DNA of 56,391 nt. Origin: a virus. The position numbers were made by a program, and so were the translations under genes. The notes below the pieces were generated by a model. The model ran no database searches. It saw only the letters and a program-made list of their open reading frames with translations, and was not told where the DNA came from. The DNA lies in the IMG/VR virus record IMGVR_UViG_3300011271_000006, positions 1 to 56,391 of that record; one strand, 5' to 3'. This document shows, piece by piece, positions 1 through 56,391 of this stretch; positions within the stretch are counted from its first letter, which is position 1; every line of letters begins with the position of its first letter.

Positions 1-123
1 CCGCTGATATAACAGTAGCACCAGCAAATTTTACGCTTCCTGTTGTACAAAGTACATCACTACCAATAGTGCATCCACCTATAGCTAATGATGTTCCGGT
101 AGCAACACCTAATGCAGGAGTAA
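1..123. repeat. Left copy of the 123-bp terminal direct repeat
   Basis: These bases are identical to 56269-56391. The repeat lies inside the coding sequence of the tail fibre, and reading that gene out of position 1 and into 56268 keeps it open and in frame. This is what an assembler overlap at the ends of a circular contig produces. A true packaged terminal repeat inside a gene would be unusual for a headful-packaging P22-like phage. Confidence 0.95.
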
Positions 124-2971
124 TTAATGAGGGATTTGTTTGCATTACTGCAACTGTGCCAGTTCCAGTTAACGTATATTCTCCTAATACACCAGCATTA
201 TCATATAATATGCGTGTAGTTGTACCGCTAGTTATAGCTGTAGTACCGACTACCAAACTAGAGCTACCTCCACCACTACTACCACACGAGAATAGGTCAG
301 TTGATTGAGTATAATTTAAATGATTACCACCAGTATCTATGCAATTAGGAATAACCTTCCATGTTGGTACACCAGCTACATCAACTGGAACTGCGTGAGT
401 TAAAGGTGAACTTGACATATTTGCTAATGGTCCTAATACTATGGGAGCATTATAAGTACCATAATAAAACCCACCATTATATATAAATCCACCTACTGAT
501 AATGTAACATTACTAGAAGTAGTTGCTGTTGTAGATGATGTAATAGGTCCACTTGGACCCGAAATTTGAGAAGTTGAAGAAATTACAGAACCAGGAGGTA
601 TATTAGCTGCAACTATAGCTAAACCACGATAACCAATTGCTCCCATATATTTAGTTGCATATTCGTTAACAGCATCAAAATCAGCTTGGTTTAAAGCAAT
701 AGTATTACTGCCTGCTGTAAAAGTTGCTGATGTAAGACTAAGAACTACACCAGGAAGCCCAAGCAAAGTCGGTCCTGATCCTGTATCTGTTCCATCATTA
801 AGTGCAGCAGCAGGACCAACTAAAGCAAATGGAGGACCGTTATTTTGTGCTACTCCACCACCATCATTTAAAAAGCTTGAGGCATTAGTAGCTAAGAATG
901 CACCTTGATCAAGAGTAACAAAACCTGACAAATATCCAGAAACACCATTTATAGTTAATCCTGATGCAAAAAAGATTTGTGTTTTTTGATCAGATTGAAT
1001 AAAAGCACCTGATGGTTTTGTAAACACTACATTTTTAGCTGATCCTCCATCGCTAGCAATAGTAGTCTTATCAATAGTTATAGTAGTTCCAGTAACATTT
1101 GTAATTTTAGCAAATGGAGGAATACGAGAATAAATTGCTAATCCAATTGGAACAGAAGCATTAGTTACTTGTGTTACAACATCACCAATTGCTAATCCAG
1201 TGTTATTATTAACAATTATAGTAGTAGCAGTAATATTCCATGTTGCAGTTTTAAGATTTTGTGTTTTATTAATTATTATTCCAGTTCCAGCAAAACTAAG
1301 ATTGCTTAAATAACCAGGATTAATATCATTAAAACCTGTAGCATTAGGACCAAAAACAGTATTACTGCCTACAATTAATATATCATTAATGCCAGTTAGT
1401 GTAACCATATCATTACTACTTAAAGAACCATCAAGTGTAACATTTGAAATAGTTAAATGTGCTCCACCAGAAAGAAAAACTGTTCTTTCCGTGGTAGGTT
1501 GAACAACATATAAGGATGGAGTTGTAGTATTACCAGTAAGAATAATTTTAGTTGCGTCACTTTGTCCTGTAAGCGAACCATTAGCATTAATTCCAGTAGT
1601 ATAAGTACCAGCAGCAAATATAAAGGTAACTTGAAATCCATTAAAGTTATAACCTTTAGCCTTTTGCCATGCTCCTGCAAATGTTAGACATGGAGTTATA
1701 TTACTTATGCAATCATTAGAATTGCTACCTGTTGTCGATATATAAAATATTACATTAGAATTTGCTTCAATTATACCTGTATTAACAGTTGAAATTATAT
1801 TTCCAGTACATAATAAACCACTTCCACAAACAATAACTCCTGTCATTCCTCCAATCGATAATACACCAGTAGCAATTGCACTATTTGTATCAGGAGTAGT
1901 TTTAATTATATAATTTAATGAAATAGATGGTTGAATTCGACTAATTGGTGTTGATGGACTTGAGGCATTAACAGCATTATTACTTGCTACTGCACCTGAA
2001 CTATCAATATTATTTACAACAGTATGTGGTGTTCCCGCTCCATCTAAAGTAGCTATTTGATTATATTTTATTGTTAAAGGTGGTATGTTATTAGCAATAA
2101 GTGCTACTTGTTGATTACCACCAATAGCACCTTGTCCTGTAGGATCAATACCAAAATTAGTTGAACTAATTAATCCTCGATCTGTACCGCCCATATTTGG
2201 GCGACCGATAATTACTTGGTCACGAAGATCAGGGACATTGAATGTAGTTGTAGTATTACCATTACCAAATGGAAAAAATACAGCAGAAGAACTTAAAGTT
2301 ACACTTGATGTATTGCTAAGAGTAACTGTTGAAGCTGTTTTGGATAAAACAGTAGTTGTAGGAGTGACACAACTTACTTCAACTCTTGAACCTACTGAAA
2401 CTGAAGTTGTATCAGCAACGCCAGTTAAAATAGCACTTCCAGAAGTACAATTAACATTAAGAGTTTGGGTAATTGCAGTTAATAGATCAGGAAAATTAAC
2501 TCGTATTAATTCTTGACCAGCAGCAAATACATATTGATTAGGAGCAGCTATGCCAGCCCAAGGCTTGATTGTACCAACTAGATCGCCATCCCCTGTTGCT
2601 GGTGTTGATCCTCCTGAACCACCGGGCGCAGTAACAGCGTCCCAAATTATATTTCCATTTCGATCCTTAACAAGTTGCCTATAGGTTCCTTGACCATATA
2701 TACCAGCGTTGCTACCAGAAGGCTTACCACCAGCATCTAGGACAATTGGATTAGTCCAAGGAACAGTTTCTAAACTATCCTTCCAAACAGTCTTTAATGT
2801 TGGAGTAGCAGGAATATAAAATGTAACTGTACCGGCAGAAAGAGGCTTACCATTGTTATCGAAATATTGTTGAAGTGCATTAGGAAGTAATGAGGCTGTT
2901 TGAGCTAAGGCATAATCAATTTGGCAAATAAATAATAACAAATAAAGGAAATATTTAATGTTGGATTTCAT
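1..2971 (-). CDS. Giant tail fibre/spike, N-terminal 990 codons (continues at 56268)
   Basis: The ATG is at 2971, eight bases after an AGGA ribosome site. The frame stays open to base 1 and continues in the same frame from 56268 to the stop at 55001, giving 1412 residues. Order: a signal-peptide-like start (residues 1-23, ALA|Q end); a region (about 25-115) like the N-terminal virion-binding domain of phage fibres, with FDNNGKPLSAG and NPIVLDAGGKP; a tail-collar domain (about 125-270; GTIKPWAGIAAP and NVPDLRDQVIIG); then a long Thr/Ser/Asn/Gly-rich beta-type shaft. It is the likely receptor-binding fibre and follows the ejection genes. The signal peptide is odd for a cytoplasmically assembled virion protein. 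Smaller reading frames on either strand across this stretch are shadows. Confidence 0.9.
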   Translation of the reverse strand, partial: MKSNIKYFLYLLLFICQIDYALAQTASLLPNALQQYFDNNGKPLSAGTVTFYIPATPTLKTVWKDSLETVPWTNPIVLDAGGKPSGSNAGIYGQGTYRQLVKDRNGNIIWDAVTAPGGSGGSTPATGDGDLVGTIKPWAGIAAPNQYVFAAGQELIRVNFPDLLTAITQTLNVNCTSGSAILTGVADTTSVSVGSRVEVSCVTPTTTVLSKTASTVTLSNTSSVTLSSSAVFFPFGNGNTTTTFNVPDLRDQVIIGRPNMGGTDRGLISSTNFGIDPTGQGAIGGNQQVALIANNIPPLTIKYNQIATLDGAGTPHTVVNNIDSSGAVASNNAVNASSPSTPISRIQPSISLNYIIKTTPDTNSAIATGVLSIGGMTGVIVCGSGLLCTGNIISTVNTGIIEANSNVIFYISTTGSNSNDCISNITPCLTFAGAWQKAKGYNFNGFQVTFIFAAGTYTTGINANGSLTGQSDATKIILTGNTTTPSLYVVQPTTERTVFLSGGAHLTISNVTLDGSLSSNDMVTLTGINDILIVGSNTVFGPNATGFNDINPGYLSNLSFAGTGIIINKTQNLKTATWNITATTIIVNNNTGLAIGDVVTQVTNASVPIGLAIYSRIPPFAKITNVTGTTITIDKTTIASDGGSAKNVVFTKPSGAFIQSDQKTQIFFASGLTINGVSGYLSGFVTLDQGAFLATNASSFLNDGGGVAQNNGPPFALVGPAAALNDGTDTGSGPTLLGLPGVVLSLTSATFTAGSNTIALNQADFDAVNEYATKYMGAIGYRGLAIVAANIPPGSVISSTSQISGPSGPITSSTTATTSSNVTLSVGGFIYNGGFYYGTYNAPIVLGPLANMSSSPLTHAVPVDVAGVPTWKVIPNCIDTGGNHLNYTQSTDLFSCGSSGGGSSSLVVGTTAITSGTTTRILYDNAGVLGEYTLTGTGTVAVMQTNPSLITPALGVATGTSLAIGGCTIGSDVLCTTGSVKFAGATVISA

Positions 2972-3099
2972 AATGTTAATCCTAATACTTTATTTCTTAT
3001 ACAAAGCTAAAAATTATATTTGGATGCCTACAATACTTATCCTAATCGCTTATGGTTGGTATAAAATCGAGCCTCTTTACTGGTATGTACGTGTCAAAA

Positions 3100-5040
3100 T
3101 CAAGGGCCGATTGCTGGTAATGCATACTTTTGAGCACGTTGAAGAAGGGAAGATTTTGGACCTGGAATGTACTGAGATAAAGTCTTAATTAATTCATCAC
3201 GATCAGGTCCAGTAGCAGTTAGTAAATCTGTTAATCGTTCATTTCGAGATTTAGCTAATTTAAGTTTTACCATATCAGATAATTTATAACCGCCTTTTAA
3301 TGCTAATACTCCTGCTGTAGCAATGCCAGGAGGACCGCCTTGAGTAGCGGCCATAATTTCCCCTAATGCTGCTGGTAATGCAAGTTGTCCATGTGGTGTA
3401 GGTGTAGGTAAATCAACTCGCTTATCAGACTTCATCCTCATTGCTGTTTGAGAACCTTGAATTAATTTTTGATTAGTATCAGCAATAGATTTTTCATCTT
3501 GTAATTCTTTCATCATTTGATTGACTTCCTTCTTACCAAAAAGAAGTCCTAATTTATCAGCATTAAATTCAATCTCAGGAATATCAGTTCCTTTTTTAGC
3601 AGAAAATCTCATTCCTTTCATTTGCTGTTGAACAGCGATCCTAGCACCTTCCTTAGCTGCTTCTATTTGTTGCTTAGAAGCATTATCAACCCATTCCTTC
3701 CAAAACTCAGACCGATCATCCCATTGACCAGGACGATTACGAGTAATCTGAGCACCTTTAATAAAAGCATCTTCTACTTGTTTTTCATCCCTGAAATTAG
3801 ACAATCCAGGTTTATATTTTCCTCCTGATGCAGCATCAATTGCATTAACAATACCATTACGAACATGCATCAAAGCATATCCAATTTGTCGATCTTGACC
3901 ACTTGAACTATTAGTTAAATCATCAGCTTTTGCTCGCAATGCAGATTGAAATTGATGTAAATCATCAGCATTAGTTCTAACAGATTTGTTATCTGTTAAT
4001 AATTTTCTTGTACTTTCAAGAGCTTTTTGAATTTCAGGATAAGGTAATGGTTGACCAGCAGAAATATTAGACATAATTCCAGGTTTTAATTTATTATCAA
4101 TATCGCTAATAACTCCACTTAAATCTACAGGACCAGAAGCCTTGATAGCAGGATTAATTTCATTCTTACCAACATTTTTAGCAGCTTGCTTAAGCTCGTT
4201 TATCTTTTGAAGTACATTAACAGGAATACCCATTACATCATTATAAATACTTTCAACAGCGCCTTTAGCTGATGTAATACGATCATTGACAAATTCTTCG
4301 AATTTATTTTGATGTTGGCCTTCAGTAGTGATCAACTTTTGCGACATTTGGCGAGTAGCGGGAGAAACATCAGCTAAAGACAATCGAGGATTTTCTTGTA
4401 ATCGTTGAATAACTTGCGGTAAATTTTCAGGTCCAATTGCATCAACAAGTGCAGTAACAGCTTTATTAGATGGTTTAGCTTCACTTACAACTTTAGCAGC
4501 TTTACCAACTGGTAAGCCAAAAGTTGCAATCATTCCTGCGCGTTCACCAGTTTCTTGACTTCCAGTGAGCTTAGTAACAGGTTCCTCAATAGTAGCTTTA
4601 ATAGTTCCTGTTAATGGCGATGTTGCCATTGCCAAAGCGCCTAAACCAATTTTACCAATTCCACTAGCAGGTAGATTTAATCTAATATCTTCTAAACCAC
4701 TGGAAAGTGTTTCGCGTCCTGCTGAATAATTTTCTCCAATTCCTTTTAAAATTTGAGTTGGTAAATTTGTAGCATAATCTACAACATTGCTTAATGGTGT
4801 AGCAGGAGCACCAGAACCTTTGACATTAACTTGACCAGAGGCTTTACGAGCTTCCCATTCAACAGGTGTTGGAATTCTTACAGCTTCCCAAGCCGATGTT
4901 GATGAAACAGGTTCAGGAACAATTTCATTTCCACTGTATTTATTAATTAATCCTTTAACATCAATACCTTTTAATAGATCACTTGATCCATATTTATTAG
5001 TTAAACTTTCAATATCAACATCTTTTAAAGGATCAGCCAC
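3100..5040 (-). CDS. Probable DNA ejection/internal virion protein (gp16 position)
   Basis: This 646-residue protein begins one base after the upstream ejection gene. Its N-terminus has two short similar modules, around DIESLTNKYGSSDL and DVKGLINKYSGNEI. The middle is helical and rich in Lys, Gln and Ala (about 200-560), and the C-terminus holds small hydrophobic stretches near 565-600 (LALPAALGEIMAATQG). Length, position as the last ejection gene before the tail fibre and composition match P22 gp16, which is expelled with the DNA to cross the envelope. No enzymatic motif was seen. The role is inferred mainly from gene order. Confidence 0.6.
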   Translation of the reverse strand: MADPLKDVDIESLTNKYGSSDLLKGIDVKGLINKYSGNEIVPEPVSSTSAWEAVRIPTPVEWEARKASGQVNVKGSGAPATPLSNVVDYATNLPTQILKGIGENYSAGRETLSSGLEDIRLNLPASGIGKIGLGALAMATSPLTGTIKATIEEPVTKLTGSQETGERAGMIATFGLPVGKAAKVVSEAKPSNKAVTALVDAIGPENLPQVIQRLQENPRLSLADVSPATRQMSQKLITTEGQHQNKFEEFVNDRITSAKGAVESIYNDVMGIPVNVLQKINELKQAAKNVGKNEINPAIKASGPVDLSGVISDIDNKLKPGIMSNISAGQPLPYPEIQKALESTRKLLTDNKSVRTNADDLHQFQSALRAKADDLTNSSSGQDRQIGYALMHVRNGIVNAIDAASGGKYKPGLSNFRDEKQVEDAFIKGAQITRNRPGQWDDRSEFWKEWVDNASKQQIEAAKEGARIAVQQQMKGMRFSAKKGTDIPEIEFNADKLGLLFGKKEVNQMMKELQDEKSIADTNQKLIQGSQTAMRMKSDKRVDLPTPTPHGQLALPAALGEIMAATQGGPPGIATAGVLALKGGYKLSDMVKLKLAKSRNERLTDLLTATGPDRDELIKTLSQYIPGPKSSLLQRAQKYALPAIGP

Positions 5041-5041
5041 G

Positions 5042-6406
5042 TTAATGCATACCTTGTTTCTGCATTATATCAAGTGTTTTAATAAATTTAATAGCAACTT
5101 TATTACCAGTCTTAGCTTTTTCTAATTGCTCATTAAATATTTTTGTCTGTTGATTTTCTGGCAAGAAATCAAACATAGCAGCGTCTAAACTCATTTTTTG
5201 TGGGAAACTAGATTTATGTGCTCCATATTTAGAATAATCATTTCCTTCAAAAGCTCCCGGCCTCGCTGCTTCAATTCGATCTTGTGCTATAGTAGTTTGA
5301 GTTAATTTAACCAAAGCGGGAAGAATTTGTGTTCTAAGATTTGGATTAGACATTTCTTTAGATGCTAATTCAGCATCAGAACGGCTACCATTTCTTGAAA
5401 CATATTGTTCAAGATATTTATTAACTTCTTGATAAGCTACAGTAGGATCAGCAGCCTTGTCAGATACAACACCTATATTTCGTAATAGCGCTATTCCTTT
5501 ATTCCATGCTTCAGTACCAGGACCAGAAGCAACAAGAGAAGGCATTAACTTTAAAGCTTGTAATGCTGGTGTAACAGCAGTCATTTTAGAAGTAGCTAAA
5601 TTTTGATCTTCAACAAATTGCTTTTTACCTTCCTCAAATAATGGTGGCATTCCGGTAATTGGTCCTCTTGGCATAGGCGGATTACCATATGCTGCACCAA
5701 AACGACTATCTAATGAAGCAGGAGGTTCAACAGGTAATGTTTGAACAGGTGTTCTAGTTGGAGGCATGACAGGAGCAGGGGCAGCCGTAGGCGCGATATT
5801 TCCTACCGGCGGTAGTGTACCTACCGGAAGCGATCTTGCGCCTACTGGTGGCGGTCCTGAGACGCTTCCAGGGGCAAGCTGTGGAGGTTGAGCACCTAAC
5901 ATTTGAGGTTGCCCCGTAGGTCCGACAGTTGGCGTTGTCGGCGGCGGTTGAACCTGAATAGGTGCGCCAGTAGCTCGCATACCAAATTTAGGACTTGTAA
6001 CAGTTGGTGTTATTGTTTGACCTGTATCAACTGCTCCCGGAGTACCGTAATGAAAATTAATCGCTTCTTGTGTTGTTTGTAATCGGGTTCTTATATTCTG
6101 CATAAATGCAGGAATTTGTCTTGGATCAGTAGGAATTTGACTTACAAAATTAGCATACATTTCAGGCTTAACAAAACGCATCTTAACTGCATTTTGAGCT
6201 ATTTTATCTAGTTGTTGGGGTGTTGCATTATCACCAGCAGCAGCTAATTCACGAATTAAATAGCTATAACCTTGATTAACAAGGTCTAATTGTTTTTGTT
6301 CAATACCTAAAGATTGAGACTTTAAAGCACCTAATTCACCCGCTGTTTCCAGTACAGATTTACCCTGATTAGGACGAGGATAGCTAGAGGTATCAATTTC
6401 TGGCAT
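5042..6406 (-). CDS. Probable DNA ejection protein (gp20 position), Pro-rich
   Basis: The protein has 454 residues. A helical N-terminus (about 15-115) is followed by a long Pro/Thr/Val/Gln-rich low-complexity linker (about 125-245) and a second helical region (255-454). It lies between the gp7-like and gp16-like genes, the position of the P22 gp20 ejection protein, and starts just after a 66-residue gene. Pro-rich linkers suit a protein that must unfold through the portal. There is no recognisable catalytic motif. The assignment rests on context and architecture. Confidence 0.55.
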   Translation of the reverse strand: MPEIDTSSYPRPNQGKSVLETAGELGALKSQSLGIEQKQLDLVNQGYSYLIRELAAAGDNATPQQLDKIAQNAVKMRFVKPEMYANFVSQIPTDPRQIPAFMQNIRTRLQTTQEAINFHYGTPGAVDTGQTITPTVTSPKFGMRATGAPIQVQPPPTTPTVGPTGQPQMLGAQPPQLAPGSVSGPPPVGARSLPVGTLPPVGNIAPTAAPAPVMPPTRTPVQTLPVEPPASLDSRFGAAYGNPPMPRGPITGMPPLFEEGKKQFVEDQNLATSKMTAVTPALQALKLMPSLVASGPGTEAWNKGIALLRNIGVVSDKAADPTVAYQEVNKYLEQYVSRNGSRSDAELASKEMSNPNLRTQILPALVKLTQTTIAQDRIEAARPGAFEGNDYSKYGAHKSSFPQKMSLDAAMFDFLPENQQTKIFNEQLEKAKTGNKVAIKFIKTLDIMQKQGMH

Positions 6407-6415
6407 TATATCTTA

Positions 6416-6616
6416 CTATTTAATAGTTAATGTTGATGTTAATAATTGATATTTATACTTTTTCTTATTGCACCATTGATATAAATAATCTATTGTTTTT
6501 CCTATTGTCCATTCTAATACAGGAGCAGAATTAGTTATTTTTCTAGTATTGTTATCCCAAATAACACCAGCTACATAATAAGGTGTAGTTATTTGTGATA
6601 AATTAAAAAGCATCAC
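6416..6616 (-). CDS. Small conserved-type virion-region protein
   Basis: This 66-residue protein overlaps the end of the gp7-like gene. A GTG at 6616 and an ATG at 6613 both fit; the ATG shares bases with the upstream TGA, which suggests translational coupling. It has alternating Tyr/Trp residues and a Lys-rich C-terminus, with no signal or membrane segment. Function is unknown. Its place among ejection genes suggests a role in assembly of the internal proteins. Confidence 0.6.
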   Translation of the reverse strand: MMLFNLSQITTPYYVAGVIWDNNTRKITNSAPVLEWTIGKTIDYLYQWCNKKKYKYQLLTSTLTIK

Positions 6617-7392
6617 GCAGCTTCTTCATACAAAGCAGTAGGCAAAGGTGAACCACCAGGACCAAAAACCATTCTTGAATTATTCACATTACCTGGATTA
6701 TTGCTAGAATTATCATACAATCCTTTGTAGGCATAATAACCACCAACATCACTAGCTAGTTTAGAAAATGCTCCGCCTGTAGCATTGATAGCCGCTGCTC
6801 GTGCATTACCAGCACCAATAGCTGCTCCACCAGCTTGACTACCAGCCGTTACTACTGGTCCTGCTGTTCCTGTTCCTACTGCTCCACCTTGTACCGTAGC
6901 TGTTTGACCACCGCTTACTAAAGCCTGTAAACGATTAAATGCATTTGAACGATTAATATTTTCAAGATTAAATTGTGTTTGATAGGTTTGATCGGCTAAA
7001 CCAGTAGCAAAAGTTGCTGCACCTTTTAATGCTGCTCCTGAAACTCCTAATCCTCTAGCTGCTGCTGAATTCTGTACAGCTTTCAAACCTTGTGTTTTAG
7101 TGAACTGATAACCAGGAGTTTGTTCTAATGCATTTTGATCCATTACAATAGGAGAAGTCAAATAATCAAGTCTACTAGATAAATCATTCGCTGCTTTTGT
7201 TCCTAATTCTCGATATGGAGCTAAATCACTATATGTTGTGTTATAAACTCCCTTAGCATAACTCGCACTATCTTTTGCAATACCAGCGGCGATATTAGCT
7301 GCTTCTGTTTGAGCATTAGCAGCTTTATTAGCTGAATAAGCTGTCGCTGCTGCACCAACAGCACCAGCACCAATAATTGCTACTGCAACCAT
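6613..7392 (-). CDS. Ejection protein, gp7-like
   Basis: This 259-residue protein starts with a Gly/Ala-rich hydrophobic segment (AIIGAGAVGAAATAY) followed by a helical Ala/Asn-rich region with NKAANAQTEAANIAAGIA. A motif around residues 90-135 (LEQTPGYQFTKTQGL, then AARGLGVSGAALKG) is typical of phage DNA-ejection proteins of the P22 gp7 type. The C-terminal part is Gly-rich and ends in PLPTALYEEAA. It is the first of three consecutive ejection genes and should be carried inside the capsid and delivered into the cell envelope with the DNA. Confidence 0.75.
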   Translation of the reverse strand: MVAVAIIGAGAVGAAATAYSANKAANAQTEAANIAAGIAKDSASYAKGVYNTTYSDLAPYRELGTKAANDLSSRLDYLTSPIVMDQNALEQTPGYQFTKTQGLKAVQNSAAARGLGVSGAALKGAATFATGLADQTYQTQFNLENINRSNAFNRLQALVSGGQTATVQGGAVGTGTAGPVVTAGSQAGGAAIGAGNARAAAINATGGAFSKLASDVGGYYAYKGLYDNSSNNPGNVNNSRMVFGPGGSPLPTALYEEAA

Positions 7393-7424
7393 TTATTTTA
7401 CCTAGTCAAAAACTTGACCATCTT

Positions 7425-7895
7425 TTAAAACCAATATATATAATGTATCTCAAATAATTCAAATCCATTATCTTTTAATAATTTCTCGAAATGATTGCCT
7501 CTAGCAGCTTTTCGCCCCATTGTCCAACAACGAATTCCTAAACGTTTAGCCTCTTTTTTGATAGCATCAATAAGCAATTGACCACCACGAACACCACCAT
7601 CAAACTTCCCACGATATTGAGGAAGTACATAAAACAAATCTAAACTCAATAACCAAACTCTATAGTGTAAGGAATTAACCAAAAATCCAGAAAAATAACC
7701 AATGAGTTTTCCACCATAACGCAAAGAAATATATAAAAGTTTACCATCATTTTCTAACTTCCTATATTGATTATAATCAGGATCAAGAGGTATTTTATGT
7801 TTTATATGCTCAGAAAGCTCCTTAGCATGAATTTCAAATATAGGTTTCAATTCATCAATACAATTACAAAACTTTTCAATATGAGTAGTAAACAT
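7425..7895 (-). CDS. GNAT-family N-acetyltransferase
   Basis: The 156 residues follow the GNAT fold order: a central strand LYISLRYGGKLIGYFSGF, strand 4 LLSLDLFYVLPQYRGKFDGG with the acetyl-CoA loop PQYRGKFDGGVRGG, then the helix LLIDAIKKEAKRLG and the late strand around FELFEIHYIYWF. Acetyl-CoA binding is therefore likely; the acceptor is unknown. It overlaps the preceding hydroxylase gene by one base. Paired hydroxylase and acetyltransferase genes inside the tail operon suggest modification of a virion or host surface protein, which is inference. Confidence 0.75.
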   Translation of the reverse strand: MFTTHIEKFCNCIDELKPIFEIHAKELSEHIKHKIPLDPDYNQYRKLENDGKLLYISLRYGGKLIGYFSGFLVNSLHYRVWLLSLDLFYVLPQYRGKFDGGVRGGQLLIDAIKKEAKRLGIRCWTMGRKAARGNHFEKLLKDNGFELFEIHYIYWF

Positions 7896-8437
7896 TAATC
7901 ACAGCGCAAATCAACAATACAAACAATTCTATCATCAACAGAATTATTAATTACAGAATGTTCAACTCTATTATCTATCCACCAAATCTCACCAGTTCTA
8001 AAACTAACTTCTTCATCCCCAATCTTGAAAATATTTCCAGGTAAGCATTGTAAAGCAATTTGATATCGTTCGAAATAAGTTGCTGGTGCACCACCATCGA
8101 CATGGGGAGTAATTATTTTACCAGGAGGGAGCTTAGTAATAATAACGCGGCCGAGCCTATGTGCTTCAACTTGCCTCATAAGCGCAAAAACGATCGGACG
8201 CAAGGTTGAAAGCTTATACCATGCTTGATAAGGAATTACATCTTTATCATTAATTATATCTTCATTGAGAGTTTGTAGTTCATTAAAGAAAATCCAAATA
8301 TCAGAAACTTCATCATGTGCAGTACCAGCATGTTTTGTTCGTAATTGATATTCATCCCACAAATCAGATTGATGTTGAATTTGATGTAACAAAGGAATTA
8401 CATCAACATTATTTGCGAGAAGTTGAAAATTCTTCAT
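7895..8437 (-). CDS. 2-oxoglutarate/Fe(II) oxygenase, aspartyl/asparaginyl beta-hydroxylase type
   Basis: This 180-residue protein carries the iron-binding facial triad His112-x-Asp114 (ITPHVDGG) and His160 (NRVEHSV), with Arg170 positioned to bind 2-oxoglutarate (DDRIVCIVDLR). The jelly-roll core around FERYQIALQCLPGN and FRTGEIWWIDN fits the Asp/Asn beta-hydroxylase family. Such genes are known in some tailed phages, where their substrate is not established. It sits between a small tail gene (4-bp overlap) and a GNAT acetyltransferase gene (1-bp overlap), so both enzymes should be made late with the tail proteins. Confidence 0.8.
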   Translation of the reverse strand: MKNFQLLANNVDVIPLLHQIQHQSDLWDEYQLRTKHAGTAHDEVSDIWIFFNELQTLNEDIINDKDVIPYQAWYKLSTLRPIVFALMRQVEAHRLGRVIITKLPPGKIITPHVDGGAPATYFERYQIALQCLPGNIFKIGDEEVSFRTGEIWWIDNRVEHSVINNSVDDRIVCIVDLRCD

Positions 8438-8775
8438 TTAATTACCGCTCCATAAACAGGAATAAACTTCACTGTTGGTAATCCTGTATATGTAATTTTG
8501 ATAATATCATCTATTGAAACTGGAATTAATTTAACACCAGTTACATCAATGCTTACACTACCACGAGTTAAAGTGATTGCTGATACTACACCACCAGCAA
8601 TCGAAACATATCCAGGTTCTTTAGCTGTATATGAAAATGGTGAAACTCCTACAATAATAGCTAAAAATTTAGGTGGAGCTTGGGTAAATTGTTGAAGATA
8701 GCTATTCCAAGGTGAAACAATTGTTCCAGTTACTTTATTAACAAAAGGTGAAGATTGATTAGGTAAGGGTTGCAT
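8434..8775 (-). CDS. Small tail-region structural protein
   Basis: The protein has 113 residues and a beta-rich, Pro/Val/Thr-rich sequence. It starts MQPLPNQSSPFVNKVTG and has regularly alternating hydrophobic residues. It overlaps the gp10-like gene at its start (ATG at 8775) and the hydroxylase gene at its end. Its place, directly after gp10, is that of the P22 tail needle gp26, but it is too short and lacks the long coiled coil, so it is not called a needle. A small tail-hub or fibre-attachment component is possible. Confidence 0.6.
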   Translation of the reverse strand: MQPLPNQSSPFVNKVTGTIVSPWNSYLQQFTQAPPKFLAIIVGVSPFSYTAKEPGYVSIAGGVVSAITLTRGSVSIDVTGVKLIPVSIDDIIKITYTGLPTVKFIPVYGAVIK

Positions 8776-10232
8776 TAGGAACGTGCCTTTACAGCATCAA
8801 TAAATCCACCATTCAATGCTGTCTTGATAGCTCCCGACCATTGTAGCCTGAATATACGATCGCGCGCCATTCCTAGCCTATTCCAAGATACAATAGTCAA
8901 AAATTCGCCTCCTTTCCCCATGCTTTGATCAATAGGAAAGCCAAAAGTTATTCCTCTATCATCGGACCAGCTAAGCGACATGACAGGAGGATTAAGTGCA
9001 CTAGCAGGATCATTTGTACCTACTTCAACATCAGCGTCAAAATGTTTATATATTACTCTGTCTAAATCCTCAACCAAATGAGCAAAAGTCTTGATACGAG
9101 GAATTGGTACAGTATCATCAGTATATAAATCACTATCTAGTTCATAAATTTTACCATTCTCAAAATCACCAACATAAAGATTTTCATTAAAATACATACA
9201 GCAATTAGAACGATGTCTATTTAATATTCCTGTATTCTGATTAAACCAATTCCATTCATTCCATTGTTTTGTTTTCAATTCATAAAGCCAAGTCTTATTA
9301 GCTTGTGGAAAAACAATACAATAAAATGCATGATCATCAATTTGAAAACAAAAACCTATAGCATCATTTACTATCGTATATTTTGAAAATTCTGCAACAA
9401 GAAATGGAGTAGATATTTCATTTACTTGATAATTAGAACCTGCAACAACAATACATTTACCTTGTTTATCTTGCATCAACCAAAAAGCAATAATATCTTG
9501 ATTTGCAGCAGAATAAGCAGCAATACAACCATGCTCAATATAAGCACCTTGAACAAGCTGAAAATAAAAATCTGCCGCTCCTGTCCCTATCCAAACTTCA
9601 GTAGTTAATTGACCAATTAACCAAAGTTCTTTATGATCTGTAATTATCGCTACAATAGGATCAGCAGAACCACTCTTAGCCGCTATGTCAAGAGGATCAA
9701 ACGAAGTACCAGCAGTTAATAGCGTATAACTTACTTGAGATAATGAAATATAAAATTGATTAGTACCGGGGCGATTAAATATAAAAAATGTATCAAGGAA
9801 AACAACAAACGCTGCACCAAAAAATGAAGGATCAATAATAGGACCAAAAACATTACTTACCATATTAATAGCCCAACCGCTTGTACCATCAACAAGTACA
9901 ACAGCTAGACCATTATCAGCCATTATGACTTGGCTTTGTCTATCAGGTATAGTTCCTATAAATGATAATGCTCCATTAACAGCTACAGCATATAAATTCG
10001 GGCCTATGACAGTATAAGCAGTACCCAAACTTGTTCGATATAAACAACGCACTTTTCCATTTGCCATTTGATTAGCAAATGTAAGAGTACCAGGAGTTAA
10101 ATAATATGTTGAAGGTGAAGGTGCTTGAGCATCATCAGAATTCATTTCTTCATAAAGATTGATAGTTTTCATTGCGCCAGCAATGACGCTTCGCTCCTGA
10201 TAGGCTCGACCTGATAATGGTATTCGAGGCAT
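8775..10232 (-). CDS. Packaged-DNA stabilisation/tail hub protein, P22 gp10-like
   Basis: The 485 residues begin MPRIPLSGRAYQERS and continue with the INLYEEM, YYLTPGTLTFANQ and GKVRCLYRTSLG features typical of P22 gp10-type beta-propeller tail accessory proteins. Length is close to P22 gp10 (472 residues). In P22, gp10 forms a hexamer below gp4 and anchors tailspikes, closing the portal after packaging. The upstream neighbour is a gp4-like gene, in the same order as P22. The start has no competing upstream ATG in frame. Confidence 0.85.
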   Translation of the reverse strand: MPRIPLSGRAYQERSVIAGAMKTINLYEEMNSDDAQAPSPSTYYLTPGTLTFANQMANGKVRCLYRTSLGTAYTVIGPNLYAVAVNGALSFIGTIPDRQSQVIMADNGLAVVLVDGTSGWAINMVSNVFGPIIDPSFFGAAFVVFLDTFFIFNRPGTNQFYISLSQVSYTLLTAGTSFDPLDIAAKSGSADPIVAIITDHKELWLIGQLTTEVWIGTGAADFYFQLVQGAYIEHGCIAAYSAANQDIIAFWLMQDKQGKCIVVAGSNYQVNEISTPFLVAEFSKYTIVNDAIGFCFQIDDHAFYCIVFPQANKTWLYELKTKQWNEWNWFNQNTGILNRHRSNCCMYFNENLYVGDFENGKIYELDSDLYTDDTVPIPRIKTFAHLVEDLDRVIYKHFDADVEVGTNDPASALNPPVMSLSWSDDRGITFGFPIDQSMGKGGEFLTIVSWNRLGMARDRIFRLQWSGAIKTALNGGFIDAVKARS

Positions 10233-10282
10233 TAAACAATACGCCTCCTAAAATTACCAGGAATGAGTAATTTATCCATAGC

Positions 10283-11263
10283 TTATATCCCATCCGCGTT
10301 GAAAATATTAAAACTTTTACCTTTTCTAAGTCCAATTGGCATTTGCATTGCTGGTATCTGTGCATTAGCTTTTTTGATTGTATTCAAAGCTACTTTAGCT
10401 AATGCAACAGTTGTTCCTTTAGGCTCTAATTGATAAGCTGAAAGCAATCGAATAGCTAAATTATAATGTAACGCTTCCTCATATTCAGGAGGCATATCAA
10501 TATCACTATCTAAATTAGATGTAGTATTATTGACTGTATAAGTAAATCCTGCTCCTGCTCCACCTAAATTAACATTAGAAGCAGTTAAAATATCACCAAT
10601 ATTAAAATCTTCACCACCATCGCCTAATATAACTACAGTAACAATACCACCAGCAACAGTGATATTAGCTGTAGCTCCTGTACCCACACTCAATAGAGGA
10701 TCAACAGGAGCTAAAGGAACAGCAACATAAGCACCATTAACATAACCAGCGCCAGCAGTTGTGATACTTCCTGCTGAAATAGTTGTGGGGAAACCAATAG
10801 CTGATTTGATTAATAAATGAATTTCATATTGATTATTAGGAATAGGCCAACAAAATACATTTCCATAAGGATAAGCAGCATCATAAAAAAAATGATCAGG
10901 TAAACTATTTAAATTCTTGACTGTAATCCTTATATAGTCCTCATAACTGAATATTGGATATAATGGTAAACTTACAGGAGTATTACCAGTATTCAATTGA
11001 ACAACATAAGCGCCTTGAATTTTATCAGGTCTAGGTGCGTTATAATATTGACCAGGACCAATTTTGTTTGATTTTAAACTATTGCCTACATTAACTACTT
11101 CTTGTAATGATGGCACAAGATATCTTCGACGCTGCCATTGTGCCACCATTCTTTTTAAAAGTGTAAAAGCATCATTAGTATCTTCAGCAAGCGGAGTTTG
11201 GCCGACACCAAGGGGTCCAGCCTCTTTTAAAGCTAGAGTGATAATATCGCGTGCTGTAGTCAC
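10283..11263 (-). CDS. Head-completion/tail accessory factor, P22 gp4-like
   Basis: The N-terminal ~80 residues (TARDIITLALKEAGPLGVGQ, then LLKRMVAQWQRRR) match the gp4-like head-completion family that binds the portal ring after packaging. At 326 residues it is about twice the P22 gp4 length: a Gly/Ala/Thr-rich beta insertion (about 160-235, with AGSITTAGAGYVNG and repeated Gly-Asp turns) sits before a helical C-terminus (EEALHYNLAIRLLSAYQLEP). The insert may be a surface decoration. The gene lies between coat and gp10-like genes, as expected. Confidence 0.8.
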   Translation of the reverse strand: MTTARDIITLALKEAGPLGVGQTPLAEDTNDAFTLLKRMVAQWQRRRYLVPSLQEVVNVGNSLKSNKIGPGQYYNAPRPDKIQGAYVVQLNTGNTPVSLPLYPIFSYEDYIRITVKNLNSLPDHFFYDAAYPYGNVFCWPIPNNQYEIHLLIKSAIGFPTTISAGSITTAGAGYVNGAYVAVPLAPVDPLLSVGTGATANITVAGGIVTVVILGDGGEDFNIGDILTASNVNLGGAGAGFTYTVNNTTSNLDSDIDMPPEYEEALHYNLAIRLLSAYQLEPKGTTVALAKVALNTIKKANAQIPAMQMPIGLRKGKSFNIFNADGI

Positions 11264-11442
11264 TCAGTCCAACCAGCTTTGACTTCATTAGCTTTAGATT
11301 TAGACTTTTCTTCTTTAGTTCCACAAACCTCTGTTTCTTCTTTCTTATTATGAACTACAACTGATTTACCTTCTTTATCTTTTACCCACTTAGGCCAAAG
11401 TGCAAAACCTTGTGCATTCTTTTCATCATCAATTTCAGGCAT
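11260..11442 (-). CDS. Small charged protein between coat and gp4-like genes
   Basis: This is a 60-residue, highly charged protein (Lys/Glu-rich C-terminal half). It begins MPEIDDEKNAQGFALWPKWV and ends KAGWTE, and overlaps the next gene by four bases. Function is unknown. The composition and position suggest a capsid-associated or assembly factor. Confidence 0.6.
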   Translation of the reverse strand: MPEIDDEKNAQGFALWPKWVKDKEGKSVVVHNKKEETEVCGTKEEKSKSKANEVKAGWTE

Positions 11443-11510
11443 TTGATAATTCCTTTTTAAAATAATAGTAGGACGATAAATATCATCCTACTTAACCCAT
11501 TCAATACAAC

Positions 11511-12758
11511 TTATACGCGATCTGCACAGACGCACAACCACTCGGGCCTTATATAAGTTTGCCCGAATAAAACATCAACTCTTGTTGCCAACTGATCACT
11601 TCCAGGAAGATAATCAGTCAAAATACGCATGGCGATACCATCATATTCTGCTCGTGCTGCTTCTTCAACAGCCTTGCGAGGCAACACAAGATCAGCGGTC
11701 GCCATCGTAACAGCCTTTTGCGTATAGGCAATGCTCTTACGATAAACCTCACCACTCTTGCTCGCCATGACAATCGCCGCACCATTCAACGGCGATGCAT
11801 CAACAGTTTGGTATTGAACATCAGGACCACCGGCAACACCAGTTGCAGAAGGTACAAGGCCCGGATAAACACTGATTGAAACAGCACCACTAGCAGCATC
11901 AGCAGTAGCAACAAACTGTCGAAGTGTTCCCAAAGATTGTTTGGTAACACGATTGACTGCATTAACAGCACCAAAAGTTAAAATATCACCTTTCTTAATA
12001 GTGCCATTAGTCGCATTAACTACAATAGCGCCACCACTTACAGCAGTAGTTTGACCACCACCATTGACAGTAGCCAAACTATCATAAGTGCCTGAAGTAT
12101 GTTTAATCACAGTTTGATCGCGAAACCAACGCTCATAACCAAGACCTGATTTCATCATACCAGTGCGATATTGTGCACTAATTTCAGTTGCAGGATTAAG
12201 TAGTCCCTGCAATGAAACAGTAGTGCGTGCATCAGTAGTAGGATCATTGACAACTCGCCTAGTCATAGGATCAGCCGAGTTATCATCAAGGATAGCATTA
12301 GCAAGCAGGAATTGCTCAGAAGTCGGGCTAATAATGTTTCCACCACCGTCAACATTAGAAACAAAATTACAAACGCCACCTTCCGAAGCCAACATAACCG
12401 TTGCCGCAACCTTACCAGCTAGGTTATTGATCATTGGTGCCATGACGATTTCCGAATAATCATCAATGGACATAGTACGTTCCGCAGTAGTAAACGGAAC
12501 AGCAACATTCTTTTGTGAGGTTACAGCAAGAGTAGTAAACTGTGCAGTAGTATTCTGCAATTGCATTGCAGGACCATCAGAGACAGTATAATCATTGGGT
12601 AATCTGATACGAAGAATAGAACCAATCTTCGCACCATCAATGGCAAAAGTGCCATCATACTGAGTATCCATATTCATGATAAAGAGATTACTATTTTTAA
12701 ATAATCTAACAGCTTCTCTGGTAATCATATCTATCGTAAGGAGGGATGAACCGGCCAT
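11511..12758 (-). CDS. Major capsid (coat) protein, P22 gp5 family
   Basis: The 415 residues start MAGSSLLTIDMITREAVRL, followed by LFIMNMDTQYDGTFA and LRIRLPNDYTV, the typical N-terminal arm of P22-type coat proteins (430 residues in P22). The fold is the HK97 type and forms the icosahedral shell. A strong ribosome site (AAGGATTATTT) precedes the ATG. The gene is visibly richer in G+C than its neighbours, like a few other genes here that may be highly expressed. It follows the scaffold and a small gene. Confidence 0.9.
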   Translation of the reverse strand: MAGSSLLTIDMITREAVRLFKNSNLFIMNMDTQYDGTFAIDGAKIGSILRIRLPNDYTVSDGPAMQLQNTTAQFTTLAVTSQKNVAVPFTTAERTMSIDDYSEIVMAPMINNLAGKVAATVMLASEGGVCNFVSNVDGGGNIISPTSEQFLLANAILDDNSADPMTRRVVNDPTTDARTTVSLQGLLNPATEISAQYRTGMMKSGLGYERWFRDQTVIKHTSGTYDSLATVNGGGQTTAVSGGAIVVNATNGTIKKGDILTFGAVNAVNRVTKQSLGTLRQFVATADAASGAVSISVYPGLVPSATGVAGGPDVQYQTVDASPLNGAAIVMASKSGEVYRKSIAYTQKAVTMATADLVLPRKAVEEAARAEYDGIAMRILTDYLPGSDQLATRVDVLFGQTYIRPEWLCVCADRV

Positions 12759-12960
12759 AATAAATAATCCTTAAATTAAGGCGCTATAACAGCGCGCAAA
12801 ATAAAAATCCAAAAGCTTTTGAATTCATGGGGAAGCGCGATGCTTGAGGCGCGCAGTTTTACAAGCTTACAGGGTCATTAAGCGGACCAAGACGCTATGG
12901 CAGGGCCTTTAAAGGCGGCCAAGGGCCTAAATCAAAAATCGCTTACAATAAGTCTATAGC
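12759..12960 (-). promoter_or_regulatory. Structured non-coding leader before the coat gene
   Basis: These 202 bases contain no credible gene and are more G+C-rich than the surroundings. They include a perfect 12-bp palindrome GCCTTTAAAGGC near 12905-12916, a GCGCT/AGCGC hairpin near 12782-12796, and paired GCGCG/CGCGC blocks near 12836-12860. On the transcribed strand this is an untranslated leader immediately before the most abundant protein. It may hold a coat-specific promoter, a processing site or a stabilising structure. No clear promoter boxes were identified. Confidence 0.5.
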
Positions 12961-13191
12961 TTAGTCAATTACAAATCGCTCATCGCGGCGATATTTTTCA
13001 CGCTTACGATTATCAGCAATATCGCTAAAAATTGGAGTTTCAAGCTCATTCTTACCTTTATTTTCACATTTTAATAAATTTAAATATAGTTTACCACTAC
13101 TAAACCATGTACATGATGTAGTAATATTATCACTTATATTGTAACTATTATACACAACACAAGAATAAAATAATAATTCATAAATATTCAT
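12961..13191 (-). CDS. Small protein between scaffold and coat
   Basis: The protein has 76 residues, a hydrophobic Tyr/Cys-containing start (MNIYELLFYSCVVYNSYN) and a charged C-terminus. Its ATG shares bases with the scaffold stop (TAATG), which implies coupled translation. No family is recognised. Other P22-like phages carry small variable genes at this point. Confidence 0.5.
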   Translation of the reverse strand: MNIYELLFYSCVVYNSYNISDNITTSCTWFSSGKLYLNLLKCENKGKNELETPIFSDIADNRKREKYRRDERFVID

Positions 13192-14057
13192 TATCTCATT
13201 CCTGATAATCGCTGTTTTCGCCTTTCCTCAACCTGCTGATTACGAATACGAACAAATTCAGCCATGCTTTCTTTACCAGTCAAAACAGTTGGTGTTCGTG
13301 CACCACCACCAAGAGGTTCAGGAGGCTCAGGAACTTTAGAAAGTTTCTTTTCCTTATCCTTCTTGGCTTGTTCAGCTAAAGTTGCTGAAAGCTTAGCAAG
13401 TCTAACAGCCATACGAGCAGGACTTAATGACCAAATTTCTTCAGCGTCATCAACATTATTAACTAGATGATTTAGGATAGCTCCACCATTATCCAAATCA
13501 TCAAGAATACCAATCATTTGACTTGGAATAGGTCCAATGTCTTCAGCTAAGATTTTAACTTTGCTATCAAAATCCTTATCAATCTTCTTTGCTGCATCAG
13601 CTAAACGATTGCAAGCAGCAGTAAATTCCTTTTCAAGAATTTTACGAGAAGCAATGTTTTCAGCTTCTTTTTCCAAATCTTCGCGAGTTAAGGTTTCACC
13701 TTCCTCTGTGGTTTTAGCTTCAAGCTTCTTTTCAAGATCAGCAACCTTGCGTTCTAATTCTTTGCGTTTGCCAACTTCTTTATCAATGCGTCTTTGAATA
13801 CGCTCTTTATCTTTTTGAGTTTTAGCCGCAGCTAATTCAGCTTCTAATTCTTCTTCAGTTTTTTCGCTTCCTTCTTTATCAGCTTCCAAAGCCGCTTTTT
13901 CAGCTTCGGCCTTTGCTTCCGCTGCTTCTTCATCAGCTTTCTTAGTGACTTCTTCAGCTTCAATTTCTTCAGGAGTTTTTGTCTCTGATTGAGTAACTTT
14001 AATCTTTTCACGTTCAGCAGCAGCTTTCTCAGCAGGAGTTAATTCTTTATCAGTCAT
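13191..14057 (-). CDS. Scaffolding protein
   Basis: The 288 residues are dominated by Glu, Lys and Ala, with a long predicted coiled coil (about 20-130), a helical middle (GPIPSQMIGILDDLDNGG near 175-195) and a basic C-terminal tail ending in ERRKQRLSGMR. A basic helix-turn-helix tail is what P22 scaffold uses to bind coat protein. Length resembles the P22 scaffold gp8 (303 residues). It lies just upstream of the coat gene. It should guide procapsid assembly and then exit. Confidence 0.85.
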   Translation of the reverse strand: MTDKELTPAEKAAAEREKIKVTQSETKTPEEIEAEEVTKKADEEAAEAKAEAEKAALEADKEGSEKTEEELEAELAAAKTQKDKERIQRRIDKEVGKRKELERKVADLEKKLEAKTTEEGETLTREDLEKEAENIASRKILEKEFTAACNRLADAAKKIDKDFDSKVKILAEDIGPIPSQMIGILDDLDNGGAILNHLVNNVDDAEEIWSLSPARMAVRLAKLSATLAEQAKKDKEKKLSKVPEPPEPLGGGARTPTVLTGKESMAEFVRIRNQQVEERRKQRLSGMR

Positions 14058-14275
14058 AGCACCACCAAATTCCGCTTTGTTATTTCGTTATTGACTTCAG
14101 CTTTTAAATCCAAAAATACTGGATTAATGGGCGGTTGTTGGTTCTTAAATTTTTCATAGTATCGAGGATCAGTTTTACGCTCTATAAGAAAATTTTCTAT
14201 CTTGTCAAGAGAAGTTTTAGCATCAAGCAATTGTTGATCAGTTAATTGCTGAACCTCAGTTTCTTGCCACTTCAT
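14054..14275 (-). CDS. Small helical protein upstream of scaffold
   Basis: This 73-residue protein overlaps the scaffold start by four bases (ATGA). It begins MKWQETEVQQLTDQQLLDAK and appears fully helical apart from a Pro-rich turn (QQPPINPVFLDLK). Function is unknown. The tight coupling suggests co-regulation with capsid assembly. Confidence 0.6.
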   Translation of the reverse strand: MKWQETEVQQLTDQQLLDAKTSLDKIENFLIERKTDPRYYEKFKNQQPPINPVFLDLKAEVNNEITKRNLVVL

Positions 14276-14496
14276 TTGATCTTGCCTAATGCTTCCATTT
14301 GCTCCTTAGCCAACAATTTTACATCGCGCATTAAAGCTTTATCAGTTTTAACTTCTTCTGCTCGCTGTAAAGAACGCAAAGCGTCTTCAGCACGATATCT
14401 ACGTTCTCTTTCTTCATCTTCTTTAGTTCTTTTAACAGGAGCACAAGGTGAAGGATAATCAGCTACCGGAAGCTTGTTAACCTTTTTCTTAGCCAT
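14272..14496 (-). CDS. Small basic/charged protein of the head operon
   Basis: The start was set at 14496 because an AAGG ribosome site lies upstream of this ATG; a longer in-frame extension to 14562 lies inside the previous gene. The 74 residues begin MAKKKVNKLPVADYPSPCAP and then turn highly charged and helical (TKEDEERERRYRAEDALRSL). Short proteins of this type often sit between portal and scaffold in P22-like phages. Function is unknown. Confidence 0.65.
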   Translation of the reverse strand: MAKKKVNKLPVADYPSPCAPVKRTKEDEERERRYRAEDALRSLQRAEEVKTDKALMRDVKLLAKEQMEALGKIK

Positions 14497-14890
14497 TGAT
14501 TTTATCCTTATGTAAAACCGTTTTAGGTTCAGTTTTAATTTCAATAACCTTTTTCTTCTCAATCATTTCAAGATTTTTTATTACCTTATTAATATCAATA
14601 TTCGGCATATATTTATTCAATGTTGGATCATTATGCCTTTCCATAAGTGCATCATAAATTAGTTGTTTAGCGCTTTCAGAAAAGCTAGGATTACCTAATA
14701 TATCAATTAGATGTTGAACTGCGCGTGGTATAAATTTCTCCACATTAGCTCTAGCGTAAGTTCTAGCATTTTTCCATTTACTTGTCATTCCCTGAGAACG
14801 ACCAATTTCGTACCATGTTGTAGCAAGTGCCAATGCTGTTTCCTCAATCACTTTATGCTTAGGTATTGTAATAATGTCCATAACATTCAC
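14489..14890 (-). CDS. Hypothetical helical protein of the head operon
   Basis: The 133-residue frame starts at a GTG (14890) that overlaps the upstream stop as GTGA; an ATG at 14881 is an alternative. It is helical, with repeated Arg/Ala segments (KNARTYARANVEKFIPRAV) and a Lys-rich tail. No family is recognised. It closes the group of genes that follows the split polyvalent protein. Confidence 0.6.
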   Translation of the reverse strand: MNVMDIITIPKHKVIEETALALATTWYEIGRSQGMTSKWKNARTYARANVEKFIPRAVQHLIDILGNPSFSESAKQLIYDALMERHNDPTLNKYMPNIDINKVIKNLEMIEKKKVIEIKTEPKTVLHKDKING

Positions 14891-15840
14891 AATAAAAAGG
14901 GGTTATAGTCAACGGGTGTGATCTTAGGTTTCTTCCTATCTTCAAACTCAGGAGTATGATCAACTGGTGTAACACCAGCAGAGAAAAGTGGAAAGCCTTC
15001 TTTCAAAGCTTTAGCTTTTAATTCCGGTGTGAGTTTAAGGACATGAATAGTTTGCTTACCTACAATTGGTTTTAATTCACCACCATATTTTTCAGCTAAA
15101 GCTTTACTTCCATATTTACTTATAGCTTCTTTAAAAGTTTCTCCATTATGCATAGCATTAGCTATATCTGTTAATTGACTATCTTCCCTAGCTGTTAATT
15201 TTAATTTATCAGATTTAGATTTTAATTCATTAATATCCAAATCAGGACCATTATATTCATATCTTAAATCACTTACTTTTTGAATTTCCTTCTGCTCAAC
15301 CTTACTACCATATTTCTTAGATATTGCATTAGCTTTAGCAACTAACATATCATCATAGAACTTCATCATACCTTCACCACCAACTTTAAGATCAAGACCT
15401 GATAGAAAATGAATTTCTTTATTAGGACTTTTATCAGTTGGTGAATTAATAAGTTTATCAGCAGCTTCTTTACCTACATAATCAGTTAATTTATCAGGTC
15501 CAACTTGTTCACGAATTACAACTTTCCCATTATGATCTTTAGCTTGTAAATCATTATTAGTTTTATTCCAACGTAATTCAGTTATTTGCTTACTTAAATC
15601 ATATCTAGCTGCTTGTGCTTCACCAGGGGTCCAACTGATCGCGTCCTTATTTTCCTCCACTGCTTGTCGAATAACTCGCTTTAATAATAAATCAGGCCAA
15701 GAGGTTTTGAATGGAGCGTTAGGTAAATTTTGAACATCAGGAATAAATTTATATGCTTCAGAAGGCAACATTTTTTCTAGCTCTTTAGCTAATTCATCTT
15801 GTGTATATTCTTTACCCTTATATTCAAATCTACATGCCAT
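14887..15840 (-). CDS. C-terminal piece (317 aa) of a split phage polyvalent protein
   Basis: The segment NAPFKTSWPDLLLKRVIRQA and SWTPGEAQAARYDLSKQI is the hallmark C-terminal half of large phage polyvalent proteins. In intact proteins it follows the EEIQSD segment, which here is in the 408-residue gene upstream. The two are separated by a GIY-YIG gene. Residues 1-2 (Met-Ala) come from the insert and Cys3 is at the junction: joining Cys407 of the N-terminal piece to Arg4 here restores one 721-residue frame. The start ATG overlaps the stop of the endonuclease gene by 11 bp, so the fragment is probably translated by coupling. Biochemical role is unknown. Confidence 0.8.
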   Translation of the reverse strand: MACRFEYKGKEYTQDELAKELEKMLPSEAYKFIPDVQNLPNAPFKTSWPDLLLKRVIRQAVEENKDAISWTPGEAQAARYDLSKQITELRWNKTNNDLQAKDHNGKVVIREQVGPDKLTDYVGKEAADKLINSPTDKSPNKEIHFLSGLDLKVGGEGMMKFYDDMLVAKANAISKKYGSKVEQKEIQKVSDLRYEYNGPDLDINELKSKSDKLKLTAREDSQLTDIANAMHNGETFKEAISKYGSKALAEKYGGELKPIVGKQTIHVLKLTPELKAKALKEGFPLFSAGVTPVDHTPEFEDRKKPKITPVDYNPFLL

Positions 15841-16498
15841 TGTAAAATCTCAAAGACGTATTATTAGTTCTATGACCCGAAAGCATGTTATATAAAGTTT
15901 TCATTTTTAAATTATAATTATCAACAGCCTTTCCCACACTCGGGTAAACTTGTTTTGTAAAATCATCAATTACTTTTCTAGCAACTTTGGTAATTTTACC
16001 ATAATTAGGATTTTTATCACTTAATTTAGCTAAAGCTAAATTATCTCGCCATGACTGAGGAAGTTTATCATCACGCTTTACAACACCACCATTACCGTCA
16101 TTCTTTCGAGCAACGCGAATAGCTGAAATCCAAGCTTCTGATCTAAAACCACTAGCCGCAATACTTCTTTTCTTTCTTAATTCATCAGATATAGTTAATC
16201 CACAAAAACTTTCGCTACCATCAGTTAAATTAACAAGATTTTCACGACCTATTATAGCTATAATTTCTTTTTCTAATCGTTGCGCTTCTTCATCAGTTTT
16301 ACAATTAGCTATTACATTAATTATAATACCATGTTTATTAACAATATTTTTCCAATGATTATTACTATGAGTCTCGCGCGCTCTATTATAATTATGAATT
16401 TTGTCTTTAGCGCGATGTGAGCCTTTACCAACATAAAAAGGCATTCCATCGCTGGCTTTAAAATGAATATAAACGTAATGTCGCCACATGCTAATCAC
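15830..16498 (-). CDS. GIY-YIG endonuclease gene inserted into the polyvalent-protein gene
   Basis: The 222-residue protein has a divergent GIY-YIG core: HYVYIHFKASDG followed by PFYVGKGSHRAKDK, and a conserved Glu/Asn context around EKEIIAIIGRENLVNL. The C-terminal half (DFTKQVYPSVGKAV, then LYNMLSGHRT) looks like a DNA-binding NUMOD-type tail. The frame fills the whole 665-bp insert exactly, starting at a GTG that overlaps the upstream stop by 8 bp (an ATG at 16489 also fits) and stopping just inside the downstream gene. No group I intron core or splice-site rule (exon U, intron G) fits, and it is not in frame as an intein, so it is best seen as a free-standing homing endonuclease. Confidence 0.85.
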   Translation of the reverse strand: MISMWRHYVYIHFKASDGMPFYVGKGSHRAKDKIHNYNRARETHSNNHWKNIVNKHGIIINVIANCKTDEEAQRLEKEIIAIIGRENLVNLTDGSESFCGLTISDELRKKRSIAASGFRSEAWISAIRVARKNDGNGGVVKRDDKLPQSWRDNLALAKLSDKNPNYGKITKVARKVIDDFTKQVYPSVGKAVDNYNLKMKTLYNMLSGHRTNNTSLRFYNGM

Positions 16499-17717
16499 AA
16501 ATCTTTTTAATTACACCAGCTTGTATCATACGATCAGTAATGTTGTCAAAATCTTTATTTATAGCTTCTTTAATTTTTATACTTTCGCGTCTATGACCCT
16601 GCCCAAAATCACTTTGTATTTCTTCAATATGTAAACTCTTTCCTACTCCTGGTATATCTCTATCATTCATACGAATATGAGCTAAGACATTAGGTTCATC
16701 CCAATGTGAGGTTTTGAAAGTTTCACTTATATTACCTTCTTTTCGATCAAAACTATCAGCGACCGCTTGTGCTTCCCATTCCTTATTATATTGACCAAAT
16801 TTCTCACCATTGGGCCTTAAAACCTTATAATAACCACCTTCATTTATAATTTTATTTTGAGCACCTTTTCGCTCAGGCAACTGTAACAACAATTCCCTAT
16901 AACTATTACCACCAGAAAGTTGCCATTGAGAATATTTAGGCGAATTAAAATTATCAGGATCAGAAGTTGAACCTCCCTTCCAAACCTCATTCAATCTAAC
17001 CTTATTATCAGCAATATGTTGCTCTAATTGCTGTTTTGTAATCTGACCTTTAGGTAAGCTTTCTAAATTAGTCCAAGCTAATTCCTCTTGTCTAATTCCA
17101 GGTTGATTTTTAAGAAAACCTAACCATTGCTCGGCTGTAGCTGAATTCTGCTTAGCATTGCTTACAGCCTTTTCAACTGTGGAAAAAAAAGTAGGAGCGA
17201 CTTCACCAGTCATTTGTTTACCCATTTGTCTAACCATTCCACTACCTAATGATACTATTCCAGCTTTCATCGCTAAAGGACCACCACCGGCCATACCAGC
17301 AATATCTTGTGCTCGCTGAATTCCTTCCTCACTTAAAGGATCAACTTCACCACTATAAACTTGACCAGGAAGTGTAGCAGCACTTCGCACCATTCTCTCA
17401 GGCCAAATTTGATAACGATTTTCACCAATCAAAGCTTTACCATATTCCTTAACAGGAGCTTGACTAGCCGCTACATCTTCAGGACTAGCTTGCCTAATAG
17501 GTTGTCTAGCTCGCATACGAGCAGCTACAGCTTCCCAAGGATTATAAACTAATTCAGGTGGTGTTTCAACTGGAAGCGCAAAAGATTGAGCTTGAGATTG
17601 AATAGTTTGAGAACTAACTACAGGATATAAAGGATTAACTGTATCGTCGCCAGTAGGTTCATTCTCACCAGCTTGATAATACGGTAAACCTTCTTCAGTA
17701 TATTGAAGCTTAGCCAT
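16491..17717 (-). CDS. N-terminal piece (408 aa) of a split phage polyvalent protein
   Basis: Its start overlaps the portal stop (TAATG). The N-terminal third is Pro/Gln-rich; the rest carries the polyvalent-protein features LAWTNLESLPKGQITKQQLE, VLAHIRMNDRD and SLHIEEIQSDFGQGHR. It ends abruptly at VIKKICD, two bases into the inserted GIY-YIG element, while related proteins continue into the APFKTSW/ARYDLSKQ segment now encoded by the gene at 14887-15840. The role of this family, found near portal genes, is not established; internal or capsid-associated virion proteins are likely. Whether the two pieces associate into a working protein is unknown. Confidence 0.8.
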   Translation of the reverse strand: MAKLQYTEEGLPYYQAGENEPTGDDTVNPLYPVVSSQTIQSQAQSFALPVETPPELVYNPWEAVAARMRARQPIRQASPEDVAASQAPVKEYGKALIGENRYQIWPERMVRSAATLPGQVYSGEVDPLSEEGIQRAQDIAGMAGGGPLAMKAGIVSLGSGMVRQMGKQMTGEVAPTFFSTVEKAVSNAKQNSATAEQWLGFLKNQPGIRQEELAWTNLESLPKGQITKQQLEQHIADNKVRLNEVWKGGSTSDPDNFNSPKYSQWQLSGGNSYRELLLQLPERKGAQNKIINEGGYYKVLRPNGEKFGQYNKEWEAQAVADSFDRKEGNISETFKTSHWDEPNVLAHIRMNDRDIPGVGKSLHIEEIQSDFGQGHRRESIKIKEAINKDFDNITDRMIQAGVIKKICD

Positions 17718-20086
17718 TACTCAACTCTAGAATATTTTCCAGGTTCATGTTCGATATAATAATTTCCATCCTTAGCCTTCCTAGCTCCCTCTATCGGTGG
17801 TTGTTCCTCAGTTCCTTTTCCATTTGGCTTTCCCTGCCCATTAGAAGCCTGTAGGCTCGCTTGTTCTGCCGCCAATTCTGCGGCCGTCTTGATGCCGATT
17901 TCCTCACCAGCGCCCGGCTCACCAGCATTCAACATACCCCTAACCAGCATTTGCACTATAGGCTGTATCTGTTCAACTGATATAGCAGGACCACTATTTC
18001 CTAAAGAAGTTAATCGCCGCGTCTCAGCTTCATAATCAAGCCTAGCTGCTTCTGCTTCAGCTTCCTTACGTCTTAAATCAAGCTCTTGTGCTTTAATATC
18101 CAACTCTTTATCTTTATCAGCTAAATCTTTGGCTTTTTGACCTAACAACGTTGTTAACTGTTGTATCTTATCACTCGCCTGATGCATAACTTGTTCAGTT
18201 TGAGGATCAGGTGCATCACCTGTTATATTAGGAGGAATAAGCTTTTTATATCGCTCAGCTAATACATCAGCTTGCGGAAAATCAAGCATTTTAAAGAAGA
18301 TATCACCACCAACATTCATAAATTCTTTATTTGCTTGTGCTAATTGTGTTAATGCTTGTGCAGCTTCCATACGCTTAGTAGCATAGCTTGGACCTGTATC
18401 AGCTTGAATATCATATATCCCAAAATTAGGATTAAAAGCAATTTCAATAACTTGTTGATCCTTATCCATCATAGGCTGTTGAGGATTACCACCTTTAACC
18501 ATTTCTTGTTGTAATTCAGGATCAATAGTAACATTCATTATACTTCCATCGCTCGCCATAATCCTCTTAACACGTTTAGTGTCATAAATCTTAGGAATAA
18601 GATCAATCAATATCTTGCCAGTATAACGAATAGCAATAGCGAGATTATCAATAAAGTGGTAAGTAGCTCTATCACCTTGTCTTTGACGCGCATTAATTGC
18701 GATACCTGATTTAGCATTTTCATTTTCACCTAATTGAGCTTGATATTGCCCACTCGCCATCATCATTTCATTTTGAGCAATCTTTAATCCTTCTGTATAA
18801 GCCAATCCAGGTTGCGGAGGCTGTGGGCGAGAAGGCGGCGGAATAGATTGACCATCTTCCCCCATATGATTATATGGCAAATAACTATGATTAGTAGTAT
18901 TCGCCGTTTTATAATATTCCTCAAATCCCTCTATTGCGTCAACAGGAGCAATCCAAGGTGCTTTAGTTTGTAAAGCTCCATATTCAACATTCGCCGATGT
19001 ATTGTAGTTATAGATTTGCTGAGCATTAATTAATGATCGTGTGTGCCCCTTACGATCAAGAATGCCATCAATAACAGTTTCAGTACCAATTAAACGTACT
19101 ATAGGAATATATTTACCTAACCATTCTCTTTCTTGAATAATTCTATCGCCAGCTATTTTATACCATTTAATATTATCAGTTAAAACCTTACGTTCCTGAA
19201 ATTTGTAGGCAACTCGATTTTCAGGAAATCCCTTGATTGCTTTATATGTCAGCTTTTCAACATCATTTAATTCACTCAAATATTTAATTATTTGTTCACG
19301 AGTATCGGGCTTTATCCATGCAACAAGTTTATCCTTTTCTTGTGTTTTCTTAAAATATTCACAAACTCTTACATTATCTTTAGTGATCCAACCATCAGTA
19401 CCACCATTATTCAATGTTGTCTGACCAGCTATTGAAGCGAATTCAGGATATTCTTCTTCAAATAATTCCTTTGGCATATCCTCGAATATAAAACCATATC
19501 GAGCGTCTGAACCATCAACCTCATTGATAAATTTATCCAAATAGACTGATCTAGGGTCTTTAATACGTCTTATATAAATTTCTTGATCAAAACTCTTGCT
19601 ACCAATCCAATCTGTATCAACTCGCCAATAACCAACACCAGCTTGTACTTGTGTTACTGTCGCACTATCATAAACATTTTCAGCACTTGAAATATATTCA
19701 ATATGATAAATTAATTCCTGAAAAACTTGTGCTCCCTCAAATGATGCATCATCCCCAACAGGTCTAATTCTGACACCCGGCTTATTTTGCTTGGCGTCAT
19801 TAATAATCATCAAATTGTGTTGAGCAGTTTTATTGATAGTAAGACAAGGCCGATCCTCTAATTCACGCCTTAGAACTAGATCACTATCCCATTGATATTT
19901 ATTGTGGGTATCTCCATTTGCAAATTTGATATCATATTCATATAACAAACGAGCATTATTTTCCCATTCCTCACATTCTTTATAAAGCTTTTTAGCTTCA
20001 ATAATTAATTGATTTTCTTCCTCTGTTTGCTTAGGAGGTTCTTTCCATTCGCTTGACCACATATCAGGCATTACGCGCCCATCCAA
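17717..20086 (-). CDS. Portal protein, P22 gp1-like
   Basis: The 789-residue protein follows the large terminase with a 16-bp overlap. The N-terminal region (CEEWENNARLLYEYDIKFAN, then RELEDRPCLTINKTAQHN and VRIRPVGDDASFEGAQV) is characteristic of P22-type portals (725 residues). A long helical region rich in Lys, Glu and Ala (about 645-710) corresponds to the C-terminal barrel. It forms the dodecameric DNA entry and exit ring at the capsid vertex and the docking site for terminase and gp4. Confidence 0.9.
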   Translation of the reverse strand: MDGRVMPDMWSSEWKEPPKQTEEENQLIIEAKKLYKECEEWENNARLLYEYDIKFANGDTHNKYQWDSDLVLRRELEDRPCLTINKTAQHNLMIINDAKQNKPGVRIRPVGDDASFEGAQVFQELIYHIEYISSAENVYDSATVTQVQAGVGYWRVDTDWIGSKSFDQEIYIRRIKDPRSVYLDKFINEVDGSDARYGFIFEDMPKELFEEEYPEFASIAGQTTLNNGGTDGWITKDNVRVCEYFKKTQEKDKLVAWIKPDTREQIIKYLSELNDVEKLTYKAIKGFPENRVAYKFQERKVLTDNIKWYKIAGDRIIQEREWLGKYIPIVRLIGTETVIDGILDRKGHTRSLINAQQIYNYNTSANVEYGALQTKAPWIAPVDAIEGFEEYYKTANTTNHSYLPYNHMGEDGQSIPPPSRPQPPQPGLAYTEGLKIAQNEMMMASGQYQAQLGENENAKSGIAINARQRQGDRATYHFIDNLAIAIRYTGKILIDLIPKIYDTKRVKRIMASDGSIMNVTIDPELQQEMVKGGNPQQPMMDKDQQVIEIAFNPNFGIYDIQADTGPSYATKRMEAAQALTQLAQANKEFMNVGGDIFFKMLDFPQADVLAERYKKLIPPNITGDAPDPQTEQVMHQASDKIQQLTTLLGQKAKDLADKDKELDIKAQELDLRRKEAEAEAARLDYEAETRRLTSLGNSGPAISVEQIQPIVQMLVRGMLNAGEPGAGEEIGIKTAAELAAEQASLQASNGQGKPNGKGTEEQPPIEGARKAKDGNYYIEHEPGKYSRVE

Positions 20087-21432
20087 CCCGTACTACTATG
20101 CAGTGAAATATGTCTTGTGCCACTGGTAACATTTCTAACTTTCTTCGAAGCCGTTTCAGTCTTCAAAGATTGAGCAAATGTCATGAAAGCATCACTACCA
20201 TGGCTATATTGATCATGCTTAGGCTCTTTGCTAAATTGACCATTTTCAGGATCAACAGCATAACAATAACGCCTTAGACATTGCATACCATCAGCGGTAT
20301 TCAATTCATCAAAATTACATAATGGAAATACTGTTCTAGCAGCATTAATAGCATTTACCTTTTTATTGATGCGAGCAACAATCCTAGTTTTATGACCAGC
20401 AGCCCTAATAATTGCATCAATACTTCTACTTGCTAATGTTTCATCTTTTGCATCATGTGGTAGATAGTGCAACTCATAAATATATTTCTTATCTTGTAAT
20501 ATCTGTAGATAATGACCAACTTTTTTTAAATTATTCTGATAAAAATCAATAACATTAAATTCCATTCCTACTCGTTGAATAAACCAAATAGCAGTCTGAT
20601 CGCTATGTCCCAAGTCCCAAGCTGTAAAAACTGGTCTTTGAGGATCATAAGGTACTTTTCCTAATCGACCATCTAAAATTAGTTGATGAATTTCATCAGC
20701 AAAAATCGCTCCATCAAGCACTTGTTTAGTATGACCTTCCCATACTTCTAACCAACGATTTTTATCCTTCGCTCGTAACTGTTCCATTTCCTCTCGAAGA
20801 TCATCAGGAAACCAAGGATTATCAGACCAATTCACTTTCTCAATAATCGCATAACGATTACCATGTTTATCAAATTGATTAGGAGGTTCTAATACAAAAC
20901 GCTTATATGTTTCATCACTATCGAGTTCAGGGTTAAAACTAACCCAAATTTCTGGCCCTTTACCAAATGGCCCTAGATTGCCTCTAGGATCACTTTCATG
21001 GCGGCCACGAATAGTAGGACCAAGTTTGTCCCATGAAGTCTTTGAAACTGTATTAGCTTCCTCAACCCAAGCTAAATCAATTGCAGCCATCGATTTGATA
21101 GCTTCAATATTATACCTGATGCCTTTGAATATAAATTCTGAACCTGTTCTTTTTGATATTATGTTCTTATCATTAATTGCAAACTCATTCTCTAAACCCA
21201 TTGTATAGATTTGTTCTTTTAAATTTTCATGAACACTTTCAGCAATAGAATTTTGAAATTCACGAAAGCACGCTATGCGAAGTTTCTTTGTTGAAGCTAA
21301 AATAATTAAGGCACGAGCAAATCCGATAGTCTTTCCGGCGCCACGACCACCATAGGCAACTTTATATCGAGCCGACTCAGTTAATAAAAACTGAAGCTTT
21401 TCAAGAAATTCAATTTCTTGTTCATTATTCAT
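20071..21432 (-). CDS. Terminase large subunit
   Basis: The 453 residues contain Walker A GGRGAGKT (28-35), Walker B with catalytic Glu in AAIDLAWVEEANTV (about 117-129), and the RNase H-like nuclease start FTAWDLGHSDQTAIWFI (about 266-282), with a late acidic motif near SHGSDAFMTFAQ. It is the ATPase/nuclease motor that packages DNA through the portal. Length fits the PBSX/P22 group. It precedes portal as in P22. Confidence 0.93.
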   Translation of the reverse strand: MNNEQEIEFLEKLQFLLTESARYKVAYGGRGAGKTIGFARALIILASTKKLRIACFREFQNSIAESVHENLKEQIYTMGLENEFAINDKNIISKRTGSEFIFKGIRYNIEAIKSMAAIDLAWVEEANTVSKTSWDKLGPTIRGRHESDPRGNLGPFGKGPEIWVSFNPELDSDETYKRFVLEPPNQFDKHGNRYAIIEKVNWSDNPWFPDDLREEMEQLRAKDKNRWLEVWEGHTKQVLDGAIFADEIHQLILDGRLGKVPYDPQRPVFTAWDLGHSDQTAIWFIQRVGMEFNVIDFYQNNLKKVGHYLQILQDKKYIYELHYLPHDAKDETLASRSIDAIIRAAGHKTRIVARINKKVNAINAARTVFPLCNFDELNTADGMQCLRRYCYAVDPENGQFSKEPKHDQYSHGSDAFMTFAQSLKTETASKKVRNVTSGTRHISLHSSTGWMGA

Positions 21433-21446
21433 TTATCAATATCAAG

Positions 21447-21896
21447 TTAGAATTGAACATACGAAATTGAACCTTGAGCAATGATGCTTCCACTGCTTAT
21501 AGCACACAAAGCATTGCCTATCGGTATATACAAAACAGTTCCTAATCCATTACCTTTAGTAAATACAGTTGAAGTACCAAAAGTGTAAGTACCAGTTAAA
21601 TCATGTTGACCAGTGCCACAATTAGTTCCTGTCCCATAAACCCATTTAAATGTGCCTCCTGCACTACTAACTAAATCCCAAGATGTTACATAAATAGTTT
21701 GACCTGTAACAGCAGCTACAATTTGTGTAGTTGTAGCTGAAGAAATTGCTATAGGTAAACTATTAGACGCTGCCACAGCTTGAGCGCAATTACTCCCATT
21801 CGTTGTATAACAAAGAGCATTAGGCGATTGAGCAGAAGCAAAATTGGCGCCTAAAAACAGCGCCACTGTCACTAAAATTCCCAATAAGCATTTCAT
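21447..21896 (-). CDS. Exported, virion-region protein with signal peptide
   Basis: The ATG at 21896 was chosen because GAGGG lies eight bases upstream; an earlier ATG at 21911 would place this site inside the gene. The 149 residues start with a signal peptide (MKCLLGILVTVALFLGANFA, then SAQ). The mature part is Ser/Thr/Gly-rich and beta-like with paired Cys. A periplasmic or surface protein made with the head genes is suggested. Function is unknown. Confidence 0.65.
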   Translation of the reverse strand: MKCLLGILVTVALFLGANFASAQSPNALCYTTNGSNCAQAVAASNSLPIAISSATTTQIVAAVTGQTIYVTSWDLVSSAGGTFKWVYGTGTNCGTGQHDLTGTYTFGTSTVFTKGNGLGTVLYIPIGNALCAISSGSIIAQGSISYVQF

Positions 21897-21910
21897 ATTG
21901 ATAACCCTCA

Positions 21911-22339
21911 TTAAGAAATCTTTGCACCAGCATTAGAGTACCAAGCAGCAACACCAGCAGAACTAACAGAAAGACAATAATAATCACTTCTTTTTGCTGC
22001 CGCTTGTGCAACACCTATAGCAGTAGCTACACCATCAATCGTATCATTATTAGCACCAAAAACTTGAGCACTTTGAGCACCGTCATTTATAACAACAACT
22101 TGTGCACCAGCAGAAGGTTTAGATGGAAGTTTTACACTATCACCACCAGTGGCACAAATTGAAATTCTATTTAAACTTGCTGTTAATTGGTATGCGTTTG
22201 TTTTACCTCCACCGGCTTTAGCTGTTATAGTATCCTCAAAACTTAATCCAGTATAAGGACCGCCAAATAAAGAATTAAGAGATTGACCATTAATTAATCG
22301 AAAACCACGCGGAAATAAAGTAACAAATGTTCCAGCCAT
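21911..22339 (-). CDS. Possible head decoration or fibre-type protein
   Basis: The 142-residue protein begins MAGTFVTLFPRGFRLINGQS, then has a beta-rich part with ASLNRISICATGGDSVKLPS and GAQVVVINDGAQSAQVFGAN. The repeated Asn/Gly turns and strands resemble small beta-barrel phage surface proteins. It has no signal peptide, unlike the genes on both sides. Its place in the packaging region suggests a capsid decoration protein, which is only inference. Confidence 0.5.
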   Translation of the reverse strand: MAGTFVTLFPRGFRLINGQSLNSLFGGPYTGLSFEDTITAKAGGGKTNAYQLTASLNRISICATGGDSVKLPSKPSAGAQVVVINDGAQSAQVFGANNDTIDGVATAIGVAQAAAKRSDYYCLSVSSAGVAAWYSNAGAKIS

Positions 22340-22404
22340 AATTCAGTCCTTTCTTTGTTTCTTTAAGTTCTTAATGTATCATATATGTTTTATAATAAAT
22401 CCAT

Positions 22405-23451
22405 TCAGCTTGAAGAAGTAAATATGAAAATATCGCTCCTATTCCAAGCAAGATAACCGCAAACAAATAAAGCCACACAAGCCGAAACAGGCAAATGAAA
22501 CGGAAAATCAAAAATCGAGATAACAATAAATGACCCCACAATATACCTTTCATTTCGTTGTGTTCGCATTACAAGAGTGAAAAAAGCTATCGCTAATATT
22601 GCCCCTATAATCCCAAGCTCAAATAAAATCTGCAACAAATCATTGTGGGCAAACATTGGTTTAGTATATATATTATATAGACTATACATACTAAACGAAT
22701 TTAAACCCCAACCAAACCAAGTTACATGCTCTAAAATATCCTTCCAAATTTTTATCCGATAATAGGTACTATCAACTTTATCATCATTATAATAGTAAGT
22801 TAAAAGAATTATGGCAACAGTTATCAAACTCAACAAGCAGACTGTAATTATTTTAGATTTACTCCAACACCAGAAACTAAACATAACTCCTAAAGTAAAT
22901 ACAGCATTTCTACTTCCATTTAAAATAATTGAAGGCAATATAAATGGAATATACCACCATAATCTATAAACACATAAGCCGATAAGAACTATAACAGCAG
23001 TTTCAGCTAATGTATTTACATTAATAAATAAACCTCCCTTCATCCCAAACAGTATCAAAAAGTTTGATGCAATAATTCCTAATCCTAATCCTTTGAATAT
23101 TGACTTTAGCGAAGTTAAAAACGCTCCTAATATGAAGGCTTCTGCTAATATCAATAATTTAATTAGTTCATAAATTGCCTGATTATTATAAGTCCAACTA
23201 ATTGACCATCCGGCATAAATTATAAATAATAAGCCAATGAAATGAACTAAAGTAAATCTAATCTCTCTATATAACCAAATCAAACCAATCAAACAAAGTG
23301 GAAATGTCACTGAAGCAAAAGCCCATCTTGGTGAAGTAGGAGCACCACTAATATATGGCACATAAATTATAGCCAATAAGAAAGCGAGATAAGCCCCGAT
23401 AAAATCCAATCGAGGCTTATCACTTTGCGTAGTTAATGAATTCGATACCAT
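22405..23451 (-). CDS. O-antigen ligase/polymerase-like (Wzy_C) membrane protein
   Basis: This 348-residue protein has about ten hydrophobic membrane segments and a large loop (about 230-290) containing RIKIWKDILEHVTWFGWGLN and MFAHNDLLQILFELGIIG. This is the conserved Wzy_C loop, with the Arg and His of O-antigen ligases and polymerases (WaaL, Wzy). It would change lipopolysaccharide or capsule assembly on the infected cell. A start at 23478 is possible but overlaps the upstream gene by 46 bp; neither start has a good ribosome site. A phage-encoded copy between small terminase and large terminase is unusual. Confidence 0.75.
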   Translation of the reverse strand: MVSNSLTTQSDKPRLDFIGAYLAFLLAIIYVPYISGAPTSPRWAFASVTFPLCLIGLIWLYREIRFTLVHFIGLLFIIYAGWSISWTYNNQAIYELIKLLILAEAFILGAFLTSLKSIFKGLGLGIIASNFLILFGMKGGLFINVNTLAETAVIVLIGLCVYRLWWYIPFILPSIILNGSRNAVFTLGVMFSFWCWSKSKIITVCLLSLITVAIILLTYYYNDDKVDSTYYRIKIWKDILEHVTWFGWGLNSFSMYSLYNIYTKPMFAHNDLLQILFELGIIGAILAIAFFTLVMRTQRNERYIVGSFIVISIFDFPFHLPVSACVALFVCGYLAWNRSDIFIFTSSS

Positions 23452-24002
23452 GTGGTATTGGTTTGGCGATAAACCCATTCAGGACATGAAGCAGCACCAG
23501 TAGTCGAAGGAACCGACAAGGCAGTTACACCACCACTTAATATAGTCCCTGATCCAGCCGTCATTGTAAGGGCAGTAACAATCTGTGTAGTACAAATACC
23601 AAATGTTTGATTGTCAACAAGCATTGTAGCAGGATCAAGCAAAACAGTTAATGCGGCAATAGTGCCAGAAGGTTCAAGGATCAATCTCCGCGCTAATGGA
23701 TTTTGAGGAATTACTTGACCATTAACAGCAGCTACGTACTGATAAGGACCAACACCAAGGTTCTGAAGTGAAAGTTTAACAGTCTGTGGGGATTGACCAC
23801 CAGAAGCATTAGTATCTGCCGGAATAGTTTCACTACCAGTCAAGGCAGGACCAGCAGGTACGGTATTAACGCAAACAGCGTTAACCGAACTAGAACAAAA
23901 AGATGATCCACCTACAATCGGATAAGGAAACCATTGCTGTGCAACACCAATACTAATAATAGAAACAACAGCAAATAAAGTCAAACTTAATTTCTTAAGC
24001 AT
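23433..24002 (-). CDS. Exported protein with signal peptide, virion region
   Basis: The 189 residues begin with a clear signal peptide (MLKKLSLTLFAVVSIISIG, then VAQ). The mature part has a tail-fibre-like Gly/Thr/Val-rich composition with paired Cys residues (SSFCSSSVNAVCVN) and ends at TWYRIH. It resembles short phage beta-structured proteins with a GSETIPADTNASGGQSPQTV-type segment. A fibre-associated or surface-exclusion protein is possible. Function is not known. Confidence 0.6.
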   Translation of the reverse strand: MLKKLSLTLFAVVSIISIGVAQQWFPYPIVGGSSFCSSSVNAVCVNTVPAGPALTGSETIPADTNASGGQSPQTVKLSLQNLGVGPYQYVAAVNGQVIPQNPLARRLILEPSGTIAALTVLLDPATMLVDNQTFGICTTQIVTALTMTAGSGTILSGGVTALSVPSTTGAASCPEWVYRQTNTTWYRIH

Positions 24003-24064
24003 AATAATTCCTTTCTTTGGTTCTTAAGTTTACTTATCAGCCTCCACCATTCAAGGTGGCATAG

Positions 24065-24661
24065 CTACTTAACTAACTTTAATTTCATAGGCAAAGGAGT
24101 AATCTCTGCTTCTGGTTTCTCAAAAGCATCTTGCTCAATCATTTCTTGTTTTTCTTGTTCAGGCTTTACAAATTTTATAGTCATAAAATTGTTACTAAGT
24201 TTTGTGCTCGCATCAATATCAATTTTAGTCCCAATATAACCCCTAATTTCAGCATAAAGCTTGTATGCAGATAATCTATCCTTACTTTCATGAATAAAGA
24301 AGCGACCATCAGGGGATTTTTCCTCGCTGAATTCGAGCAGTCTCACAGCGAGTGCATCTTTGTCAAGCAATTTTGTTTCTTGCTCGATTTCTTGCGCATA
24401 GGTGTCTCTAGCTGCGATCACAACAGGATCATTCAGCCAATTAACACTTACCCATAATGCTTTGTTGGTGTCTTTACCAAAGACTGCACAAGCGGCGTTA
24501 AACGGCTTAAAATGTTTGCTTAATTCGACACCAAATTGGCGTTTTAGAGCTTCATCGCGTCGCCAAGGTTGATCAATCTCAGGTGGTGAGCCCCACGAGC
24601 TAGGTAGCTCAACTTGAAAGATATCTTGGCGACCGAATGGCATAGAAACGCCGCTTAGCAT
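24065..24661 (-). CDS. Probable terminase small subunit
   Basis: The 198-residue protein is the first gene behind the putative late promoter and lies upstream of the large terminase. The central part (NDPVVIAARDTYAQEIEQET, then DKDALAVRLLEFSE and SAYKLYAEIRGYIGTKIDI) follows the helical pattern of small terminases, whose helices select pac-site DNA and form a ring. No classical helix-turn-helix was certain. The start is supported by AGAGG eight bases upstream, inside a hairpin. Confidence 0.55.
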   Translation of the reverse strand: MLSGVSMPFGRQDIFQVELPSSWGSPPEIDQPWRRDEALKRQFGVELSKHFKPFNAACAVFGKDTNKALWVSVNWLNDPVVIAARDTYAQEIEQETKLLDKDALAVRLLEFSEEKSPDGRFFIHESKDRLSAYKLYAEIRGYIGTKIDIDASTKLSNNFMTIKFVKPEQEKQEMIEQDAFEKPEAEITPLPMKLKLVK

Positions 24662-24669
24662 AAATGAAA

Positions 24670-24697
24670 CCTCTTGGCAATCTTCGTCACCAAGAGG
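24670..24697 (-). promoter_or_regulatory. Hairpin that includes the ribosome site of the small terminase gene
   Basis: An 8-bp perfect stem CCTCTTGG/CCAAGAGG with a 12-base loop lies 8 bases before the ATG at 24661. The 3' arm contains the AGAGG ribosome-binding site, so folding would hide it. The same stem core recurs at 25782-25818. It could control the switch to late translation or act as a weak terminator; a short T-rich stretch follows. Confidence 0.6.
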
Positions 24698-24777
24698 CTC
24701 ATTTGATGGGGAGTAGTTCGGTAACTCGCCTGTCTTTTACTCCTGTTAGATGCGCTGGCGTGGCGCTAGTGCTGATC

Positions 24778-24805
24778 CTAATATTCATCAAACTCTTTAA
24801 GTCAA
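24778..24805 (-). promoter_or_regulatory. Candidate sigma70 promoter of the late operon
   Basis: On the minus strand a TTGACT box (24805-24800) is followed after 16 bases by TATTAG (24783-24778). Transcription would start about 110 bases before the small terminase gene and could read through the whole structural and lysis block. The -35 part overlaps the end of the upstream 79-residue gene. The 16-base spacing equals that of three early promoters found here. Confidence 0.5.
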
Positions 24806-25036
24806 TGCTGCTTCGATCATCTTAGCCCAAACCTCTTTATCCATATAAGGTTCAGGAGGACCAGCTTCTAGCATAGCTTCAGTAGGTTCTTTCATTGCTC
24901 TAATAACTTCTATAGCCTGAATAAAAGCTACTTCTTTAGCTATTTCCTTATATTTTCTATAATCCTCACAATTACACTCATTCACAAAAGCATTTGGATA
25001 TAAAATTCTAGCTACCCTCTCAATCATTTCACTCAT
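24797..25036 (-). CDS. Small MREPT-type phage protein
   Basis: The 79 residues begin MSEMIERVARILYPNAF and contain IEVIRAMKEPTEAMLEAG and VWAKMIEAALT. This pattern is common in small uncharacterised early phage proteins. A second copy of the family lies at 34016-34255. The end of the gene carries the -35 region of the late promoter. Function is unknown. Confidence 0.7.
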   Translation of the reverse strand: MSEMIERVARILYPNAFVNECNCEDYRKYKEIAKEVAFIQAIEVIRAMKEPTEAMLEAGPPEPYMDKEVWAKMIEAALT

Positions 25037-25038
25037 TT

Positions 25039-25254
25039 TTAAGCCTTTATTGATTTATATTTAGTCCTCACGTGTTGATGAAAATAACTACCAGGAGATT
25101 TAGATATTTTAATTCCTTCATAATGTTCTTTAGGAACATTCTTAAAATGATGCGTTCCACCATTCTGAAAACACAGAACTAGAGTTTTATTTTCATCATC
25201 ATAATCGCAGCTTGATAATGATGATGAATTCTTGAATACATGGAGATTAGACAT
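25039..25254 (-). CDS. KTSC-domain protein
   Basis: The 71 residues match the KTSC pattern: Ser-rich start with SSLSSCDYDDENKTLVLCF, then FQNGGTHHFKNVPKEHYEG and KSPGSYFHQHVRTKY. The family is small, found in bacteria and phages, and of unknown function, possibly nucleic-acid binding. It follows a 52-residue gene in the same direction. Confidence 0.8.
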   Translation of the reverse strand: MSNLHVFKNSSSLSSCDYDDENKTLVLCFQNGGTHHFKNVPKEHYEGIKISKSPGSYFHQHVRTKYKSIKA

Positions 25255-25264
25255 TGTTTATTTC

Positions 25265-25423
25265 CTAAGTCAAATCTATTTTAATAATAACTTGTGATGT
25301 GTCTAATGCTGGCCAAAGTAATATTTGTCCTGTATTTAGTACAGTAAAATATGAAGGAAATCCTCTAATTTCTTTATTTAAAATTTCAAATTCCTCATTA
25401 CTAATACGATTTAATTCAATCAT
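25265..25423 (-). CDS. Small hypothetical protein (52 aa)
   Basis: A GAGGAA ribosome site lies upstream of this ATG, between the tRNA and the KTSC gene. The protein starts MIELNRISNEEFEILNKEIR and ends QVIIKIDLT, mixed helix then strand. No family is recognised. The strong ribosome site and conserved direction support a real gene. Confidence 0.6.
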   Translation of the reverse strand: MIELNRISNEEFEILNKEIRGFPSYFTVLNTGQILLWPALDTSQVIIKIDLT

Positions 25424-25439
25424 TTTATTTATTCCTCAT

Positions 25440-25518
25440 TGGTAGGAGCCCTCGGATTTGAACCGAGAATATCACTGCGTTTTAGGCGCAGTCGCTTTGC
25501 CAATTTGCGTAGGCTCCC
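25440..25518 (-). tRNA. tRNA-Leu(UAA)-like, short variable loop, encoded CCA
   Basis: The minus strand folds into a cloverleaf: acceptor GGGAGCC with GGCTCCT, discriminator A and encoded CCA (25442-25440); a D arm with TTGG; anticodon stem CTGCG/CGCAG with loop CCTAAAA; T arm CTCGG TTCAAAT CCGAG. The anticodon is UAA (Leu, codon UUA, very common here). Two oddities are visible: base 33 is C instead of the near-universal U, and the variable region is only about 7 bases although bacterial tRNA-Leu normally has a long arm. It lies between two small genes and could be co-transcribed with them. Confidence 0.85.
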
Positions 25519-25521
25519 GAT

Positions 25522-25752
25522 TTATTGTTTATCATAATCTTCTTGCGAACACGCTTCAACTACATAATGATTACTACACGCCCAATAAGTTATACGACCA
25601 AGAAACTTACGACATTCATATGAACCATAATCAATTTTTTCTTCCTTAATGAGATTTCCCTTCAAATCATATATCGTAACAACCATTGGGAATGATTTAA
25701 CATAATTTCTTAATGGAGCGTCCCAAGGCCCTTGGGGAGCTTTAACATTCAT
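25522..25752 (-). CDS. Small hypothetical protein (76 aa)
   Basis: The protein begins MNVKAPQGPWDAPLRNYVKS and has two strands around MVVTIYDLKGNLIKEEKIDY, then ITYWACSNHYVVEACSQ. An AAGGA ribosome site is present. It lies between the tRNA and a hairpin. Family and function are unknown. Confidence 0.6.
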   Translation of the reverse strand: MNVKAPQGPWDAPLRNYVKSFPMVVTIYDLKGNLIKEEKIDYGSYECRKFLGRITYWACSNHYVVEACSQEDYDKQ

Positions 25753-25781
25753 TGTTTTTATTCCTTATTCATTAAAAGCAA

Positions 25782-25818
25782 CTCCCTCTTGGTACGCAAT
25801 ACCTTGACCAAGAGGGAG
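25782..25818 (-). terminator. Strong hairpin, probable terminator or attenuator
   Basis: A 12-bp perfect inverted repeat CTCCCTCTTGGT/ACCAAGAGGGAG with a 13-base loop is followed on the minus strand by a short T stretch (TTGCTTTT). It separates the 25914 gene from the 76-residue gene. Its core matches the stem upstream of the small terminase gene. Confidence 0.6.
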
Positions 25819-25913
25819 CTACCAGCAGTAAAATTATTACGTCATAAAACTAAGTAGTTGGCGGTTACTGCCATAAACCTAATATCCTGTCTATAGGATC
25901 GCCGCTAACTTAT

Positions 25914-26561
25914 TTATTGTGTTCGTGCAATCAATGCTCCCGTTGCTGGTGCAGTCCATGCGCCATAAGACTTTCCAGCTTCAACAGCACGAATGCTGAA
26001 TTTCCGAGTAAACTTGTAAACAGGAACAGTCTTGGTTTCCATGATCTTGTTGCCAGAAGCATCAAGCTCAAGCTTGTTCCTCTTACCACGCTTTGCTCGT
26101 TCAACAATCTTCGTTTCACCAGTATCTTGAGCAAAGCGCATATTAGCACTCGAAACCGTGCTACCAAGCGTTTTAACCGGATTAGGATGCTTTTCGGAAA
26201 CTGGAACAAAGAATGATTGCCCAACCTCCAAGCTATCAAATGGATAAACCGTAGGAGCACCACCACGGCCGCCAAAGCCACGCTTGCTAGGCGGGAGTTC
26301 CGCATTGGTGATCACAGCATATGGCGACGCTTTTGCCTCACCAGTAGTTACACCAGAGCCATTCAGCATAGCTTGACCAGGAGCAGTAAGCCTTACCATC
26401 GCTCGCCCTTGATCGTCAAGCATGTTCGTATTGACTTCGATCAATGCCGGTTCATGCGACAATAGCGGCGAAGCATCTTCCTTGGAAATATGGGTAACTT
26501 GGCCACCAGCAATGGCAGTAAGCAACCCCTTATTAACACTCTTCTTTGCAGGCTTAGCCAT
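25914..26561 (-). CDS. Hypothetical basic protein, G+C-rich codons
   Basis: The ATG at 26561 has AAAGG nine bases upstream; a 3-codon longer version is less likely. The 215 residues begin MAKPAKKSVNKGLLTAIAGG, have a Gly/Arg patch (SKRGFGGRGGAPTVYPFDSL), then EVGQSFFVPVSEKHPNP and a basic segment (IVERAKRGKRNKLELDA). The second half has the short helix/strand look of a small nucleic-acid-associated domain. The gene stands alone between a promoter-like TTGACA (26663-26668, weak -10) and a structured 3' region, and is richer in G+C than its neighbours, like the coat gene. High expression is possible. Function is unknown. Confidence 0.65.
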   Translation of the reverse strand: MAKPAKKSVNKGLLTAIAGGQVTHISKEDASPLLSHEPALIEVNTNMLDDQGRAMVRLTAPGQAMLNGSGVTTGEAKASPYAVITNAELPPSKRGFGGRGGAPTVYPFDSLEVGQSFFVPVSEKHPNPVKTLGSTVSSANMRFAQDTGETKIVERAKRGKRNKLELDASGNKIMETKTVPVYKFTRKFSIRAVEAGKSYGAWTAPATGALIARTQ

Positions 26562-26676
26562 TTTCAACACCTTTCACATTTAAATTTTCGATCCTATTTG
26601 GGTTGCTTGGCATCCCTAGGATCGCTTGGCGATATTGATCATTTAGGATAATTCAGAATGCTTGTCAACACCAAAT

Positions 26677-26937
26677 TCATTCTTTTTTAGGTTCAGTTGC
26701 AGTTGGTTTCTGCTCAACTAGCTTCTGTTGCTCCATCACTTGCGCACGAAGCTTGTTGATCAGGGGAGCTACATCATTGAACGGCATCGAGCCTAAACCC
26801 TTACCAATCAAGTCAACTTCAGCAGGAGTAACTTTCAAGCTGAATTCTTGTGGCTGTTGAGCTTGGACAGGCGAAACTACTACAAGTTCAAGAGCCAATT
26901 GAATAAATATAAAGCCAATTCGAGGATTATTATTCAT
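26677..26937 (-). CDS. Small exported protein with signal peptide
   Basis: The 86 residues start with an N-terminal hydrophobic signal (about 7-26, ending PVQAQ). The mature part FSLKVTPAEVDLIGKGLGSM continues with NDVAPLINKLRAQVMEQQ and a Lys/Glu-rich tail, a pattern seen in small periplasmic phage or bacterial proteins. It is one of four proteins here with an AxA|Q-like signal site. Function is unknown. Confidence 0.6.
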   Translation of the reverse strand: MNNNPRIGFIFIQLALELVVVSPVQAQQPQEFSLKVTPAEVDLIGKGLGSMPFNDVAPLINKLRAQVMEQQKLVEQKPTATEPKKE

Positions 26938-27052
26938 AGTTCACAACTCGCATCATCAATTGCACCACAATTACCAACACATGATATCATATGCCCAATT
27001 ACAGTGACAAAACCATATACAAATAAATATTTTAGCCAAATCAATTTTTATT

Positions 27053-27280
27053 TTATTCATCATCAAGCACGTTGCATATCTCTATAAATTTATGTTCCTG
27101 AATACCCCAAAGGATCAACCGTTGCAACCATAATCGCTTCTCGGGGAAATAAAGATTGATGAATAAATCACGAATAGGATGATCCTTGTCAAGCTCATAA
27201 ACTCTCACTCGCACTGTAACATTCTTGCGATGTTCACGATAAAGATATTCAAATTGACGATCTTCTACAAGTGCTTCCAT
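27053..27280 (-). CDS. Small hypothetical protein (75 aa) behind a G10 tract
   Basis: The protein begins MEALVEDRQFEYLYREHRKN and is charged with an aromatic helix (FPEKRLWLQRLILWGIQEHK). AAGG lies eight bases before the ATG. A run of ten G residues sits 18-27 bases upstream, and an ATG directly before that run would be in frame with this gene if the run were one base longer. Function is unknown. Confidence 0.55.
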   Translation of the reverse strand: MEALVEDRQFEYLYREHRKNVTVRVRVYELDKDHPIRDLFINLYFPEKRLWLQRLILWGIQEHKFIEICNVLDDE

Positions 27281-27297
27281 TTAATTACCTTAAAATG

Positions 27298-27307
27298 CCC
27301 CCCCCCC
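27298..27307. repeat. Homopolymer C10 (G10 on the coding strand)
   Basis: Ten consecutive C occur in a strongly AT-rich genome, within the leader of the 75-residue gene. Long G tracts are prone to slippage and are used for phase variation in some bacteria. Sequencing error at this tract is also possible. Confidence 0.9.
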
Positions 27308-27374
27308 ATCGCATTCACAAGTCCAAGCTTGTTACCGAAGGGTCTACCACCATTTCAGGAAGTAGCGGCACAAA

Positions 27375-27527
27375 TTAAAATTCATCCTTCCACATTCGAT
27401 AATTATTCCACCATTGCTTTTCTTCAGTCTCAAATCGTTCTAGCGCACCAAGGAGCGAGAAGTCAACACCATAAGTGATTAATCCGTCAACTTCTCGCTT
27501 AATTGCAGCTAGAGGACCGATCAGCAT
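27375..27527 (-). CDS. Small hypothetical protein (50 aa)
   Basis: The frame starts at an ATG three bases after the stop of the 76-residue gene and encodes MLIGPLAAIKREVDGLITYG, then a Trp-rich helix (EEKQWWNNYRMWKDEF). Close spacing and helix-forming composition support it. No family is recognised. Confidence 0.5.
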   Translation of the reverse strand: MLIGPLAAIKREVDGLITYGVDFSLLGALERFETEEKQWWNNYRMWKDEF

Positions 27528-27528
27528 A

Positions 27529-27759
27529 TTACTTGACCTTCACCACAATACCATCTTTCAACTCGGCTTCAGCATACCACGTATGAGCTTGTGGGTAATG
27601 CGGACCTTCAAGACAAACCTTGCCAGTAAAGTTACTCAAATCAGGACCAAGGCCCGGTTGATAGCAATTAACCTCACTCTTAGGAACCATTCGAGTTGAT
27701 TTAGCTACAGCCTCTTTCAGAGCCTTCTTTGTCTTAAAGTTGATCACAGTATAAGCCAT
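27529..27759 (-). CDS. Small early phage protein (76 aa)
   Basis: It begins MAYTVINFKTKKALKEAVA and contains a Pro/Gly-rich central stretch (CYQPGLGPDLSNFTGKVCLE, then GPHYPQAHTWYAEAEL). Small proteins of this pattern are frequent in early regions of diverse phages. An AATGG-type ribosome context precedes the ATG. Function is unknown. Confidence 0.7.
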   Translation of the reverse strand: MAYTVINFKTKKALKEAVAKSTRMVPKSEVNCYQPGLGPDLSNFTGKVCLEGPHYPQAHTWYAEAELKDGIVVKVK

Positions 27760-27776
27760 TTGTCATTCTCCATTCA

Positions 27777-27950
27777 TTACAGTTGATGAAATTCAACTAT
27801 ACTTGTGCGATCAAAACGTTGGCCTTGAGAATTAGTTATACACCAACAATCACGAGACACAACTTGGACAACACCATGATCACCATAAACATCAACTAAA
27901 ACTATTGTTGCTTTGTTGGCGACTAGTTGATCAGCTTGCTTAGGTGTCAC
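27777..27950 (-). CDS. Small hypothetical protein (57 aa), GTG start
   Basis: The GTG at 27950 has AGGAGG seven bases upstream, so it is preferred over an upstream TTG. The protein begins MTPKQADQLVANKATIVLVD and has SH3-like strands (GDHGVVQVVSRDCWCITNSQ). It lies directly behind a strong promoter candidate (27977-28004). Function is unknown. Confidence 0.6.
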   Translation of the reverse strand: MTPKQADQLVANKATIVLVDVYGDHGVVQVVSRDCWCITNSQGQRFDRTSIVEFHQL

Positions 27951-27976
27951 GACACTTCCTCCTGTTGACAACAATG

Positions 27977-28004
27977 ATCATATACTAATCTAACTTCATG
28001 TCAA
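27977..28004 (-). promoter_or_regulatory. Sigma70-like promoter, TTGACA-16-TATGAT
   Basis: The minus strand carries a consensus TTGACA (28004-27999), a 16-base spacer and TATGAT (27982-27977). It should drive the genes from 27950 leftward. The identical box pair and spacing recur at 35273-35300. Confidence 0.7.
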
Positions 28005-28060
28005 CAGCTTTAATTTAAAATTTTTAGGTCATTCAAATATATTGCATTTATATCACAGCT

Positions 28061-28207
28061 TCAAAATTCATTCATTTCAGCAATTTTACGGCGGCAATCT
28101 TCCTCCCATTGCTCCAAACTTTCCTCAAAACAGTGATAACAAAGCTTATCCTGTTCTTCTTCATTCTCATCGAATAAATTACCACAGCGAACGCAATTTA
28201 ACAACAT
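28061..28207 (-). CDS. Small zinc-ribbon-like protein (48 aa)
   Basis: A GGAGG ribosome site lies five bases before the ATG. The protein contains two CxxC pairs, CVRCGN and CYHCFE, separated by an acidic stretch, then an acidic helix (ESLEQWEEDCRRK). This is a minimal four-Cys zinc site. It follows the ParB-like gene by 10 bases and may bind nucleic acid or a host protein. Confidence 0.7.
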   Translation of the reverse strand: MLLNCVRCGNLFDENEEEQDKLCYHCFEESLEQWEEDCRRKIAEMNEF

Positions 28208-28216
28208 AATTTCCTC

Positions 28217-29029
28217 CTATAGCTTCAAAATTCGCCGCAAAACTTCCCATTTCTCAACTGGTATTTTCACGATTACAAATTCATCCTGAGAGTCATCAAT
28301 ATCGCTATATTCAAATACATCAATCACAACCGTCTTAATCTGCTTTCGGCTCTCAGCCTCAGTTCCAGGTATGTTTGACGGCTTAACCTTCGTCTTGCCT
28401 TCAGCCTTAGCTTGTTCCAAGCCTTCCTTAAGCTTTTTTTCAGCATCGGTTCCTTCAACCTTGACCGTGCTAACTGCCATGGTAGCAGAAACGCTACCAT
28501 TGACAACCATTGTCTTGACGCCTTCCGGCAAGGTTAACAGGTCCAACACCTGACTAACCCGACTTGCCGATACACCAGCCTTCTTAGCGATATCGTTCTG
28601 CTGCCAACCAAGGTCAAGCAATCGCTTGAATACTTTGGCTTGTTCCATGCTGGTAAACGGCTTGCCCGTATTGCGCAAGATTTGAGCAAAGGTTCGGTCA
28701 GCTTCATTCGCATAACGATCTTCAGTCTTGACCGGAATGGTCTTAATCTCAGCGCCGTTTTTAATTGCCTTCAGAGTTGCCCACAATCTACAATGACCAT
28801 CCGACACATAGGCTTTGCCGCTTTCCCAATAGACTGTCAGAGGTTCCTTAACTCCAACTTCAGCGATGGAGCTTGCCAGCATCAGAACGTGTTCCTGGTT
28901 GGTAGGATCATTCATATCCCTACCGTTCCAATTAGCTTTGATGTGAAGTTGGCGCGGATCGACACGCCACATATCTGTACGGCCTTGTGCGATAGACTTC
29001 AGGCCGGTAGCTTTTTCGATGTTAGGCAT
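28217..29029 (-). CDS. ParB/KorB-like DNA-binding protein
   Basis: The ATG at 29029 has AAGGTG six bases upstream. The 270-residue protein has a ParB N-terminal domain (VGVKEPLTVYWESGKAYVSD, then GHCRLWATLKAI) and a KorB/ParB helix-turn-helix (LGWQQNDIAKKAGVSASRVS, QVLDLL). The C-terminal third is different from ParB dimer domains. In phages such proteins act in partition, transcription control or as nucleases. G+C is higher than average. Upstream lies a gene-free stretch with a GCATTGCAA motif that could be its operator. Confidence 0.85.
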   Translation of the reverse strand: MPNIEKATGLKSIAQGRTDMWRVDPRQLHIKANWNGRDMNDPTNQEHVLMLASSIAEVGVKEPLTVYWESGKAYVSDGHCRLWATLKAIKNGAEIKTIPVKTEDRYANEADRTFAQILRNTGKPFTSMEQAKVFKRLLDLGWQQNDIAKKAGVSASRVSQVLDLLTLPEGVKTMVVNGSVSATMAVSTVKVEGTDAEKKLKEGLEQAKAEGKTKVKPSNIPGTEAESRKQIKTVVIDVFEYSDIDDSQDEFVIVKIPVEKWEVLRRILKL

Positions 29030-29209
29030 GATTACACCTTGAAGTGTTAGAGAAAGACAATTAATGACATTTGCTCTTGTTCGACTTCGATAATGCATAC
29101 TCGTATAAAAACTTTAGGAACGCAAGTTAAATAATTGAATTTAAGATCACAAATTATTACAGATTGTTACAAAATGATCACTTTTTATGCTGCATTGCAA
29201 CATAAACTG
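29030..29209 (-). promoter_or_regulatory. Regulatory gap upstream of the ParB-like gene
   Basis: These 180 bases have no gene. They contain GCATTGCAACA at 29192-29202, a motif repeated twice in the candidate origin (35.4 kb), and direct repeats of the TTACA type (29155-29172) flanked by GATCAC-like elements. An autoregulatory operator for the ParB-like protein is plausible. No firm promoter boxes were found. Confidence 0.4.
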
Positions 29210-29530
29210 TTAAAATCCCCATCTATTGCATATTCCGCTGATTTGATTACGAGTTAGACCTAGAGCAGCGGCAATCTTACTGTAACTAAAGCCTCTTAAT
29301 CTCATTTGCTGTATCTTAGTGTGATCATTCTTAGTTACTGATCGTGTTTTGATAACAGCTTTAGATTTAATAATTTCCTTAATAATAGCTTTCCTCGCTC
29401 GCTTGTTTTCTCGCAAGCCCATTGTACCAATACTAGGATTACGAATTTCAGGAACTTCAATCTTAGCAGGACAATCAATTGAAGGCTTAATACTTCGTCC
29501 TGAATGATTATAACCCCGGAAGCTGTACAT
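29210..29530 (-). CDS. GcrA-like helix-turn-helix protein
   Basis: The 106-residue protein has a basic N-terminal arm, then a C-terminal helix-turn-helix (QQMRLRGFSYSKIAAALGL, then TRNQISGICNRWGF). This is similar to the GcrA/transposase-type motif used by alphaproteobacterial cell-cycle regulators. It likely binds DNA and may act on phage or host transcription. Its start overlaps the 78-residue gene by 23 bp. Confidence 0.65.
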   Translation of the reverse strand: MYSFRGYNHSGRSIKPSIDCPAKIEVPEIRNPSIGTMGLRENKRARKAIIKEIIKSKAVIKTRSVTKNDHTKIQQMRLRGFSYSKIAAALGLTRNQISGICNRWGF

Positions 29531-29744
29531 TTACTCCCTCGATAATTTCAAACTGTTGAGGTTGTGTTAACCAACCACGTCTTACAATTCGAGTTATTTC
29601 ATCTTCAGTGTGTTTAATTGTTATCTGTAAGTCTTCAATGTATTTATTAGTTACCTTAGGAAAGATAGCTTCTTTTTCCTCTTTGAGAAAATCATACAAG
29701 TTATCCAAACGACCACTGAGTTCTAATAGGCGTTGATTAGACAT
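29508..29744 (-). CDS. Small helical protein (78 aa)
   Basis: It begins MSNQRLLELSGRLDNLYDFL and is helical through residue 55, then has a short strand segment (QQFEIIEGVNVQLPGL). GGAG precedes the ATG. Unknown function; a coiled-coil dimer is likely. Confidence 0.6.
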   Translation of the reverse strand: MSNQRLLELSGRLDNLYDFLKEEKEAIFPKVTNKYIEDLQITIKHTEDEITRIVRRGWLTQPQQFEIIEGVNVQLPGL

Positions 29745-29755
29745 GATAATCTCCT

Positions 29756-30115
29756 TTATTTCTTAGAAGAATATATTAGTTCTCCTCCAACAATTATTTC
29801 TAAACCACTTGGATAATTTTCAAGTTTAAAAGCTATGCAAGTAGGTGCTTTTTCCTCAAACTTAATTAATCCAAGAGCTTCTAATACTTTTAGATCATAG
29901 TTAATACCTTCGTTGGTATCATAATCTAATCTTTGAAGTCGTTTATAAGCTTCTTCTCTAGTCATTTGATTATTTCTCTTTTCATAAATAGGATATTCAT
30001 ATGTCTTTTTCAAAGCTATCAATATTTCATTAGCAGTATATCCAAACATTAAAACATATTTATCATTAGGAAATTGTTCAATATGTTTTTTGTACAAACT
30101 ATCTGCTGTAAGCAT
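29756..30115 (-). CDS. Hypothetical early protein (119 aa)
   Basis: The sequence has helical segments (GYTANEILIALKKTYEYPIY, then TREEAYKRLQRLDYD) and a C-terminal strand pair (APTCIAFKLENYPSGLEIIV). A winged-helix-like arrangement (NEGINYDLKVLEALGLIKFE) is possible but not certain. It is 11 bases upstream of the 78-residue gene. Confidence 0.6.
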   Translation of the reverse strand: MLTADSLYKKHIEQFPNDKYVLMFGYTANEILIALKKTYEYPIYEKRNNQMTREEAYKRLQRLDYDTNEGINYDLKVLEALGLIKFEEKAPTCIAFKLENYPSGLEIIVGGELIYSSKK

Positions 30116-30166
30116 TTTAATCTTTCGCTCACCTTATATCTTGATATTGTTTTGTTCCAATAAAGC

Positions 30167-30310
30167 TCATTTTCTTTTCTTCTTTTTCTTAGCTTGACGT
30201 TGAACTGAGAATGCGATCGCTGCCGCCTGCTTCACTGGTTTACCAGCATGTATTTCAGCAGCTACATTTTCTCTAAAAGCTTTACGAGAAGCTGATTTAG
30301 ATAGAGGCAT
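30167..30310 (-). CDS. Small basic phage protein (47 aa)
   Basis: The ATG at 30310 follows AAAGGA; the longer frame lacks a site. It begins MPLSKSASRKAFRENVAAEI and continues HAGKPVKQAAAIAFSVQRQA with a poly-Lys tail. This is a widespread small phage protein whose function is unknown; the charge suggests nucleic-acid binding. Confidence 0.75.
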   Translation of the reverse strand: MPLSKSASRKAFRENVAAEIHAGKPVKQAAAIAFSVQRQAKKKKKRK

Positions 30311-30360
30311 AAATTTAATCCTTTGTATAGCAATATGTAAAATATTAGTAGAGTTTATCA

Positions 30361-30534
30361 TCATTCTGTTGGTAGCTTTCGCTTAGGATCAAAATGTTTA
30401 CAATGACCACCAGGAAAAATATCACCAATAACTAAAGTACAAGTACCATTCATTCTGAACATAATACAATCTCGACAATGATCTTTATCAGCTTTATCAA
30501 TATATTCAGCTTCAGCTTTGGTTATATGCTTCAA
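30361..30534 (-). CDS. Cys-rich HiPIP-like mini-protein (57 aa), TTG start
   Basis: The TTG start overlaps the stop of the upstream membrane gene (TTGA), which implies coupling. The pattern CRDCIMFRMNGTCTLVIGDI and FPGGHCKHFDPK gives four Cys (CxxC, then C, then C) like small high-potential iron-sulfur-type phage proteins. A metal centre is likely. Function is unknown. Confidence 0.6.
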   Translation of the reverse strand: MKHITKAEAEYIDKADKDHCRDCIMFRMNGTCTLVIGDIFPGGHCKHFDPKRKLPTE

Positions 30535-30716
30535 AAACTAACTCCTGCTAACGGAAGAATTTTAAACAACACTATATAAATAGCTATAAGGAATATAATT
30601 ATTTGAATAATTTTAGTAATTAAAGGATCAGGAGAAAATCTAATTGCTACCAAATATGCAACAATAAGAATAGTTATTATTACGATAATTTGGAATAGAG
30701 AATGTGTCATTTCCAT
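30531..30716 (-). CDS. Small two-helix membrane protein (61 aa)
   Basis: Two hydrophobic stretches (about 8-27 and 34-55) with a short polar turn (FSPDPLITK) define a hairpin membrane protein. It overlaps the VRR-NUC gene by 10 bp. The role is unknown; it could be an exclusion or membrane-anchoring factor. Confidence 0.6.
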   Translation of the reverse strand: MEMTHSLFQIIVIITILIVAYLVAIRFSPDPLITKIIQIIIFLIAIYIVLFKILPLAGVSF

Positions 30717-31162
30717 CCCTCATTCGTCGCATACATTCCTTCATGCTTATCATATTCGAGGTAATTAATCAACATCAATCGTGCTTGATCCCATCCTCGA
30801 CATATTGCCGTACCATATCCCTGTGTTGCGAGGAAATCAAGCCAAATACTTTGTTCTACTCTGACAGTTCCCTTTTGTTGCTTCTCAGTCTTTGGTCGCT
30901 TCATTTCAATCCATAATCCAGCCCATTTACCACGTCGAATAGGCAAGCAAACATCAGGAACTCCCGGCTTGACACCTTGCGCTTTCAATCGTGCTGCTGT
31001 GATCTTGTCACGAAACCCACCATTAGGAATAGCAAACAACCAACGTAGTTCAGGATACTTTTGCCTGACTTCTGGTGTTGCACTCCATATGAAAAGTGCC
31101 GTCTGGTGAGCAGCTTCCGTATCAGCTAAAGCGTACTTAGCAGGATCAATAAGAGCGTTCAT
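30707..31162 (-). CDS. VRR-NUC nuclease
   Basis: The 151 residues contain the VRR-NUC core: AIPNGGFRDKITAARLKAQG, VKPGVPDVCLPI and GLWIEMKRPKTEK, giving the PD-(D/E)xK active site (Asp, then Glu-x-Lys). The C-terminal helix ICRGWDQARLMLINYLE is typical. These stand-alone phage nucleases cut branched DNA and may resolve recombination or replication junctions. Confidence 0.85.
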   Translation of the reverse strand: MNALIDPAKYALADTEAAHQTALFIWSATPEVRQKYPELRWLFAIPNGGFRDKITAARLKAQGVKPGVPDVCLPIRRGKWAGLWIEMKRPKTEKQQKGTVRVEQSIWLDFLATQGYGTAICRGWDQARLMLINYLEYDKHEGMYATNEGWK

Positions 31163-31166
31163 AAAT

Positions 31167-31268
31167 TTAATTCACAATTAAATGAGGTATTGAATATATA
31201 ACCAATACACCAACTATAACTATACTAATCCAAAAGAATGAAAATTCAAACCAATCCCATTTAGTCAT
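31167..31268 (-). CDS. Tiny membrane protein (33 aa)
   Basis: An ATG beside the stop of the 51-residue gene starts MTKWDWFEFSFFWISIVIVG, a single membrane segment followed by a short tail. Its adjacency and the next gene in line support it, but it is short enough to be chance. Confidence 0.4.
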   Translation of the reverse strand: MTKWDWFEFSFFWISIVIVGVLVIYSIPHLIVN

Positions 31269-31424
31269 TTAACACCCATATATCTTAATTACATGGCCTA
31301 TTGTCGGACCACTTGGACTATCAACTTTACAATAGTCAACATTGGAAATCATAAGATAACCTGCTGAAACAACAATAGCTATAATAAATATACAAGCTAT
31401 AGCATCAGCTATTAAATCATTCAT
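31269..31424 (-). CDS. Small membrane protein (51 aa)
   Basis: The protein begins MNDLIADAIACIFIIAIVVS, one membrane helix, with a soluble tail VDYCKVDSPSGPTIGHVIKI. The previous gene ends three bases before its start. Possible bitopic inner-membrane protein of unknown role. Confidence 0.5.
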   Translation of the reverse strand: MNDLIADAIACIFIIAIVVSAGYLMISNVDYCKVDSPSGPTIGHVIKIYGC

Positions 31425-31427
31425 GTT

Positions 31428-31595
31428 TTAATCGCCAAAGAAATTCGTTTGTAAATCATTTTCAATTTCAGCAATAATATTTTCTTCTTCTTTCGTTGCT
31501 AAAAGAATTCGCCGTTTAACAATAAATAATAATTGTTTTATCATCCACGCTAAAGCTAAATCACGTTTTTCATTTATATTTGTTGGCTGTAACAT
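31428..31595 (-). CDS. Small helical protein (55 aa)
   Basis: The ATG at 31595 shares bases with the stop of the frameshifted gene upstream (TGATG), which decides this start over the TTG at 31622. It begins MLQPTNINEKRDLALAWMIK and is amphipathic, with an acidic tail. Function is unknown. Confidence 0.55.
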   Translation of the reverse strand: MLQPTNINEKRDLALAWMIKQLLFIVKRRILLATKEEENIIAEIENDLQTNFFGD

Positions 31596-31812
31596 CAATC
31601 CGGTACTTTCTTTGTCAACCAATTACCCATAGCTCTAGCACATTGGCGAGCATTCACAACCTTATCATGTTGGCAGTTAGCACCTTCAGCCATATCAGCC
31701 CACAATTTAACTAGATATCCGCTGAATACATCTTGTGCTCTTAGAACAAAATAAGGTTCATTTATTCCTTCGAGTTTCTTAAGCGTTCATTACCAAAACG
31801 ATCATTTTGCAT
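31595..31812 (-). pseudogene. Small early gene broken by a one-base frameshift
   Basis: An ATG at 31812 opens a frame that stops after 16 codons (MQNDRFGNERL, then a stop). In the next frame an open stretch without any start codon continues LKKLEGINEPYFVLRAQDVF and ends WLTKKVPD with its stop overlapping the next ATG. Adding one base in the CGCTTAAG region (near 31780) gives one 72-residue protein. The downstream part has the look of small phage proteins (PYFVLRAQD). It is a recent mutation, a sequencing or assembly error, or less likely programmed frameshifting; no classical slippery heptamer is present. Confidence 0.65.
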
Positions 31813-32116
31813 TTGGAGCGCTCCAAAAAGACTTCATCAATTTGATTTCATCCCTGATAGCTTCAATAATCCTCTTAGCTATAAATTCATTATTCATAGC
31901 CTCACAGCAATCCTCACATTGTTCAGGATCACGATATTCCTCTAGCTGAGTACCATCCTGATTACATATAATCCATATCTTATGACGGCAGCAAATCCAA
32001 TAAGGTCCACCATCGGCTTCCTTGATAGCCTTAACAACACGTTCAACTATTAAACCATTAGGTTCTTGTTTAGACTTAATTGAAGTTCCTAAACCACCAC
32101 CTAGACCTAAAACCAT
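31802..32116 (-). CDS. Hypothetical Cys-rich protein (104 aa)
   Basis: The N-terminus is Gly-rich (MVLGLGGGLGTS), followed by IVERVVKAIKEADGGPYWIC and several Cys (CCRHKIWIICNQ, EQCEDCCEA), then a helix FIAKRIIEAIRDEIKLMKSF. The Cys set could bind metal. It overlaps the broken gene by 11 bases. Function is unknown. Confidence 0.6.
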   Translation of the reverse strand: MVLGLGGGLGTSIKSKQEPNGLIVERVVKAIKEADGGPYWICCRHKIWIICNQDGTQLEEYRDPEQCEDCCEAMNNEFIAKRIIEAIRDEIKLMKSFWSAPNAK

Positions 32117-32135
32117 TTTAATTTATTCCTCATAT

Positions 32136-32258
32136 TTAATAATCTAAATAATCATTACACAGTGGTATTTTCCCTACTTTATAACCTAATGGAATATGTA
32201 AATTGATTTCCAAACCAATCCATATTAATCTATCATAATCATCAATAATATATATCAT
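32136..32258 (-). CDS. Tiny hypothetical protein (40 aa)
   Basis: The ATG overlaps the stop of the 228-residue gene (ATGA). It begins MIYIIDDYDRLIWIGLEINL and ends CNDYLDY. The overlap style equals that of proven neighbours, which is the main support. Confidence 0.45.
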   Translation of the reverse strand: MIYIIDDYDRLIWIGLEINLHIPLGYKVGKIPLCNDYLDY

Positions 32259-32941
32259 ATCTGAATACAATTTTTATACTCACCTTTGCTTGCATAACAC
32301 GAGTACATATCTGAGTCAATCTTTATTCTTTTCTCTAAAAATTCGGCTTGTGTTTTAGCAGAACGCCCAAAATTCACAAACCAAATAGGAAGTTGACGAT
32401 TAGCTTTAGCAAGTAAAGAATACATTTCATTAACAACATGAGTTCCTAAATCTTCATCCCATTCAACAATACATCCCCACACATTAGGATGTTGAATTAT
32501 CTTAACTGCTCCATTACCCATTAACAAAGGATTTTTAGCAATACATTTTAATCCGTAATGATGTTCCATTAAATCGTAAACTTTTAATATATCTTGAACA
32601 TTATAAGCATCAGGATTATCCCATTCTACATATTCAAAAGTCTGATCTACAGCCTTCATCGCTTGATTAGTAATATTAGTATTCCATCCTTCACCTGTGG
32701 GATCAATAACGCCTTCACCGTAATCTCGCGCCGTATCAGTATTGATTAGATATGGTCCAAGCTTACCTGAATTCTTTTCATCAAATAGATTACAATACTT
32801 AACAGCGATAATGTTTGATTGTTTTGATTTAGGACTATCATAACCAACTTCAATAATGCTATCAGCAGGAGCGACTACGCAACTAGCATCATTAAGACCA
32901 ATTAAATAATAAAGCTTTTTATGTTGAAGTGGATTGATCAT
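32255..32941 (-). CDS. Hypothetical 228-aa protein, possible TIM-barrel fold
   Basis: The sequence alternates strands and helices with acidic, aromatic loop motifs: DPTGEGWNTNITN, FEYVEWDNPDAYNVQDILKV, HYGLKCIAKNPLLMG and VWGCIVEWDEDLG. The order of strand-ending acidic residues resembles glycoside-hydrolase-like TIM barrels such as the polygalactosaminidase-like group, but no diagnostic motif is certain. It has no signal peptide. It is the largest unknown gene in the early minus block and its leader is the structured region at 33.1-33.3 kb. Confidence 0.55.
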   Translation of the reverse strand: MINPLQHKKLYYLIGLNDASCVVAPADSIIEVGYDSPKSKQSNIIAVKYCNLFDEKNSGKLGPYLINTDTARDYGEGVIDPTGEGWNTNITNQAMKAVDQTFEYVEWDNPDAYNVQDILKVYDLMEHHYGLKCIAKNPLLMGNGAVKIIQHPNVWGCIVEWDEDLGTHVVNEMYSLLAKANRQLPIWFVNFGRSAKTQAEFLEKRIKIDSDMYSCYASKGEYKNCIQI

Positions 32942-33094
32942 TTTTAATTTCCTTAATTATTAAATTTGAATATGCGCCGATTATCTACCAAGTTAAAAAC
33001 AAATAGAAATGATAATATAATCCAAGAGAAATGAAATTCATTAGTTGATATACAAGACATTTCTAATTCCTCATTGTGCCTTCATGGCTACGCT

Positions 33095-33273
33095 CCTAGC
33101 GCCAATCCGGCAACTATACCCGCTAGGCTAGGTAATTAATGCGTTAGTTGATAACTTTTCCACTTCGGCAGCGCCAGGAAGCATCTTAACAGTAGGATTT
33201 AATTCCACAAGTTATCTATTTTATTAAACTGATGCTAACGCTCACCTGTTAGGAGAAATAGATGCTTCCTAAC
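33095..33273. ncRNA. Gene-free region with interlocking inverted repeats, candidate structured RNA
   Basis: The gap 32942-33273 has no credible gene. Its right part holds CCTAGCG/CGCTAGG (33095-33101 with 33121-33127), GCGTTAG/CTAACGC (33141-33147 with 33235-33241) enclosing GATAACTT/AAGTTATC (33150-33157 with 33209-33216), and an 11-bp pair AGGAAGCATCT/AGATGCTTCCT (33176-33186 with 33260-33270) that crosses the others. A local hairpin GTTAGGA/TCCTAAC (33248-33254 with 33267-33273) competes with the last pair. Crossing and competing stems suggest a pseudoknot or a two-state leader. Strand is uncertain. Confidence 0.5.
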
Positions 33274-33486
33274 TCAATCCTTAATAATACTAATCGTTAC
33301 TTTATCACCTTGCAATAACTCTGGTCTTTCATTCCCAATATATAAAGCTTCATAACTACCGCGAAGGTGAATAAACCAACCTAAGCTAACTTTATTGAAT
33401 GTAGCAGTATTACCAACACCACTAATATATCGCGAGCGAAAGCGTTCCTCGACTTGATCAACAATTGAGCTAAATTTTATGATCAT
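33274..33486 (-). CDS. Small hypothetical protein (70 aa)
   Basis: The start overlaps the 46-residue gene (ATGA). Strand-rich segments (GWFIHLRGSYEALYIGNERP, then GDKVTISIIKD) suggest a small beta barrel. Function is unknown. Confidence 0.6.
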   Translation of the reverse strand: MIIKFSSIVDQVEERFRSRYISGVGNTATFNKVSLGWFIHLRGSYEALYIGNERPELLQGDKVTISIIKD

Positions 33487-33623
33487 TTTTCTGGTTCAAT
33501 TGAAATAAGATACCACATTCCAGAAAACAATTCAATCCACACAAATTTATATTTACCTGAATACATCAATTGTCCATTTAAATAAACTGAAGATAATTTT
33601 CTAATTTCTTCTTTGATTAACAT
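33483..33623 (-). CDS. Small hypothetical protein (46 aa)
   Basis: Start and stop overlap both neighbours (TAATG at 33625-33621, ATGA at 33486-33483), strong support for a real gene. It begins MLIKEEIRKLSSVYLNGQLM and has an aromatic strand segment (KFVWIELFSGMWYLI). Function is unknown. Confidence 0.6.
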   Translation of the reverse strand: MLIKEEIRKLSSVYLNGQLMYSGKYKFVWIELFSGMWYLISIEPEK

Positions 33624-33961
33624 TATTTAATCTCCACTGACAAGCACCAATCTCTTATTTTCAATTTAGCTTCATAAACTATTCCATCCTTATAATCATA
33701 ATAATTATCAGGTGTCAAGGCTCTCAGCGCCGTCCAATCCTCCTGATGCTGCTCCTGCACCTTCTGACACCACTTGATTAGCTGATCCTTGGACCAGTTA
33801 CCAGGAGGAATGGCTTTAGCAAAACTAGTTCCAGTTGGAATATGCTTGACAGTCCATCCCCAATCATCTTCACTCTTGACAACACCAAGATCATCTACTT
33901 GTATCCAAGTATGATCAACAGCTTTAGACCAATCGCTAGTCCATTTCATAATCTTAATCAA
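33623..33961 (-). CDS. Hypothetical Trp-rich protein (112 aa)
   Basis: A TTG start at 33961 or an ATG at 33949 (MKWTSDWSKAVDH) is possible. The sequence is unusually rich in Trp (DDWGWTVKHI, GNWSKDQLIKWCQ, EDWTALRAL). No family is recognised. An 18-codon hydrophobic frame immediately upstream (ending 33958) could be a coupled peptide. Confidence 0.6.
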   Translation of the reverse strand: MIKIMKWTSDWSKAVDHTWIQVDDLGVVKSEDDWGWTVKHIPTGTSFAKAIPPGNWSKDQLIKWCQKVQEQHQEDWTALRALTPDNYYDYKDGIVYEAKLKIRDWCLSVEIK

Positions 33962-34015
33962 ATACCCAAAAGATGATTAAGATAAGGATAAGTATTCCAA
34001 TTTGATGCATCATTT

Positions 34016-34255
34016 TTAATTATCCTTCAATGAAGCGTCAATTGATTTTTCCCATACAGCATCATAAAATACAATATCAAACATATTATAATAATTATTA
34101 CGCTGTTGGTCAGTAGGTTCACGCATAGCTACGATAGCTGCTTTACCTAAAATATTATATTGTATTTTACCATCTTTAGGACCGCCACTAAAAGATAATC
34201 CATCTAAAGTTTTTTCAATAGCTTTTACCACTTGTTCAATCATTTCATTTGACAT
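34016..34255 (-). CDS. Small MREPT-type phage protein, second copy
   Basis: The 79 residues begin MSNEMIEQVVKAIEKTLDGL and contain AAIVAMREPTDQQRNNYYNM and VWEKSIDASL. The arrangement is the same as in the gene at 24797-25036. GGAGG lies five bases before the ATG. The pair probably arose by duplication or separate acquisition. Function is unknown. Confidence 0.7.
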   Translation of the reverse strand: MSNEMIEQVVKAIEKTLDGLSFSGGPKDGKIQYNILGKAAIVAMREPTDQQRNNYYNMFDIVFYDAVWEKSIDASLKDN

Positions 34256-34256
34256 T

Positions 34257-34349
34257 TCAACCTCCTATTATCACAAGCCATACAGCTATAGTTGATAGGA
34301 ACAGCGTTAGTGCGACAGTAGCAAGTAGGTCTGAGGCGTAGCTATTCAT
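34257..34349 (-). CDS. Tiny membrane protein (30 aa)
   Basis: The ATG overlaps the upstream stop (ATGA) and the end contains the ribosome site of the next gene. It encodes a single membrane segment, SDLLATVALTLFLSTIAVWL. Small size limits certainty. Confidence 0.45.
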   Translation of the reverse strand: MNSYASDLLATVALTLFLSTIAVWLVIIGG

Positions 34350-34540
34350 TTCTTATTCCTATAGCTTAAAATAATTTCACGCCGCTTGCGGAACTCACCT
34401 ATTACATTACCATCTTCACCACCAGCTATTTGTTCTGCATAATCCCAAACCATATCCATTAAAGCAGCTTTAGAAAGTTTTTCCATTTCCGTTAAATATT
34501 CTTGAGGTACAAAAACAGGAAGCTTATTTTTGAGGTTCAT
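34346..34540 (-). CDS. Small helical protein (64 aa)
   Basis: The ATG at 34540 follows GGAAGGGG; the longer frame is inside the upstream gene. It begins MNLKNKLPVFVPQEYLTEME and is helical with EFRKRREIILSYRNKK at the end. Function is unknown. Confidence 0.6.
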   Translation of the reverse strand: MNLKNKLPVFVPQEYLTEMEKLSKAALMDMVWDYAEQIAGGEDGNVIGEFRKRREIILSYRNKK

Positions 34541-34541
34541 T

Positions 34542-34718
34542 TTACCCCTTCCTTTCCAGTTTGACAACAGCAGTTGCAAGAGCAATCAATGAAGCTTCAT
34601 CCTCAATCCAATCCTTTCTTCGATCATCAAAAGAAAGACTGAGAGCAACTAGGAATTGATCAGGCTCTATATCGCCTCTGAGATATTGCTGACATACCTC
34701 GATAAGATCATCGATCAT
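34542..34718 (-). CDS. Small acidic helical protein (58 aa)
   Basis: The ATG overlaps the upstream stop (ATGA). It begins MIDDLIEVCQQYLRGDIEPD and continues QFLVALSLSFDDRRKDW, all helix. Placement within a coupled series of genes supports it. Function is unknown. Confidence 0.6.
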   Translation of the reverse strand: MIDDLIEVCQQYLRGDIEPDQFLVALSLSFDDRRKDWIEDEASLIALATAVVKLERKG

Positions 34719-34882
34719 TTTTTATTCCTTCGCTTCAACATCATAAGCTCCTGCTCAGCATTATGAGCATTACGAGCTACCTCAAGCAACGCCGCACCTT
34801 CTTCCTCAGTTCCTAAAGCTTCTTGAACAAGCTTGAGCAAGGAACGATAATATTCTCGATTAGCTTGACCATATGTATGCAT
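34715..34882 (-). CDS. Small helical protein (55 aa)
   Basis: GGAG lies eight bases before the ATG. It begins MHTYGQANREYYRSLLKLVQ and ends MMLKRRNKK, a single long amphipathic helix hairpin. It is the first gene behind the promoter at 35019-35046 and a leader hairpin. Confidence 0.6.
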   Translation of the reverse strand: MHTYGQANREYYRSLLKLVQEALGTEEEGAALLEVARNAHNAEQELMMLKRRNKK

Positions 34883-34909
34883 TTTTATTTCTCCATCCTT
34901 ACTTCATGA

Positions 34910-34939
34910 TTGCCAGTTGGAGAGGTTTATAACTGGCAA
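34910..34939 (-). promoter_or_regulatory. Leader hairpin before the 55-aa gene
   Basis: TTGCCAGTT (34910-34918) and AACTGGCAA (34931-34939) form a 9-bp stem with a 12-base loop, located between a promoter and the ATG at 34882. Further small inverted repeats (AACCTC/GAGGTT near 34983-35002) lie upstream. An attenuator or mRNA-stabilising leader is possible. Confidence 0.5.
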
Positions 34940-35018
34940 CCATCAAATAAGCTAGAGAGCTTTTACTATCTCCCGCATGAACAACCTCCTAGGTTTGAGG
35001 TTTACAAGCTACAAGACT

Positions 35019-35046
35019 ACAATACACTAATTCAGTTGGTTGTCAA
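35019..35046 (-). promoter_or_regulatory. Sigma70-like promoter, TTGACA-16-TATTGT
   Basis: On the minus strand TTGACA (35046-35041) overlaps the stop of the 67-residue gene and is followed after 16 bases by TATTGT (35024-35019). It should start transcripts for the cluster beginning at 34882. Confidence 0.6.
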
Positions 35047-35246
35047 ATCCATTTATCGATTTCTTCCTTAGCCAAAGCAACTGTTGCTTTTTCACCACTA
35101 TCTAAATAATGCTTTGTATTCATATTAAAAATAGTAAACCTAGCAACTAAACCGTTATCAGTCATAAATTGCCAAACATCGATAGCAATATTATTAATTT
35201 CTGCTCGTTCGCTACTGCGAAGCTTCTTCCAAGTTACTTCGATCAT
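35043..35246 (-). CDS. Small hypothetical protein (67 aa), first early gene
   Basis: It begins MIEVTWKKLRSSERAEINNI and has a mixed fold with ARFTIFNMNTKHYLDSGEKA and a final helix KEEIDKWI. It is the first gene behind the strongest promoter of the genome (35273-35300), with GGAGGCGAAG before the ATG. An early takeover function is possible but not shown. Confidence 0.6.
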   Translation of the reverse strand: MIEVTWKKLRSSERAEINNIAIDVWQFMTDNGLVARFTIFNMNTKHYLDSGEKATVALAKEEIDKWI

Positions 35247-35272
35247 CTTCGCCTCCCACTCTCGATATCTTC

Positions 35273-35300
35273 ATCATACACCTTTTCATTCCCTTGTCAA
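35273..35300 (-). promoter_or_regulatory. Strong sigma70-like early promoter, TTGACA-16-TATGAT
   Basis: The minus strand carries TTGACA (35300-35295), a 16-base spacer and TATGAT (35278-35273), 27 bases before the first early gene. It reads away from the candidate origin region. Confidence 0.75.
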
Positions 35301-35352
35301 CCATTTAAATAATTTAATTTACGATTTCCTCTATTATGGTATTTCTACAACA

Positions 35353-35594
35353 CTTTCAAGCACTTAACTCACCCATCCTTAACTTATTGTTTCTATTATC
35401 ATTTCTCACTTCTCTCAACAATATCAGTAGCTTAAGCTTATCTTGCATTGCAATATTTTATCCCGCATTGCAACAATGGTATCTAAATACTAGATGCTAA
35501 TATTATCATGATTTCAAATACTTAAACAACCCATTCTTAAGCTATTGATCCTACTGACATTCTCTTGTTTTCCCCAAAATATCAGTGATTTACA
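35353..35594. repeat. Degenerate ~80-bp direct duplication in the origin region
   Basis: The segment from 35353 to about 35436 aligns with 35512 to about 35594: both run TTTCAA, ACTTAA, ACCCAT, CTTAA, TATTG and end near AATATCAGT. By eye roughly two thirds of bases match. The GCATTGCAA motifs lie between the copies. Confidence 0.6.
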
Positions 35595-35857
35595 GCATGA
35601 AACAAACTGAAACAATTATCAAGTCGATTTAGGCGTTTTATCAATGATTTCAATGGGTTGTAAACAAATAGCCACAAATCAATGGGTTAGAAATTCCTCA
35701 GTAAAATCAATCACTTAACTCTTATAAATTCCAGGAAATAGAGCCTGCTAACCCCTTGATTTCTCTTACTTATATTAATATATATTAGAATATAATAAGA
35801 AGAAATAATGTATATTAGGAGTTATCAAGGTTTTATTATTTAATGAAGTACCAACAT

Positions 35858-35896
35858 TAGTTGTACCACTAAGTTGTACCACTTTCTTGTACCTCT
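35858..35896. repeat. Three tandem 13-bp iterons with core TTGTACC
   Basis: Units are TAGTTGTACCACT, AAGTTGTACCACT and TTCTTGTACCTCT, directly abutting at 35858, 35871 and 35884. Tandem iterons of near helical spacing are typical binding sites for replication initiators or repressors. They lie just after the most AT-rich tract. Confidence 0.7.
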
Positions 35897-36213
35897 TTAA
35901 TTATTTAACCTAAAGTATCTGACAGACAGAAATATACAGAGCGATATATTTTATACTTCAATATATTCCATCTAAACTCTTGAAATCGCTAATAAAAATC
36001 GATATTTTTACCCCATATATTTTGTTAAGAAATCCCGATAAATGGCTGCACCCAATATTATCCTAGCTCTAACTCATTGATCTATCTCACATTGTGGGGA
36101 AATATGTGACATTTCAACAACATAGCCAATCTCAATGAATTATTTGATTTTGATGCTTGACAACAGTTTCTAAGCATGAAATAAACAGTTTACCAAAGCA
36201 GGAATCTAGAAAA

Positions 36214-36399
36214 ATGTTAAAATTAACCAAAGCTCAAAGAAACTGGTTAATCTCTATGAACCGGCATAGGCAATGGATTATAGGTCCAGGACGCAAAATG
36301 CGATATTTTCTCACCTCAAATGGTTTAATTGAACAAAACAAAGAAGGTGCATGGAGAATAACACAAAAAGGAATTAACTTAATAACTCCATCTTCCTAA
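36214..36399 (+). CDS. Small winged-helix-like protein (61 aa)
   Basis: The ATG at 36214 follows AGGA; an upstream in-frame TTG at 36157 is instead part of a TTGACA box and is rejected as start. The C-terminal part (YFLTSNGLIEQNKEGAWRIT, then QKGINLI) has the wing pattern of small winged-helix proteins. It lies beside the candidate origin and its last 26 bp overlap the end of the primase/helicase gene on the other strand. A DNA-binding regulator is likely. Confidence 0.6.
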   Translation: MLKLTKAQRNWLISMNRHRQWIIGPGRKMRYFLTSNGLIEQNKEGAWRITQKGINLITPSS

Positions 36400-39300
36400 G
36401 AAAGAATGCTCGTTGAGTTGTTCCGTGCTTCGCAGAGAGTTCAACCTTATTAATTTCTCTAATTACATCACCATCAATCATGTTCTGAAGTGTTCGTTTG
36501 AGAGCCATTGTTGATCCTAATCTATCTAATCTAAATGCTGAACTAGCTATCAAACGTCTGCTCAAATAGGCATATGGAATAATTTTACTTTCATATATAT
36601 TCCGCTCAACACCATAAGATGATGCACGTTCCCAACCAATATTAAAATAATCTCTAATTACTCGAATAACTTCTTCTGTTTGCTTACTCTCACTTGATGA
36701 TTTACCAATCTCCCCACGATCAAACTTACCTGACAATGCGCGAATATCATTTTGAACCATATTAATTGACCATTGAACATATTCAGGAAGTACAATTGGA
36801 TCAGACATATTAACACCAATGGCAATAAGAGCAGATAGCTTCAAGACTTTCATATGCGCGCGGTTCCAGAGTTGCCGTAAAACCTCTTTCTGTGTAGCGT
36901 TAATTTGATCATCGGCAAATTTATCGAATTTCTTCAACAATTCTTCAGCATCTTTTGATGAAGCTATATTAATTACTCGCTTGTTGTACATAATCATTTC
37001 ACAATTGGCGGCAAGCGAAGCAAACTTTTCAATCAATGAGAACGAAGGTTGAGCTTCAAGGTGAGTGTGGGAAAGTGCTGGTCTCGCACCTTCATATTCA
37101 ACAATAAGAAATCGAGGTAGCAAACCATCAGCAATCATGTCCTCATTCAATGCACCATAAAATGTTGAAGGTGTACTTTCAGCAAGAATTGTGAATGAAG
37201 GCGAAACAGTTACATCAATGTTTTTATCCCTATCGGCATAAATTGTAGGACGAAATGATTGACCAAAGCCAGATTTGTGATATAAGTCTAAAAGCATTCG
37301 TTTGAGAGCTTTTTCAGCCGAATTGGAATGTGGGTTAGCTAACGCTTCTAATCTGAGACCGAATTCACCTAAGATGGAAACAAAACACTGAGAGACTTTA
37401 TTCAAATGTTTGATAAGAGCTTGACCACTTGCAATTTCGCTTGGACCGATGAAACCGATAGAGGTAGGAACTTGGAGGCGAATGGTATTCATCAAACGAT
37501 CTATTCCACTTGCCATTGCCTCCTTACCAGTATTATGATGAACTGTGAAATCAGCAGTTAAATATAAATGATCACCATCTAAGGTAAATCCAAAATATTC
37601 ACTATCAGAAAGTAATTCAATTTTAAATCCAGTTACTAACACATCTTTCTTTTGCTGGCGAGCTTTTGATTTCTTATATTCTAAAACAAGAGGTAATTCA
37701 CTTGTATTACCGCTAATGCTAACTCTATAATAAGTTCCACCTGTTCCATTTTGAGAGAGTTTTTCACAAGATTTTACATAAGCTGCATAACCAAGACTAC
37801 GAGCAATAAATACTACATCTTCAGCTAATTGCTTAGATTTAGAAATATAATCGTATGTATTACCGTTTGTTAAATTTCCATCAGTATCAAGTAAGCCAGC
37901 TAAAATTGCCATACGATCAAAACGAGAAGCAGTTTTATATATTAATGGAATAAATTTGTTTTCAGCTTTCTTTAACCATAAATTTAAATTTTGAATAGCA
38001 ATTTGTAATTGACTTTGACGACCATAATATACAGCGGAATAAGGATTTTTAATATAATTATCTTGAAAAGATTTATTACCAGAAACTTGAGTTGTGACAA
38101 CTTTCATATCAAAATGAAATTTAATAATATTTTTTGCTTTATTTCTAATACTTTCATCTTGACTGGTTAAAGCAATCCTAGGGCCAAATTGACCATCACC
38201 AATCATTGCTCCTAAAAACCAAGGATCAATAGGCAAGTGATTAGATTGAGTAAAATTTACCGCTTTACGCTCAAGTTTATTTCTATGTTTAAATTCATGA
38301 TTTTTATTAATCCAATCACATACTCGAATATTAGTTCTTTTTCTTGTAATTGTATCCACAAGAGATAAAATATGATTAATATTGACAATGAATTCTTGCC
38401 CCTTAGTAGGAATAATTTTAACCATTTGTTCTTTACCACGAGCAAGATTTAACACTTGACGTGATGAACTATCATAGCCCATAATAAGCTCATTAATTTG
38501 AATATCTTCTACGTTCTTTGTGGAACCATCATACATAAGAATTTTAGTTCCACGAGTATGACAACCTGTCTGTGCGAGTAGGAGGACATATTGGTTCAAA
38601 CCTGTGCCACTAATATTATAGGCACGCCCACAAACACCAGCCATTAAGCCAATGGCAGCAGCTAAGGCAATCTCAGGGACAGGGCGGGGAGCAGCTGCAT
38701 AGATAAATTGAGCAATCTCACCAAGCAAACCAGGAGGAATTTGAAGTGGAACATCATTTAAACGTGAATGGATGGTTGAATGTTGTTTTAGGACTTTTTT
38801 TTCTTGGTTTTTTAATTTATCTTCTAATGCAATTTTAAAGCCATCAAAATCTATCGGTGGCAACATACGATCAAACGACTTATTAATCATCCATATTAAA
38901 TAATCTTTACGTTTAGCTTTATCTCTAGTTCCAAGGCTAGATTTGTGGAAGATACGTATGATTTGGTTTCTGTTTTGAGTATAGAATGCAACAATATCAA
39001 TAAATGCGAAGTCTGCTTCGGATTGAGAAGGATATAATGATTGCCATTTTCCGCTGTAAAGATTTTTAAATTTATCTCCGTTGGCAGCATTAGAAGCTTG
39101 TTCAATGATTTGTTCATCTGTTTGCTTTTCCTTGTTGCTACCTCTGTAAACATTTGTTGCTATTCCTCCTGAACCCATTTGTTCATAAAGTTGAGTGAGA
39201 ATATGTTGACGATCAACAATTGGCTTGTTATTATAAACTTGACCAGTAAATGCAGCGTAACGACTTGATGAATATATTTCAATATAACTTCGTCGCCTGC

Positions 39301-39706
39301 CTTGTGGTATTGAACCTTTAATTATTATGTGTAGACCTTTACCAGAAGGTGAGATTTCAGACCAACTATCGAATTCTTTATATATTTTTAATTGTCGATC
39401 TAGCGCAACATTATCACCTTCCGTATCATCCAAATCAATAAATGTATAAGGGTCGCTATCAGTAAACACAAAACCAATCCCGCTATAACCATTGGATAGA
39501 TTATTAAGCACATTATCAAAACTAGACCAAGTGTCAGGATCACTAACACTCGCGAGCATATGCCTGATTGAATAAGGAACCTTCGTAGGCTTGGAAGCTC
39601 CAATATCTTCATTTTTCCACAGCACCCACTGATTTAATGCTTTCAATTCATCGGGAATATTGTTAAGAGATTTGCGCAATTCTTTTAGAATGTCGAAATA
39701 AGACAC
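36374..39706 (-). CDS. Primase-polymerase/DUF3987-like helicase with an intein
   Basis: The 1110-residue precursor (GTG start with GAGGG upstream) has an archaeo-eukaryotic-type primase domain (about 15-180: YTFIDLDDTEG with metal-binding acids, SPSGKGLHIII with the catalytic His), a linker like the NrS-1 helical domain (about 225-285), then a DUF3987-like helicase. Its P-loop is AQTG|TGKE, split by a 344-residue intein (382-725). Splicing would leave a 766-residue enzyme; the residue after GK is Glu instead of Ser/Thr. It should prime and unwind DNA for the phage family B polymerase. Confidence 0.85.
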   Translation of the reverse strand: MSYFDILKELRKSLNNIPDELKALNQWVLWKNEDIGASKPTKVPYSIRHMLASVSDPDTWSSFDNVLNNLSNGYSGIGFVFTDSDPYTFIDLDDTEGDNVALDRQLKIYKEFDSWSEISPSGKGLHIIIKGSIPQGRRRSYIEIYSSSRYAAFTGQVYNNKPIVDRQHILTQLYEQMGSGGIATNVYRGSNKEKQTDEQIIEQASNAANGDKFKNLYSGKWQSLYPSQSEADFAFIDIVAFYTQNRNQIIRIFHKSSLGTRDKAKRKDYLIWMINKSFDRMLPPIDFDGFKIALEDKLKNQEKKVLKQHSTIHSRLNDVPLQIPPGLLGEIAQFIYAAAPRPVPEIALAAAIGLMAGVCGRAYNISGTGLNQYVLLLAQTGCHTRGTKILMYDGSTKNVEDIQINELIMGYDSSSRQVLNLARGKEQMVKIIPTKGQEFIVNINHILSLVDTITRKRTNIRVCDWINKNHEFKHRNKLERKAVNFTQSNHLPIDPWFLGAMIGDGQFGPRIALTSQDESIRNKAKNIIKFHFDMKVVTTQVSGNKSFQDNYIKNPYSAVYYGRQSQLQIAIQNLNLWLKKAENKFIPLIYKTASRFDRMAILAGLLDTDGNLTNGNTYDYISKSKQLAEDVVFIARSLGYAAYVKSCEKLSQNGTGGTYYRVSISGNTSELPLVLEYKKSKARQQKKDVLVTGFKIELLSDSEYFGFTLDGDHLYLTADFTVHHNTGKEAMASGIDRLMNTIRLQVPTSIGFIGPSEIASGQALIKHLNKVSQCFVSILGEFGLRLEALANPHSNSAEKALKRMLLDLYHKSGFGQSFRPTIYADRDKNIDVTVSPSFTILAESTPSTFYGALNEDMIADGLLPRFLIVEYEGARPALSHTHLEAQPSFSLIEKFASLAANCEMIMYNKRVINIASSKDAEELLKKFDKFADDQINATQKEVLRQLWNRAHMKVLKLSALIAIGVNMSDPIVLPEYVQWSINMVQNDIRALSGKFDRGEIGKSSSESKQTEEVIRVIRDYFNIGWERASSYGVERNIYESKIIPYAYLSRRLIASSAFRLDRLGSTMALKRTLQNMIDGDVIREINKVELSAKHGTTQRAFFLRKMELLS
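37532..38563 (-). mobile_element. LAGLIDADG intein (344 aa) in the helicase P-loop
   Basis: The intein begins with Cys1 (CHTRGTKILMYDGSTKNVED, block A), has FIVNINHILSLV as block B, two LAGLIDADG-type motifs (FLGAMIGDGQF and LAGLLDTDGNL) for homing, and ends YFGFTLDGDHLYLTADFTVH then HN (blocks F and G), with Thr as the first downstream extein residue. It lies between Gly and Thr of AQTG|TGKE, so ATP binding is impossible until splicing. All residues needed for splicing appear intact, and both endonuclease motifs keep their acidic residues, so homing may still be active. Confidence 0.93.
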
Positions 39707-39731
39707 TTCGCACTTGCCCTCAAAAGATAGA

Positions 39732-39905
39732 TTAATTCAAGCCTTCGAGATTTGCTTGATTATTTAATGCTATTCTTATTATTTGAGATATAGAAATGCG
39801 TTTCTTTAATCTTTGTTCGAAGCTTGATCGAAGCTTGATTAATAGTTCATTATCTTCTTGAGATAGGGCGATGCTGATGCGATGCTCTTTACCATTTGTG
39901 GGCAT
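39732..39905 (-). CDS. Ribbon-helix-helix-like regulator (57 aa)
   Basis: The ATG at 39905 follows AAAGGCG; the longer frame to 39959 is not supported. It begins MPTNGKEHRISIALSQEDNE, a short strand followed by two helices (LLIKLRSSFEQRLKK, ISISQIIRIALNNQA), the Arc/CopG pattern. It lies 26 bases upstream of the primase gene and near the plus-strand promoter at 39991, which it may control. Confidence 0.65.
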   Translation of the reverse strand: MPTNGKEHRISIALSQEDNELLIKLRSSFEQRLKKRISISQIIRIALNNQANLEGLN

Positions 39906-39990
39906 ATTTTTATTCGCCTTTAAGTTGAAAAATGAGTGAGGGTTGCCTAGCTGGCACAAAAATAATTAAATCGTCAAGTAGTGAACTCGC

Positions 39991-40019
39991 TTGACTTGAA
40001 AATTTTAGGTAGGTAGACT
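39991..40019 (+). promoter_or_regulatory. Sigma70-like promoter of the plus-strand replication operon
   Basis: TTGACT (39991-39996), a 17-base spacer and TAGACT (40014-40019) lie 28 bases before the first plus-strand gene. The next genes run without a long gap to 44.4 kb. Regulation by the adjacent ribbon-helix-helix protein is plausible. Confidence 0.55.
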
Positions 40020-40046
40020 TGTGATTGTCTTAATGGTGATATTCAA

Positions 40047-40223
40047 ATGTATATTTATCCTCTTTATAATATTGAACCTAGCGGTTTACCAAAACAAAAT
40101 GTTTATGTTGATTTTGAAGATCATACAATTATTTGGTTTGCAGAAACAGGTGAAGTAAAAACATTTTGTAATAACTATACAACTTATGAAGTTAAAAATT
40201 ATAGTTGGGAATTAAATATATGA
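40047..40223 (+). CDS. Small hypothetical protein (58 aa)
   Basis: It begins MYIYPLYNIEPSGLPKQNVY and is strand-rich (VDFEDHTIIWFAETGEVK). The stop overlaps the next start (ATGA). It is the first gene of the plus-strand operon. Function is unknown. Confidence 0.55.
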   Translation: MYIYPLYNIEPSGLPKQNVYVDFEDHTIIWFAETGEVKTFCNNYTTYEVKNYSWELNI

Positions 40224-40438
40224 ATAATAAAATTGTTGAAATGGTTCCTACCAAAACTGATTATGAAACAGCTAAAGAAATAAAAGAAGAAGTGATTAAG
40301 CTCTATGAACCACTTCTCAAGCTATTAGCTGATGCTAATCGCAAAGGCTTTCAAGTACAAGTTGGCTGTGGTTTAGGTCCATTAGGTAATTATGTTATTC
40401 AACAGCTTCAAATAGTGAAAGTATTTAAGGATGAATAA
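40220..40438 (+). CDS. Small hypothetical protein (72 aa)
   Basis: The ATG at 40220 overlaps the upstream stop, deciding the start over a TTG at 40205. It begins MNNKIVEMVPTKTDYETAKE and is helical (KLYEPLLKLLADANRKGF), ending in a strand (GLGPLGNYVIQQLQIVKVF). Function is unknown. Confidence 0.6.
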   Translation: MNNKIVEMVPTKTDYETAKEIKEEVIKLYEPLLKLLADANRKGFQVQVGCGLGPLGNYVIQQLQIVKVFKDE

Positions 40439-40440
40439 TA

Positions 40441-40530
40441 ATGGCTTTTGAATTTGATATAGCTGTTAACGATAGTAAATGGAAGCGAGTAAATCGCCGT
40501 ATGATAAATTGGCAAGAGAAAAGAAAGTAA
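40441..40530 (+). CDS. Tiny hypothetical protein (29 aa)
   Basis: An ATG two bases after the previous stop opens a short basic frame, MAFEFDIAVNDSKWKRVNRR, then MINWQEKRK. Position in the operon is its only support. Confidence 0.3.
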   Translation: MAFEFDIAVNDSKWKRVNRRMINWQEKRK

Positions 40531-40606
40531 TAGATAACTTCCTAGATTTATATGGTCCCTTAAGTAAAAACAAATCTATCTATTCGAATTCATAAGGTAA
40601 TTGAAA

Positions 40607-41167
40607 ATGACTAATAAATTTGAAACATGGGGAGTTAGTCATAAGGATAACTTTTGGTCCTCAACTCCTGCTTGGCCTAATCGTCAAAACTTATCTGTTC
40701 CTATTCCTTCGCCTGATCCTATGACACTTTATGACGCTATGTCACGTGATGAAGTGCTAATTGAATGGGACCAGCGCAAGCGACAATTGGAGAAGGCTAA
40801 AGAAGCGGAAATGGAAATGCGCCAGTACATAGTCAAGCGTGCATTCCCTGATCCAAAAGAAGGAGTAAACCGAGTTGAGCTTGGTAATGGTTATGAATTA
40901 AAAGCAACTGTTAAATATCATTATAATCTCGATAGTGATCTTGACAAGGTTGAAGCAGCGTTAGAAGCCATTGAAAAAGTTGGTAATATTGGACCTTTTA
41001 TGGCCGAAAGGCTTGTAAAATTCGAGGCAAAATTTCTATTGACAGAATACAGAAAATTATGTGACCCTCTTGCGGGGGAAGATGAGAAAAAAATTAAGAA
41101 AATAATTGATAGCGTTCTTACAATAATAGATGCTTCTCCTACATTAGAAATTAAAAAACCAAAGTGA
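40607..41167 (+). CDS. Hypothetical phage protein (186 aa) with a displaced 3' end
   Basis: The ATG at 40607 has AAGG nine bases upstream (a TTG at 40601 is less likely). The core (EAEMEMRQYIVKRAFPDPKE, then GVNRVELGNGYELKATVKY) matches a small protein family common in phage replication modules beside SSB and recombinase genes; function is unknown. The C-terminus IDSVLTIIDASPTLEIKKPK is repeated as a diverged copy after the following GIY-YIG gene, which marks an insertion at the 3' end of this gene. Confidence 0.7.
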   Translation: MTNKFETWGVSHKDNFWSSTPAWPNRQNLSVPIPSPDPMTLYDAMSRDEVLIEWDQRKRQLEKAKEAEMEMRQYIVKRAFPDPKEGVNRVELGNGYELKATVKYHYNLDSDLDKVEAALEAIEKVGNIGPFMAERLVKFEAKFLLTEYRKLCDPLAGEDEKKIKKIIDSVLTIIDASPTLEIKKPK

Positions 41168-41850
41168 GAATATCTGGTATATATACTATTTTAAATATAG
41201 TAAATAATAAACTATATATTGGAAGCGCTATATATATTAAAGCTCGAATTAATGGACATAAAACAGAGTTAAATCAAAAAAGACATGGTAATTCATATCT
41301 TCAAGCAGCATGGAATAAATATGGAGCTAATAATTTCTTTTTTATTATCTTAGAAACTATTGAAGATAAAACAAAATTAACTGAAAGAGAACAATATTAT
41401 ATAGATGTGTTTTCATCAAATAATAGAAAAATTGGATATAATTTAAGACCTTTTGCAAATAATAACATAGGTGTTAAACATTCAGAACAAACTAAACTAA
41501 AACTGTCAAAAATTAGTAGAGGAAGAAAACTTACAGAAGAAGCTAAAATTAAATTATCCTTGGCTATAAAAGGAATAAAAAAATCTTCAACTATAAATAT
41601 GCGCAAACCTAAATCAGAAGATCATAAAAGAAAATTATCATTAATTCGTCAGGGAACGAAACTTTCAGAAGAAACTAAGATTAAAATAGGTAATAGTGGG
41701 CGAGATAAAAGTAAGTGGCCATGTGAAGATGGTAACAAATGTAAATGCGAAAAATGTAAAGCAAAAAGAAACGAGTATTATAGAAATAAATATCCGTTAT
41801 ATAGAAATAATCTTATAGGAAGTAGATTAAGAAATGAAGAAGGTGATTGA
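41164..41850 (+). CDS. GIY-YIG homing endonuclease with NUMOD3 repeats
   Basis: The GTG start overlaps the upstream stop (GTGA). The 228 residues contain SGIYTILNIVNNKLYIGSAI (GIY and YIG motifs), the conserved Arg/His of the domain and Glu near LTEREQYYIDVF. The C-terminal half has NUMOD3 repeats (GVKHSEQTKLKLSKISRGRK, LTEEAKIKLSLAIKG, LSEETKIKIGNSG) that grip DNA, and a Cys cluster CKCEKCKAKRNEYY. It resembles SegA-type free-standing phage endonucleases and is extremely AT-rich. Confidence 0.9.
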   Translation: MRISGIYTILNIVNNKLYIGSAIYIKARINGHKTELNQKRHGNSYLQAAWNKYGANNFFFIILETIEDKTKLTEREQYYIDVFSSNNRKIGYNLRPFANNNIGVKHSEQTKLKLSKISRGRKLTEEAKIKLSLAIKGIKKSSTINMRKPKSEDHKRKLSLIRQGTKLSEETKIKIGNSGRDKSKWPCEDGNKCKCEKCKAKRNEYYRNKYPLYRNNLIGSRLRNEEGD

Positions 41851-41920
41851 TAGTGTGCTTACGATTACTGATGCTGTTCCAACATTAGCGATTATAGAGC
41901 CAAAGGTGAAAAAGAAATGA
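41834..41920 (+). pseudogene. Displaced original 3' end of the 186-aa gene (28 codons)
   Basis: After the GIY-YIG gene the frame MKKVIDSVLTITDAVPTLAI, then IEPKVKKK repeats the C-terminus of the gene at 40607-41167 (IKKIIDSVLTIIDASPTLEI, then KKPK), with clear but diverged DNA identity. Its stop overlaps the next start (ATGA), exactly as the original gene end would. It is the relic left when the endonuclease arrived with its own substitute 3' end. It could still be translated from its ATG. Confidence 0.8.
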
Positions 41921-42138
41921 ATGAAGGTAAATCATTAGATTACATAAAAGGATGGCAAGATGCTGTGAATTTTGGTAAGCATCCTAAAATTTTAGCTATA
42001 GAAGAAGTTGATGATTTATTAAAAAAGTGTGAAATAGGAATTATTCAAGGGCCTTCTAATTCTTCATGTGATATGATAGTTCCTGCTGAAGCATTACACG
42101 AATTATTAATGTTATGGAAAATAGTTAGATTAAAATGA
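41917..42138 (+). CDS. Small hypothetical protein (73 aa)
   Basis: It begins MNEGKSLDYIKGWQDAVNFG and is mixed, with IEEVDDLLKKCEIGIIQGPS and a C-terminal helix. An 18-codon frame (42135-42191) overlaps its stop and the next start and may serve translational coupling. Function is unknown. Confidence 0.6.
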   Translation: MNEGKSLDYIKGWQDAVNFGKHPKILAIEEVDDLLKKCEIGIIQGPSNSSCDMIVPAEALHELLMLWKIVRLK

Positions 42139-42187
42139 AGAAGCAAAAATTTCATGGTGAATTTGCTTATTCTGAAAAGGATAAGCT

Positions 42188-42880
42188 ATGAACATGAACG
42201 ATTTAAGACCTGCTAAAGATTTTGCTTGTAGATTTGGTGTTAAATGCATTATCTATGGCCCACCAGGATCAGGCAAAACGCCTCTAATCAATACTGCTCC
42301 TAGACCTGTTCTATTAGTTACTGAACCTGGAATGCTTTCTATGCGTAATTCTACTGTTCCAACATTTCAAGCTTTTAGTGGTAAGCTTATTGATGACTTT
42401 TTCACTTGGTTCTTTACCTCTGCTGAGAGCAAAAATTTTGATACAATCGCTATTGACAGTATTAGTCAATTAGCTGATGTTTATTTGCAAGAAGCTTTAA
42501 AGGGCATTAGCAAAAGTGGTCAGAAGAAACATGGTTTAGCGGCATATGGTGAAATGGCTACGAATGCACTTGAACACTTAAATGCTCTTTATTTTACTCA
42601 ACATAAGCATACTTACTTAGTAGCCAAGCAAGAAATCATAAGCGAGAATGGCTTAACTTTGAAACGTCCTTATTTTCCAGGTAAGCAACTCCCCGTCGAA
42701 ATGCCACATAAGTATGATGAAATCTTACAACTTGATATTCAAAATATACCTGGATATGGTCAATATAAAGCTTTTCGTTGCATAGGTTCAATTGATTGTA
42801 CTGCTCGTGATAGAACCGGAATGTTGAATGAATTTGAACCTCCTGACTTCAGCGCATTAGTGAAAAAGGCAATGCAATAA
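42188..42880 (+). CDS. Sak4-like recombinase ATPase
   Basis: The 230 residues carry Walker A GPPGSGKT (24-31) and Walker B FDTIAID (84-90) followed by SISQ, the RecA-like core arrangement of phage Sak4 proteins. The C-terminal part (PHKYDEILQLDIQ, then YKAFRCIGSIDCTARDRTG) is typical. With a neighbouring DUF669-type ssDNA-binding protein it should promote strand annealing or exchange during phage recombination. The gene order of Sak4 and SSB is common in phages. Confidence 0.85.
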   Translation: MNMNDLRPAKDFACRFGVKCIIYGPPGSGKTPLINTAPRPVLLVTEPGMLSMRNSTVPTFQAFSGKLIDDFFTWFFTSAESKNFDTIAIDSISQLADVYLQEALKGISKSGQKKHGLAAYGEMATNALEHLNALYFTQHKHTYLVAKQEIISENGLTLKRPYFPGKQLPVEMPHKYDEILQLDIQNIPGYGQYKAFRCIGSIDCTARDRTGMLNEFEPPDFSALVKKAMQ

Positions 42881-43056
42881 TGCCTAAGTCTGAACTATTT
42901 GATTTAGCTGCTAAGAAAGTTGGTGAAACGAATAAAGCTTTTCGCTTATTCGATGGCGTTAAGACTGAATGGGTTCCTAAATCACAAGTTGAAGATAATG
43001 GCGATGGAACGTTTACAATGCCAGAATGGTTAGCAGTTGAAAAGGGTTTTGTATGA
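42880..43056 (+). CDS. Small hypothetical protein (58 aa)
   Basis: The ATG overlaps the Sak4-like stop (TAATG) and its own stop overlaps the next ATG. It begins MPKSELFDLAAKKVGETNKA and ends MPEWLAVEKGFV, with strand motifs (AFRLFDGVKTEWVPKSQVED) as found in small phage proteins that accompany recombinases. Function is unknown. Confidence 0.7.
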   Translation: MPKSELFDLAAKKVGETNKAFRLFDGVKTEWVPKSQVEDNGDGTFTMPEWLAVEKGFV

Positions 43057-43397
43057 CCGCTACTAAATTAAACGTATCAATAGCTACTTTCAATGAAATA
43101 GCTAATGCTTTGGAGCAAAAAGGTCTGAAGCTTTCCAAAGATGACACAATCATCTTAGGAAAAGATATCAGCTTACAACCTCCTATTGACTATCGTTTAG
43201 TTACTATTCGACGTGATTGTGTAACTGAAGCAGCTAAGGTTTCTGATGGTTCAGGGGATTTTATTGAATTAGTTGATAAAATATATCAATTTGTATTATA
43301 CGGTAAGAAAGAAGATAAGTTAATAGAAAAGGCTAGTTCAATACTTAAACAAGATAATAAATTTGTTATAAGAGAAATGAAAGAAGGATGGAAATAA
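43053..43397 (+). CDS. Hypothetical protein (114 aa)
   Basis: It begins MTATKLNVSIATFNEIANAL and mixes strands and helices (LVTIRRDCVTEAAKVSDGSG). It overlaps the previous gene by 4 bases. No family is recognised; its place between Sak4-like and SSB-like genes suggests a recombination accessory. Confidence 0.6.
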   Translation: MTATKLNVSIATFNEIANALEQKGLKLSKDDTIILGKDISLQPPIDYRLVTIRRDCVTEAAKVSDGSGDFIELVDKIYQFVLYGKKEDKLIEKASSILKQDNKFVIREMKEGWK

Positions 43398-43598
43398 ATG
43401 AGCGAGAATAAAGGTTGGGTTGATGATAATGAAATTAAAGATACTGATGTAACTAAAGAACTTATTGATAAGATAGCAACTAAGAAACATCGACAAGAAT
43501 TAAAAATACAATGCCTTTCAATAGCTCATCAACCTGATAAAACACCAGAACAAGTTGTTGAAAGAGCTAAAGCTTATTATAACTTTGTGAGGACATAA
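43398..43598 (+). CDS. Small hypothetical protein (66 aa)
   Basis: It begins MSENKGWVDDNEIKDTDVTK and ends ERAKAYYNFVRT. Helical and charged. It adjoins both neighbours directly; its stop overlaps the next ATG (TAATG). Function is unknown. Confidence 0.6.
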   Translation: MSENKGWVDDNEIKDTDVTKELIDKIATKKHRQELKIQCLSIAHQPDKTPEQVVERAKAYYNFVRT

Positions 43599-43843
43599 TG
43601 CATACTTCAACCTTTGAATATTTAATGCCAACAGATAAACAAAAAGACGGAATGGCTCGTGTAAGAGCCGCAGCTAAAGCCTTCAGTGATGTATTAGAAA
43701 AAGAATTACCGGAAGGGCCAGATAAGACATTCTGCATTCGAGCCCATCGCTCTAATACAATGTGGGCAAATGTAGCTATTACTCGTTTGCCTGATGGTAC
43801 ACCACGACCTGATAACGAGCTTCCTAAAGCTTTAACAGACTAA
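43598..43843 (+). CDS. Acb2/Tad1-hairpin-like small protein, possible anti-CBASS sponge
   Basis: The 81 residues match the small helical-hairpin family: FEYLMPTDKQKDGMARVRAA, AKAFSDVLEKELPEGPDKTF, then MWANVAITRLPDG. Known Acb2 proteins of this pattern bind cyclic di- and trinucleotides and block CBASS or Thoeris signalling. Many annotated relatives are unproven, and this one has an unusual tail (TPRPDNELPKALTD). It is expressed in the replication operon, which suits early counter-defence. Confidence 0.65.
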   Translation: MHTSTFEYLMPTDKQKDGMARVRAAAKAFSDVLEKELPEGPDKTFCIRAHRSNTMWANVAITRLPDGTPRPDNELPKALTD

Positions 43844-43867
43844 TCCAAATCAGAAAGGAAACTATTA

Positions 43868-44434
43868 ATGTGCCCATATGAAGCCAGTTTTGATGCCTCA
43901 CAGTTTACTCCTAGTCAAGCGCAAGGTGCACATCCTGCTGGTGTCTTTGATGCTACTATTTCGAATACCTTAATCAAGCCAACTAAGGCTGCAGATGGTG
44001 GATTGTTTGAGGTTGAATTCAGCACTAACAGCGGAAGGATTTCTAATCGTTATAATCTTTGGAACCCTTCGCCTCAAGCCGTCGAAATTGCCCACAAAGA
44101 ACTTTCAGCTTTATGCTATGCTACTGGCATTTTCAAGCTTGATTTTCGTAACGATGGCGCTGCACTTCGCAACGCTCGTTGTAAGATCGAAGTGGCTAAG
44201 CAAGCCAACAGCGAATATATGGAAGTCAAACGAGTGTTGGATATGAATGGTAATGAACCGGGGCGCGCGCCAGCGCCAGCGTCTGTTCCTATGACGCGGG
44301 ACGCTAATGGCGGATGGGGAGCACAAACCGAACCAGCAAAGCCCGCAGCGCTAGCAGGATGGAGTTCAACACAAGCACAACCTCAGTCTAATCCTCCTGC
44401 TAATCCCAATGCTCCGCCTTGGGCTCAGAGATAA
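43868..44434 (+). CDS. DUF669-like single-stranded DNA-binding protein
   Basis: The 188 residues have an OB-fold-like core: FDASQFTPSQAQGAHPAGVF, FEVEFSTNSGRISNRYNLWN and PSPQAVEIAHKELSALCYAT are features of the DUF669 SSB-like family. The tail is Pro/Ala/Gln-rich, as in flexible SSB tails, and ends PPWAQR. The AAAGG ribosome site is ahead of the ATG. It follows the Sak4-like gene group and precedes a clear terminator. Confidence 0.8.
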   Translation: MCPYEASFDASQFTPSQAQGAHPAGVFDATISNTLIKPTKAADGGLFEVEFSTNSGRISNRYNLWNPSPQAVEIAHKELSALCYATGIFKLDFRNDGAALRNARCKIEVAKQANSEYMEVKRVLDMNGNEPGRAPAPASVPMTRDANGGWGAQTEPAKPAALAGWSSTQAQPQSNPPANPNAPPWAQR

Positions 44435-44453
44435 CTTAACAATCCATTCGTTT

Positions 44454-44494
44454 GATAGCCAATAATTACTCCCCTTTATTGGCTATCATTTTTG
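44454..44494 (+). terminator. Rho-independent terminator or attenuator
   Basis: A 12-bp perfect stem GATAGCCAATAA/TTATTGGCTATC with a 10-base loop is followed by ATTTTTG. It ends just before the ribosome site of the next gene, so it splits the plus-strand operon into two expression levels. Confidence 0.8.
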
Positions 44495-44506
44495 AGGAAT
44501 AAAGTA

Positions 44507-44758
44507 ATGAGCCAACTTGCAGACTGGAAGTCTCATAAAATCATCAAAGCTGGAAAAATCTTAGCGTTCCCTCCTAGCTTTAACGGTCCTATAACTGTCG
44601 AGGATGTTAATGGCGCGGAATGCAAGATTGACATGCCACCGAATGCTTTCGTGCGAGGACGACCTAATTTAGGCGATTACATCGTGATTTATGATGACGG
44701 CTATAAATCATGGTCTCCTGCTAAAGCTTTTGAAGAAGGTTATACAAAAATTAAGTAA
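44507..44758 (+). CDS. Small hypothetical protein (83 aa)
   Basis: The ATG at 44507 follows GAGGA, preferred to a TTG at 44492. It begins MSQLADWKSHKIIKAGKILA and has an SH3-like strand pattern (RGRPNLGDYIVIYDDGYKSW). This type is common in phages; function is unknown. Confidence 0.65.
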   Translation: MSQLADWKSHKIIKAGKILAFPPSFNGPITVEDVNGAECKIDMPPNAFVRGRPNLGDYIVIYDDGYKSWSPAKAFEEGYTKIK

Positions 44759-44783
44759 AATACCAATGAAAGGGAAACGTATT

Positions 44784-45185
44784 ATGATTGAAGACACAAA
44801 CATTGAACGTCCTGAAATTTTTGCTCCACCTAATCATGCTGCGCGAGTTGAGCAAGCTACTAAATTAACTGCTCAAACTATTCGTAATGCTTGTGATGCT
44901 GCTGGTGAAACTGTTTTAGCATTAGTGACAGAAGCAGAACAAAATTTAGCTTGTGTTCGTGTAGATGCTGAAAAATTTGTAGCTACCTTCAAAGATATTG
45001 GTGGTCAATATGCTGATAGAATTGAAGTAGCTTTATCAACTGTAACTGATACGATGATAGCTATTAAGAAACAACATGATTTAGTTACTAAAATGTTAGA
45101 TATAAAACATGTTGATGAAGAAGCAAAGAAACGTGGTATTAAAGCAGTTGAGGATGCAGTTGAGCAGGTTAAGGCTGCTCAATGA
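44784..45185 (+). CDS. Coiled-coil protein (133 aa)
   Basis: The ATG at 44784 has AAGGG upstream; a longer frame from 44691 lies in the previous gene. Long helical, Ala/Val/Glu-rich repeats (KLTAQTIRNACDAAGETVLA, then LALVTEAEQNLACVRVDA) indicate a parallel coiled coil. It may be a structural or scaffolding partner. Function is unknown. Confidence 0.65.
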   Translation: MIEDTNIERPEIFAPPNHAARVEQATKLTAQTIRNACDAAGETVLALVTEAEQNLACVRVDAEKFVATFKDIGGQYADRIEVALSTVTDTMIAIKKQHDLVTKMLDIKHVDEEAKKRGIKAVEDAVEQVKAAQ

Positions 45186-45310
45186 TTTATCGATTAAGTT
45201 TTATAACAATTGTATTAATATGCTGGTTTAGTTTTATGCTACTGACCAACTGTTCACATTCTGAACGATTAGATAATAAGCCAGAATGTGAGATAAATTG
45301 TAAGCGATAA
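45182..45310 (+). CDS. Tiny membrane or lipoprotein-like protein (42 aa)
   Basis: The ATG overlaps the upstream stop (ATGA). A membrane segment (about 4-22) ends LLTNC, resembling a lipobox with an unusual Asn at -1, followed by a Cys-containing tail (PECEINCKR). It could be an Rz1-like or other small outer-membrane lipoprotein, but it lies away from the lysis cassette. Confidence 0.5.
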   Translation: MIYRLSFITIVLICWFSFMLLTNCSHSERLDNKPECEINCKR

Positions 45311-45337
45311 ATTATCATTTATGATTAAGCAGCGGAC

Positions 45338-45496
45338 ATGGATGAACTCGAACGGCTGATTGAAAAAGTTGAAGGTCCACTACCTGTCCGCATGGAAGGC
45401 GGCGAAGAAATCTGGCGACTCGAATTAAACCGCGACGAACGGAATGTGCTTGCGGAAGCTCTGTACGTCGCGCTGTCCAAAGGAAAGCGGACATGA
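45338..45496 (+). CDS. Small acidic protein (52 aa) in a G+C-rich patch
   Basis: It begins MDELERLIEKVEGPLPVRME and ends VALSKGKRT, with its stop overlapping the next ATG. Codon third positions are mostly G or C, unlike neighbours, so the segment 45.33-46.05 kb looks foreign. Function is unknown. Confidence 0.55.
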   Translation: MDELERLIEKVEGPLPVRMEGGEEIWRLELNRDERNVLAEALYVALSKGKRT

Positions 45497-45672
45497 TGGG
45501 TATCTGGCCGGCTCCAAAAACACATGCTGAGTTCATGCGGCTATTCAACTGCTTCAATCGTTGGGTACTGGCGTTCACCGTTATAGATCAACCGCGCGCC
45601 GTCGCGCCGGAAGATTGGCCACCAAACTTTTGGTGGGAGTGTGCGTGCGGAAAATCGATCACTTCTGCTTAG
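45493..45672 (+). CDS. Small protein (59 aa) in a G+C-rich patch
   Basis: It begins MMGIWPAPKTHAEFMRLFNC and is rich in Trp and Pro (EDWPPNFWWECACGK), with a CxC pair. It overlaps both neighbours. Function is unknown. Confidence 0.5.
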   Translation: MMGIWPAPKTHAEFMRLFNCFNRWVLAFTVIDQPRAVAPEDWPPNFWWECACGKSITSA

Positions 45673-46054
45673 TGGACCTTATCAAATGCGTGAAGGCGGC
45701 TATGACGAAATGACTATTGCCAATGGGCTCAAGAAGCTCGAAGGCAGTCTAGCGTTTGGGTGCAATGATAGTGCGGCTGATCTGGTCAGACGCGCGCGAG
45801 AGGAAATTGATCGGCTAGAGAGAATGAGTGCTCAGGCGTTCAGGATTGGTGTCAGCAATCAGGATCGCATTGTGGCACTCGAAGAGGCAATCCATCGAAC
45901 GCGAACACGGCTAGAAAGGTACTGCAATGAGGTAAACGCCGGCCGAATGCCAAGCGATGCGCGTGAATTCATGCGTCGCGTCCAACTTGGATTTGATTCG
46001 CTGATGGAAGAAGCGAACGCCATAACCAAAGCGACGTCACTCAAGGACGAATAG
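45641..46054 (+). CDS. Helical protein (137 aa or shorter) in a G+C-rich patch
   Basis: A GTG at 45641, an ATG at 45686 or an ATG at 45710 are possible starts; none has a clear ribosome site. The core (AADLVRRAREEIDRLERMSA, then VALEEAIHRTRTRLERYCNE) is a long charged helix pair. It is similar in composition to small phage proteins from more G+C-rich genomes. Its stop shares bases with the next GTG. Confidence 0.6.
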   Translation: MRAENRSLLLSGPYQMREGGYDEMTIANGLKKLEGSLAFGCNDSAADLVRRAREEIDRLERMSAQAFRIGVSNQDRIVALEEAIHRTRTRLERYCNEVNAGRMPSDAREFMRRVQLGFDSLMEEANAITKATSLKDE

Positions 46055-46923
46055 TGATTAATCTATCTCTCAAAGACGATCGTAATACTTTAGCTGCTCG
46101 CATTAAAAGCGACATTAATGAATATTGCGAAAAAACATATAACGATGGTCATAGGGATCATCTTGGTGCTTCGATTATGGGCGAAGCTTGTAATCGTAAG
46201 CTTTGGTATACTTTTAGATGGGTGAAAGAAGAAATTCATGATGGTCGAATGCAGCGTTTGTTTCAAGTTGGTAAAGATGCTGAGCCTAGATTTATTAAGT
46301 ATCTCATGGATATAGGGTTTGAAGTAAAAGCAATAAATCCTGTATCTATAAATCAATTTCGCATTAGCTCTTGTAACGGACATTATGGTGGTTCATTAGA
46401 TGGAATGTGTAAAGCTCCTGCTCGATATGAAATCTCTGAAGATTTAATATTTCTAAATGAATTCAAAACTAATGGTACTGGTGCAGGATTTACTAATGTA
46501 GAAAAAGATGGTATATTCAAGAGCAAGCCTAAGCATTATGCTCAACTTTGCCAGTATGGATTTCATTATCAATTAAAATATGGTCTTTATATAATTGAGA
46601 ATAAAAATGATAGTGATTTGACTGTTGAGATAGTTCCTCTTGATTGGAATTTAGGAGCTCAATTAGAGAATAGAGCTAACCAAATTATTCAAAGTCAAAC
46701 ACCACCTGAACGCATCAGTGATCAACCAAGCTACCAGGAATGCAAATGGTGCCACTTTCAAAGTATATGTCATTTTGCTGAGGAAGTAGAAAAGAATTGT
46801 AGAAGCTGCAAGCAGGCTAAACCTGTTGAAAATGGTGAATGGTTTTGTTCAAGATTTAATGATAAGATACCTAAGGATTTTATTAAAAAAGGCTGCGAAT
46901 ATCATGCGACTATTAATATCTGA
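46054..46923 (+). CDS. Cas4-like Fe-S PD-(D/E)xK exonuclease
   Basis: The 289-residue protein has the Cas4/AddB arrangement: Cys46 in MGEACNRKLWY, nuclease Asp116 (GGSLDGM), Glu136-x-Lys138 (LNEFKTN), QLCQY (164-168), then Cys230, Cys233 and Cys239 (CKWCHFQSICH). One N-terminal and three C-terminal Cys would hold a 4Fe-4S cluster. A further Cys set near 249-275 may bind zinc. It starts at a GTG overlapping the previous stop. In phages it processes ends for recombination or replication. Confidence 0.85.
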   Translation: MINLSLKDDRNTLAARIKSDINEYCEKTYNDGHRDHLGASIMGEACNRKLWYTFRWVKEEIHDGRMQRLFQVGKDAEPRFIKYLMDIGFEVKAINPVSINQFRISSCNGHYGGSLDGMCKAPARYEISEDLIFLNEFKTNGTGAGFTNVEKDGIFKSKPKHYAQLCQYGFHYQLKYGLYIIENKNDSDLTVEIVPLDWNLGAQLENRANQIIQSQTPPERISDQPSYQECKWCHFQSICHFAEEVEKNCRSCKQAKPVENGEWFCSRFNDKIPKDFIKKGCEYHATINI

Positions 46924-47509
46924 TGGACTAACAATATCTCGTCAAGACGCACTAAAAAATAATTTATCTCGTTATAAGGGAGATAAATGTTTAAAAGGTC
47001 ACACAGGCATTAGATATACAAACAATGGAAATTGTGTTGAATGTAAAAGAGAAGAATATATTCCAACAGGAAGGAAAAGAGGAAAAGAAGCTGATCCCAA
47101 TAAGGAATTAGCTAGAAAAAATGGGGAAATATATTTTTATTCAGGCAAACCATGTAAAAGAGGACATTTAGCGAAAAGGCGAATGCAAAGCGGCTCATGT
47201 TACGAATGTGATCGTTTATGTTACAAATTAAAAGAAAAGGATTATGGCTTACGATCTAAATATAATATTACCTTAGAAGAATATAATAAAATGTTTTGGG
47301 AACAAAACGGTAAATGTGCTATATGTGATAACGAAGAAAGCATAATTGATCCAAAAACAAATAAAGCAAAAAAATTATCTGTTGATCATTGTCATGAAAC
47401 AGGAAGAATTCGCGGGTTGTTATGCGGTAATTGTAATAGAGGAATTGGATTACTAAATCATAATGTTAAATTGATTAAAAAAGCAGCCTTATACTGTGAG
47501 GCTGTATGA
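46904..47509 (+). CDS. HNH/endonuclease VII-type nuclease
   Basis: The ATG at 46904 lies 20 bases inside the upstream gene and the stop overlaps the helicase start (ATGA). The 201 residues have two zinc-type repeats (CLKGHTGIRYTNNGNCVECK and CKRGHLAKRRMQSGSCYECD), then a recombination-endonuclease-VII-type His-Cys motif (LSVDHCHETGRIRGLLCGNC, NRGIGLLNH). It is probably a mobile endonuclease wedged between nuclease and helicase genes, though a junction-cutting role is possible. Confidence 0.8.
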   Translation: MRLLISDGLTISRQDALKNNLSRYKGDKCLKGHTGIRYTNNGNCVECKREEYIPTGRKRGKEADPNKELARKNGEIYFYSGKPCKRGHLAKRRMQSGSCYECDRLCYKLKEKDYGLRSKYNITLEEYNKMFWEQNGKCAICDNEESIIDPKTNKAKKLSVDHCHETGRIRGLLCGNCNRGIGLLNHNVKLIKKAALYCEAV

Positions 47510-49083
47510 TAGAGTTGCGTCGTTATCAAGAAGAAGGTTTAAATGCTATTTGGGATTATTTTCAAAAAGGAAATAATGGCAATCCTGTTTTAGCTTGGCC
47601 AACAGGAACAGGTAAATCAATCGTTCCAGCTATTTTTATAAAACATATAATGAAAATTTGGCCAACACAAAGATTTTTATTATTAACTCATATTAAAGAA
47701 TTAATATCTCAAAATTCTCAAGTAATGAAATTAGTTTGGAATAATGTACCATTAGGATTATTCAGTGCAGGATTAAAAGAAAAAAATGCAGTGATGCCTG
47801 TAGTATTTGCAGGCATTCAAAGTGCTATAAGAAGTCCAAGTATCTTTGGGCATAGAGATATCATATTCATTGATGAAGCTCATTTAGTATCACAAGACGA
47901 AAGCTCTATGTACCTCACTTTCATCGCGACAATGAAATTGATTAACCCACAAATTAAGATTATAGGAATGTCCGCTACTCCATTCCGCATGGGTCAAGGT
48001 TATATAACTGATGGAGGACTTTTTACCGATATAGTTCATAACTTAACAGGCATCGAAGCATTCAATCGAATGATCGCAGAAGGCTATTTGTGTCCAATGA
48101 TACCACGACGAACGAAGATTGAATTAGATGTAAGTCAAGTTGGTATGGCAAAAGGCGATTTTATTGGTAGTCAATTACAAGATGCTGTAGATAAGAAAGA
48201 TATAACTTATAATGGCTTGAAAGAAGTTATCGCGAGTGGTGAAAATAGACGTTCTTGGTTAATTTTTGCATCAGGTATTGAACATGCTGAACATATTGCT
48301 GCTATGCTTAGTAGTTTCGGGATCGATTGTGCCGCTGTTCATAGTAGGCAACAACCTGAGTACAATGATAAGGCGATATTGGCTTTTAAAAACAATGAGC
48401 TACGTTCTATTGTTAATTATAGCAAGCTTACAACTGGTTTTAATCATATTTATATAGATTTAATCGCTGATTTTCGTCCAACAATGAGTATACCACTCCA
48501 CATACAGAAGTTAGGCAGAGGAACACGTCCCGCTTTGGGCAAAAGCGATTGTTTGGTCCTTGATTTTGCTCGTAATGTACCACGCTTAGGACCAATCAAT
48601 GATCCTATTATACCTCGCAAAAAAGGCGATAAACAAGGCGAAGCTCCTGTAAAGATATGCGATGCTTGCGGAACTTACAATCACATGCGAGTAAAGTTCT
48701 GTACTTATTGTGGGGAAGAATTTCACTTCAAGAATAAATTAGTTGCGAAATCTGGGACAGAAGAAATCTTGCGTTCTGATTTTCCTATTGTTGAAACCTA
48801 TGATGTAAGTAAAGTCAGCTATGTAAAAAAAGGTAAAAACGAAAAATCATACTTGCGAGCTACTTATTATTGTGGTATGCATATGTTTGGTGAGAATGTA
48901 TTTCCTGAACATGGTGGATATGCGACAAAGCTATTTCGTTCCTGGTGGCGGCAACGCCATACAATTGAACCGCCTAAAACTACTGATGAAGCTTTAGCAT
49001 TTATGAATGAGTTACGAACACCTAAGAAAATTCGCGTATGGGTGAACAGGCGGTATCCTGAGATATTGAATTGTGAGTATTGA
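47506..49083 (+). CDS. SF2 DEAD/DEAH-box helicase with zinc ribbon
   Basis: The 525 residues have motif I PTGTGKS (32-38), motif II DEAH (123-126), motif III SAT (156-158) and helicase C-terminal features (QKLGRGTRPALGKSDCLVLD). A four-Cys zinc ribbon follows (ICDACGTYNHMRVKFCTYCG). It resembles phage replication or recombination helicases of the UvsW/RecG-like SF2 group. It is 3' of the Cas4-like gene and upstream of the DNA polymerase group. Confidence 0.9.
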   Translation: MIELRRYQEEGLNAIWDYFQKGNNGNPVLAWPTGTGKSIVPAIFIKHIMKIWPTQRFLLLTHIKELISQNSQVMKLVWNNVPLGLFSAGLKEKNAVMPVVFAGIQSAIRSPSIFGHRDIIFIDEAHLVSQDESSMYLTFIATMKLINPQIKIIGMSATPFRMGQGYITDGGLFTDIVHNLTGIEAFNRMIAEGYLCPMIPRRTKIELDVSQVGMAKGDFIGSQLQDAVDKKDITYNGLKEVIASGENRRSWLIFASGIEHAEHIAAMLSSFGIDCAAVHSRQQPEYNDKAILAFKNNELRSIVNYSKLTTGFNHIYIDLIADFRPTMSIPLHIQKLGRGTRPALGKSDCLVLDFARNVPRLGPINDPIIPRKKGDKQGEAPVKICDACGTYNHMRVKFCTYCGEEFHFKNKLVAKSGTEEILRSDFPIVETYDVSKVSYVKKGKNEKSYLRATYYCGMHMFGENVFPEHGGYATKLFRSWWRQRHTIEPPKTTDEALAFMNELRTPKKIRVWVNRRYPEILNCEY

Positions 49084-49085
49084 GA

Positions 49086-49376
49086 ATGTCTTTACCAAAA
49101 ACTTTATCATTTGAAAGAATTGAACGAGGAGCTAAAGTGATAGCTCTTTATCTTAAATTAACTAAAGATTTATCATTAAATGTAAAATGCTATTATTTAG
49201 TAGGAAGTGATGAAATAGTATTACACATAATTTATAATGATAAATATTATAAAAGATTAATTTTATATAAAGAATTGTTAATGGATATAGATGATTTTCA
49301 AGAACAAATCACTATACCATTCCTAAAAGAATTAATGCCGAACGAATTAAAATTTATTTATCAAGATTGTTCATGA
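49086..49376 (+). CDS. Hypothetical protein (96 aa)
   Basis: The ATG at 49086 is preferred over a TTG at 49080. It begins MSLPKTLSFERIERGAKVIA and is strand-rich with VKCYYLVGSDEIVLHIIYND and an acidic helix. Function is unknown. Confidence 0.6.
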   Translation: MSLPKTLSFERIERGAKVIALYLKLTKDLSLNVKCYYLVGSDEIVLHIIYNDKYYKRLILYKELLMDIDDFQEQITIPFLKELMPNELKFIYQDCS

Positions 49377-49609
49377 ACATTAAACCTTCACTTCGTTATG
49401 AAACTATTCTTGAGCTTAAAGCATCAATGAATAATGCTTTAACAAGAGCATTAGAAAATGAGCATCATTATCCATATCGAAATTGTCTTAGTTGTAGTCA
49501 TTTTACTGAGGCTAAAGAACTATGCAATTATTGGCAAGCTAAGCCTCCGGTAAGAGTTTTGGTATATGGCTGTGAGAAACATAACGATATAAGCGATATT
49601 CCTTTTTAA
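49373..49609 (+). CDS. Small Cys-rich protein (78 aa)
   Basis: The ATG overlaps the upstream stop (ATGA). The C-terminal half has CLSCSHFTEAKELCNYW and VYGCEKH, a four-Cys set likely to bind zinc or iron-sulfur, similar to small phage proteins beside replication genes. Function is unknown. Confidence 0.65.
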   Translation: MNIKPSLRYETILELKASMNNALTRALENEHHYPYRNCLSCSHFTEAKELCNYWQAKPPVRVLVYGCEKHNDISDIPF

Positions 49610-49611
49610 TT

Positions 49612-49797
49612 ATGGTTAAATATAATTCACAAACACCATTATTTAATGAAGCTAAGAAAAAAACTCGCGATGATATGGCTGAAGTATATAAAACAATTCA
49701 AAAAGATAATCATGCTTTAGCTAGACTACTTTATAAAAAAATGAAGTGGTGCGAAACAGAATTAATAAATAAAATAATTAATGGCGAAATTCTATAA
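49612..49797 (+). CDS. Small helical protein (61 aa)
   Basis: It begins MVKYNSQTPLFNEAKKKTRD and ends LINKIINGEIL, ending directly before the next ATG. Helical and charged. Function is unknown. Confidence 0.6.
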   Translation: MVKYNSQTPLFNEAKKKTRDDMAEVYKTIQKDNHALARLLYKKMKWCETELINKIINGEIL

Positions 49798-50805
49798 ATG
49801 CCGCGTCCTCGTAAAGTTAAACTTACTGAAGTCAAATCATCTAGTTTCCTAGACGCTCTTAAATTTCTATCTTTGATCACTAAGGAACAAGGATCGCCCA
49901 ATGAGACGCATATCTATCTAAGCTCTAAATGGGCATTCTGTTTCAATGGTACAATCTCTGCTGCTACTCCAATCACCGAAGATATTAATTGTTGTCCTAA
50001 TAATTCGCTAATTATTGAGGCTTTATCCAAGTGCAAAAATGGTTATTCATTCAATTTAAATGAAAACAAACTTTCACTTAAATCAGATAAATTTAAAGCC
50101 TTCATTCCTTGTATTGACCCCACAATTTATCAATTAACTGTTCCTGATCCTCCTACACTTCCAATTGATGATCGTTTTCGTTTGGCTATTGAAGCTGTAA
50201 ATGTATTTCCACATATGGAAAGCTCAGAAAGTATTGTATTGCTTTCAATTTTAATGAATGGGCAAACTGTTGTGGGAAGTGATAGTAAGGTTATATTTGA
50301 ATATTGGCATGGATTAGAATTACCATTAGGATTATCAATTCCTAAGACATTCGCAAGTGCATTTATTAAGATAACAAAGAAATTAATCAAATTTGGCTAT
50401 TCACAGTCAAGCGTAACATTCTATTATGAAGATCAAAGTTGGATTAAAACTCAACTTCATGCTAAACTTTGGCCTGATATATCAGCGATCTTGAATAAGA
50501 CTAGTAATCCTTATCCACTTCCGGCCGACTTTTTTGATGCTCTTGTCGCTGTTGCCCCATTCAGCCAAAATGGACAGGTCTACTTTGATGCTGGAACCAT
50601 GCGCAGTCACTCAGAAACAGGGGTAGGAGCGAGTTTCGAGGTAGTGGGGCTACCACGAGGTCCAGTCTTCCCTGCGAAGCAACTGGCGCTCCTGAAGCCT
50701 TGGGCTGAGACCGTCGATTTCCTCGTACCAGGACCACACCAGGGATCAACAATGTTACTTGCCTATGGTTCTAAGATGCGGGGAGCGATTGCAGGACGAT
50801 CATGA
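49798..50805 (+). CDS. Possible sliding-clamp-like replication protein (335 aa)
   Basis: The sequence shows repeated strand-helix units (LFFLDALKFLSLIT-like start, RLAIEAVNVFPHMESSESI, YPLPADFFDALVAVAPFS) and the SVTFYYEDQSWIKTQLHAK-type strands of beta-clamp folds. It lies two genes before the DNA polymerase. No diagnostic clamp motif was confirmed. The last ~280 bases (from about 50520) are clearly more G+C-rich than the first part, indicating a recombination joint inside the gene. Confidence 0.45.
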   Translation: MPRPRKVKLTEVKSSSFLDALKFLSLITKEQGSPNETHIYLSSKWAFCFNGTISAATPITEDINCCPNNSLIIEALSKCKNGYSFNLNENKLSLKSDKFKAFIPCIDPTIYQLTVPDPPTLPIDDRFRLAIEAVNVFPHMESSESIVLLSILMNGQTVVGSDSKVIFEYWHGLELPLGLSIPKTFASAFIKITKKLIKFGYSQSSVTFYYEDQSWIKTQLHAKLWPDISAILNKTSNPYPLPADFFDALVAVAPFSQNGQVYFDAGTMRSHSETGVGASFEVVGLPRGPVFPAKQLALLKPWAETVDFLVPGPHQGSTMLLAYGSKMRGAIAGRS

Positions 50806-50999
50806 AACTTAACCTTGATCTAAGCACACGAGAAAATATCGAAGAAGCAGTCGCACATGTTTTAACAATGTCTGAATTTCCTAATATTATAAAACAATAT
50901 CAAGATTTATATAAAGTAATTGGTGATATGGATATTGAAACTACAATAGCACTTGCAATTTTAGCTTATGCAATTGAAGTTAAAGATGAATTAAATTAA
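50802..50999 (+). CDS. Small protein (65 aa) before the polymerase
   Basis: It begins MKLNLDLSTRENIEEAVAHV and is helical and acidic (ETTIALAILAYAIEVKDELN). It overlaps the preceding stop and ends directly before the polymerase ATG. It may assist the polymerase; no family is known. Confidence 0.6.
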   Translation: MKLNLDLSTRENIEEAVAHVLTMSEFPNIIKQYQDLYKVIGDMDIETTIALAILAYAIEVKDELN

Positions 51000-52919
51000 A
51001 TGCTTGACGAATTAGGCTTCATAACAACTGAAAAAAAAGTTCAATTAAAGCCTTATGTTGCAAGGCAATCTAAAATCTATGAATTAATGAATGATCAAGA
51101 AATACAAATAGGAGCGGGAGGAACGCTAATATTAGATACTGAAACCTACATCAATTATTTTATCATTGCATTCAAAGATATTAAAACAGGTAAGATTATT
51201 AGATTTGAATTAAATAATCAATTTGATAAACTAAAGCTATCATGGATAATGCATAGTTACCGTATTGTAGGATTTAATAGTATAAAATATGATCTTCCTT
51301 TGATTTGGCTCAGTTATGCTCATCAGAATATTAAAATGCTGAAGGAAGCTTCTGATGTTTTAATATTTGATAATATTTTTCCTAATGAACTTCAAAGACA
51401 ATTTAATTTCCAAATTCATAAAACTAATCATATTGATCTTATTGAAGTATGCCCACTAAAAGGGAGCTTGAAACTTTATGCCGCTCGTCTTCATTCTAAA
51501 CGTATCCAGGATTTACCTTTCGATATCAGTAAACCTCTGACTAAAGAACAAATTGAAATAGTTGCTGATTATAATCTTAATGATCTTGATGCAACAGAAT
51601 TGATATTTAATTTCTCCAAAGAACGTCTTGATTTGCGTCAAGTAATAAGCATAGAATATAAACAAGATTTAATGAGTAAATCTGATGCACAAATTGCAGA
51701 AGCAGTCATATCGAGTGAAGTTCAAAAGATTAATGGGCGATATCCTAAGCGGCCTATTATATCTCCTGGAACTACTTATAACTATAATATGCCGCATTAC
51801 ATTGACTATCAAATATTTGTTCTCAAGAAGCTCAAAGAAGAAATCAGCAATGCTAAATTTATAGTCAATCAGTATGGAAGGATTGATCTTCCAAAAGCAT
51901 TAACAGAAACATCAATCAATATCAATAAATCAGCTTATAGACTTGGTATAGGAGGTTTACATAGCTTTGAAAAGAACGTTTCATATATCGCTACTGAACA
52001 AAATTTAATTATTGACCGCGATGTTTCTTCTTATTATCCTACCATTATTCTTAATCAAGGCTTATATCCCTTACATATGGGGAAAGCTTTTATCGAAGTC
52101 TACAAAGGAATAGTTCAACGTCGATTAATAGCTAAAAAGAATAAACAATATACAATAGATAAAGGATTAAAAATTGCTATTAACGGTTCATTTGGAAAAT
52201 TAGGTTCTATGTGGTCAATTCTTTATTCTCCTGATCTTATGATACAAATCACAATAACAGGTCAATTAACTTTGTTAATGCTTATTGAAATGATTGAGTT
52301 AGCAGAAATTCAAGTAATTTCAGCTAACACAGATGGTATAGTTATTCTATGTTCTAGCGATCGCGAGGCTGATTTAGAAAAAATTATTAAAAAATGGGAA
52401 AATTTGACAGGATTTTCTACAGAAGAAACTCGATATAAAGCCTACTATGCTCGTGATGTTAATGCATATTTTGCTGTGAAAATGAATAATGAAATCAAAG
52501 TTAAAGGACCATATTCAGAGATAGGATCACAATCAGGAACTCAACTTGATAATAATCCTGCTTCATTGATATGTTCAGATGCAATAAAAAAACTCTTAGG
52601 TGAGAATATTCCGATTGAAAAAACTATTCAAGAATGTCGAAACTTAGAGCGCTTCGTAACTGTACGTAACGTCAAAGGTGGAGCGCATAAGGATCAACAT
52701 TATTTGGGAAAAGTTATTCGCTTCTATTATGCTAAAAATATTGTAGGTACAATTAATTATATCTTATCAGGAAATAAAGTACCTGATACAGAAGGCGCAA
52801 AACCAACTATGGATATGCCTGAACAATTCCCTGATGATATTAATTATCGGTGGTACATTGATAAGACAAATGAAATTTTATACGAAATAGGTTATTATAA
52901 GGAAACTAAGTTTTTTTAA
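51000..52919 (+). CDS. Family B DNA polymerase
   Basis: The 639 residues have the 3'-5' exonuclease motifs ExoI LILDTET (D46, E48), ExoII GFNSIKYD (91-98) and ExoIII YNLNDLD (191-197). Polymerase motifs A (DRDVSSYYPTI, about 339-349), B (KIAINGSFG, 391-399) and C (NTDG, 443-446) follow. At 639 residues it is a compact enzyme; motif C has Gly where Ser is common. Proofreading appears intact. With the primase/helicase and Sak4/SSB it completes a self-contained replication set. The gene ends one base before a convergent gene. Confidence 0.93.
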   Translation: MLDELGFITTEKKVQLKPYVARQSKIYELMNDQEIQIGAGGTLILDTETYINYFIIAFKDIKTGKIIRFELNNQFDKLKLSWIMHSYRIVGFNSIKYDLPLIWLSYAHQNIKMLKEASDVLIFDNIFPNELQRQFNFQIHKTNHIDLIEVCPLKGSLKLYAARLHSKRIQDLPFDISKPLTKEQIEIVADYNLNDLDATELIFNFSKERLDLRQVISIEYKQDLMSKSDAQIAEAVISSEVQKINGRYPKRPIISPGTTYNYNMPHYIDYQIFVLKKLKEEISNAKFIVNQYGRIDLPKALTETSININKSAYRLGIGGLHSFEKNVSYIATEQNLIIDRDVSSYYPTIILNQGLYPLHMGKAFIEVYKGIVQRRLIAKKNKQYTIDKGLKIAINGSFGKLGSMWSILYSPDLMIQITITGQLTLLMLIEMIELAEIQVISANTDGIVILCSSDREADLEKIIKKWENLTGFSTEETRYKAYYARDVNAYFAVKMNNEIKVKGPYSEIGSQSGTQLDNNPASLICSDAIKKLLGENIPIEKTIQECRNLERFVTVRNVKGGAHKDQHYLGKVIRFYYAKNIVGTINYILSGNKVPDTEGAKPTMDMPEQFPDDINYRWYIDKTNEILYEIGYYKETKFF

Positions 52920-52920
52920 A

Positions 52921-53181
52921 TCACTTAACAAAACCTTTTCCATGTTTTAATTCTTTAACATCATCTTCAATACGAGAAATTCGAGTATCTTGAACAGCAA
53001 CTTCAGTTAAAATACTACCAAGCTTATCAAATGAATTATTTAATATCTTTAGATTTTCGTTCATTCCATCCATTTGAACTTTTAAAACTCTTACATCAGA
53101 TTTAATCATAATAATAAATACTATTCCAGCAGCTAAATAGCCAACAATTTGAGCAATTTGTAATATAGTTGAAAATTCCAT
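52921..53181 (-). CDS. Membrane/coiled-coil protein of the lysis cassette (86 aa)
   Basis: An N-terminal membrane segment (about 7-26) is followed by a long coiled coil (KVQMDGMNENLKILNNSFDK, then DVKELKHGKGF). This is the architecture of an inner-membrane spanin or holin regulator. It follows a hairpin and the peptidoglycan-binding gene. Which role applies cannot be decided by sequence alone. Confidence 0.65.
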   Translation of the reverse strand: MEFSTILQIAQIVGYLAAGIVFIIMIKSDVRVLKVQMDGMNENLKILNNSFDKLGSILTEVAVQDTRISRIEDDVKELKHGKGFVK

Positions 53182-53232
53182 CTTATTATTTTCTTTCTAA
53201 GAACTTCAATATGTTTATCTGAAATAAAACCC

Positions 53233-53270
53233 AACCGGCGGAAGCTGCTGACATAGCTAAATCGCCGGTT
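53233..53270 (-). terminator. Hairpin with T-rich tail, probable terminator
   Basis: AACCGGCG (53270-53263) and CGCCGGTT (53240-53233) on the minus strand form an 8-bp G+C-rich stem with a 22-base loop containing a smaller AGCT pair, followed by GGGTTTTATTT. It lies between the peptidoglycan-binding gene and the 86-residue gene, so it could lower expression of the latter. Confidence 0.65.
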
Positions 53271-53321
53271 AGAATAATATTAACCCAACTTTAATTGTAG
53301 GCCATTAAGCTTGGTAGGCAA

Positions 53322-53579
53322 TTAAACAATTCCTAGTGTAGTTCTAATCAAGCTAATACCTTGTTCAATTGCTGTTTCAGTCTTAGGTCCAAGCCAACCA
53401 TCTTCTATAAGTGGTGGATTAAGATTAAGGACTTTATTCAATAAAGCTTGAAGGTCTTTAATCGCTTGAGAAGGATGCGGTACAGTAGTATTATTTGACG
53501 GTAATGTTGGTGTTTTCCAATTGTTAGCAGCATAATTAAGAAATGAAAGAATAGCTTGACCAAATGTTATAAGGTCCAT
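53322..53579 (-). CDS. Peptidoglycan-binding domain protein (85 aa)
   Basis: The C-terminal part (AIKDLQALLNKVLNLNPPLI, EDGWLGPKTETAIEQGI) is a PG_binding_1 repeat, with the typical DGWLGPKT turn. The N-terminus (MDLITFGQAILSFLNYAANN) is hydrophobic. It probably helps target or anchor the lysis enzyme; as a separate small protein it is unusual. Confidence 0.8.
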   Translation of the reverse strand: MDLITFGQAILSFLNYAANNWKTPTLPSNNTTVPHPSQAIKDLQALLNKVLNLNPPLIEDGWLGPKTETAIEQGISLIRTTLGIV

Positions 53580-53591
53580 AATATCACCTAT

Positions 53592-53900
53592 TTAAATTGT
53601 AGGAGGAGTAGCATTTTCTTTTGCCACTTTTGCAAGATCAGGATCAAGAATAGTAATTGTATTTCCCTTAACTTCTGTTGCATTCATTTTAGCAACTGAT
53701 GCGATAGTGTTGGCTTGAGTATGAATATAAATACCCCAAGCAACAGGAGCGATCATAAGAAGTCCACCAGCTATAGGTTGCCATTGTGCTCCCGTGATTA
53801 ATCCATAGGTAGTCAAAAATGTACCAATAATTTGTAATGCATCACGAACAATACTCATAAATTGATCTGAGTTCATTTTATCCGTCCTTTCATTAGACAA
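53592..53900 (-). CDS. Holin, Pam3-gp28-like
   Basis: The 102 residues have two hydrophobic segments (about 21-40 and 45-62) around SIVRDALQIIGTFLTTYGLI, then GAQWQPIAGGLLMIAPVAWG, a known holin pattern from alphaproteobacterial and cyanobacterial phages. It overlaps the endolysin gene by 8 bp and should set the time of lysis. Confidence 0.8.
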   Translation of the reverse strand: MSNERTDKMNSDQFMSIVRDALQIIGTFLTTYGLITGAQWQPIAGGLLMIAPVAWGIYIHTQANTIASVAKMNATEVKGNTITILDPDLAKVAKENATPPTI

Positions 53901-54867
53901 TTTCCAATTTAACTTTAGTTAATCCTTCATCTTCTTCAGTTTCAGGATCAGAAGCTATACCTAAAGCTACTGCTCCTGCAAAAGTCAAATCAATAATTCG
54001 ACCGTGAACAAAAGGACCACGATCATTAATAGTTACAACTATTGACTTGTTATTATCTTCTCTTGTTACTTTAACTTTAGTCCCAAACGGTAATGTTTTA
54101 TGAGCAGCTTTTAGTAAATCGGATCTAAAAGGTTCACCACTTGCTGTTTCACTATCGTCATACCAACTCGCTATTCCTTCTTCAAATATTTTTGGCTTAT
54201 CTACTTCTTGATCGTTTGCCCATTCCTTCATTAATTGTTCATCACTTCCATCATAGTGACTGATATCCAATCCACCAGCAATTTGAATTCCTGGTATTTT
54301 GTGAGGGATTGGTCCCAGACCATCGCCGGTATATTGCCAAAGCCAATATTTAGACCAAGAGCGTTGCACAACAGGCTTAGTAGTATATTGGGCGAGCCAT
54401 AAACGTCTTGCTCCCCACCAAGTATCAATCTTATTACCTAAATCTTCTTTGATGGTATGACCAGTATATAAAACAATCTTTCGACCAATTCTTAATTCAC
54501 AGTGTTCAGCAAATTGTTTACATTCGTCTATTGAAACATTATCAACTTCAAAATCAAGTGAAATTAAAGTATGATTATCAGGAGCAGCAACAGTTAAAAA
54601 GAACTCTGCTTGTGAAATCATATCACCAGGGCGAATAAAATGATAAGCTCCCCACAATAGACCAGCAGCTTTAGCTAATGTTCGTCTTTGTGTATAATAA
54701 TTATCAATAATACCTAATCCTTCACTTGATTTGTGAATTACTCCTACAATACCAGCTTTGCGAACATCTTGAAAGCCACCACCAATAAGACGATCATAGT
54801 GTGAAATATCTATAACTTTAGGATTAATTTGCATCTTATTTTTCTCTAATCTTTGTTTGAAATCCAT
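53893..54867 (-). CDS. Endolysin: GH25 muramidase fused to an RlpA-like double-psi barrel
   Basis: Residues about 15-215 are a GH25 lysozyme (VIDISHYDRLIG, GVIHKSSEGLGI, catalytic pair in LISLDFEVDN, WLWQYTGDG). Residues about 228-310 are an RlpA-like double-psi beta barrel (EEGIASWYDDSETASGEPF, KTLPFGTKVKV, TINDRGPFVHGRIIDL). RlpA domains cut peptidoglycan lacking stem peptides in some bacteria. Two wall-cutting domains in one endolysin is unusual. No signal peptide was seen, so it depends on the holin. Confidence 0.88.
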   Translation of the reverse strand: MDFKQRLEKNKMQINPKVIDISHYDRLIGGGFQDVRKAGIVGVIHKSSEGLGIIDNYYTQRRTLAKAAGLLWGAYHFIRPGDMISQAEFFLTVAAPDNHTLISLDFEVDNVSIDECKQFAEHCELRIGRKIVLYTGHTIKEDLGNKIDTWWGARRLWLAQYTTKPVVQRSWSKYWLWQYTGDGLGPIPHKIPGIQIAGGLDISHYDGSDEQLMKEWANDQEVDKPKIFEEGIASWYDDSETASGEPFRSDLLKAAHKTLPFGTKVKVTREDNNKSIVVTINDRGPFVHGRIIDLTFAGAVALGIASDPETEEDEGLTKVKLEIV

Positions 54868-55004
54868 TTTCTATCAAAGTAAACATATTTTCCATCAGGA
54901 CTATAACCAATAAATCGCCAACCAAGATCAGTATAAGTTTTTATTGTAGTTAAATCATTAAAAGTCCATTCTACTAAAACTAGAATAACATCATATTTAA
55001 TCAT
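54846..55004 (-). CDS. Small protein (52 aa) between fibre and endolysin
   Basis: The ATG overlaps the fibre stop (ATGA) and the end overlaps the endolysin start by 22 bp. It begins MIKYDVILVLVEWTFNDLTT and has strands DLGWRFIGYSPDGKYVYFDR. A small fibre-assembly or host-directed factor is possible. Function is unknown. Confidence 0.6.
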   Translation of the reverse strand: MIKYDVILVLVEWTFNDLTTIKTYTDLGWRFIGYSPDGKYVYFDRKWISNKD

Positions 55005-56391
55005 TGATTTATTGCACGTTTAATATTTTCAATTTCAATTCGTAGATTATCGTTATCAGCTTTTAAATATTTAAATGCTGCTGTTAAAGCCGCTGTGTAT
55101 TGCTCGTAACGAAAGCCTGCTAAACTTCCATCATGATTATGAGCAACAATAGGTTTAGCAATATCAATCTTGTCAGCAAAATCAGCTATAAATCCTATTT
55201 GTTCATCAGCAACCCAAGTTGCTAAATCTTTTTTCATTGTATATCGCCATGGTTCCATCGCCATGACAATATCAAATCCTTCTTTAGGAGTAAGAGGCGA
55301 TTTCAAATCTTTTGCACTAAGTAGCGATACAGTGCATGTTCCAATTGTTCCATCGAAAGTTAAAACAAATGTACTTGTATTATAACAAACAGCGCTCGTC
55401 GTTGCAGCATTAGCCATTGCAGCAACTTTCAATGTTGTGTTTACATAAACACTTCCCGTTCCTTGAGGAACAAGTTTCAGATCAATGTTAGTATCAGAAC
55501 CGGCAGCACTTATCAATGGGGGATTGCCGGTTGCTGCTGATCCAAATGTAGGATAGTTAACTGCGCTCGCTACAGGAACAAATTGTGCTAAATTAGCAGC
55601 ACCACCAGCCGATAGAAGACTAATATTTGCAACACCTTTAGTCTCTAAAAAGTATCCAACATTAGCATCAGCACCAGTAGCTTGAATAATTGGATAATTT
55701 CCAGCAATATTACTGGAAATTTGCATATAATTAACACGATTAGCAGCGCTAATAATTTGCATTGCTGTTGATGTACCGGGACCACCGAATGTCCAAATAC
55801 TATTATTTTCATTTAATGTACCAGTCCCATTACCCCAATTAATTGTTGTATTGTCAGCAAGATTTAAAGCTGAAAATCCTAATGAGGTTGTTCCTAATGG
55901 AACTGTATTATTGGCACTTGGATTAAGTGATGTTATAATTGATAGAGCATTTATAGAAACAGCACCAGTATTAGAAACAGTCATTTGGTTGCTAGTACCG
56001 ATTTTTGCACTATCAGCACCTAATGCCCATTTGTTAGTTAATGTAATATTTGTGCCAGCTATAGGATCAATAAAATAAGAACCAAAATAATTAGTAAAAG
56101 TAGTTGCTAATGACGCTGCTATCGTATTTGCTCCCCATACATCAGTATAAGCCGTCGCTACTGTTCCGCTAGAAGATGTATCAGTTAATGTAGCAGCTAT
56201 GTTTTTATATCGAACACCATTTGTAGTCCAAGCTGCACTTGATATATTACCGCTTAATCCAAAACTAGCCGCTGATATAACAGTAGCACCAGCAAATTTT
56301 ACGCTTCCTGTTGTACAAAGTACATCACTACCAATAGTGCATCCACCTATAGCTAATGATGTTCCGGTAGCAACACCTAATGCAGGAGTAA
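55001..56391 (-). CDS. Giant tail fibre, C-terminal part with S74 chaperone (continues from base 1)
   Basis: This is the same frame as 2971-1; the last 123 bases repeat the start of the window. The part encodes beta-structured shaft repeats (ATGADANVGYFLETKGVANI, AAGSDTNIDLKLVPQGTG) and ends with an intramolecular chaperone of the endosialidase/S74 family: SLLSAKDLKSPLTPKEGFDI, then EQIGFIADFADKI and SLAGFRYEQYTAALTAAFKY. Auto-cleavage usually occurs before the Ser of LSAKD (about residue 1308 of 1412). The domain trimerises the fibre and is then released. An internal ATG at 55984 is not a gene start. Confidence 0.92.
   Translation of the reverse strand, partial: TPALGVATGTSLAIGGCTIGSDVLCTTGSVKFAGATVISAASFGLSGNISSAAWTTNGVRYKNIAATLTDTSSSGTVATAYTDVWGANTIAASLATTFTNYFGSYFIDPIAGTNITLTNKWALGADSAKIGTSNQMTVSNTGAVSINALSIITSLNPSANNTVPLGTTSLGFSALNLADNTTINWGNGTGTLNENNSIWTFGGPGTSTAMQIISAANRVNYMQISSNIAGNYPIIQATGADANVGYFLETKGVANISLLSAGGAANLAQFVPVASAVNYPTFGSAATGNPPLISAAGSDTNIDLKLVPQGTGSVYVNTTLKVAAMANAATTSAVCYNTSTFVLTFDGTIGTCTVSLLSAKDLKSPLTPKEGFDIVMAMEPWRYTMKKDLATWVADEQIGFIADFADKIDIAKPIVAHNHDGSLAGFRYEQYTAALTAAFKYLKADNDNLRIEIENIKRAINQ
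56269..56391. repeat. Right copy of the 123-bp terminal direct repeat
   Basis: Identical to 1-123. Removing one copy restores a circular map of 56268 bp and an unbroken tail-fibre gene. Confidence 0.95.

Follow-up and report, generated by a model that had tools for sequence, protein, structure and literature searches.

Homing endonucleases usually spare genes by occupying the gaps between them or by residing in introns and inteins, and the Seg-type GIY-YIG homing endonucleases of T-even phages are free-standing and lie mostly between genes. To our knowledge, the split genes reported so far are single cases, and the survival of a gene after splitting is understood one example at a time. In Aeromonas phage Aeh1, nrdA is split by mobE into two open reading frames with neither an intron nor an intein, and the gene is intact in relatives; MobE is an HNH enzyme, and nrdA is an essential metabolic gene for which reassembled activity has been demonstrated (PMC2988022). 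Aeromonas phage 25 carries gene 43 as 43A and 43B together with seg43(25), which encodes a Seg-like GIY-YIG enzyme; the two chains co-purify and are active, and the split may predate the endonuclease (PMC2988022). The T4 topoisomerase genes 39 and 60 are likewise split, in association with the free-standing HNH endonuclease gene mobA, and the separate chains assemble (PMC2988022).

Here, we describe a locus of this kind in a 56,391-nucleotide sequence from an uncultured phage (IMG/VR record IMGVR_UViG_3300011271_000006, positions 1 to 56,391), which we refer to as the window. We consider it likely that a cassette containing a GIY-YIG endonuclease gene splits a gene of the virion region, that it spreads by way of its flanks, and that the resulting chains re-form the interrupted domain without splicing.

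The interrupted locus and its uninterrupted relatives

The genes discussed here all lie on the minus strand of the window, in the order portal, N piece, endonuclease, C piece, scaffold, and major head gene. The upstream neighbor (17717..20086) encodes a P22-like portal protein (Pfam PF16510; E = 5e-146), and the downstream neighbors encode a head scaffolding protein (13191..14057; PHROG 8865, E = 6e-19) and a major head protein (11511..12758; PHROG 283, E = 8e-43). The N piece (16491..17717; 408 aa) comprises an N-terminal region and the first half of the interrupted domain, its strand side, through the motif EEIQSD, and it closes with a 38-codon tail, FGQGHRRESIKIKEAINKDFDNITDRMIQAGVIKKICD (16494..16607). 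The C piece (14887..15840; 317 aa) opens with a 40-codon head, MACRFEYKGKEYTQDELAKELEKMLPSEAYKFIPDVQNLP (15721..15840), which holds the start codon of the second chain, and continues with the second half of the domain (APFK...GGEGM) and a C-terminal region. An earlier note on this DNA had the N piece ending in ATT TGT GAT TAG and the C piece beginning with ATG GCA TGT AGA, and both strings are present exactly as given. It had also proposed a join at two TGT (Cys) codons, which mark the upstream (16497..16499) and downstream (15832..15834) edges of the insert; when we recomputed this join (16499-16497 to 15834-15832), 665 bases were removed and a single 721-aa frame was obtained. A 7-bp repeat, AGATTTG, flanks the insert on both sides; its reading as a target-site duplication was dropped because the two copies lie in different frames.

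The product of the inserted gene matches the homing endonuclease family PHROG 314 (E = 2e-15) and the Pfam LEM-3 GIY-YIG domain (E = 1e-4), all Pfam matches of the window copy being below cut-off. Endonuclease genes occupy the identical site in two further phages, L137 (JAGWLB010000015.1, a contig binned with a Patescibacteria metagenome-assembled genome) and L175 (IMG/VR 3300043411_000205). The L137 enzyme matches GIY-YIG in Pfam (E = 1.5e-4) and the L175 enzyme carries NUMOD3 above the Pfam cut-off, so that a GIY-YIG catalytic domain with a DNA-binding module is seen when these matches are taken together with PHROG 314. The three enzymes are 52 to 56% identical, and the window copy is itself a mosaic, with a catalytic part nearer to L137 and a C-terminal part nearer to L175. 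A scan with an alignment of two endonuclease copies returned 20 relatives, none of which adjoins this host gene.

The earlier note had described a 222-aa endonuclease frame that fills the 665-base insert and overlaps the N and C pieces by 8 bp and 11 bp, respectively. This frame exists exactly as described if it is read from a GTG (15830..16498). However, the L137 and L175 enzymes both start at the codon equivalent to the ATG at 16489-16487 (Met-Trp), and this ATG is therefore the likelier start in the window, giving a 219-aa product (15830..16489). From this start, the stop codon of the N piece precedes the endonuclease gene by one base and the 8-bp overlap vanishes. The corresponding distance is 2 nt in both L137 and L175. 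The ATG of the C piece lies within the end of the endonuclease gene (11 nt) in the window and L175 and overlaps its stop codon (TGATG) in L137. Inspection by eye revealed no apparent Shine-Dalgarno-like sequence ahead of the window endonuclease start, and promoter and terminator scans found nothing specific to the endonuclease gene. Overlapping or nearly overlapping starts are known for the free-standing endonucleases of T4 (PMC2988022).

A scan with the portal gene yielded 39 related phage loci, and relatives were reached via the portal gene and a family profile; scans of viral contigs for close relatives with each piece alone gave no matches. In ten loci, L010 and L011 among them, both halves reside in one frame of 787 to 1214 aa that adjoins the portal gene directly, except in L011, where it lies a few genes further on. 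In one more locus (L009), both halves also share a frame behind the portal gene, but this gene runs off the contig. A profile survey of the loci fetched by then, which was biased towards the conserved motifs that served as search patterns, showed that 116 of 121 loci carry both conserved halves in a single ORF. Of the remaining five, three are split (the window, its copy, and L137) and two retain just the first half, namely L041 and a contig-end fragment (L149); a locus flagged for a weak extra match (L084) has an intact gene. As the earlier note had anticipated, the EEIQSD and APFK segments thus normally belong to one protein, and intact single-frame genes were found in relatives, including behind a related portal gene. 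Every split locus carries the endonuclease gene, and no case of naturally separate pieces without one was seen. Among the loci examined, we found no empty-site copy with the linker of the split phages and no endonuclease, and the tail-end pattern AGVIKK[IV]C gave matches only in unrelated frames. The two halves from the window align to one continuous protein of the relatives, with the alignment crossing the join, and the distance from EEIQSD to APFK is 81 residues after joining, compared with 50 to 113 in intact relatives. Because of this continuous alignment, the in-range spacing, and the identical arrangement in two further phages, the observation goes beyond chance.

Sequence searches of Pfam, NCBIfam, and PDB returned no family for the host domain, and no named domain was found in the window's own pieces. 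In AlphaFold models of L010 and L011 (pLDDT 89 and 87, respectively), the first half contributes strands and a short helix and the second a helix and strands, and the L011 linker, the sole stretch with a pLDDT of <50, sits between the strands and the helix of one fold. The insertion site is predicted to be a variable surface loop between the domain halves. Of the 50 best VIA rows, almost all were GNATs (Z 8.2 to 6.7; 82 to 121 aligned residues, with both halves covered); the best Foldseek match to a solved structure was weak (E = 0.0046), and no solved structure matched with an E value of <0.001. We predict that the interrupted domain is GNAT-like, the VIA rows being more uniform than a chance arrangement and short of proof. 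If this fold is right, the cut separates the strand side from the helix side, and the chains must associate to form the fold. Since the cut falls in a variable loop of one domain, the split chains probably reassemble. In a viral library, the best structural matches were to phage proteins with several domains, some of which bear the names of ART-PolyVal or lysozyme-type domains. These matches and the position of the gene between portal and scaffold are in line with the label "polyvalent" that the earlier note gave to the host gene; polyvalent proteins are large, multidomain proteins of phages and conjugative elements, encoded in the virion gene region (PMC5512222).

Distribution and apparent transfer of the split

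In L137 and L175, as in the window, a first half ending in ...AG(V/I)IKK(I/V)CD-stop is followed by the GIY-YIG gene and by a second half that starts with MAC(R/V)FEYKGK. The split falls at the identical residue in all three phages, with TGT codons at both insert edges, and in every split copy the tail runs for exactly 38 residues from QSD up to the stop and the head for exactly 40 from the new Met up to APFK. The tails and heads are 47 to 72% identical among the three split phages and show no clear similarity to L010 or to the other intact relatives compared. Split copies are known from these three phages only, two of them on short contigs.

The relationships of the tails and heads differ from those of the genes that contain them. 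L175 is 82% identical to the intact L010 up to QSD and 58% identical from APFK on (86% over the conserved columns of the C half), with a linker lacking similarity, and the closest relative of its major capsid protein is that of L010 (76%). Compared with the window, L175 is 68% identical in the tail and 72% identical in the head, but only 32% identical from APFK on. A tree of the C half placed L175 as sister to L010 (support 100/99), and a topology with the three split genes as one clade was rejected (AU test, P = 0.0009). Among 1972 pairs of intact genes with C parts about as similar as those of the window and L175, linkers were as alike in 2, although these pairs are not independent. Between the window and L137, an excess of DNA conservation beside the junction was marginal (P of about 0.02 to 0.13, depending on the length compared) and is not taken as proof. 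Because the similarity of the linkers conflicts with the host-gene tree, the AU test, and the capsid protein, the tail, the endonuclease gene, and the head appear to have been exchanged as a block, a cassette that apparently moved between phage lineages and brought its own stop and start codons. Judged by sequence, the cassette in L175 is foreign to its host gene. The breakpoints, as placed by these comparisons, lie near the conserved QSD and APFK motifs. Co-conversion upon repair of an endonuclease cut is established for the homing endonucleases of T4, and the block exchange would fit the pattern expected from such repair. Given that three phages have this split and that about 38 plus 40 linker codons belong to the exchanged unit, the 721-aa join need not represent the earlier gene of the window phage.

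In the mechanism that we propose, the GIY-YIG gene would sit in the variable surface loop that links both halves of a single domain in a late virion-region protein, as part of a cassette consisting of the 38-codon tail with its stop codon, the endonuclease gene, and the 40-codon head starting with ATG. The endonuclease would cut uninterrupted copies and thereby spread the cassette, which would recombine into recipient genes via the conserved flanks around QSD and APFK through co-conversion at the cut site. The three frames may then be translated from one mRNA by stop-start reinitiation, and the two chains would re-form the predicted GNAT-like domain without splicing. A bolder version would see a horizontally transmitted gene-splitting cassette, with a tail and a head that evolved to terminate, restart, and re-associate the chains of any homologous gene entered, so that the split state spreads at little cost; we offer this version tentatively and lean against it.

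Constraint on the pieces and alternative explanations

For the coding ends, pN/pS was 0.29 between the window and L175 (reached in 0 of 1000 neutral simulations) and 0.58 between L137 and L175 (2 of 1000), while the value of 0.89 between the window and L137 was not significant and came with no synonymous excess. Within this data set, the tails occur only in split genes. Family-invariant residues are kept at 34 of 35, 35 of 35, and 35 of 35 positions in the three C pieces. The N pieces retain most of theirs, except in the stretch after QSD, where the motif WHQxGRxxGY reads xxQxHR in all three split copies, and the activity may therefore have changed. Because the ends differ mostly by synonymous changes in two of the three comparisons, the data suggest that both chains are made and matter, and from this constraint we infer that the two chains work together. 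In its central claim, the earlier note held that a virion-region gene was split by a homing endonuclease and lives on in separate pieces; the intact relatives and the two further finds of the same split support this claim. The pieces are homologous to one uninterrupted protein, the endonuclease gene lies between them, and both pieces show constraint, in that invariant residues are largely kept, with the third pN/pS comparison not significant. The sequences show the split itself, its shared position in three phages, and, for two of the three pairs compared, constraint on the tails at the protein level.

The same observations bear on whether the gene is merely decaying, that is, whether the endonuclease broke an accessory domain and left an N piece that may survive and a vestigial C piece that is being lost. 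The interrupted domain is dispensable in some relatives: L179, which matches L137 at 91% over the adjoining stretch, does without it, and the L041 gene stops inside the linker and has lost its C half. Such losses, and the altered motif next to QSD in every split copy, are what decay would predict. We nevertheless regard decay as unlikely, given that both reading frames have stayed open across three divergent phages, that the invariant residues of the C halves are nearly all kept, and that the C piece retains a start codon and a head under constraint. A single ancestral split inherited vertically, with the linker retained because the split protein needs it and with losses elsewhere, would account for the similar tails and for there being three copies only. 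It is, in our view, quite improbable, as the tree and the AU test reject a single clade and as the linkers of L175 and the intact L010 are dissimilar, even though the two are sisters by host gene and L010 is nearest to L175 by capsid.

Readings in which a full-length protein is restored fare poorly. That a self-splicing group I or II intron with an endonuclease yields the 721-aa protein is scarcely credible, even with the in-frame join and a weak, below-cut-off NCBIfam match to an intron endonuclease (E = 0.0018). There is no Rfam intron match at the gathering score or up to an E value of 10, a U before the 5' site and the terminal G of group I introns do not occur together wherever the ends are set within the shared TGT, and in all three copies the endonuclease start is immediately preceded by a stop codon and the C piece opens with a start codon. 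The endonuclease ORF fills the insert, so there is no room for an intron core. Rejoining of the chains through a split intein, as in a "fractured gene," or of the reading through a programmed frameshift or bypass is highly improbable. Fractured genes in which an endonuclease lies between split-intein halves have been described (Dassa 2009, as cited in PMC10448857). At this locus, however, the N tail does not open with an intein-type Cys or Ser block, the head lacks a terminal Asn followed by C, S, or T ahead of the conserved APFK, and neither the pieces nor the endonuclease match Hint. The step from stop to start differs, at one base in the window against two in both L137 and L175, which excludes a common programmed frameshift, and a bypass of 665 nt would lie far beyond all cases known to us. 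The view that no intron core or intein motif fits has thus withstood the Rfam, Hint, and splice-junction checks, all of which were negative.

Comparison with known split genes

The combination of a recurrent split and travelling coding ends, beside intact and decayed relatives, makes comparative tests possible, which could ask whether the ends help the chains to rejoin and how splitting spreads. It also suggests a route by which subunit structure may arise from single-chain proteins.

The likeness to Aeh1 nrdA and mobE drawn in the earlier note holds for the genes-in-pieces kind: in both, a single phage gene is cut in two by a homing endonuclease gene, there is no intron or intein, and relatives are intact. 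It does not extend to the enzyme, MobE being HNH, and the GIY-YIG parallel is instead seg43(25). The present locus further differs from Aeh1 in that the gene is an accessory one of the virion region, three phages have the same split, and there are signs of transfer of the split. Like gene 43 of phage 25, it has a GIY-YIG endonuclease at a split gene; unlike there, all split copies carry the endonuclease, and no split without one was found. With T4 genes 39 and 60 and mobA, it shares the association of a split gene with a free-standing endonuclease, but the enzyme is GIY-YIG rather than HNH and the gene class differs. The endonuclease itself resembles Seg-type enzymes in its GIY-YIG and DNA-binding motifs (NUMOD3 in L175), in having no evident promoter of its own, and in starting beside or overlapping the upstream stop codon, and it differs from most of them in sitting inside a gene. 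As in polyvalent proteins, the host domain stands beside lysozyme-type and ART domains in viral models, but it matches no Pfam family, so that its membership is only putative. Relative to the known "genes in pieces," the locus adds a further gene class, a GIY-YIG enzyme, a recurrent split in three divergent phages, and signs, from the comparisons above, that the split is itself transmitted.

The interrupted domain in other phages

The domain of the host-gene protein that is split in the window, with its halves around the QSD and APFK motifs, is very frequent among uncultured phages and was found in at least 579 stretches of viral contigs. No Pfam or NCBIfam family matched it, and models of the domain appear to be GNAT-like. 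Dolichospermum phage Dfl-JY45 (PP438435.1) carries the uninterrupted domain twice in tandem within a single protein of 2387 aa.

The phage L137, which has the same split as the window and lies on a contig binned with a Patescibacteria metagenome-assembled genome (MAG), differs within the first half of the gene (L137:290-1992), which is itself divided into two frames that meet at ATGA. The corresponding stretch is one continuous frame in the window and in L179. The junction in L137 could be either a real break or an assembly error. L179 is a contig of the same MAG and is 91% identical to L137 across the adjoining region; it lacks the entire split domain and the endonuclease, and it has additional sequence with a ParB-C-type PHROG match.

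Apparent mobile elements in related host and portal genes

The host gene of the related locus L041 (L041:10886-11898) terminates within the linker between the two halves, and the second half is absent. It is followed by a 93-aa ORF of NUMOD-like appearance, for which we looked for a family match and found none. The truncated gene and this ORF are possibly the remnant of a separate endonuclease invasion of the same loop.

Apparent inteins were also observed. One, with LAGLIDADG (E = 3e-8) and Hint matches, lies in the host gene of L040 (L040:10318-13557), immediately upstream of the NYRE strand. Apparent LAGLIDADG inteins within the portal genes of two relatives (L041:7004-10450 and L042:1625-4921) end at THN|S.

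Further endonuclease genes in the window and a relative in a named phage

Elsewhere in the window, a 1110-aa primase/polymerase-like protein (36374-39706, minus strand; NrS-1 polymerase HBD match) appears to be interrupted in frame by a LAGLIDADG intein, with a Hom_end_hint match at E = 4e-18. The plus strand carries a second GIY-YIG/NUMOD3 endonuclease gene (41164-41850) and an endonuclease VII-like ORF (46826-47509), which overlaps the end of the gene at 46054-46923.

A relative of the GIY-YIG endonuclease that splits the host gene is present in Curvibacter phage P26059A (KY981271.1, 8661-9266; L047), where it sits with a gene for an XkdF-like protease on one side and a further gene of the head region on the other.
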